From positions 1 to 30,248 of IMG/VR virus record IMGVR_UViG_3300030329_005692: 30,248 bases of DNA, one strand, 5' to 3'. The stretch is from a virus. Positions 1 through 30,248 of this stretch are shown here, piece after piece. Both the position numbers and the translations under genes were made by a program. Every line of letters begins with the position of its first letter. Positions within the stretch are counted from its first letter, which is position 1. The notes beneath the pieces were generated by a model that was not told the origin of the DNA, did no database searches, and saw only the letters and a program-made list of their open reading frames with translations.

Positions 1-152
1 CTGTCCCTTACCTCGTTTTTGGCAAGAAGCACCTCAAGCGTCGATATGCGCTTGTCGTTCTCGGCGGATTTGGCGGCCTCCTTCTTCAAGAAGAACCCCA
101 GCACCGACAGTGCCACGGTTACGCCGAGAAACATATATGATTCGAGTTCCAT
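1..152 (-). CDS. Membrane-anchored coiled-coil protein, 3' end off window (possible lysis accessory)
   Basis: The gene starts at ATG 152-150 and runs off the left edge, so only about 50 residues are visible. The start overlaps the stop of the gene before it (TGATG), as elsewhere in this operon. The visible part begins MELESYMFLGVTVALSVLGF, a short acidic N-terminus followed by one hydrophobic segment at about residues 7-22. A charged K/E/A-rich stretch follows (KKEAAKSAENDKRISTLEVL) that would form a helix or coiled coil. One N-terminal membrane anchor plus a coiled coil, placed after fibre genes, fits an inner-membrane spanin-like or small holin-associated phage protein. The missing C-terminus prevents a firm call. 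The reading frame is well supported; the function is inference. Confidence 0.7.
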   Translation of the reverse strand, partial: MELESYMFLGVTVALSVLGFFLKKEAAKSAENDKRISTLEVLLAKNEVRD

Positions 153-403
153 CAACTACCTGTCCATTCTGGATCTGCATCAACTAAATCAGAGGAATTA
201 AATAGTTGGTCGCATTTGTACACTCCGTCAGTTTTGACAGGGAATATAAATTTTCCCGCGTCCGCGTGTTCTGAGTTAGTCACCTGCGAAATCTCGGCAT
301 ACCTTTCGGTAGACCCCGAAGGCAGTTCCAACTCGGTCATAACAGACGCGTGTTTGTTGTTCCAACCACTTTCGGTTGCATATAATTTGAATTTCACGCT
401 CAT
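152..403 (-). CDS. Hypothetical 83-aa protein after the LamG-like adhesin
   Basis: I do not recognise a family. It starts at ATG 403 only 2 nt after the stop of the upstream adhesin gene, and its TGA overlaps the next ATG. This tight coupling is the main evidence that it is real. The protein begins MSVKFKLYATESGWNNKHAS and alternates short hydrophobic and polar stretches, as in a small beta-rich domain. It has no membrane segment and no cysteine pair. There is no obvious Shine-Dalgarno before its start, so translation may depend on termination of the upstream gene. Its position among fibre genes suggests a small virion or fibre-associated protein, but that is inference. Confidence 0.75.
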   Translation of the reverse strand: MSVKFKLYATESGWNNKHASVMTELELPSGSTERYAEISQVTNSEHADAGKFIFPVKTDGVYKCDQLFNSSDLVDADPEWTGS

Positions 404-405
404 AT

Positions 406-1566
406 TTAAAAGTCCGTCATAAATTTTTGCACCGTGCCTCCAGAGGTATAAGCGGAAGCTGTGGCATCAATAGGTATGCTGAAATTATCGTCATCAATCC
501 TAGTAACCAAATGGGTCCCATTAACTGCACTAGGTGAACCGGCAACTCCAGAAATAACTACCGTGGCATCATCCCGCATATGGTGGTTTGCCGCCGTTAT
601 TACGGCAGGATTTGCTTGAGATACACCGGTTATAGTCGAGGCGTACTTTGCTTGGAAATAGTCGATGAGTTTGTTTTTGTCATCGCTAGACAATTCGCCT
701 TGAAAAGCCATCAATTCATAAACGTTGGACTCCTGACCAAAACCCCGACCGTGAAGCAGGTGCATAATGACAAACTCTCCGGTATGAGTCCCCTCCATGT
801 CGCTCGCACCTCCGTGGTCACCATCGAAAAAGTAGTGCGTTTTCCCTGCTGAATTTCGTTGGCACATCATCATATGCGCCGCCATTCTAGGAGGATTGGC
901 TATGCCATTTATGTCAGGACGGCTGCCTGCACTACCGAAACCGCTCCAATAAGGATACTCGGCGGAAGTGTTATTCGACCAAAAGATTGTCCTGTTTGTG
1001 CCTACAGCAGCAGTGGCGTTGACCGTCCCTGCATGGACGACCCCTATACCACCACCTTGGTACTTGTTTTCAGCATTTATTATGTTATAGAAAGCGACCG
1101 TGGTAAACTCACCCAACCAACCTATAGGACCCTTCGCTCGAAAGAGGTCCGTGAGTAGCTGATCGGTCGTGTCCGTAACAAAGTAAGGTTTACCATTTAT
1201 ACCGTCTACGGTTTTATAAGTAGGTTGATTTGACGCCGTAGTTTGAATCTTGGTATATAAGTTGTCTGGATCGTTTTTAGATTTCCAGACCTCACTCGAA
1301 GCACCAAAAAGGGCACCGTCTGACGGATTGCCCGTGGCATCCACGCCATTGATAAAACCCGCATCAAAATGCGCGCGAGGGGTGACACTTAAAACATTTG
1401 TCCCATCCAAATCGTATGGACCGGTGTCCGGTGTGTAGACCTTCCAAGCCGCAGCTGTTCCGTCGTATAAAACGATCTGCTGAAGGTCGGATTGGTAATA
1501 CATGTCACCATCCGAGGGTGACCCGGGTCGGGCTGCTGCGTTTGCGATTACGTCTAAGGTTGCCAT
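406..1566 (-). CDS. Tail adhesin with LamG-like (concanavalin-type) and FCCH-like domains
   Basis: This 386-aa protein is probably a virion adhesin acting at the host surface. Its N-terminus (MATLDVIANAAARPGSPSDG, then MYYQSDLQQIVLYDG) has the look of phage head-to-tail or fibre attachment modules that carry a 'Y..D...Ly.ydG..W' pattern. Around residues 284-310 the sequence FQGELSSDDKNKLIDYFQAK matches the typical end of LamG/concanavalin A-like domains. At about residues 316-380 the pattern SQANPAVITAANHHMRDDAT ... GVAGSPSAVNGTHLV ... YTSGGTV matches the FCCH-type domain found widely in phage tail proteins. A GGAG ribosome site lies about 10 nt before ATG 1566. Family assignments come from remembered motif patterns, not a search. 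Confidence 0.8.
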   Translation of the reverse strand: MATLDVIANAAARPGSPSDGDMYYQSDLQQIVLYDGTAAAWKVYTPDTGPYDLDGTNVLSVTPRAHFDAGFINGVDATGNPSDGALFGASSEVWKSKNDPDNLYTKIQTTASNQPTYKTVDGINGKPYFVTDTTDQLLTDLFRAKGPIGWLGEFTTVAFYNIINAENKYQGGGIGVVHAGTVNATAAVGTNRTIFWSNNTSAEYPYWSGFGSAGSRPDINGIANPPRMAAHMMMCQRNSAGKTHYFFDGDHGGASDMEGTHTGEFVIMHLLHGRGFGQESNVYELMAFQGELSSDDKNKLIDYFQAKYASTITGVSQANPAVITAANHHMRDDATVVISGVAGSPSAVNGTHLVTRIDDDNFSIPIDATASAYTSGGTVQKFMTDF

Positions 1567-1568
1567 GA

Positions 1569-1865
1569 TTAATCTGCTCCGTGTTTAGTCCAAAAATCAC
1601 TACCGTAGGCCACGTATAACTGGCCTGTGGTTTTGTCATAAGCCAAGAAGCCTTGGGCATCGCCTGTTCTGGCGGCTAGGTTGGCTGTGGTGTCGATTGT
1701 TTCGACGTTAAATACACTACTACCTCCGTCACTCGACGGCACCCCGCTACCACCAAACGTGGACGGGCGGTTGGTCATGACGACAGAGGAATCCGTTCCG
1801 CTGAAGCGGTGTATTGGCTGAGGGATTCCGGCCTGTGTTATGGGCTTTATTGTTACTACGCTCAT
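1569..1865 (-). CDS. Small tail/fibre-associated protein (98 aa)
   Basis: The ATG at 1865-1863 overlaps the TGA of the preceding 44-aa gene (TGATG), so the two are probably translationally coupled. The protein is low in charge and rich in Gly, Ser and Thr. It ends with GDAQGFLAYDKTTGQLYVAY, then GSDFWTK, a short pattern (variable loop, Y, D, LY, W) often present at the ends of phage fibre or adhesin subunits. It resembles the N-terminal part of the next gene product, so the two may assemble together. The exact role is unknown. It has no signal peptide or membrane segment. Confidence 0.78.
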   Translation of the reverse strand: MSVVTIKPITQAGIPQPIHRFSGTDSSVVMTNRPSTFGGSGVPSSDGGSSVFNVETIDTTANLAARTGDAQGFLAYDKTTGQLYVAYGSDFWTKHGAD

Positions 1866-1999
1866 CAGCCTGTGTTTTTCAGTGGCTTGGGTCTATTGGG
1901 CAAAGTATACGCATGCGGTCTGGCGGTGCCGGTAGGAGCGCCGTTAGCGTCGTAAGTAACCCAGTTGATATGGGCTATGGTTGCGGTGGTAGTGGCCAT
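1865..1999 (-). CDS. 44-aa hypothetical protein in the fibre cluster
   Basis: This short gene fills the gap between the fibre-like gene ending at 2004 and the gene starting at 1865. ATG is at 1999-1997, 4 nt after the upstream TAA. Its TGA at 1867-1865 overlaps the next ATG by one base. The product begins MATTTATIAHINWVTYDANG and ends in a Pro/Lys-rich tail (LPNRPKPLKNTG). A small Thr-rich N-terminus followed by a 'W.tYd..G' motif fits a fragment of a phage adhesin repeat. I recognise no family. Support rests on exact packing between neighbours and start-stop coupling. The Shine-Dalgarno is weak. Confidence 0.65.
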   Translation of the reverse strand: MATTTATIAHINWVTYDANGAPTGTARPHAYTLPNRPKPLKNTG

Positions 2000-2003
2000 G
2001 ATA

Positions 2004-3173
2004 TTAAATGAAAAGTTTACCCACGGGCGTAAGCTGGTTGTTCGTTGTGCCGAATTCGGGATAGGACGACTCCAAATTCACCCCCGCACCCGCGCTGGTT
2101 TCATGAATGCCGCCGAATGCGATGTCCTGCTCGCCTGGGCCGAATCCGCTGTCAGCTCTACCGAAGTACCCCACGCCGTAGTAATCGCTGACTCCCGTAC
2201 TACTTGTCACCGCAGCCTCACTCACGCTTCCACCACTAGAGCCGTAATACCACATACCGAGCGCGAACGCGTACGAGCTCTGGGATGAGCTGTTCATCTT
2301 ATGGAAGAAGGGCATAACTGGAATCGTGACTCCGTTCATGTCTTCGGCGTCTACCGTGGTTATGGTCGTACCATCACCGCAATAGACGTATATTTCGTAA
2401 AACCCGCTCCCCTGCATATGGTTATTTACATACGAGTTCGACTCGATGTTGGGCGTGCTTGCGCCGGATTGACCGAATGCGCTGTCGACGTCACTGGTTA
2501 TGTATCCACCACCCGCCGCGTAATATTTATAATTACCCGAAAGCTGCGGGCCTGTGATTTTTCCATAATACTGGTTGCTTCCATCCCAGTCCGTGTACCC
2601 GCTACTCGCGTAATTATTTTCACTATTATCGTCGAAATTGAGGTAATTCGTTACCTTGGTGCGGTCGCACACTATTGACGCGAAGCCATACAGGTTACCA
2701 ACATCGCCATCCACGAAATACTTATCCGTGGCATAGTTCGTTATCGTGGCATACGCGCCCTGCCCCTTGAGGAAAACCTTGGAGGTCTTTGCAAACTCGC
2801 GAGCATCTGTCTCAACGCTTGCTGCGCCGTCAATCGCCACGTAAAACCCCGAACCTTTCTGGTAGCTCTCAGCCGTTTGAACGACATAGCAGTAGAACCC
2901 AGCGCCTAAAGTTGATGTATTGGGCACTGTTATAGTGATGTCGTTCGAGCTCGAATCGCATGCGATAACTTTGCCTAGGTCGCCGGAAACCAAAGTGTAA
3001 TCTGTGGTCTTGGTGTCTATGGTACGAGCTCCTCCACCACCTCCGGCAGCCATGAGGTTGTTTACGCTGATTCTTTTGGTGGCGGCTGCGTCCGTATCCA
3101 CAATGACGAGTTCGTCGTCATTGGCCGGCGTTGCGTTCAGCTCGGTAAGTTCGGTTATCTTTTTATTGGCCAT
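2004..3173 (-). CDS. Tail fibre-like structural protein
   Basis: This 389-aa protein opens with MANKKITELTELNATPANDD, then ELVIVDTDAAATKRISVNNL. This 'KITeLtel....DdeLvivD....TkrIs..nL' pattern is common at the N-terminus of phage tail-fibre or spike proteins, where it anchors the fibre to the virion. A poly-Gly linker (residues about 44-48) and a long Gly/Ser/Tyr/Asn-rich, beta-prone body follow. The body shows no clear enzymatic motif. Repeated aromatic-Gly patches (SGFYEIYVYCG, ALGMWYYGSSGG) suit a receptor-binding surface. AGGAG lies 9 nt before ATG 3173 and includes the end of the upstream gene. The role in host attachment is inferred from the N-terminal module and the neighbouring adhesins. 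Confidence 0.82.
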   Translation of the reverse strand: MANKKITELTELNATPANDDELVIVDTDAAATKRISVNNLMAAGGGGGARTIDTKTTDYTLVSGDLGKVIACDSSSNDITITVPNTSTLGAGFYCYVVQTAESYQKGSGFYVAIDGAASVETDAREFAKTSKVFLKGQGAYATITNYATDKYFVDGDVGNLYGFASIVCDRTKVTNYLNFDDNSENNYASSGYTDWDGSNQYYGKITGPQLSGNYKYYAAGGGYITSDVDSAFGQSGASTPNIESNSYVNNHMQGSGFYEIYVYCGDGTTITTVDAEDMNGVTIPVMPFFHKMNSSSQSSYAFALGMWYYGSSGGSVSEAAVTSSTGVSDYYGVGYFGRADSGFGPGEQDIAFGGIHETSAGAGVNLESSYPEFGTTNNQLTPVGKLFI

Positions 3174-3179
3174 TGTATG

Positions 3180-3395
3180 TTACTCCTGTACGAGGAAGTC
3201 TCCTGCTTCTGTTGTTAAAAAGTCTCCCGCCTGAGTCTTAAGACCTGTGGTCGGGGTCGTGGTTACGAATAAGTTATTGAAAGTAGCTTTTACGGCGGCG
3301 GGGGCCGACTTGGATATGCGCGTGGCAACGCTGGCCAAGCTTGTGCTGAGCCGGTACGGACGATCCACCGTTTTCTTTGACTTGGATGTACTCAT
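3180..3395 (-). CDS. 71-aa protein with AGDFL C-terminal repeat
   Basis: The ATG at 3395 overlaps the upstream TGA (ATGA) and the stop lies 6 nt before the fibre gene. The N-terminal half is basic and Ser/Lys-rich (MSTSKSKKTVDRPYR). The C-terminus carries a short duplication, QAGDFLTTEAGDFLVQE, in which AGDFL occurs twice with a 9-residue period. Similar 'ttEaGD.L..E' repeats are familiar from small phage tail or fibre-associated proteins, so a minor structural role next to the fibre is plausible. No catalytic motif or membrane segment is present. Confidence 0.75.
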   Translation of the reverse strand: MSTSKSKKTVDRPYRLSTSLASVATRISKSAPAAVKATFNNLFVTTTPTTGLKTQAGDFLTTEAGDFLVQE

Positions 3396-3610
3396 CGCTT
3401 GAAGGCCTGCGCCCTGTTGGTTTTGGTTATTTTGTCAGGGAATCCGTCCAAGGCTCCCGAAGGAGCGGTATCTGTAAAAGACACGCCGAGAGAACCGCCG
3501 TTCAACCCGGTCTTGGTAAACACTTTCTCGGATGTCTTAAATGCAGCCGAGTCCCTTTGACGAGTGCGGAGCCTGTCAAGCCTCCTGTAATTTATGCTTT
3601 TTTCAGCCAT
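3392..3610 (-). CDS. 72-aa basic hypothetical protein
   Basis: I do not recognise a family. ATG 3610 lies inside the last codons of the upstream gene (8-nt overlap, other frame). Its own TGA overlaps the next ATG, giving continuous translational coupling. The protein begins MAEKSINYRRLDRLRTRQRD and is Arg/Lys-rich, with a Gly/Ser/Thr-rich middle (GLNGGSLGVSFTD). It is one of four small genes between portal and fibre, where connector, decoration or head-completion proteins often lie. Nothing in the sequence itself shows which of these it is. Confidence 0.72.
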   Translation of the reverse strand: MAEKSINYRRLDRLRTRQRDSAAFKTSEKVFTKTGLNGGSLGVSFTDTAPSGALDGFPDKITKTNRAQAFKR

Positions 3611-3893
3611 TATTTTTTCTTACTTTAAACATTTCAGGATTTTTTATTTTCCTGTTTTTGACTTCGACCTTAAGAGATCTCTCCACCAGTTGCAGAGGCG
3701 AAAGCTGATCGAGAGCATTGACCACAGCTTTATTCTGCATCGTTTCCAAAGAGTCGGCTTTGGGGTCAAGCGTGGCCGCCAGATAGCGGTCTCTTTCTTT
3801 TCGAAAGACTGACTCAATATGTAAAAAGGCTTCACTGGTCGCTAATCGTTTAAGGTCGGAAAGCTGATCGAATACAATTATATCAGAAGCCAT
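3603..3893 (-). CDS. 96-aa helical hypothetical protein
   Basis: I recognise no family. ATG 3893 overlaps the upstream TGA (TGATG) and the 3' end overlaps the next gene by 8 nt. The protein starts MASDIIVFDQLSDLKRLATS and is dominated by charged amphipathic helix, with a Lys/Arg-rich tail (KVEVKNRKIKNPEMFKVRKN). A second open frame inside it (3644-3835, same strand, another phase) was judged a shadow. Small helical proteins next to a portal gene can be head-completion or scaffold-like factors, but no motif confirms this. Confidence 0.75.
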   Translation of the reverse strand: MASDIIVFDQLSDLKRLATSEAFLHIESVFRKERDRYLAATLDPKADSLETMQNKAVVNALDQLSPLQLVERSLKVEVKNRKIKNPEMFKVRKNNG

Positions 3894-4198
3894 CAGCTGT
3901 TGGACCTGAAAGTTCTGGTTGATTTCCCGATAACTCCCGTATCTTTTTTTACCAAGTCCTTGGTGGAGCCCGCGTCTGTGCCGTCTACGAAAGTGACGTT
4001 TCTAGCCGCCCCGAACTCGGGGAACCCCGCGGAGTATATGCGCTTCCTTACATTCAACAAGGACGTATCTCTCGAACGAGTGCGTAATCCGCTGATTTTA
4101 CGGGAGAAAGTTGTGGCCCGAGCGCCTTTCTTGGACGTAATCGTGTTAGTTGACCCGTGAGTGTATCGGGCGGGAGTGTTGTGTGTATATACTGCCAT
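3893..4198 (-). CDS. 101-aa basic protein directly after the portal
   Basis: Translation starts at ATG 4198, 5 nt after the portal stop, with AGGA overlapping the portal's last codons at good spacing. The protein begins MAVYTHNTPARYTHGSTNTI and is strongly basic (many Arg/Lys, few acidic residues), with Thr/Ser-rich segments and no hydrophobic stretch. A basic, probably partly disordered protein at this position could contact DNA or the portal ring, but I recognise no family. It is the first of four small genes in a row before the fibre gene. Confidence 0.78.
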   Translation of the reverse strand: MAVYTHNTPARYTHGSTNTITSKKGARATTFSRKISGLRTRSRDTSLLNVRKRIYSAGFPEFGAARNVTFVDGTDAGSTKDLVKKDTGVIGKSTRTFRSNS

Positions 4199-4203
4199 GA
4201 CTG

Positions 4204-6225
4204 TTATCCTGCTTGCTGTTGATATTGATTGGCTCCAGCTTGGTTGCTGTTACCCATCGCCTGCACGGCACCTTCGGTATTCGCGCCCGCTGCGGGCGGT
4301 GCACCAGCGCCGTCTTGTAATAATTTCATAATTTCCGCCTCTTGTCGAGGGTCGGGTGGTGCTTCTTGTGGAAGAAGCTCATCCGTATTCTCGTAACCCA
4401 TGGCATCCAGCATACGCTTGAGCATAGGTCGGGTAAAGGGTCTAAGCTCCGGCGGATAGTTGAAATACCGCTCTTGAACCTGTAAAGCCAGCTGTGATTT
4501 TTCTATCGCCCTTTGGCCTTGGTCCCTTGACAAGATGACTGAGACATTCATGTCGAGATCTTTGACCATTTCCGGAGTCATCGTCCCAAAGTTCTCAACT
4601 TGCCCCTCCATGTAGGTGTATACCTCGGCTTGATCCATGGTTGCCATGGCGACCTTGACCATTTTGGTAAGGTGATCTTCAAAACCCCTTACTATGCGGC
4701 GCATCCACCTACGGCCTATTTTCGAAGCTTCGCGGAGAGTGGCCTCAACGCCAGTAGCCGTGTTCGCGGGCGCGAGTGCTTGATAATCACCCTGAGCCAT
4801 GTTGCTCACGCCAAACCACAGCTGAACCAACCCGAACACAAAGTCTATGTGTCCTTGTGTGTCCCTGTCCATACTAGGCATTTGGGCGAAATTTATGAAA
4901 TCGTCTATCGTATGCTGGTCTTTCAACTCGAATACTTTACCTGCATGAAGCTCCACCTCGTCAGGCTCATCTTCCACGGCATTGGGGTTGACGCCCACTA
5001 TGGGGTTGGCTGCAAGCTCGTTTCTGTAGCTCTGTGAGTTGAACTGTTTGTCGATATACTCTTGGTATGGGAGTATTCTTTCCGGAAGACTAGGACCCCA
5101 CCACCTGTTCTGGTATTTGTTTATAGCGATGGTGCTGTATGGAACCCTATTATCGGGAGTCACTTTAGCTACGTATTCGTAGTATAGTATTTTACGAGTT
5201 TCAGGCTCTAGGAAAACAACTATGTCTTGCGGTGTACCCGTCCCCAAGACATCTCTTTTAATCCAGCACTCCACCACTTGGATAATAGGATTTTCGTCGT
5301 CGTCAAAAGACAGGTTTTCCTTGTAGTCGTCGTTTTTTACGGACTCAGTTCTGGGGTTAGCGTCTTTCTTAACCATGTTCTTGAAATTCTCGAAAGTACA
5401 CCAGTCTCTTTCCAGGAACATGTCTTGAGCCCATCGAAGAGGTTTGTCATAGAGCTCCATTATAGCATCGGCGTTTTCTATGTTTTCCACGTTTGTGGAG
5501 CACAAGAATCTATCTGAATCCACTACAACGGTTCTAGGACCTTTGTACTTAACCTGCTCTGTGGGAACGCCTTCCGGGTAAGGTTTGAATTCATGTAAAC
5601 CGGGCTGCATAACGAAAGAAGGATCGGCTTCCAGCCTAAGCTCCGGATTCCCCGTAAGAGGATCTATGGAGGGAGCGAAAATCGCCTCTCCCTCAACTAT
5701 GGGTCCTATGTCCAACAACTGCTCGAACTCCCCGGTTCCGTTGTTGAAAAGAGCGTTTCTTTCATAGTCCATCCATCGACTGGTGCGCTCTTCGAACACC
5801 GCCTTCATTATGGCGGCTCTCTGTACAAAGATATGGAGATAAGATTCTTCTAATCTCTCCCGAGCTTTTGCCCCTTTTTCGAGCTTCCAGTTAAAGTATT
5901 TATCGTAGGATTCCGCCGTTTTTATATCCGAAGGCCCTTGAGGAGCGAATTTGAAATAAGGACTTGTTCCGGTTATCTCGTCCTCGGCTCGGGCCATGAA
6001 ATGATCCACCACCAAGCTAGTCAAAGGCACGGAAACATTGGAATAATCAAATATGCTGTCGCGTGTGGCTCTGTCCTTGCGGTTATTGTTATATATGGCC
6101 CATCCTAATTTATCAGCGTCTATTCTGTCGGCATTGTCAGCTTTTAACTGCTCCAACCTATCCATTAAATAATCAGTCAGTTTTCTCTCCTGACTTTCCG
6201 TGATTCTAAAATTAGTGGTTCTCAT
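4204..6225 (-). CDS. Portal protein
   Basis: This 673-aa protein is called as the dodecameric portal through which DNA enters and leaves the head. The N-terminal helix region (RKLTDYLMDRLEQLKADNAD) is followed by an alpha/beta body. The segment RWWGPSLPERILPYQEYIDK at about residues 373-392 and the later helical stretch with NMAQGDYQALAPANTATGVE at about 470-490 are typical of large podovirus-type portals, where the 'P....AtGve.t' element precedes the long stem helices. The C-terminus is Gln/Ala/Gly-rich (GNSNQAGANQYQQQAG), probably a flexible barrel tail. The length is in the usual range for large portals. It follows the 1815-aa gene by 2 nt, with a weak ribosome site. It is separated from the large terminase by three giant genes, which is unusual. 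Confidence 0.92.
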   Translation of the reverse strand: MRTTNFRITESQERKLTDYLMDRLEQLKADNADRIDADKLGWAIYNNNRKDRATRDSIFDYSNVSVPLTSLVVDHFMARAEDEITGTSPYFKFAPQGPSDIKTAESYDKYFNWKLEKGAKARERLEESYLHIFVQRAAIMKAVFEERTSRWMDYERNALFNNGTGEFEQLLDIGPIVEGEAIFAPSIDPLTGNPELRLEADPSFVMQPGLHEFKPYPEGVPTEQVKYKGPRTVVVDSDRFLCSTNVENIENADAIMELYDKPLRWAQDMFLERDWCTFENFKNMVKKDANPRTESVKNDDYKENLSFDDDENPIIQVVECWIKRDVLGTGTPQDIVVFLEPETRKILYYEYVAKVTPDNRVPYSTIAINKYQNRWWGPSLPERILPYQEYIDKQFNSQSYRNELAANPIVGVNPNAVEDEPDEVELHAGKVFELKDQHTIDDFINFAQMPSMDRDTQGHIDFVFGLVQLWFGVSNMAQGDYQALAPANTATGVEATLREASKIGRRWMRRIVRGFEDHLTKMVKVAMATMDQAEVYTYMEGQVENFGTMTPEMVKDLDMNVSVILSRDQGQRAIEKSQLALQVQERYFNYPPELRPFTRPMLKRMLDAMGYENTDELLPQEAPPDPRQEAEIMKLLQDGAGAPPAAGANTEGAVQAMGNSNQAGANQYQQQAG

Positions 6226-6227
6226 TA

Positions 6228-9200
6228 CTATGCAAGGATACCTAAAGCTCGGGCTTTTGCAAGAGCTCTACGGGTGGCTTGGATCTTCTTATTGCGTAAT
6301 TCTTCAAGTTTCTCATTTTTCTCACTCTTCGAGAGACGGCTCGATTTTATCTTGGTCTCCATCCTCATAAGAGCTTTTCGGGCTGTATCCGCGGCATCCA
6401 CGAAGGCTTTGGCTTTTATAAGCTTGGCGTTTACTTGAGCGCCTTGCCTAGACGCATCCGCACTTACGTTTTTCTCCAGATTCTTAACGTATCTATCGGC
6501 TATTAAGGTTCTTTTTCTCAGGTCGTAAAATCTTTTGGTAGTGATCCAGTCGGATGTCTCGCTGACAAAAAATCTACGGGCTATCGGTACATCTTTCGAT
6601 TTAGGGGCGTCCCAATCAAAGATAGCGGATCCTACATCCCAAACGCCGAGAGCAGCTTTCATAGGTCCTCCGAAATAACCCTCCACAAAATGCTCGAGCA
6701 TACTACCCGACATAATAGGTTCTATGTCGTTCTCCAAAGGATACTCTAATTTGGGTCTCCCCACACCTAGTGAGTGAGCCATGTTTCTAATGGAGCCGGG
6801 AGTGACTTCGTCACCTCCCATAAGGGAGTTGGCCAGCTGAGATATTTTAGCGTAGAAAGGATGGGTTCCCGGCATGTTTCTGTAAGCGGCGGGTACGGGA
6901 GCCCCGAAATCCAAATCATCTCTTTCTATCGGAGCTCCATAGAACTTCTCATTGGCAGCATATTGCAGAATAGGATCGATAAAAGTGGGTAGAGGTACAG
7001 GAAGGGGGAAGGAGTTGCTCCACGGGTTCAGTTGGTTGTCCACGTTGTTTATAAACGAAAGCGTGGAATCGATAAGACCTTTGTCCTCGGGGCCTGACAT
7101 CACGTCCGCCATTCTTTGACCCATGGCCCAGAAAATACTATAGCCCCAAGGTATGGGGAGTCTCACGCGCTTATCCGTACCCGGTACATAGAAAATCATA
7201 TTACTGTCCCGCTCCCACGTACCTAAATTGTCGAACTCGCTCCTGTCTTCTTCGTCGTCTCTGGGAGCGAATATTCTATTGTAAATAGCGTTGGCTATGG
7301 ATGCTGACATTATAAGCAAAATAAGATTCAACCCGTCCTTACCACCTCTGTTCATTATGGCGCGCATAACCCTGATGTTACCTTGAACACCTGCGTTAAA
7401 GAACAACCACAAAGCCCCCATATTGGAACCCCATTCTCCTTTTTTATTGAAGTCCACAGTTACGTTACGAGCTACTTGAACAGCGTCCTTTGTAGTAAAA
7501 CCCATACGCAAAGCCTCCGTGAAAGCGATCAACCTGACGGAGTTTTCGATTGAGGAGTTTCCGTCGTTTACCATTGTCTCAACGAACTTCATGCCTTTGG
7601 CGAACTTACCAGGGTTAGTACCGCTCAAACCATTGGATTTACCACCACCCCAAGACGGAGGAAGCCATTGCCGTGGGTTTTTGCTGAATTTGGCGGGCTC
7701 CGTTTTCTTTTCAAAATCCTGCAACATCTCGCCAATTGTGGAGAACTTGAAAAACCCGGTCTTTCCGCCAGCCTGAGCGAATATACGCATCATAACCGCC
7801 GTATCGTTTAAAAACGCTTCTCTTTTAGCTCCTTTTGAGCTTTCGAACTCTTGTAATAGGAGAGCACCCTCTCCTTTTTTCATCTTACCCCCCATGGCCT
7901 CCATGGCTTTTTCATTATTCCATATGGCTTTAATAGCCCCACCGATCCTTCTAAGATCCAGAACTTTGGTGGCGAAAGCTTTCTTTTCATCCTCTCTCAA
8001 ATTAAGAAACGCACCCTGCATGTCCCGGGTCAAATTAGCTAGCATGAATTCGGGGTTCCATGCGGTGAAAGCGCGAGCCATCAAACGCGTTACGGGGTTT
8101 ATTATTTTAAGAATCCCGTTCATACGCTCGTACTTGGTGTTTTTTAAGGCTCGGGCGAACATCCTACCTCTGTCGTTATCCTTGAACCTTATTATGTGGG
8201 GTTTTCCTTGAACCATGTGAACCAAAGAAAGTTCTTCCTTTTTCCCCTCTAGTTTTCGGAGTACTTTTCTTTTACCCATAGTGGGTATTTTGTTTATCGT
8301 TTTACCCACTTCATTTTCTGTAACGGAGCTGACCACTTTATAGTACTCGCCTTCTTCCACAGGTTCTAACTCAAATATTTCGCTAAACTCTTTGTGTAGG
8401 TACTTTATGTGGCTTTCCAAAAGCTCGTCCGTCTTGTATCCTTCGAACCACAAGGGGTGCTCTTCCTTTATCTGGGCTATTTTTTCCTTGTTCAAACCAC
8501 CCTCAAGAGCTTTGTCCAAAAGACTTAAAAGAGAGTGAAATTCTACCACGCTTCCTCTTACCTCCGATTTCAAATTCCATATCACGGCTTCCGAGTGAGC
8601 TTGGAAGGCGCGCGGCATAGTGAGCCTCGGACTAGGCGGTTTGACACCTACCACACGGCCTTTGGAGTCGTAAACCGGAGCTCCGGAAGGAGAGTCCCAT
8701 CCTCTGCCTTTGTTTGTGCTGGTTTCGCCTTTAGCCTGAGCCAATCTTTCCGTTCTTTCATACTCCGCGGACTCCCCCATGAAACCTATGAAGGGTGTGT
8801 ATTGATACCCTCCTTGGAACATGTACACGTCCCCAACCTTTAGTTTTAACTCCTCGGATTCCTTTTTTACCAAACCAAGCTTAAGAACATCTATCGTCTC
8901 AGGGCTTAGACGTTCGGATCCACCGGCTTTCTTAGTACGGATTATGCTTTCCTCCAGAGTCAAGGCGGCGGACCAGAAAACTAAAGACGTTTCTTTGTTT
9001 CGTTCATCTTCCCTCGGGACTCCGGATTTGGACAACTCCTTCAATTTGGCACGCACGGCCTTTTCGTATTTCTTTATATCCCCGTCCGTCTCATCCACTA
9101 GAATACCGCCTTGAACCAAAGGCATCAATTTGGATCTCATGTTAGGAGCGCGCGTATTCAGTATAGCCATGCGTATGGTGTGCTCCGTGGAGGTCATTCC

Positions 9201-11675
9201 GCTATTCCAAGCCTGGAACAAGGAGTCCATGTTCATTTCGTAATATCTCTCAAGAAGCTCTCCGTCTTTTACCATCTTTTGAAAAGATTCTTTTTTCAAA
9301 AGACGGGTAAGGGTTTCCTTGGCTTCTTTGGTGGATATGCCGGAATACACCACTTCACCATCTCTGGTGTAGTTTTTCGGGTTGAAATCCTCGGCTGTTT
9401 TCTCGTGGATTTTAAGATCCGACTTTATTCTACCCACGTTGCTCTCTTCTTTTAGTACTTTGCGCAGAGAGTTCTTTTTACCGGATAACTTTTTCTTCAG
9501 GTCGGAAACATCCGCGTCCTTCTTTTCCGCAGCCTTGATGTCGTCCTCTATCTTGGATATTTCATTTTCGAATTCGAGTATCACTTTCTTGAACTGGGCG
9601 TCGGTAGGTTTTTCGCTTAACTCTTTTTTCAACCGTTTTACTTCATTTATCGCCTCGTTGTAGTCGGTCAATAATCTGAACGCGCCCGCCCTGTTCCTCA
9701 AAGGAGCTGCGGTTGCCTGCACGAACTCTCCAAAATCTCTGGGGGCTATCCCGTACTCGCCCAATTTTTCCGTCAAGAAGTCGTAGTATCGCTTCGTGGC
9801 TTCGAACAAAGCCTCGGCTCCTTTTCCGTGGTAAGCCATCATGTCGGCGTAAATATTCAAATCCTGTATGAGCGGGTGGTCATGAGGCAGCTCCAGCTCT
9901 TTCCGCATTTTCTCCACCAACTCCCTGTACGGCAGAAACTGAGTGGTGAGGCGCATCTTCATATCGGGTATAGTCCTACCAAACCACCCTCCTAATAGTT
10001 TATCGTCTATTCTCTTACCGCCTTTGGCCATTGCCGCTATGAACCTGTCCACGTTGCTGGCCCAAGTATCGGACGTAAGAAAATGAAATTGAGAGTAAGG
10101 AGATGTGGGGTCTGACCCAAGTCCTGGGTGGCTAGGATCCCACGGCGGCACGACACTGGTTGAATCCGAACCCAAGTAATAAGGCATACCCCCCTTGCCT
10201 TCTTCGTATTTTTTCTGGGCGTTTTCCTTTATTTTCCTGCGTGTTTCGGGAGGTAGGTTTTTCCAGTAATTCTTGGCCAGTGTCTGGAAGTCCTTCTCAG
10301 TTAAAACATCAGCCCCCTTGAGTTTACCTTTGGATATTACTTTTCCTTTATCTTTCCCGGACTTTTTCACCAGGCCCGGCCCTCGTTTCCCTAATTTAGC
10401 TGCGTAACCTGTCACGAACTCCTCTATGGTATTAAGACCCAACGACCTCAAATACACCACTTCCTCCACACTATGGCCTTTGGCCCTCGGCAATTCACCT
10501 TTCTCCATTGCCGCCTGCAATATAACATCTTCATTGGGATCAGGCTCGTTTAATTCGCTTCGGGGGGCTTCATTAGTACCTATTTTGCTCTCGGAAGCCA
10601 ACTTAGCTTCCCTGGCCGCCTTCACTTCTTCGCGCCTTTGCGTAACCACTGGGTCTTCTAGCTCTTTCCACTCGGATATTTCCTCGACACCGACACTAAC
10701 GGAAGGATCCAACATAGCGGTTTTACCCGTGCGCAAAGACGTCTGGGCATCCGCAAGCATCTCAGGAGTGCGCCCAGTCAACTCCTCGTACATAAAAACA
10801 CCTCCATTAAATGCTTGAACCATTTCGTCCGTGATATAGCCGGCTTCAACCATCTCTCGGGTTATGGCCATCATCTTGGATCGGGTAGCCCAATTGGATA
10901 TATTACCTGCCGCTATATCCCCCACTCCGAAAACTTCGTACGAGGCCCCTTTTTCGTCTTTGAAGTATTTTCTCCACAACTCCCCATCCACGGTTCGGGT
11001 GTAGGAGTGCTCGTTCTCCTTATCCTTGGCTATAAGAGCTTGTTTTTCAAACAGGGCTTTGTAGTACGCGGGTAGAATACCGTTATTCTCCTTTACATAC
11101 TTATTGAACTCCGCGTCGTTCTTGAACAAAGGATCGCCTTCCACGTAGGCTCCTCCTTCTTGCTTAAGAGTGAAAAAACCGGAACCTTCCATTTGTTGGT
11201 CCGTATGAACCAACCCCTTCATATCACGAAGAGCTTTTTTAATCTCTGCCAACCTCTCCTTGGAGATCACGTTTTTTTCTATGTGCTTAAGGGCTTCGTC
11301 CAAAAGCGTGTCGCTTTTTACCTCGATCTTGGCGGACACGGCTTTGGTTACACTCCCGCTCACAGGTACGGCGGCTATAAGCTCAGGTCTTTCGGCTTTG
11401 GCTGAGTAAGGATCGAACGCTAACAAATACCCTTTACCGGGAGAACCCATAGTTCTTTTACCACCCACTATAATCACGTCGTCGTAGTGAAGATTTTCAT
11501 CCTTGTATGCGCCGCTCAACATGAATACGGCAGCCTCCACTAACGTAAACTCCCTAAGATCCGCCGGCTGTACGCCTTCCCGAGTCCATCTATCTATTTC
11601 CTTAACCCCTTTCTCGCCCGCCAACACATCCTCGGGAGAAAATACAAAAGAAGCTATGGCTTCTCTTTTTTCCAA
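6228..11675 (-). CDS. Giant LPD38-like polyvalent protein (1815 aa), probably virion-delivered
   Basis: This is a 1815-residue multi-domain protein. The N-terminal 350 residues contain an alpha/beta region with a short 'VIIVGGKRTMGSPGKGYLL' stretch. Residues about 610-690 hold a helical module (YADMMAYHGKGAEALFEATK, then APLRNRAG). Charged coiled coil follows at about 700-800. From about residue 1200 the pattern AWNPEFMLANLTRDM (W1206), then ARNVTVDFNKKGEWGSN and LWLFFNAGVQGN (W1423), then a hydrophobic helix at 1448-1465, matches my memory of the LPD38 domain of large polyvalent proteins described in phages and conjugative elements. Such proteins are thought to travel with the DNA into the cell. 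The C-terminus is basic coiled coil. The frame begins with TTG at 11675, 1 nt after the TAG of the preceding gene. The first in-frame ATG is at about residue 52, so the exact start is uncertain. Confidence 0.8.
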   Translation of the reverse strand: MEKREAIASFVFSPEDVLAGEKGVKEIDRWTREGVQPADLREFTLVEAAVFMLSGAYKDENLHYDDVIIVGGKRTMGSPGKGYLLAFDPYSAKAERPELIAAVPVSGSVTKAVSAKIEVKSDTLLDEALKHIEKNVISKERLAEIKKALRDMKGLVHTDQQMEGSGFFTLKQEGGAYVEGDPLFKNDAEFNKYVKENNGILPAYYKALFEKQALIAKDKENEHSYTRTVDGELWRKYFKDEKGASYEVFGVGDIAAGNISNWATRSKMMAITREMVEAGYITDEMVQAFNGGVFMYEELTGRTPEMLADAQTSLRTGKTAMLDPSVSVGVEEISEWKELEDPVVTQRREEVKAAREAKLASESKIGTNEAPRSELNEPDPNEDVILQAAMEKGELPRAKGHSVEEVVYLRSLGLNTIEEFVTGYAAKLGKRGPGLVKKSGKDKGKVISKGKLKGADVLTEKDFQTLAKNYWKNLPPETRRKIKENAQKKYEEGKGGMPYYLGSDSTSVVPPWDPSHPGLGSDPTSPYSQFHFLTSDTWASNVDRFIAAMAKGGKRIDDKLLGGWFGRTIPDMKMRLTTQFLPYRELVEKMRKELELPHDHPLIQDLNIYADMMAYHGKGAEALFEATKRYYDFLTEKLGEYGIAPRDFGEFVQATAAPLRNRAGAFRLLTDYNEAINEVKRLKKELSEKPTDAQFKKVILEFENEISKIEDDIKAAEKKDADVSDLKKKLSGKKNSLRKVLKEESNVGRIKSDLKIHEKTAEDFNPKNYTRDGEVVYSGISTKEAKETLTRLLKKESFQKMVKDGELLERYYEMNMDSLFQAWNSGMTSTEHTIRMAILNTRAPNMRSKLMPLVQGGILVDETDGDIKKYEKAVRAKLKELSKSGVPREDERNKETSLVFWSAALTLEESIIRTKKAGGSERLSPETIDVLKLGLVKKESEELKLKVGDVYMFQGGYQYTPFIGFMGESAEYERTERLAQAKGETSTNKGRGWDSPSGAPVYDSKGRVVGVKPPSPRLTMPRAFQAHSEAVIWNLKSEVRGSVVEFHSLLSLLDKALEGGLNKEKIAQIKEEHPLWFEGYKTDELLESHIKYLHKEFSEIFELEPVEEGEYYKVVSSVTENEVGKTINKIPTMGKRKVLRKLEGKKEELSLVHMVQGKPHIIRFKDNDRGRMFARALKNTKYERMNGILKIINPVTRLMARAFTAWNPEFMLANLTRDMQGAFLNLREDEKKAFATKVLDLRRIGGAIKAIWNNEKAMEAMGGKMKKGEGALLLQEFESSKGAKREAFLNDTAVMMRIFAQAGGKTGFFKFSTIGEMLQDFEKKTEPAKFSKNPRQWLPPSWGGGKSNGLSGTNPGKFAKGMKFVETMVNDGNSSIENSVRLIAFTEALRMGFTTKDAVQVARNVTVDFNKKGEWGSNMGALWLFFNAGVQGNIRVMRAIMNRGGKDGLNLILLIMSASIANAIYNRIFAPRDDEEDRSEFDNLGTWERDSNMIFYVPGTDKRVRLPIPWGYSIFWAMGQRMADVMSGPEDKGLIDSTLSFINNVDNQLNPWSNSFPLPVPLPTFIDPILQYAANEKFYGAPIERDDLDFGAPVPAAYRNMPGTHPFYAKISQLANSLMGGDEVTPGSIRNMAHSLGVGRPKLEYPLENDIEPIMSGSMLEHFVEGYFGGPMKAALGVWDVGSAIFDWDAPKSKDVPIARRFFVSETSDWITTKRFYDLRKRTLIADRYVKNLEKNVSADASRQGAQVNAKLIKAKAFVDAADTARKALMRMETKIKSSRLSKSEKNEKLEELRNKKIQATRRALAKARALGILA

Positions 11676-11676
11676 A

Positions 11677-14600
11677 CTAGGTCTTTTTCCGGATTCTTCC
11701 AGCTCTGGGAGCCATCTTTAACTGCACCTCTTGTGGATACTGCTCCCTTGTTCTTTTGGCTTTTTTCCGTTTCTTTTCTCGCTTAGCTAAAGATTCTCGG
11801 GCGTCGTCCTGCGCTTCCTGCTCCCTTTTCCTTTGCCACATGTACATATGTTCTTCGAACTGACCTGTCTCGGAATCCATCCAGCTTATTATGGATTCAG
11901 GATCTACCGTCTTGTCTATCTTACCTATTTCCCAAGCCACCATTACATTCAGGCTTTGAACTTCCTGAACGGTAAGATCCAGGTATTTGGCGGCTTTGTA
12001 AGGTTCTATGTTATATAGAACGTCCGTAACCAGAGTAAGTTTAGAAGACAAAAGCTCGGCTATCTCGTTTTTTATAGATATGGCGGCCGAGGGGCCTTGC
12101 GCATCTCCGGGAAGACCTTTGACGAGCGCGGCTTTTTCTTTCTTGCTCAAGCTACCGTAAGGTTTTCCGTACATAGCCCTACCCCACTTGTTGAGAAGAT
12201 CCAGTATACGGGTGTCGGAATAAGGGTCTATATTAAGATCGGGTGCCTTGGTGCTGTCTCCTTTTCCGTCCGAAAGTATCTGTTTACGCACTGCTATCTG
12301 CTCGTCTTCGGTTAGCTGCTTGTAATTCTTCTTGAACAGCTTCTTGGCCGCGGCATTCCGTATACGCATCTCTACCCGATCATTGGCAAAACCCAACTCG
12401 CTATGCGGAACAGGTACGGGAGGTTTAGATTCAGTGCCGTATCTGCTTGGGTTATGCAGATACATACCGGGAATCATGCCTTCGAACAAAGCCGTTATCA
12501 CCTTCGCCATGTTTACATTTTCATCCCTAGACCAACCTGTTCCGGGAAGAGACCCCGTTTTAGGAGGACTTATGGACAGATAAGCCGACATAATAACACC
12601 TAAAGGTATCGTGGAGGAAAGCCCTCCGTAAGGCTTCCCTTTTACTTGATACTGTTGTCCGTAAAGAGCCGATTCCAGATGCCCTCGTATGTTGTGAGGG
12701 AATTTACCATTTCCGAGAACTTTCCCGTCCTGGTCCACGAGAACTCTCGGGAGGTTCCGAAGCTTGTGCTTCACGTTTACGTTTTTTTGCGTAACGGAGA
12801 ATCTTATTATGTCGTCAACTGTGTAAGGCTCGGTCTTTACGGTATTTGAAGATTTATCAACGACCCCCTCCATAAGAACCACCATGGGTAGAGGTTTCCC
12901 TTTAACGTACTTTTGATAAGGAACATTTACCATTCCTTTGCTCGTATTAGTCGTCCTCGTCACTTTCCGGAATCGGGGATTAGCCTCAATCTTCTTTTTC
13001 TCCTCCTTGGAAGCCTTGTGGTAATCTTCCGTTATGTCTTCATAGGTTTTGGCGCCGACGAAAGGACCTCTCTCGAACGGGTATTTTTCAAACCTCACCG
13101 GGGTTGTGGAGCCGGGTTCCGTGGCATGCACGGCTGCGGAAAAACCAGTAACGGCTTGTTTAGCTTCCACCAAATCCTCCAACTGGTACACCCCGAACAA
13201 ATCATTCAACAATTCCGAATGGGACAAAGGAACGGGCAGCTTTGTTTTTGGGTCTGGTCTGGACAAACCGGCATCTTCGGCAGCTTTCTCCAAGAGAGTT
13301 TGGCCTAAGCTTGTTTTCTCCTCGAACTGCAGCATTTTATCTATTACCTGACTGAAAAAAGCTTCCTCCCCCTCCAGGTACTCCTTCTGCATCTGCACAT
13401 TTTCAAAATGAGCTTCGGGTGTTCGGGATCTGTTGTACTCGGGAGCCAGACGGGTGGTTGGGGGCACAGCCTTGTCTTTCCCTTGAGGTCCGGCGGATAC
13501 GAAATAAAACCACTTGTCCGAAGACTTTAGAGTGCGCAAAGCCTTTATCCCATTGGCTTCTCTGGAGGATATGTCTCTTTCGTACAAAGCACTCATCTCC
13601 TGTTGCTCAGTCTTGCTGGCTATTATATTAGGCATCTGAGCGGCTAAACTTTCATAAAAGTATTTATTGAATCTCGCTGGCGTATCCTGCTTCATCCACT
13701 GGCCCAAGTTATACACGACGGTGCGCATGGCCCTAAACCAAGGACTGTTGTTCACGTCTGCCGCCCTAGCCTTTATGGACAAGGCCGCATCGAGGCCTAT
13801 GGATTTCATAAACCGCGTGGTGATGTACTTGGTACCCTCTGGGAACATACTAGTGTAATCAGCCGGTCCGGTACCTGTTTTATCCTTTTCCCGAGCTTCT
13901 TTTTTCTTTTTCTCCGCTTTCGTTTCTTTTTTCCGCTCGTCGTAAACCAGCAACATGTCTCGATCCGTAAGCACTTCCCTGGTTTCGTCCGACTCCTCGA
14001 TAACCCATACCTTGGACCCATCTACTGTTTTCTCAGTAAACTCAAAATCCACCTCGACCCATTGAACGCCTTCTGACGCCGCTTCTCTTTCGGGGGTGGT
14101 TATTCTTTTGGAATCTTTATGGAAAGCGCCGAACTGGTCATACCACACCCCAATGGGGGTTGGCGTGTACTGGTCCACAACGGAGTCCGCCATACTGTCC
14201 ATTACCTCCAACGCATTCTGGTAATAGTTTCTTGTTTGAGCGAGGGCTTTTAAAGAACTTAGTTGCCGTTTATTCTTAGGAAGCGCCCTTCTCTCTTGGC
14301 TTTGGAGAGTTTGGTGGGTTTTAAAAACTTCGGGTGCTGGGATCGAAGGTTTAGCTTCTCCGCCGTATCTCTTGGTGAACTTCCCGCGCAAAACCTTGTC
14401 TATGGATTTTTGAGCTTTATCTACGTTTTTCTTGAGCTCGTCCCTGTCTCTTTTCCAAGCGGCCCGGTTTTTCTTTTTCTCAGCTTCCGTAAGGGGTCTT
14501 TCCGTGAACTCAAAAACGGCTTGTTTATTTCTACCTTTCGGCGACCTAGTCCATTCACCCTTTTCATTTTTACGGAAAGGGGTGCTTTGTGTCTTAGGTA

Positions 14601-17600
14601 TTAACTGCTTTTTCTCCTTTTTTTCAGCTTCGGTGAGTTCCTTTTTTGCATTGAGCTCTTCTAACCTTTTCTGAGCTACCCTGCGTGTGTGCAAATGAGA
14701 TACCGGCTCCCCTCGTTTTATGGATTTCTTTATATTGCGACTAACTACGGCTTCATCCTGTAATTTTTTAGCAGCGGAGGCAGCAGCTTTTTTATCTCGC
14801 TTAGCTTTTTCTTCGAGGGCTTTTTCATTCTCGGCTCTAGCCTGAGCATCCGTATACGCATCTCTTTCGTTTGCCGGTACCGTAGGCTCCCTAGCGGGAG
14901 CTTTTTCTCTCCTAATCTTTTCTAACCTAGCTTTGCCTTCGCGAGTTTCCGTTATCTTTTTCTCTCTTGTCTTGGGTTCCTTCGTCCATTGACCTTTGGC
15001 CTTTGAGTCTTGGCCTTCTTCTTTAACTTTTTTTCTTTTGGCTTCCTTTATAGCGGAAACAAGCCTGACCCTCTCCACCTTTTCATCGTTGGTCAGCTCC
15101 TTTTTGGCATTAAGCTCCTTTAACCTTTCTATATCGGACTTCTCCCTTTGGGTTTCGGCCGTACCTTCTGGAGCTGCGGGCAAGGGTTGTGACTTAGGCG
15201 CGGAGGCTCCTCTACCTCCCTTGACTCCCTCGGCCCCTACCCATTTAGTGGATGCTTCCGTGGAGTAGGCCGAATAAATATCAGAAAGGTGTTTTTTAAG
15301 CTCCTCGGGGTTTAGGCCAAAATCCTCGGCTATTTTCCCTATCAGCACTCCGTCCGTTGGCTCAGGTCTCAAGGTACGGGACTTGAACCAGTAAGTGTTT
15401 GCAGCAGCTATAACCTCGTCGGGCAAGGTTCCTTTTAACGAAGCCAGCAACGATTTCATCAAGGCGGGAACGAAAGCGTCGGGAGCCCCCACCTCTTCCG
15501 TTTCCTTTACGTCGGGAACGGGTAGAGTGTCCAAATCCACGGTATCCGTAACTTCGGGAGCATTGGCGAACATATCGACAATAGCTTCCTTGCCTTCTTT
15601 CGGAACGGCGGACCAGCTGTCGTAACCCAGAAACCACGCTATGTGCTTGCGTGTTTCGGCGGCTTCCTTGCCTTTGGCCAATATATCCATCTTCTTGAGC
15701 CAATACTCGGGAAGATTCCCCTGAGGCCCGGGAAGAAACTTTTGATCGGGGGTTATGTCCGACCCCAAATCAAACTCCATCTGCTCGGCTGCTTCGGTCT
15801 CGGCACCGTCTTCCGTATGGGATTTCACGGGGTTGTCCGGATCCGTGCTAATGAAAGCCATTGGATCCATGACTTTGGCCAAGGCTTCCCATATAGCTTT
15901 GCGAGGAGCTTCTTTGGTCTTGGTAACCTCATTGCCGTCTTCATCGGTTTCGGTTACGTCATAAGTAGCATCTATAAGACCCTCGTTGATGGCGAATCGC
16001 TTGAAAGGCTCCGTACTCAACTCATTTTGGAGTGAGCTAGCGAACTTTTTAATAGTAGCCCTAGCTTCAGGTGAGGCGGCGTGAGGAGCCTGCCCGCCCA
16101 ACATACGTATAGCCTCGTATGCAAACCACTCTTCGGCCATTAGAAGTTCCGACTGCCCTGATCTCTCGAACACTCGTATCTGCCCATCTACTTTAATCTT
16201 ATCTATAGGCCCTAGTTTATCGTACTCGGCATCGTGCCTTTTTAGGGTGTACGCCGCTATTGCATTTTTTTGGAATTTTTCATCAACCTCGTTAAGGTTT
16301 CTCCACAAAGCCCTCAAGGTTTCATCATCCACAACAGATGGTCTTATAAGGTGTATGGCTTCGTGTATAACCACATAACCAACATTGTTTTTACCCTTTT
16401 TAAGTCTGTGGCTATTCAGGTAAAGAGTAGGGCCTCTTTCCGCGCTTAACTCAAGGTGCCCTCTTTGGTTCTTACGGCCTGTGGGGGTTCTGGGAGATAT
16501 TACGACTCTTATCCTGTTGTTGTTCTTTTTACCCCGGGTCAAAGATCCGCCTACGTCGAACCCTTCTGGAGTAACCCCGGGCTTCACCTGCCGTAGTTTT
16601 AAAATCTGCTGTATCGCTTCCGCCTCCTCGGGAGGTACCTGAAGTGTTTCGTTAGCAGCTAGGAAATCAGCGAAATCGTTGGGGTTTTCAAAAATCAAAT
16701 CCGAATCAGACCAAGAACCTCTCGACCAACCTTCGGACTTTATGTTTAATGTTCTAGGTTTGCCGTCTCTCAAAGAGGTGACATTGAAGTTCTTGACGGT
16801 TACTTCCGAAGGGTTGAACTCCTTTGCTATGCCTGTGGCATCACCCCAATTACCCCCTATAATAGGTGTGTTAGGGCTCATCATAGCCTTGGCTACACCA
16901 AACGAGGAAGGCCCCGCGCCTTCCACAATCATTTCAGCGGCTATGGCGTCCCAATCCAGTGCTTCCCCTTGATCTCTGGACCATAGCTGACCCAAAAGCT
17001 CGCCACCTCCACCGAGGGCTCCACCACCCCCTAGTTCGTAACCCACGTTACCTAGTCTTTCTTTCCAGGTATTCTTCTGAACCTTGCTATCCCATTCCGT
17101 GAGCTTTCCTGATATTTTTTTATAAGTTTTTACGGGTTTGGTCACACCGGCAACAGCTAGTCCGGCGGCGTCTCCCACGGCCTGCGGCAAACCCCGGCTT
17201 TTTATCTGCCGCCCTAGACCGGCCATTCTACCACCTAAAGAAGCGGCCATAGTGTCGAGAACAGCTATAGGCACACCTTTTCTTTTTGCGTGGTCCCTTA
17301 ATTTATCCCGTATTTCGGGGTTGTTCCAAGCGGCTTCAAATACTTTTGTGTTGTGCCAATCCAACCCCATCTTTTCCATCTCGTGGATCATGTCGGCGGC
17401 GGCCTCCAGCATGAAAGAAGCAACACCGGCATTCAGCCTAAGCCCCCATTTGGCTCCAAAAAGACCACCCGCTACGGTTCCTTTTCCGGGGATAACCGTC
17501 CCAGCAGCAGCACCGGCGGTAGTAGTACTCGCCACAACGGGCACCACCGTATTAAAATAGGAATTCATGAATCCCGCGAAGGACTCCCAAGCCAAATCCC

Positions 17601-19152
17601 AAGCAGCGCCGGGATTAGTTAAAAACCTACCCATGGACTCAAACAAGTTACCGGAAGGGCCTTTAGCCATGGACTTCTCGTAAGCCGAACTTTTGGGGGC
17701 ATCCTCGATTGCTTCAGCCGCTTCTATTATCTGCTCGATTGTAGCTGTCGGGAGTTTGTCCCGCAGCATCATAATAGGTGTAAACTTAGCTAAATCTTCA
17801 GCCAAATCACCTCTCTTGAGCGCATCTATGGTGTCCGCGAACATGAACGGTTTGTCCATTCGCTCTATGGCATTTTGAAGTAACCCCATGGATGACGCGG
17901 AGCCCAAAGCGCTCAACCAAGCTTCCTTGGCCACCTCCATTTTTTTCTTGGCGGCGTCTTTTTTTGCCGAGCCTATGTTGCTGATGTAATCCAGCTGAGT
18001 TTTTTCGTAAACATTCCAAGCCCCCCACAGAGTCTCCATCATCTTGGCGGTCTCCATAGCGTCTTCGCCGCCTAGCTCGGCAAACGCCTGACCTATGGGG
18101 AGACCTCTGTATTGCTTGAAACCCATTTTCTGGGCTTTTTCCAAATCCAACAACTCCCTTTCCTGCCTGTTTACATACAGAGGGTAGTTCCCAAAATAAC
18201 CACTGTCGCTGAATAACCAATTGGCTTTCCTGGCTTTCTCGTCTCTTAACCTACTGGCTACCTCTTGTTTGTACCTTAAATGCTTCTGGCTCTGGATGTC
18301 TTCCAGAAGTTGTTTTCTCTGCTTCTCTTCCTTGGGCGTCTTCTTGTCCCCGAAAGGAGCATACCTACCTTTTCCGGTCAGTTCTTTTCTAGGATCCAGT
18401 TTTTCCTGATTAGTGAGCCTGCCAAACGAATCATATTTAGGTTCCTCGAACCTCATCTTGTCGAGCAAACTGTCCGTCTCCTTGTTTGACAATCTAGGTA
18501 TAGTGGGGTCGGCTTTGTCTTTGTGGGCTTTGGCGGCTTTTCTGAAATGCTCTGGAAGGGACATGTTCGTCGCCCTCATCGAGTCTCTCACGTGGGCGGC
18601 TTTGTCCGAGGCCTCTTGAGCCCTCAACATATCCTCTTGTATTCTGGCGTATTTCTGCTTTACCAGCGCATACCGAGATACCTCCTGACCCCCTAGAAAA
18701 GCGGCGGCTTTTTCGGCATCTCCGGTAGATCCGCCGAACCATCCTTTTTCAGCCGCCGCTTTTTCCTTTGAAGTTATGTGGGCGTCCATGTCCGCTATGT
18801 ACTCTTCGGCGGTCTTGTATTTGGGATCGAACTCCGGAGGGTTCCCCATAAAGGTACCGTAGAAAGGTTTTAGAGTTTTATCTAAAAACTCCTCCAGCGC
18901 GTCTTCTTTACCTTTTGTTATGGCAGCCAGCTCACTGGCGTCGGACTTAGCCGCCGTATAATCGTCCCTAAATAACTTATAACCTCGATACAGGTCCGTT
19001 TCGGACAAGTCGTCAAACGGACTCGCAAGCCCGCTACTTAGCTCGGGGAAGTCTACGTTCCAAGGCTCCGATTGACCTAGGCCTAGCTCATCCTCCATTT
19101 TGAGCGAGGGCTCAAAATCTCCCAGAAGATCGCCATCCAAGGGATTAGCCAT
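11677..19152 (-). CDS. Giant multidomain protein (2491 aa) with zincin-like metallopeptidase site
   Basis: This is the largest gene of the window. Domains in order: helical charged N-terminus (1-450); a Gly/Ala-rich hydrophobic segment (about 530-590, VVPVVASTTTAGAAAGTVIP) that could insert in a membrane; and a zincin-like region. In that region YVVIHEAIHLI supplies H930-E931-x-x-H934, and EEWFAYE at 1007-1013 is placed to give a glutamate third ligand, as in gluzincins. A long Lys/Glu-rich linker (about 1320-1560) contains a diverged duplication of LxELNAKKELTxxEK. A C-terminal globular part of about 900 residues has no motif I know. The product ends in a basic tail (RAGRIRKKT). Size, neighbours and the metallopeptidase resemble large polyvalent or ejection proteins of phages. 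The start is ATG 19152, with a poorly spaced AAGGG. Confidence 0.8.
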   Translation of the reverse strand: MANPLDGDLLGDFEPSLKMEDELGLGQSEPWNVDFPELSSGLASPFDDLSETDLYRGYKLFRDDYTAAKSDASELAAITKGKEDALEEFLDKTLKPFYGTFMGNPPEFDPKYKTAEEYIADMDAHITSKEKAAAEKGWFGGSTGDAEKAAAFLGGQEVSRYALVKQKYARIQEDMLRAQEASDKAAHVRDSMRATNMSLPEHFRKAAKAHKDKADPTIPRLSNKETDSLLDKMRFEEPKYDSFGRLTNQEKLDPRKELTGKGRYAPFGDKKTPKEEKQRKQLLEDIQSQKHLRYKQEVASRLRDEKARKANWLFSDSGYFGNYPLYVNRQERELLDLEKAQKMGFKQYRGLPIGQAFAELGGEDAMETAKMMETLWGAWNVYEKTQLDYISNIGSAKKDAAKKKMEVAKEAWLSALGSASSMGLLQNAIERMDKPFMFADTIDALKRGDLAEDLAKFTPIMMLRDKLPTATIEQIIEAAEAIEDAPKSSAYEKSMAKGPSGNLFESMGRFLTNPGAAWDLAWESFAGFMNSYFNTVVPVVASTTTAGAAAGTVIPGKGTVAGGLFGAKWGLRLNAGVASFMLEAAADMIHEMEKMGLDWHNTKVFEAAWNNPEIRDKLRDHAKRKGVPIAVLDTMAASLGGRMAGLGRQIKSRGLPQAVGDAAGLAVAGVTKPVKTYKKISGKLTEWDSKVQKNTWKERLGNVGYELGGGGALGGGGELLGQLWSRDQGEALDWDAIAAEMIVEGAGPSSFGVAKAMMSPNTPIIGGNWGDATGIAKEFNPSEVTVKNFNVTSLRDGKPRTLNIKSEGWSRGSWSDSDLIFENPNDFADFLAANETLQVPPEEAEAIQQILKLRQVKPGVTPEGFDVGGSLTRGKKNNNRIRVVISPRTPTGRKNQRGHLELSAERGPTLYLNSHRLKKGKNNVGYVVIHEAIHLIRPSVVDDETLRALWRNLNEVDEKFQKNAIAAYTLKRHDAEYDKLGPIDKIKVDGQIRVFERSGQSELLMAEEWFAYEAIRMLGGQAPHAASPEARATIKKFASSLQNELSTEPFKRFAINEGLIDATYDVTETDEDGNEVTKTKEAPRKAIWEALAKVMDPMAFISTDPDNPVKSHTEDGAETEAAEQMEFDLGSDITPDQKFLPGPQGNLPEYWLKKMDILAKGKEAAETRKHIAWFLGYDSWSAVPKEGKEAIVDMFANAPEVTDTVDLDTLPVPDVKETEEVGAPDAFVPALMKSLLASLKGTLPDEVIAAANTYWFKSRTLRPEPTDGVLIGKIAEDFGLNPEELKKHLSDIYSAYSTEASTKWVGAEGVKGGRGASAPKSQPLPAAPEGTAETQREKSDIERLKELNAKKELTNDEKVERVRLVSAIKEAKRKKVKEEGQDSKAKGQWTKEPKTREKKITETREGKARLEKIRREKAPAREPTVPANERDAYTDAQARAENEKALEEKAKRDKKAAASAAKKLQDEAVVSRNIKKSIKRGEPVSHLHTRRVAQKRLEELNAKKELTEAEKKEKKQLIPKTQSTPFRKNEKGEWTRSPKGRNKQAVFEFTERPLTEAEKKKNRAAWKRDRDELKKNVDKAQKSIDKVLRGKFTKRYGGEAKPSIPAPEVFKTHQTLQSQERRALPKNKRQLSSLKALAQTRNYYQNALEVMDSMADSVVDQYTPTPIGVWYDQFGAFHKDSKRITTPEREAASEGVQWVEVDFEFTEKTVDGSKVWVIEESDETREVLTDRDMLLVYDERKKETKAEKKKKEAREKDKTGTGPADYTSMFPEGTKYITTRFMKSIGLDAALSIKARAADVNNSPWFRAMRTVVYNLGQWMKQDTPARFNKYFYESLAAQMPNIIASKTEQQEMSALYERDISSREANGIKALRTLKSSDKWFYFVSAGPQGKDKAVPPTTRLAPEYNRSRTPEAHFENVQMQKEYLEGEEAFFSQVIDKMLQFEEKTSLGQTLLEKAAEDAGLSRPDPKTKLPVPLSHSELLNDLFGVYQLEDLVEAKQAVTGFSAAVHATEPGSTTPVRFEKYPFERGPFVGAKTYEDITEDYHKASKEEKKKIEANPRFRKVTRTTNTSKGMVNVPYQKYVKGKPLPMVVLMEGVVDKSSNTVKTEPYTVDDIIRFSVTQKNVNVKHKLRNLPRVLVDQDGKVLGNGKFPHNIRGHLESALYGQQYQVKGKPYGGLSSTIPLGVIMSAYLSISPPKTGSLPGTGWSRDENVNMAKVITALFEGMIPGMYLHNPSRYGTESKPPVPVPHSELGFANDRVEMRIRNAAAKKLFKKNYKQLTEDEQIAVRKQILSDGKGDSTKAPDLNIDPYSDTRILDLLNKWGRAMYGKPYGSLSKKEKAALVKGLPGDAQGPSAAISIKNEIAELLSSKLTLVTDVLYNIEPYKAAKYLDLTVQEVQSLNVMVAWEIGKIDKTVDPESIISWMDSETGQFEEHMYMWQRKREQEAQDDARESLAKREKKRKKAKRTREQYPQEVQLKMAPRAGRIRKKT
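14620..15123 (-). repeat. Diverged internal duplication within the 2491-aa gene
   Basis: The codons at 15123-15079 encode LKELNAKKELTNDEK and those at 14664-14620 encode LEELNAKKELTEAEK, 153 codons apart. Each copy is followed by a charged stretch and a similar GQWTKEPK or GEWTRSPK motif. The match suggests that a charged linker module was duplicated within the gene. The copies differ at synonymous sites, so the event is not recent. Confidence 0.7.
16351..16365 (-). other. HExxH zinc-binding codons of the 2491-aa protein
   Basis: These five codons encode HEAIH (residues 930-934) in the context GYVVIHEAIHLIR, a hydrophobic strand/helix flank typical of zincin metallopeptidases. A glutamate-rich helix (AEEWFAYEAIR) lies about 75 residues further on and could supply the third zinc ligand. 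The motif is seen directly; enzymatic activity is inferred. Confidence 0.7.
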
Positions 19153-19163
19153 ACCCTTAGCAC

Positions 19164-22100
19164 CTATACGGCGAAGTCAAATAGGTTATCGATTACGGGT
19201 CTTCTTCGCTGGCTTAGCGCGCCTCTAAGGGCGAGGGACCGGCTTCTTTCATCTCTAGGGAACTGCTCCGTTGGAGAAGAAGGTACCGGGCTGTCAAAAA
19301 AGATCTCTCCCTCACTAGGGGTGGTCCAGATTTCTTGTAGCCGTCTCTCGGCTTCCTTTCTCAGGAAATCAGGATCCTTGGGGTTTACCCTACTTCTCTC
19401 AGGTTGGTTTGGAAAATACACACCTGGAGGTTGTGGATTTCCTTGAGCATCGTAAGCTGATGAACCGTCGGAGTAATCCAAAGCGCCTTCTCTATATCTC
19501 CTAGCCTGATCGGCATCCGCTTCTCGGGTGAGCATCAAATTTCTATGGGTTTCTTCGGTTCTACCCAGTTTGTCCAAAGCCATCTTGCGTAGATAACCGG
19601 GATCGTAAGGGTTGTCGTAAGAAGGACCTATGTCAAACATCTGTCCTCCGGGAAGCCCTTGACCTTGACTGTCGTGCATACCTGTCCAACCCCCTTCGGG
19701 TTGAAATCTTCCGGCTGCATGCCGAGCTTCTTCCTCGGCTGCCGCTTCTCTAGTCAAATTATCCATACTTAGTCGTTGCAAGTCGTTTGCGTAGGATTGT
19801 TCAAACCGGTCCTGCGGGTTGTTCGAGAACTTCGTCCCTGGAAGAACTGGCGGATACCTACCAGCTGTCAAAGGCCCTCCTTCTCTCGTAGTAACACCTT
19901 CCGGTTCCGGAGCAGGCATTTCGGGCGGGGTGTAAGGAACTTGAGTGTTAGGAGTATTTACATCATCTTCCGGACCGAAATACCCAGGCATATAGTCTTG
20001 TTCATTAGGCGTATTTACATCATCTTCCGGACCGAAGTATCCAGGCATGTAGTCTTGATAATTAGTCCCCATGTCATCGGGATACGCGCCGTGACTCCAG
20101 AAATTCGGGTGAACGTTAGGATCTACGCCTATGTCCAATAGAGATTGATTGGTTCTAGGAGTAGTCCCGCTTCCATGAAACGTGTCTTCCGTTAACCGAG
20201 GGTCTACGGGATGATCCACGGACACGGGTCTCCGGTCGCCCCCGGGAAAGTTTCTAACGCGCCTTCTCTCTTTATTTACGGCGTCTATGCGCTCCTGCAA
20301 CTCGTTTATCCTGTTAAGCTCCGAACCTGGATCATTCAAATAATCGTTTACCGCTCTCAAAGAATCAAGGTCTCTAGAGCGTTGAGCGTCTTCCACCAAC
20401 TTTCTCTCAAAAGGGTTTATATGAGGCCCTACGTAATTGCGTTTGTCAGCCTCTTCGAACATACCCCAAGCTTTCATGTACCCCTCGGGATCGGCGTTGT
20501 GCCAGCGCTGCTTGTATTCAGCGCTGTGCCTGCGGAAAGACATGGGATCGTAGGCTTCGTGATCCGTATCGGGAAACCTGTCTCCGAAAGGATCGACGGG
20601 TTCCACCAAAGGTCTGTCGCCTTTATCTATTACAAGATGCTCACCTCTTCTGTCTCTAGCTACTTTATTAAGCCTGTCTTTTGTTTTTTGAAGAAAAGAA
20701 CGGGAGTCTCCGGGCGTGTCGAACATTGCGGTTCCGGGAGATGTGGCGTACTGGTCACCAACCCCTATGTCGGGCTTCTCAGGATCCGGCATATTGAATA
20801 TGTCTTCCTCTATACGCCTGTCTCCCGTATGCTCCAAACGGCGTATGTCGGATTCTATTATTTCGTTTATGCGTTCGTTGCCTTTGGCTTGAGTAGGGCT
20901 AACACGCAACTCGCCTCTTGCATCGGCGGCGGCCTCGGCTTTTTCATCCTCGACGGCCCGCTGATACAGAATATCGGCTTCTCTCTCAGCTTCTTCGCGG
21001 CTCATCCCCATATGGACGCGGCCTTCGCGGTCTGCGGTGGCGCCTTGCACATGGGACTTGCCTTTGCGCATAAGGGTGTCCACCAACCTATCCCGTACAG
21101 AAGCGGGCTTTAGATTCTCAAGCTCTTTTTCAGCCTTTTTGAGCTCCCCTTCATACTGAGCTATCTGCGTTTTTTGAAAATCTATTTGTTCTTCGTCGCC
21201 ATCCTCTTCGGCTTTTCTTAATGCGAGTTGAGCGTTCGCCAAAGACTCACGAACACCTTTCATACCTGCGGTGATTCTGTCTCTTTCACCAAGAGGGTCT
21301 TCGGGAACATAAAGAGCGTGCTTACCTTTAAGCATCTCGGAATCATAATTGGACAAGGCTTCGCGCGCTTTAATTACTTCGGACTCTTTACCCGCTATCT
21401 GGGCGTCTCTCAAATTTTTAGCCAACTCGTCGCGGGTCCCGTCTAGCGACTCCTTGGTGGATTTTTCGCGCGCATCCTGTATATCCGAAGCCAAACTTTT
21501 GTCGCCTTCGGTCCAAATACCCTCTCCCTTCGAGGGAGGAGGAAACTTCCTAAAAGGGTTGTTATCCGCTGGATCGCCTATTGGTCGACGCAAACCCACA
21601 TTGTCGTTTAAATAATTAGACACCTCCGCTTCGAATTTCTCTATATCCTCTATAGTCTCGCCGTCACCGACGTTTCCGTCGTCTCTTAGAGGTACGGTTT
21701 TCTCGCCGCGGGCATCCCTCTCTTCATTAACCAGCATCGCCGCCAGCTTGCGGATTTCCTGCTCGTCGTGGAACCCTTGACCCACATTATCCAAATCCTG
21801 CCTGAATCTTTGTCTTTCAGCTACCTTAAGCCTCAGCTCTTCTTCAAGCACAGCTTTTCGCCGGGCGCGTCCTTCTATTCTGTTGCGCTCATCGTCATCT
21901 AGCTCTTCGCCGTGAAAATCTATGTCGCGCTGTTTCTTCGCCTTTTCCTCCAGTAATTGTCTCCGACGGAAGTTTCTGTCTTCCATTTTCCTCCGTTCTG
22001 CGGGGTCGGGCTCCATACGAGGAATTTCCATAGGGGTGTTTAGCAAATCTTCATCTCTCAAAACCCTTTCGTGCTTTTTAATAGCCTTGTCAGCCGCTAT

Positions 22101-22742
22101 CTTCTTAGCTACCTCTGGATCCAGCTCTTCCCCCAAAGCTACTTTTCTTGCGTGTTCCTCCCGTTCCTTCGCGAGTTCTTTGTCCTCGGCTGCCTTTTCA
22201 TCCGCTTCTTGGATTTCCTTTATACGCTCCTTGTTTTCTTCTTGCCAAGCGGGGTCTTTTTGCTGCCTCTGATACCTGGACGTAAGTTCACCGTCCATAT
22301 TCACCCAAGAACCGCCGGTTTGAGATATGACCCACCTTTTCCAACCACTACGATTCCTGTATCCTACTTTGTTATACTCGTCTACTATCGAATTCCATAG
22401 TGTTTTCCCTTGTCTTGAACGGTATGCCGACTCAAGCCAATCTAGTATACCGGGGAACTTCTTATCCAACGTACCCGCATCTCTGAGAGTTGCTCCAAGT
22501 TTTTCTGAGTTGGCGTACCATATCATGTTACCCGTCCAAAACCCAACCGAACTGTCGTCGGCGCTCATAGCGCTAACGGTGTTGTCGGTTAATTGGGCCA
22601 CCCTAGGCATCATCTCCTGCGTAAAAGATGCCTTAGTGTAGCCATTAGCCTCTAAAGTTCCATTGGCGTCCAAGGCGTCCACCCACTTGTCCCACTTCGC
22701 CCTGTTTTCACTGGGGGATTGATTACCAAAAGCTAATGCCAT
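19164..22742 (-). CDS. Large coiled-coil protein (1192 aa) of the giant-gene trio
   Basis: The N-terminal 160 residues look globular (WDKWVDALDANGTLEANGYT; FWTGNMIWYANSEKLGATLR). Several hundred residues of highly charged E/K/R/A coiled coil follow (about 165-640), then a Pro/Gly/Asp-rich, probably disordered C-terminal third. That third contains two tandem 19-residue repeats (DYMPGYFGPEDDVNTP core) and two looser 'DPxFLRKxAxxRL' elements. There is no signal peptide or membrane segment. ATG 22742 has GAGGA 8 nt upstream and lies 27 nt after the terminase stop. I recognise no family. Shape and position, first of three giant genes between terminase and portal, suggest an internal virion or scaffold-like protein acting with the other two, which is inference. 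Confidence 0.8.
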   Translation of the reverse strand: MALAFGNQSPSENRAKWDKWVDALDANGTLEANGYTKASFTQEMMPRVAQLTDNTVSAMSADDSSVGFWTGNMIWYANSEKLGATLRDAGTLDKKFPGILDWLESAYRSRQGKTLWNSIVDEYNKVGYRNRSGWKRWVISQTGGSWVNMDGELTSRYQRQQKDPAWQEENKERIKEIQEADEKAAEDKELAKEREEHARKVALGEELDPEVAKKIAADKAIKKHERVLRDEDLLNTPMEIPRMEPDPAERRKMEDRNFRRRQLLEEKAKKQRDIDFHGEELDDDERNRIEGRARRKAVLEEELRLKVAERQRFRQDLDNVGQGFHDEQEIRKLAAMLVNEERDARGEKTVPLRDDGNVGDGETIEDIEKFEAEVSNYLNDNVGLRRPIGDPADNNPFRKFPPPSKGEGIWTEGDKSLASDIQDAREKSTKESLDGTRDELAKNLRDAQIAGKESEVIKAREALSNYDSEMLKGKHALYVPEDPLGERDRITAGMKGVRESLANAQLALRKAEEDGDEEQIDFQKTQIAQYEGELKKAEKELENLKPASVRDRLVDTLMRKGKSHVQGATADREGRVHMGMSREEAEREADILYQRAVEDEKAEAAADARGELRVSPTQAKGNERINEIIESDIRRLEHTGDRRIEEDIFNMPDPEKPDIGVGDQYATSPGTAMFDTPGDSRSFLQKTKDRLNKVARDRRGEHLVIDKGDRPLVEPVDPFGDRFPDTDHEAYDPMSFRRHSAEYKQRWHNADPEGYMKAWGMFEEADKRNYVGPHINPFERKLVEDAQRSRDLDSLRAVNDYLNDPGSELNRINELQERIDAVNKERRRVRNFPGGDRRPVSVDHPVDPRLTEDTFHGSGTTPRTNQSLLDIGVDPNVHPNFWSHGAYPDDMGTNYQDYMPGYFGPEDDVNTPNEQDYMPGYFGPEDDVNTPNTQVPYTPPEMPAPEPEGVTTREGGPLTAGRYPPVLPGTKFSNNPQDRFEQSYANDLQRLSMDNLTREAAAEEEARHAAGRFQPEGGWTGMHDSQGQGLPGGQMFDIGPSYDNPYDPGYLRKMALDKLGRTEETHRNLMLTREADADQARRYREGALDYSDGSSAYDAQGNPQPPGVYFPNQPERSRVNPKDPDFLRKEAERRLQEIWTTPSEGEIFFDSPVPSSPTEQFPRDERSRSLALRGALSQRRRPVIDNLFDFAV
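19950..20063 (-). repeat. Two tandem 57-nt (19-aa) repeats
   Basis: Two adjacent 57-nt units (20063-20007 and 20006-19950) encode NYQDYMPGYFGPEDDVNTP and NEQDYMPGYFGPEDDVNTP. They differ at only a few bases, so the duplication is fairly recent or is being kept uniform. The unit is acidic and aromatic, and looks like a disordered binding motif. Confidence 0.9.
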
Positions 22743-22769
22743 TATATTATCCTCGTTTGAATTTAAATT

Positions 22770-24527
22770 TTATCCTATACGGACCTTGCGGTTTTTCAAC
22801 ACTTCCTTTAGTGGAGCCCGCATGAAACCATCAGGGCACATCAAGCCCGGATTTTTCCTCAACATTCTGTTCGTTATTTTTTTCTTCTTGGGCGTGTGGA
22901 ATTTTGATGCGGAATCTATGTTGTATACGGCAAGCGCCGCCGCCAAAACATGGTCATCATGATGGCCGGGAGCCGCCTCGGGCTTCCCTTTGTCATTAAC
23001 CACGAAAGTCTTGAACTCCTGCATCACCCTTGGGTCGGGTATGTCTATGTTACGCTCCACCAATTCGGTGGCCAGATGATCGATGATAGTCTTTCTCGTA
23101 ATTTTATCCGTGCTCCACCCGAAAGCTTTCTCCACCATACCCGTGGAATCGACGACCTTGCGCCTCTGGTACACGTGAACCCCCTCATCAAGCAGATACC
23201 TTATTATCGCTAGCCCCGAATTGTTTACTTCAGGTATCACGAAAGCCTTGCCATACAGTTTGGAAGCCAAAACCACTTCCTCGGCCAGTATACCTATATC
23301 CACTCTGCTGTGGTGTATAGCCACCATTCTAGGCACGTGCCAGACCCCATGCCAATCCTGATACCCCTGCTTCCACACCTGAACGCTGTGATAATCCGGA
23401 TCCGCGGCCAAGCCCTGTATCTGTTGGTCTTCCCCCGTGCAAGTATCCACGGATATGACATATTTCGAGTCGTGCTGAGGCTCCTCGTACACTCTCCAAT
23501 TCCCGGCATGATCGGGAGTTGCCGAGGTCTCCCCGTTTTTTTGTCCCGACAAGGTGACGGTTTTGTAATGTTGATCTTGAGCGATCTTGTGCATCTCCTC
23601 GGTTATCTGTATCTGGAACCTCGGACGGGACGACAAGAGGAAACATTCGTCAGGATCGGAGGGGTACTCCTGCCTGAACTTGTTTACGTCACCGTTGCAC
23701 TTGTCTCTCAACGTCCGGCGGCGCCATTTCATGTTTTCCCACGTAACGTCGAAACGATCCATCTCCGACTTCTCGTCCTCCGTCAAGGTCTCCTTGAAAT
23801 CCTTTAACTCCCCCTTCGATTTGAAAGGTATGGCGGAGTCCTCGAACTCGAACCACGCGGCGAATATCTTCTCCCATTCGTTATCCTGAACATAAGTCCT
23901 GTAAAACCACCCCTGAGGGCCATTTGGAGTGGAATCCGCAATACACAAGGAAACGCTATCCCCGTCATACAGAGACTGAAGATAACCCAAAGCGGGGTCT
24001 CTTTCCCCTTGCATAGGCCAAAAAGCCACCTCGGTCATGTTTCCGACCTGAATCGTTCCAGATCTACCGGCGTTCTTGGATCCGGCTGTCTCCTTTCCGT
24101 AGACACACCCCGTAACCAAAGTTATAAGGTCAGCCAGATTTCCCTTTTCGTCCACGTTTCCCGCCACGTCGTCCCACGGGAACACGTCCAGATCCGCGAA
24201 CCTCCGAAATATCTCGAACACCTTGTCCGATGTACCCGCAATATCGCCCATCAGACTCCCCGCCAGATCCGTGTATTTTCTCATGTGGTGGTACACCAAA
24301 GCTTGCGCGCAAGTTGAGGCACCCTTCTGACGTGGTTTCAGTATTACCATTTTGCATGACGAACCTTCCAATTGGCATTTTCTGTAATATTCGAACATTC
24401 TCTGCTGAAGAATGTTGGCTTTGGGTTTTATGACCTTTCCCCGCTTGTCCTTGATCATCCCGAAGGTGCTGAACCAGACTTCCGGATCCAATCGTATGAG
24501 ATCCGCTATTTGCTGGTCATCGGTCAT
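22770..24527 (-). CDS. terL: Terminase large subunit (packaging ATPase/nuclease)
   Basis: This is the DNA-packaging motor that cuts concatemers and drives DNA through the portal. The 585-aa length is usual for the family. The N-terminal ATPase domain shows a Walker A-like KPRQKGAST at residues 64-72, a Walker B region IQVGNMTEVAFW with E166, and a coupling motif STPNG at 199-203. The C-terminal RNase H-like nuclease has the three acidic sites: D362 in VISVDTCTG, E434 in VIPEVNNSG, and D525/D526 in GHHDDHVLAAALA. ATG 24527 overlaps the upstream TGA (ATGA). The portal gene lies 16.5 kb downstream, beyond three giant genes, not next to it as in most phages. Confidence 0.97.
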   Translation of the reverse strand: MTDDQQIADLIRLDPEVWFSTFGMIKDKRGKVIKPKANILQQRMFEYYRKCQLEGSSCKMVILKPRQKGASTCAQALVYHHMRKYTDLAGSLMGDIAGTSDKVFEIFRRFADLDVFPWDDVAGNVDEKGNLADLITLVTGCVYGKETAGSKNAGRSGTIQVGNMTEVAFWPMQGERDPALGYLQSLYDGDSVSLCIADSTPNGPQGWFYRTYVQDNEWEKIFAAWFEFEDSAIPFKSKGELKDFKETLTEDEKSEMDRFDVTWENMKWRRRTLRDKCNGDVNKFRQEYPSDPDECFLLSSRPRFQIQITEEMHKIAQDQHYKTVTLSGQKNGETSATPDHAGNWRVYEEPQHDSKYVISVDTCTGEDQQIQGLAADPDYHSVQVWKQGYQDWHGVWHVPRMVAIHHSRVDIGILAEEVVLASKLYGKAFVIPEVNNSGLAIIRYLLDEGVHVYQRRKVVDSTGMVEKAFGWSTDKITRKTIIDHLATELVERNIDIPDPRVMQEFKTFVVNDKGKPEAAPGHHDDHVLAAALAVYNIDSASKFHTPKKKKITNRMLRKNPGLMCPDGFMRAPLKEVLKNRKVRIG

Positions 24528-25666
24528 TTCTTTAGATTAAACACTTTTCCAGGCCACGAGGGCTCCACCTCATACTCCACGTCCAGCGGTTCGATTGCTT
24601 TTATCGTACCCACGTCGGATTTAAGGTTTTCGGGTATCTTCTCCGAATAATAGAAACCGTCATCCTTTTTGGATATGCCATACCCCATAACGGCGTCCGA
24701 GGTTTCGGTTTCGTCCCACGACTTGTGCTTACGGCCTTTGAGAATCCTTCCAGTGGAAGGGTCCCGACTACTCCAATGAGCGTTTCCGGGGTGCCGCTTC
24801 ATACCGGATTTTATCGCGGTGCCGTAATCATACCCTTCTCCCTCGGGATCGAAATGGTAATCCTCCTGAACCCACTCCCCCCACGGGCGCCCCTCATCCC
24901 AACGACCATCCTTGAAACTCGCGGGAACATCCTGCCACTTGAAAGTTTTACCCCCTCTCAAAAACACGGGACCTCCTCTAGCCTCTTCGGTAGGCTTGTT
25001 ATAACCTACATACCTGTATTCGGGGCTTTCGGGGTGGGGGAAGTTATAAGACTCTCCCGAAACCAACTCTTCCATCTCATTGATTCTCCCCATTCGAGGG
25101 TTTCCCGGCACTTTCTGTATGTTCGCCCCGAAACGGTAAGGTACCAGCATACCACCAGCATAAGAAGGGCCCTTATCCCCGAAAGCTCGGTAATCTGGTA
25201 TTGATTCCACCGTATACTCAGGCGCAGGAGGCGAACCTTCAGGGCGGTAGGTTCCGCGAAACCTGTTGTTTCTAAAATCTTCGGCGGCGGACACCAATCT
25301 TTTTTTGGCATTGTCCAACACCTGATCCATATAAAGCTTCGATGTAAAATCCTTACGATTGGGGTGTTCGCGATCAAGATGACCAAGCATAAGATCTTGA
25401 AGCCGGCCCTGCGCCGCCGCTTGCTCGATTGCTTCAGGCAACCCTATTCTATATGCGTCCTGTTGTAAATTGAACGCATTATATCGGTCCAGCTCCTCTC
25501 TCCACGCAGCTTCGGCAGCTTCGCTGGCGGGTATGTCGTCATAGTCGTATTTTGGGTACTTGGGCCTTTTAACTTCGGGTAAAGGAGGATACAAAGGAAC
25601 GCCCTTGTCATGCATATCGGCCAATACCCTGAGCATTGGCTCTAAATCGACGTTTCGGGGCTTCAT
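24524..25666 (-). CDS. 380-aa protein of unknown function between lysin and terminase
   Basis: I recognise no family. The gene is joined at both ends by 4-nt ATGA overlaps, to the cell-wall hydrolase upstream and to terL downstream. The protein has a Pro/Tyr/Lys-rich N-terminal segment (PEVKRPKYPKYDYDDIPASE), a helical middle (LDNAKKRLVSAAEDFRNNRF), then a Gly/Pro/aromatic-rich C-terminal half with many Trp, Tyr and charged residues (GRWDEGRPWGEWVQEDYHFD). No membrane helix, signal peptide or clear catalytic motif is visible. Its place immediately before terL might suggest a packaging or virion role. That rests on context only. Confidence 0.82.
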   Translation of the reverse strand: MKPRNVDLEPMLRVLADMHDKGVPLYPPLPEVKRPKYPKYDYDDIPASEAAEAAWREELDRYNAFNLQQDAYRIGLPEAIEQAAAQGRLQDLMLGHLDREHPNRKDFTSKLYMDQVLDNAKKRLVSAAEDFRNNRFRGTYRPEGSPPAPEYTVESIPDYRAFGDKGPSYAGGMLVPYRFGANIQKVPGNPRMGRINEMEELVSGESYNFPHPESPEYRYVGYNKPTEEARGGPVFLRGGKTFKWQDVPASFKDGRWDEGRPWGEWVQEDYHFDPEGEGYDYGTAIKSGMKRHPGNAHWSSRDPSTGRILKGRKHKSWDETETSDAVMGYGISKKDDGFYYSEKIPENLKSDVGTIKAIEPLDVEYEVEPSWPGKVFNLKK

Positions 25667-26325
25667 CTCACGTATCTATCTCTTCCCGTGTTGAAACCGG
25701 AGGGGGGTCGGGTTTTGTCTTTGTAAAAGTGATGGGCTCCCAGGACACCCTGCAACTCAACGTCTTTGTTCTTAGACCAATGGCTTTTGGGTATCTTCCC
25801 GGTCTTGTACTGCTTAGCCACTTTAACCGGATTCAAGTAATGATCGGCATCTATGAGATCACCCGTGGAATCATATACATAAGGAGCACCCCCATCCCCA
25901 TCCATGAATCTACCGGCAATCTCATACGCTTCGTCAAAAACGGCATTGCCTGTGTTCGGTTTCAATTTCTCGAGAGCTTTATATATTTTCTTCTCGTCCG
26001 GCGTCTTATTTCTCCATACGGAGAATTGATCGGGCTGTTTTATCACATCTGTGTAATTAGAAGGGTAATTAGTGTCCTCCTTTCGGTTTCTCAGCACATT
26101 GGCCACCGCCTCCATGCCTTCCGGACCCTCACCCCTAGCCTCTCCATACAAGGTTCTGGCGAACAAAAGCCTTCTTTTTTCCCAATTTTCCTTGTCCTGT
26201 TTGACGGCTTCGGGGGTTACGTCCTCCACGTTGTACTCGGGAGCCGCCGCCTTCGCCTTCTCCTGCGCCGCCACCATTGCGGCCGCTCTCTCCATAGGCA
26301 GGATTTCTGTGAAATAATCAGCCAT
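25663..26325 (-). CDS. SleB-like cell-wall hydrolase (Hydrolase_2 type)
   Basis: This 220-aa protein is probably a peptidoglycan-cleaving enzyme used in lysis or in entry. After about 50 helical residues the family signature appears: LFARTLYGEARGEG with the likely catalytic E62, then EAVANVLRNR at 72-81. Later come WRNKTPDE and the closing GAHHFYKDK at 196-204, which matches the 'G.thFy' end of SleB/CwlJ-type hydrolases. No signal peptide or membrane anchor is present, so export would need a holin or delivery in the virion. ATG 26325 overlaps the TGA of the upstream 33-aa gene (TGATG) and its stop overlaps the next gene. Its place inside the packaging/structural operon is compatible with either an endolysin or a virion-associated lysin. 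Confidence 0.88.
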   Translation of the reverse strand: MADYFTEILPMERAAAMVAAQEKAKAAAPEYNVEDVTPEAVKQDKENWEKRRLLFARTLYGEARGEGPEGMEAVANVLRNRKEDTNYPSNYTDVIKQPDQFSVWRNKTPDEKKIYKALEKLKPNTGNAVFDEAYEIAGRFMDGDGGAPYVYDSTGDLIDADHYLNPVKVAKQYKTGKIPKSHWSKNKDVELQGVLGAHHFYKDKTRPPSGFNTGRDRYVR

Positions 26326-26426
26326 CAGTACTTCTTCCGGCCTTTGGCCTTTTTCTTTCGAATTTTGGCCTTTTTCTTGGGCGGTCGGCCCCTCTTGCTT
26401 CCGTATGTTCCTTTTCCGTATGGCAT
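26325..26426 (-). CDS. 33-aa extremely basic AT-hook-like miniprotein
   Basis: This very short gene has excellent signals. A perfect purine-rich ribosome site (GAGGAGGAG) stands 5 nt before ATG 26426, and the TGA overlaps the ATG of the SleB-like gene. The product begins MPYGKGTYGSKRGRPPKKKA and ends in RKKKAKGRKKY. Sixteen of 33 residues are Lys or Arg and none is acidic. KRGRPPKKK is the classic AT-hook pattern (GRP core flanked by basic residues) that binds the minor groove of AT-rich DNA. A protamine-like role in compacting or contacting DNA during packaging is a reasonable inference, given that terL is two genes downstream. Ribosome or RNA binding is an alternative. Confidence 0.82.
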   Translation of the reverse strand: MPYGKGTYGSKRGRPPKKKAKIRKKKAKGRKKY

Positions 26427-26428
26427 GA

Positions 26429-26629
26429 TTACTCCTCCTCTTCCGGTAGTTTATCCAAAAACTCGGGATCGGCGTCGAATTCGATCACGCCATCACCCAA
26501 AACCTCGTTTATCACCTCCACGACGGACCCAACCATGTCGGTAAGGTCTATATCGGACTCCAATTGCCACCTTAGCAGCATGGAAGTCAAATCGTGCTTG
26601 AATTTAAGCTTCTGTTCCTCTGGATCCAT
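26429..26629 (-). CDS. 66-aa acidic hypothetical protein
   Basis: I recognise no family. The frame is open back to a TTG at 26638, but the ATG at 26629 is preferred because GGAG lies about 10 nt before it and sits too close to the TTG. The 3' end of the upstream gene overlaps it by 26 nt. The protein begins MDPEEQKLKFKHDLTSMLLR and ends in an acidic tail (FLDKLPEEEE), whose codons also form the ribosome site of the next, strongly basic miniprotein. The helical, acidic character could suit a small partner of that basic protein, but this is only suggested by adjacency. Confidence 0.75.
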   Translation of the reverse strand: MDPEEQKLKFKHDLTSMLLRWQLESDIDLTDMVGSVVEVINEVLGDGVIEFDADPEFLDKLPEEEE

Positions 26630-27023
26630 CGCTTTCAATCTCCAATACCTCCGCCATAGGCAGAGATTCAGTGTATGTGTTCATTATTTCACCCAAAGCC
26701 ACCCCGGAACTGCGAACGCGCTTCATTATCTCGTCCGGAGACGCCGCTTTCCGGGTTTTATCGTCCACGGTGATGTCATGACGGGTCGCGGGCTTGCCGA
26801 ATCCGTACTCCAGCATCAATCTTGCGCTCGTCAAACGGGTGGAATGGTCCGGCACCTCCTCATAACGCATACCCCTCTGGTCTTCGAGCGTTGCCCCGCG
26901 GACAATCTGAGTCGCCCCCATGCCATTTCGGAGAACATCCACGGCTTTTTCGAAATCCTGGTCCTCTATGTACTTATGGACGTCCTCTCGAAGCCGTTTG
27001 GGAGTCTGTTTTCGTATCGCCAT
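26604..27023 (-). CDS. 139-aa protein, candidate small terminase subunit
   Basis: The ATG overlaps the upstream TAA (TAATG), so it is likely coupled. The protein starts MAIRKQTPKRLREDVHKYIE. It has a helical N-terminus and a segment RLTSARLMLEYGFGKPATRH at about residues 62-81, then a more acidic C-terminal part. The 'A...lL....GkP' pattern occurs in DNA-binding phage proteins of the small-terminase or related helix-turn-helix type. Location upstream of terL, a size near that of small terminases and a basic N-terminus agree with a role in recognising DNA for packaging. No clear helix-turn-helix could be defined by eye and three genes separate it from terL, so this call is tentative. Confidence 0.75.
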   Translation of the reverse strand: MAIRKQTPKRLREDVHKYIEDQDFEKAVDVLRNGMGATQIVRGATLEDQRGMRYEEVPDHSTRLTSARLMLEYGFGKPATRHDITVDDKTRKAASPDEIMKRVRSSGVALGEIMNTYTESLPMAEVLEIESDGSRGTEA

Positions 27024-27547
27024 TATCGCCTGTAGGCTCTCGATGCGCCATATTTAGGGTTCCCTGTGTAAAATCCAGGTCTTCCGAGCCTTTCCTCCGC
27101 CTTTTTGTTTTTTTCGAAAGTGTCAAAGCTCAAATTGTATCCTTCGGGGAACAAACCAGCGGCTATACCCCTTTCCACCCAATCGGGGTTTTGACCCCCT
27201 GCAAATCTTGCCGCTTGCTGCCCTCTAGCCGCTTGCACGGGGCCTGGAGCATGGCGGGGGAGGTTTATAAGAGGTTTTGCGGGTTGTTGACCCTGATTTC
27301 CGCCTGGTCCAGCGGCCCCGGCGGCCCCGGCAGGGCCATGCATACCGGCTTCGGTGTCGTCCTTTGGCTCGGGTATAGTCACTTGCGGTCGATAAGGATC
27401 TATTCTGGAATCTAGCGGAGCCCATCCTCCGGAATTGGTCATGCCTCCGGCACCGGAGCTTGCGTTAAAGGTCGGTGGCGGCATGTTGGCGGCCAAAGCC
27501 CCCCAGTCAATGTCTTCTGGGAATAGTGGGTTGTATTGTACAGGCAT
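27023..27547 (-). CDS. 174-aa Pro/Gly-rich protein with collagen-like segment
   Basis: ATG 27547 has AAGGA 5 nt upstream and follows the previous gene by 8 nt. The first third is Pro/Asn/Gly-rich (MPVQYNPLFPEDIDWGALAA). The middle has seven Gly-X-Y triplets (GMHGPAGAAGAAGPGGNQGQ), a short collagen-like stretch. The last third is more ordered and basic (GIAAGLFPEGYNLSFDTFEK; FYTGNPKYGASRAYRR). Collagen-like repeats occur in phage virion proteins as trimerising or spacer segments, so a minor structural role is plausible. Seven triplets is short for a stable triple helix, and it may simply be a flexible linker. Confidence 0.8.
   Translation of the reverse strand: MPVQYNPLFPEDIDWGALAANMPPPTFNASSGAGGMTNSGGWAPLDSRIDPYRPQVTIPEPKDDTEAGMHGPAGAAGAAGPGGNQGQQPAKPLINLPRHAPGPVQAARGQQAARFAGGQNPDWVERGIAAGLFPEGYNLSFDTFEKNKKAEERLGRPGFYTGNPKYGASRAYRR
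27284..27346 (-). repeat. Collagen-like Gly-X-Y triplets (7 units)
   Basis: Seven consecutive Gly-X-Y codon triplets are read on the minus strand: GMH, GPA, GAA, GAA, GPG, GNQ, GQQ. The DNA is locally GC-rich because of glycine, alanine and proline codons. Confidence 0.75.
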
Positions 27548-27555
27548 TGGATTCC

Positions 27556-28056
27556 TTATTTAGAGGCAAAAATACCGTCGGGTTTATATCTAGCTGTGGG
27601 GTGCACCACCATGCCTTGGGGGTTAAGATATGCATATTTACGGCGTCTATCCCTGCGTTCGGCGTCTTTTAGCATGGATTCGTATTCGCGTCTTTGTTTT
27701 TCGCTAAAAAGACTTGTGTCTATTTGCGGTGCCCCGGGATTGATGTAATCGGGTGTGGGGACCCCTCCATATCCTTCACCTCCCTCTTCAGCTATTCTCT
27801 TATTTAAATCACCCACCCGGGCTATATCTTTTTTTTGCTGGTTTTCGACCTGTTTCCATTCAGGGAGTGGAGGGTTATCTTGCAGGTATATACGATGTCT
27901 TTTATTCCTTTGCCAATCGTGATCCTGCTCTGGTGACGGAGGTCTGGGCGTGTTCATAGGAGAATTAGGCCCGAAAACCAATTTACCGTGTCTCCTAGGC
28001 CGTGTGTCCCTTTTCACAAAGGGATTTACTTCAGCAAATGGATTAACTTCTGGCAT
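27556..28056 (-). CDS. 166-aa proline-rich hypothetical protein, first gene of the main operon
   Basis: The frame is open upstream to a TTG near 28128, but the ATG at 28056-28054 is chosen because a perfect AAGGAG lies 6 nt before it. The protein begins MPEVNPFAEVNPFVKRDTRP with a small EVNPF duplication. It is rich in Pro, Arg and Asn, then becomes helical and strongly charged (YESMLKDAERRDRRRKYAYL). It ends with a motif (GMVVHPTARYKPDGIFASK) of unknown meaning. No membrane segment, signal peptide or enzyme motif is visible. It is the first gene after the long leader region, so it would head the operon that runs through terL, the giant genes and the portal. Confidence 0.8.
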   Translation of the reverse strand: MPEVNPFAEVNPFVKRDTRPRRHGKLVFGPNSPMNTPRPPSPEQDHDWQRNKRHRIYLQDNPPLPEWKQVENQQKKDIARVGDLNKRIAEEGGEGYGGVPTPDYINPGAPQIDTSLFSEKQRREYESMLKDAERRDRRRKYAYLNPQGMVVHPTARYKPDGIFASK

Positions 28057-28135
28057 GACAAACTCCTTACGCGCGCGAGTGTATATATTTATGGGAATAT
28101 GGGTTCCCTTTTTAAAAGTGTTTTTCAATATAAGA

Positions 28136-28167
28136 GGGGGGAGGTACGGGGGGCAAGGGGAAAAGGG
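28136..28167 (+). other. Canonical G-quadruplex motif on the plus strand
   Basis: Four guanine runs of 6, 6, 4 and 3 (28136-28141, 28148-28153, 28157-28160, 28165-28167) are separated by loops of 6, 3 and 4 nt, which meets the G3+N1-7 rule. The G-rich strand is the template for the main operon, about 80-110 nt upstream of its first start codon. Confidence 0.75.
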
Positions 28168-28307
28168 ACCCAGTTTTTGTGTAATTGCTAGTTAGTTCCT
28201 AAGTTGAGTGATAGTTTGGTACCCGCGGGGGATGGGGGTAGGGTCGCACGCCAGTGTGTCTTTGTTATCTGGTGGTTGGCAAGTCGATGGTCAAGTGTGC
28301 CACGACA

Positions 28308-28344
28308 AAGGGGAGCCAACCAACTGAATGGTCGACTCCCCCTT
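28308..28344 (-). terminator. Terminator-like hairpin after the 64-aa gene
   Basis: Five base pairs (28308-28312 with 28340-28344), a one-base bulge, then nine pairs including G-U (28313-28321 with 28330-28338) close an 8-nt loop. It begins 4 nt after the TAA of the 64-aa gene. Only three Ts follow directly on the minus strand, so it may be a weak terminator or an mRNA 3'-end stabiliser. Confidence 0.5.
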
Positions 28345-28348
28345 GGGA

Positions 28349-28543
28349 TTAATATAGACGACGGTGTTTATCTTCTCGTCGTTGTGCAATCTTTTCAATT
28401 GCTTGGTCTGCACGGAATACTTCCGCTTCCAATTTGGTGAATTGTTCTTCCGTCAGCAGTTTTTGCATGACGATTAGTAATTTCTTGTTGGGGCTGAACA
28501 AGTCTTCCCACGCTTGGTTATGATTAGAATGGTACATCTTCAT
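28349..28543 (-). CDS. 64-aa hypothetical protein
   Basis: I recognise no family. ATG 28543 lies within the last codons of the 162-aa gene (20-nt overlap in another frame), suggesting coupled translation. It is the last gene before the leader region and ends just before a hairpin. The product starts MKMYHSNHNQAWEDLFSPNK and becomes a charged amphipathic helix (LTEEQFTKLEAEVFRADQAI) with a basic end (RREDKHRRLY). It could dimerise through the helix. Nothing ties it to a pathway. A later in-frame ATG at residue 3 is an alternative start. Confidence 0.62.
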   Translation of the reverse strand: MKMYHSNHNQAWEDLFSPNKKLLIVMQKLLTEEQFTKLEAEVFRADQAIEKIAQRREDKHRRLY

Positions 28544-29012
28544 CCCAGTCTTCTAGATAGCACACGAGGTCATAGAGGTCTTGGTCAATCTTGTACTGGA
28601 ACGGTTTGTCCCAGAGTTCTATGAACACTTTGCCGTGCTCGTTCTCTACGCTTGGGATGTTCCACTGCCACCCTGCTTGCGTGTGCTTGTTCATTTCATT
28701 TGCGAAGTCCGTGAACAAACCGTCGCAATTGTCGTTGACTACGATGATAGCACATGCGTCGCCGAAGTTCGGCTTCCAGAGTCGGTTGGACTCTTTGAAC
28801 CGTTTGTACTCCTCTCGGATGTGGTGAGGGTATTCTCGTTCTCCGTTCTCCATGTGATCCCATTTACGCTCTAACTGTTCCCAGTCGTTCTGGTGCAGGA
28901 GCTTCGGGGTTTGGATAGAGGTTGCGAACTTCGTCATATTCCACATGGCTATGATTACTTCGAGTAACCTTCTTGCTATGCGGCTTGATTCAGCTTTCTT
29001 GTATTGATTCAT
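28524..29012 (-). CDS. 162-aa hypothetical protein under the repeated upstream element
   Basis: ATG 29012 has a good AAGGAAG ribosome site 7 nt upstream. A copy of the conserved 30-bp element lies 33-62 nt before the start. The N-terminus is basic and helical (MNQYKKAESSRIARRLLEVI). The middle has a possible alpha/beta core (WKPNFGDACAIIVVNDNCDG), and the C-terminus is Trp/Asp-rich and acidic (YDLVCYLEDWDEDVPF). I recognise no family or catalytic motif. Its separate promoter-like element and intergenic spacing suggest it belongs to an earlier or independently controlled unit, not the virion operon. Confidence 0.82.
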   Translation of the reverse strand: MNQYKKAESSRIARRLLEVIIAMWNMTKFATSIQTPKLLHQNDWEQLERKWDHMENGEREYPHHIREEYKRFKESNRLWKPNFGDACAIIVVNDNCDGLFTDFANEMNKHTQAGWQWNIPSVENEHGKVFIELWDKPFQYKIDQDLYDLVCYLEDWDEDVPF

Positions 29013-29044
29013 GGTGTGTCTTCCTTGTTGAGGATTAGTGATTA

Positions 29045-29074
29045 CACAAACCTTCGTGAGTAACCCTTAGTGAC
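29045..29074 (-). promoter_or_regulatory. Conserved 30-bp upstream element, copy A
   Basis: Read on the minus strand it is GTCACTAAGGGTTACTCACG followed by AAGGTTTGTG. It matches copy B (30186-30215) at 26 of 30 positions and ends 32 nt before the 162-aa gene. TCACTAAGGG resembles the core of T7-family RNA-polymerase promoters (T3-type TCACTAAAGGG). The part downstream of the GGG is also conserved, so a leader-RNA or protein-binding element is equally possible. Confidence 0.6.
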
Positions 29075-29148
29075 GGATTGGATTACCTAATGCGTTCGAC
29101 CGCGATGATAGCGTCTGATTGCAGGTGTATTCAGGCGCCCGCCGATTG

Positions 29149-29178
29149 AGGGAGGGTGGTGGTGGGGTTGCGGTTGGT
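29149..29178 (+). other. G-rich tract in the non-coding element
   Basis: GGGAGGGTGGTGGTGGGG plus further GG pairs form a guanine-rich tract that could make a two-tier quadruplex. Only three runs reach three Gs, so it misses the strict four-run rule. Confidence 0.45.
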
Positions 29179-29182
29179 AGAA

Positions 29183-29214
29183 GTCGCGTTTCAAATCTTT
29201 GATTTGCCAGCGAC
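29183..29214. repeat. Hairpin 1 of the structured intergenic element
   Basis: Outer arms GTCGC/GCGAC (29183-29187, 29210-29214) and inner arms CAAATC/GATTTG (29192-29197, 29201-29206) enclose a 3-nt loop. It abuts the long fold-back starting at 29215 with no spacer. Confidence 0.7.
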
Positions 29215-29329
29215 CCGCCCACTGCGTGGGGGCACTGGGCTGTGGCTCCAGCTGTCCAGCTTGGCGAGATGATTGCTCCGCAATCAGCATGCCAAGGTGA
29301 TGACAGCGAAGGGCCCAGGCAGTGGGCGG
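29215..29329. ncRNA. Long nested fold-back (36 bp in 115 nt): candidate structured RNA or origin
   Basis: Five perfect helices nest inside one another. They are 29215-29225 with 29319-29329 (11 bp), 29235-29240 with 29313-29318 (6 bp), 29251-29256 with 29302-29307 (6 bp), 29260-29265 with 29291-29296 (6 bp), and 29270-29276 with 29280-29286 (7 bp), closing a 3-nt loop. Internal loops are small (9/0, 10/5, 3/5, 4/4). No gene covers this DNA. The frames open here on the minus strand run into the terminator and have no ribosome site. So much pairing in so short a span is unlikely by chance. It could be a non-coding RNA (either strand), a replication or packaging site, or an mRNA-leader structure for the 162-aa gene. 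The sequence does not decide which. Confidence 0.55.
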
Positions 29330-29331
29330 AC

Positions 29332-29353
29332 GGGCATGATGGATGGGCATGAT
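29332..29353. repeat. Short direct repeat, 13-nt period
   Basis: GGGCATGAT occurs at 29332-29340 and again at 29345-29353, separated by GGAT. It lies immediately beside the long fold-back, as binding-site repeats often do at origins or operators. No function can be read from it directly. Confidence 0.6.
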
Positions 29354-29370
29354 AGTGGACGGAGCGAGGA

Positions 29371-29385
29371 GCCCGCCCTGCGGGC
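29371..29385. repeat. GC-only hairpin with 3-nt loop
   Basis: GCCCGC-CCT-GCGGGC forms six GC pairs. It is flanked by GAGCGAGGA and GACGAGCGA, and followed on the plus strand by A5-T8, so it could act as a weak plus-strand terminator, although 13 nt separate stem and T-run. Confidence 0.6.
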
Positions 29386-29414
29386 GACGAGCGAAAAATT
29401 TTTTTTCGAGACAC

Positions 29415-29449
29415 AAAAAAACCCACACCCGAACGAGTCGAGTGTGGGT
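29415..29449 (-). terminator. Rho-independent terminator of the 206-aa gene
   Basis: On the minus strand ACCCACAC (29449-29442) pairs with GTGTGGGT (29428-29421) around a loop that can pair further (CG...CG), followed at once by a run of seven Ts. It starts 25 nt after the stop of the 206-aa gene, as expected for the end of that transcript. Confidence 0.9.
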
Positions 29450-29474
29450 CTTTAAGTTTAAGTTGAGGGTTAGA

Positions 29475-30095
29475 TTAGAATACTGGAACGAACTCGGGTG
29501 ATTGCCTTATGGCTCCGAGGTTGTCGGTGTACTCGTACTGATTAATTTTCTTCAGTACGAGGTTAAGCCCAACGAGTCGGGAGAGTTGAAACTCCCAACT
29601 GATGATAGGCGTATCCCCTTTCATCGAGTACGGAGCGTTTTTCCAGTCTCCTTCTTCGAAGGATTTGATGTCCTCTGCGGTGAGTTTGTCGACATCTTGC
29701 GTGATGTCTCCGCCGAGGAGTTCGGTTAGGAGTTTGGTTGCGATTGCAAGTTGGTTGGACTTGCGTTCGCCGTAGCTCCAGTTGTACTCGTAAGATGCAG
29801 GGTCTTTGGAGTGAGGACGGCTAACCTCTCCGCTTCCACGGATGGCGTTGTAATCCTCTTTCCCCGTTTGACCGAGTGATAGTCCGAAGAATCCATCCTC
29901 TATCGAGTCTGCGGTATAGTGCAGATTGAAGGAAGGGTTAGTGGATTTCCGAGGGAAGAATCCTCGGTTCTCGAGTCTAACGATTCTCACATTGAGTGTG
30001 GTTCCGATTTCCATTGTGAAGATGGTTTCGGGTTCGCTGGTATCAATCTCATTGCCTGTTTTGATACTTGCGAGTATGTCTATTTTCTTTGTCAT
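29475..30095 (-). CDS. 206-aa hypothetical protein in its own transcription unit
   Basis: I recognise no family. The gene lies between a long leader with copy B of the conserved element and a strong terminator, so it forms a one-gene unit. The start is ATG 30095, with a modest AAAGAA upstream. The protein begins MTKKIDILASIKTGNEIDTS, then a beta-rich stretch (IGTTLNVRIVRLENRGFFPR; NPSFNLHYTADSIEDGFFGL) and a helical segment (RKSNQLAIATKLLTELLGGD). It ends with more strands and an aromatic acidic tip (SPEFVPVF). The short hydrophobic C-terminus after polar sequence recalls tails by which phage single-strand DNA-binding proteins contact partners, but no OB-fold signature is clear. The function is left open. 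Confidence 0.83.
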   Translation of the reverse strand: MTKKIDILASIKTGNEIDTSEPETIFTMEIGTTLNVRIVRLENRGFFPRKSTNPSFNLHYTADSIEDGFFGLSLGQTGKEDYNAIRGSGEVSRPHSKDPASYEYNWSYGERKSNQLAIATKLLTELLGGDITQDVDKLTAEDIKSFEEGDWKNAPYSMKGDTPIISWEFQLSRLVGLNLVLKKINQYEYTDNLGAIRQSPEFVPVF

Positions 30096-30151
30096 TGTTC
30101 TTTAGGTTTGCGGGTCACGCTTGCATTAGTTAGCGAGGGCTTTATGCCTTA

Positions 30152-30178
30152 TGGTTTCCAATAGCTTTTTGAAAACCA
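30152..30178 (-). promoter_or_regulatory. Leader hairpin upstream of the 206-aa gene
   Basis: TGGTTTTC and GGAAACCA pair (8 bp, one G-U) around an 11-nt A-rich loop, between copy B and the start codon. It would form in the mRNA leader and might affect translation or stability. It is too far from the start to hide it directly. Confidence 0.45.
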
Positions 30179-30185
30179 AAATCCG

Positions 30186-30215
30186 CACAAACCTCCGTGT
30201 GTAACCCTCAGTAAC
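30186..30215 (-). promoter_or_regulatory. Conserved 30-bp upstream element, copy B
   Basis: Minus-strand reading is GTTACTGAGGGTTACACACG followed by GAGGTTTGTG. It lies 90 nt upstream of the 206-aa start, and 26 of 30 positions match copy A. Beyond the element the two flanks diverge quickly, which marks the conserved part as functional, not a large duplication. Confidence 0.6.
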
Positions 30216-30248
30216 TGATGATAGCTCCAGAAACCTGTCGCTCCTGCA

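Follow-up and report, generated by a model that had tools for sequence, protein, structure and literature searches.

What kind of element lies at positions 29183-29329 of this phage DNA, where a gene-free stretch folds back on itself? The window analysed here is a virus record of 30,248 bases with its main genes on the minus strand, a 30-kb fragment of a marine phage whose relatives have large records of ∼53-71 kb. The group appears to be marine, since Roseobacter-type and Vibrio hosts are those of the phages with the best annotated related TerL proteins. A first-pass annotation described five helices nested into one 115-nt structure and a two-part hairpin touching it directly, both with 3-nt terminal loops. 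All five helices (11, 6, 6, 6, and 7 bp, 36 bp in total), the abutting hairpin and both loops were recovered, and the structure does lie where described, with the terminator of the 206-aa gene on one side and the motif preceding the 162-aa gene on the other (Table 1).

Table 1. Positions of the elements of the fold and of the surrounding features in the window
Feature	Position	Strand	Remark
Portal	4204-6225	-	
TerL	22770-24527	-	
Endolysin	25663-26325	-	
TerS	26604-27023	-	Putative name, from adjacency to TerL and conservation in relatives
Promoter-like repeat motif AGGGTTACNCACGNAGGTTTGTG before 162-aa gene	29045-29067	-	Second copy 30186-30208, before 206-aa gene
Abutting two-part hairpin, loop AAA	29183..29214	-	No relative found
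115-nt nested hairpin, element proper	29215..29329	-	From folding and core descriptor
11-bp helix	29215-29225/29319-29329		
6-bp helix	29235-29240/29313-29318		
6-bp helix	29251-29256/29302-29307		
6-bp helix	29260-29265/29291-29296		
7-bp helix	29270-29276/29280-29286		Loop 29277-29279
Outer stem, 5' arm CCGCCCACTGC	29319..29329	-	
Outer stem, 3' arm GCAGTGGGCGG	29215..29225	-	
Shared core, 5' half GGCCCUUCGCUGUC	29302..29315	-	
Shared core, 3' half GACAGCUGGAGCC	29244..29256	-	
Long terminal arm, two helices and GGA loop	29260..29296	-	Short helix with 4-nt loop here in relatives
Rho-independent terminator of 206-aa gene	29417-29453	-	

Nowhere else in the window are folding energies as low as in the 147-nt stretch 29183-29329. 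Folded as RNA it gave a minimum free energy of -82.2 kcal/mol on the plus strand (shuffled sequences, -57.8 ± 4.4; z = -5.6) and of -75.1 on the minus strand (z = -6.3), values reached by 0 of 200 shuffles on either strand; with DNA folding parameters the z-score was -5.1. The second-strongest fold of the window, at 27176-27425 on the plus strand, is antisense to a glycine-rich collagen-like gene (27023-27547, minus strand) and is probably a by-product of its coding sequence. The many strong antisense folds found upstream of terS in relatives likewise seem to arise as by-products of genes rich in glycine codons.

Two GTG-start open reading frames of 119 and 113 aa span the region on the minus strand. 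Because neither had a Pfam match even at an E-value of 1, and because they start within the tail of the terminator of the 206-aa gene, we judged the stretch to be non-coding, as originally proposed. The 115-nt hairpin is not itself a rho-independent terminator, as no T tract directly follows it and the gene strand continues with GTCGCTGG. An Rfam covariance-model search found no match at the gathering score and nothing near that score at an E-value of 5, in keeping with the first-pass annotation, which could name no known RNA family of this shape; a likeness to the HDV ribozyme, spotted by eye on the plus strand, was dropped for want of Rfam support. A single-sequence covariance model (R1) run over 55 sources recovered only the window copy and its palindromic partner, and a DNA similarity search of 50,697 phage records gave no match.

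The neighborhood has further repeated sequences. The 23-nt promoter-like motif occurs in two copies in the window, only before the 206- and 162-aa genes, and in 0 of 100 shuffles; neither this motif nor the 206-aa protein had relatives in the viral contigs searched. The octamer RCTATCAY is present seven times on the gene strand (23083, 28208, 28744, 29105, 29349, 29876, and 30218, all minus) and 0 times on the other. Across 23 loci of the group it occurs 109 times on the gene strand (16 expected) and once on the other (18 expected), both in and between genes and sometimes in terminator loops. Its antisense form contains TGA and TAG, which may explain the avoidance but not the excess.

Searches with TerL returned 80 viral loci at 70-75% identity, and searches with TerS returned a further set, the nearest being L127 at 82%. 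Many of these relatives have a terminator several hundred nucleotides upstream of terS followed by a non-coding stretch, which often folds well and contains a TTGAC-type promoter-like sequence; in some it carries long perfect hairpins. On the gene strand the hairpins share a core, CC(N)UUCGC-helix...helix-GCUGG-N1-2-GCC, with a variable terminal helix between its halves and a long outer stem enclosing it. This core, with a perfect outer stem of 11-17 bp, was found in the window, L044/L132, L048/L078/L161, L027/L138/L149/L160, L144, and L150/L151. L043/L159 share the core and are true members, although cut off in the 5' arm. The sequence of the outer stem differs wholly between the hairpins of the family yet remains paired.

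With membership defined as a core enclosed by an outer stem of 11 bp or more, the window copy belongs to the family, and it has CCCTTCGCTGTC and GACAGCTGG in common with L044, in the same order and the same fold. The window has a single occurrence of the strict core (the counting script reports it twice owing to an optional base), compared with 0 in 1000 Markov copies of the window, although the motif was recognized by eye with the window in view and the test was thus not blind. When the phage loci were scanned for the core plus outer stem, only this variable-stem family matched, other core matches being stemless. Pattern hits in L082 (inside a 669-aa reading frame) and L084 lack the outer stem and look like chance. 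The 42 pattern matches in cellular genomes are about what we estimate chance to give for that pattern. The window copy was missed by a covariance model (R3) from whose building the window had been left out; this counts only weakly against membership, because the terminal arm of the window copy is ∼28 nt longer than that of the model's sequences. No relative aligns around the window copy and its own empty site was not found, so that its membership is argued from core and fold only. We conclude that the 115-nt fold is probably a diverged member of an undescribed family of variable-stem hairpins. No counterpart of the abutting hairpin was found among the relatives.

Other structures occur upstream of terS in the group. 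A second hairpin type, in the same region as the variable-stem hairpin, or type A (L061:4704-4771, L015:1528-1595, and L011:1700-1758), has stems of 14-21 bp and a conserved loop, CATATRTCTC...CCTGAAG. A conserved promoter-leader region (L028:1486-1640, L060:488-642, L047:5215-5369, and others) has 17 predicted pairs, four of them with changes on both sides.

In the relatives the hairpin is present or absent as a unit. It is present in one copy per record in G003, G014, G015, and the window, and in none of 22 other records. Compared with L055, L044 has ∼108 extra nt in the form of a clean insertion, with flanks 76-81% identical on both sides; L027 has ∼106 extra nt relative to L070, again as a clean insertion between matching flanks. 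Two insertion sites were seen, one before the promoter-like sequence (L027, L048, and L144) and one after it (L044). In most carriers the unit lies just after a terminator and before the next promoter, upstream of terS. The sequence TAGATG flanks both sides in L044 only, and no consistent target duplication was seen. On the TerL tree the hairpin is patchy (11 of 48 rows), supported branches forcing at least six changes. L078 has the hairpin and L066 lacks it at nearly identical TerL; here homology is lost within the spacer, indicating that the spacer was exchanged in its entirety. In a separate case, L067:2440-2640, ∼110 nt bounded on each side by a copy of a ∼28-nt sequence (GGTCACGAGCAAGCTCGCTCCATTGA) resemble, as read by eye, an insertion with a long target duplication.

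From these observations we tentatively interpret the fold as belonging, in diverged form, to a small family of palindromic DNA elements in this phage group, and we favor such a dispensable DNA element over an origin, a packaging site or a gene-strand RNA. Each unit is ∼80-115 bp long and has a constant core enclosed by a long outer stem, which is nearly perfect although its sequence changes freely. Gain and loss would occur at the level of DNA, probably by way of a hairpin, single-stranded or cruciform, that is recognized at the core. The spacer would tolerate the unit since transcription from upstream has stopped before it and the next promoter is located past it, and the phage would not need it for replication or packaging. 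MITEs and the REP-type palindromes of bacteria are similarly short, non-coding and gained or lost as units in spacers. Unlike those mobile palindromes, which occur in multiple copies, the present unit occurs once per record and does not multiply within a genome; no terminal repeats were found, nor any transposase or recombinase tied to the hairpin. A mobile element would also be expected to keep its stem between copies, whereas here the stem changes completely and the core stays. It further counts against our interpretation that no empty site was found for the window copy, the corresponding place in the nearest relative, L127, being occupied by different genes and different palindromes.

The choice between DNA and RNA turns on the pairs themselves. 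In an alignment of 15 pairs (10 outer, 5 inner) drawn from five distinct hairpins, with rows joined from the helix arms by hand, 98.7% of cells were paired and 12 of the 15 pairs had changed on both sides. This was far above shuffled and slid controls, 0 of 500 shuffles scoring as high, so that the compensatory change looked for in relatives was found for the 115-nt part of the structure. Such covariation around an invariant unpaired core is what would be shown by a structured phage RNA kept for its shape and core, be it a small RNA, a leader element or an RNase III-type processing site. Such an RNA is a possible but doubtful explanation; if optional and changing fast, it could act in host interference or in counter-defence. 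Long stems are the kind cut by RNase III, and in L044 a promoter-like sequence, TTGACA/TATCGT, is seen by eye upstream of the hairpin, which would then be transcribed. However, template switching at palindromes in DNA can keep them perfect and yield compensatory changes without selection for RNA, and covariation is therefore not decisive. G-U pairs are nearly absent from the gene strand of the hairpins of both types (3 of 258), compared with 41 of 276, or 15%, in the adjoining terminators of the same loci (Fisher P = 1e-9). The terminators thus show the wobble expected of RNA and the hairpins on the gene strand do not, which favors DNA. On the antisense strand the count rises to 14 of 282 (terminators, 4 of 234), and an antisense RNA may exist. 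Position also argues against a gene-strand RNA or leader: in L027, L048, and L144 the hairpin follows a terminator and precedes the next promoter-like sequence, and beside the window hairpin no promoter-like match was found on the gene strand. The non-coding RNA and leader put forward by the first-pass annotation are weakened accordingly if read from the gene strand, and the lack of an Rfam match also counts against an RNA.

Known phage RNAs and promoters offer partial likenesses. The RNase III processing sites of T7 are also long helices between genes, but most units in this group follow a terminator. The virion RNA polymerase of N4 uses hairpin promoters, which the terminal TGATTGC-GGA-GCAATCA of the window resembles in its 7-bp stem and 3-nt loop, whereas the hairpins of the relatives have 4-nt loops. 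A PDB sequence search with the window's two largest proteins (2491 and 1815 aa) gave no polymerase match, although distant homology is possible and part of the genome is missing; a T7-type RNA polymerase had no match in seven relatives, but neither did the control. The cabRNA of staphylococcal phages is transcribed from within terS/terL and binds a CBASS cyclase, and its sequence is not conserved between phages (PMC10686824). It is likewise a phage hairpin tied to the terminase region, but the window hairpin is part of a spacer, 2.2 kb upstream of terS, and is not known to be transcribed. Searches of the literature for a phage RNA of this kind or for a hairpin upstream of terS gave nothing that matched.

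A cis-acting DNA site of the lytic cycle, such as a replication start, a concatemer-resolution site or a packaging site near terS, is improbable. The hairpin of the relatives does lie a few hundred nucleotides upstream of terS, and the commonest starting point of the group's contigs is 450-600 nt upstream of that gene (13 of those tallied), which could mark a physical end. Contigs also break at a plain terminator (G001), however, and hairpins can cause such breaks as artefacts of assembly; in G009 the sequence runs unbroken through the region, with its two ends side by side elsewhere, and ten large records had no direct terminal repeats. The window hairpin lies 2.2 kb from terS. The hairpin is missing from most relatives, including one with an almost identical TerL, and being so optional it is unlikely to be needed for replication or packaging; the origin and packaging site proposed earlier are not supported as stated. 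The packaging RNA of phi29 is a structured phage element of similar size, but an RNA of that kind, being needed for packaging, would be kept by all members, whereas most relatives lack the present element, and the window phage has both terminase subunits. What stands of the initial list of candidates (non-coding RNA, origin, packaging RNA or site, leader) is a non-coding structure kept beyond one phage, not the candidates as given.

The stretch could instead be a mere hairpin-rich spacer between cargo genes, each with its own promoter and terminator, its likeness to the relatives' hairpins being chance. L127 fills a similar spacer with unrelated GC-rich tandem palindromes (z = -5.4) in the order terminator, palindromes, RCTATCAY octamer, and repeated motif before genes. 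This order resembles that of the window and keeps the explanation alive, as does the failure of the independent covariance model; both look like cargo-gene cassettes that carry a promoter and terminator of their own. The sequences, order and fold shared with L044 and the absence of the strict core from the Markov copies make mere chance unlikely. The tandem GC-rich palindrome repeats of L127 are at 1212-1289 and 2375-2485 of that locus.

A palindromic DNA element of this kind would add an undescribed element to a marine phage group without a close match among the phage records searched. More speculatively, and with less likelihood, the hairpins may form a new class of phage hairpin in which close relatives differ in both arms while the core is fixed. 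They would then be either a nucleic acid that evolves fast and serves counter-defence or triggers a sensor, or a palindrome that some unknown enzyme moves in the form of single-stranded DNA. Strong covariation is by itself not proof of RNA, and the combination of rewritten stems with a fixed core separates two questions: whether pairing or sequence is selected, and whether the element acts as DNA or as RNA.
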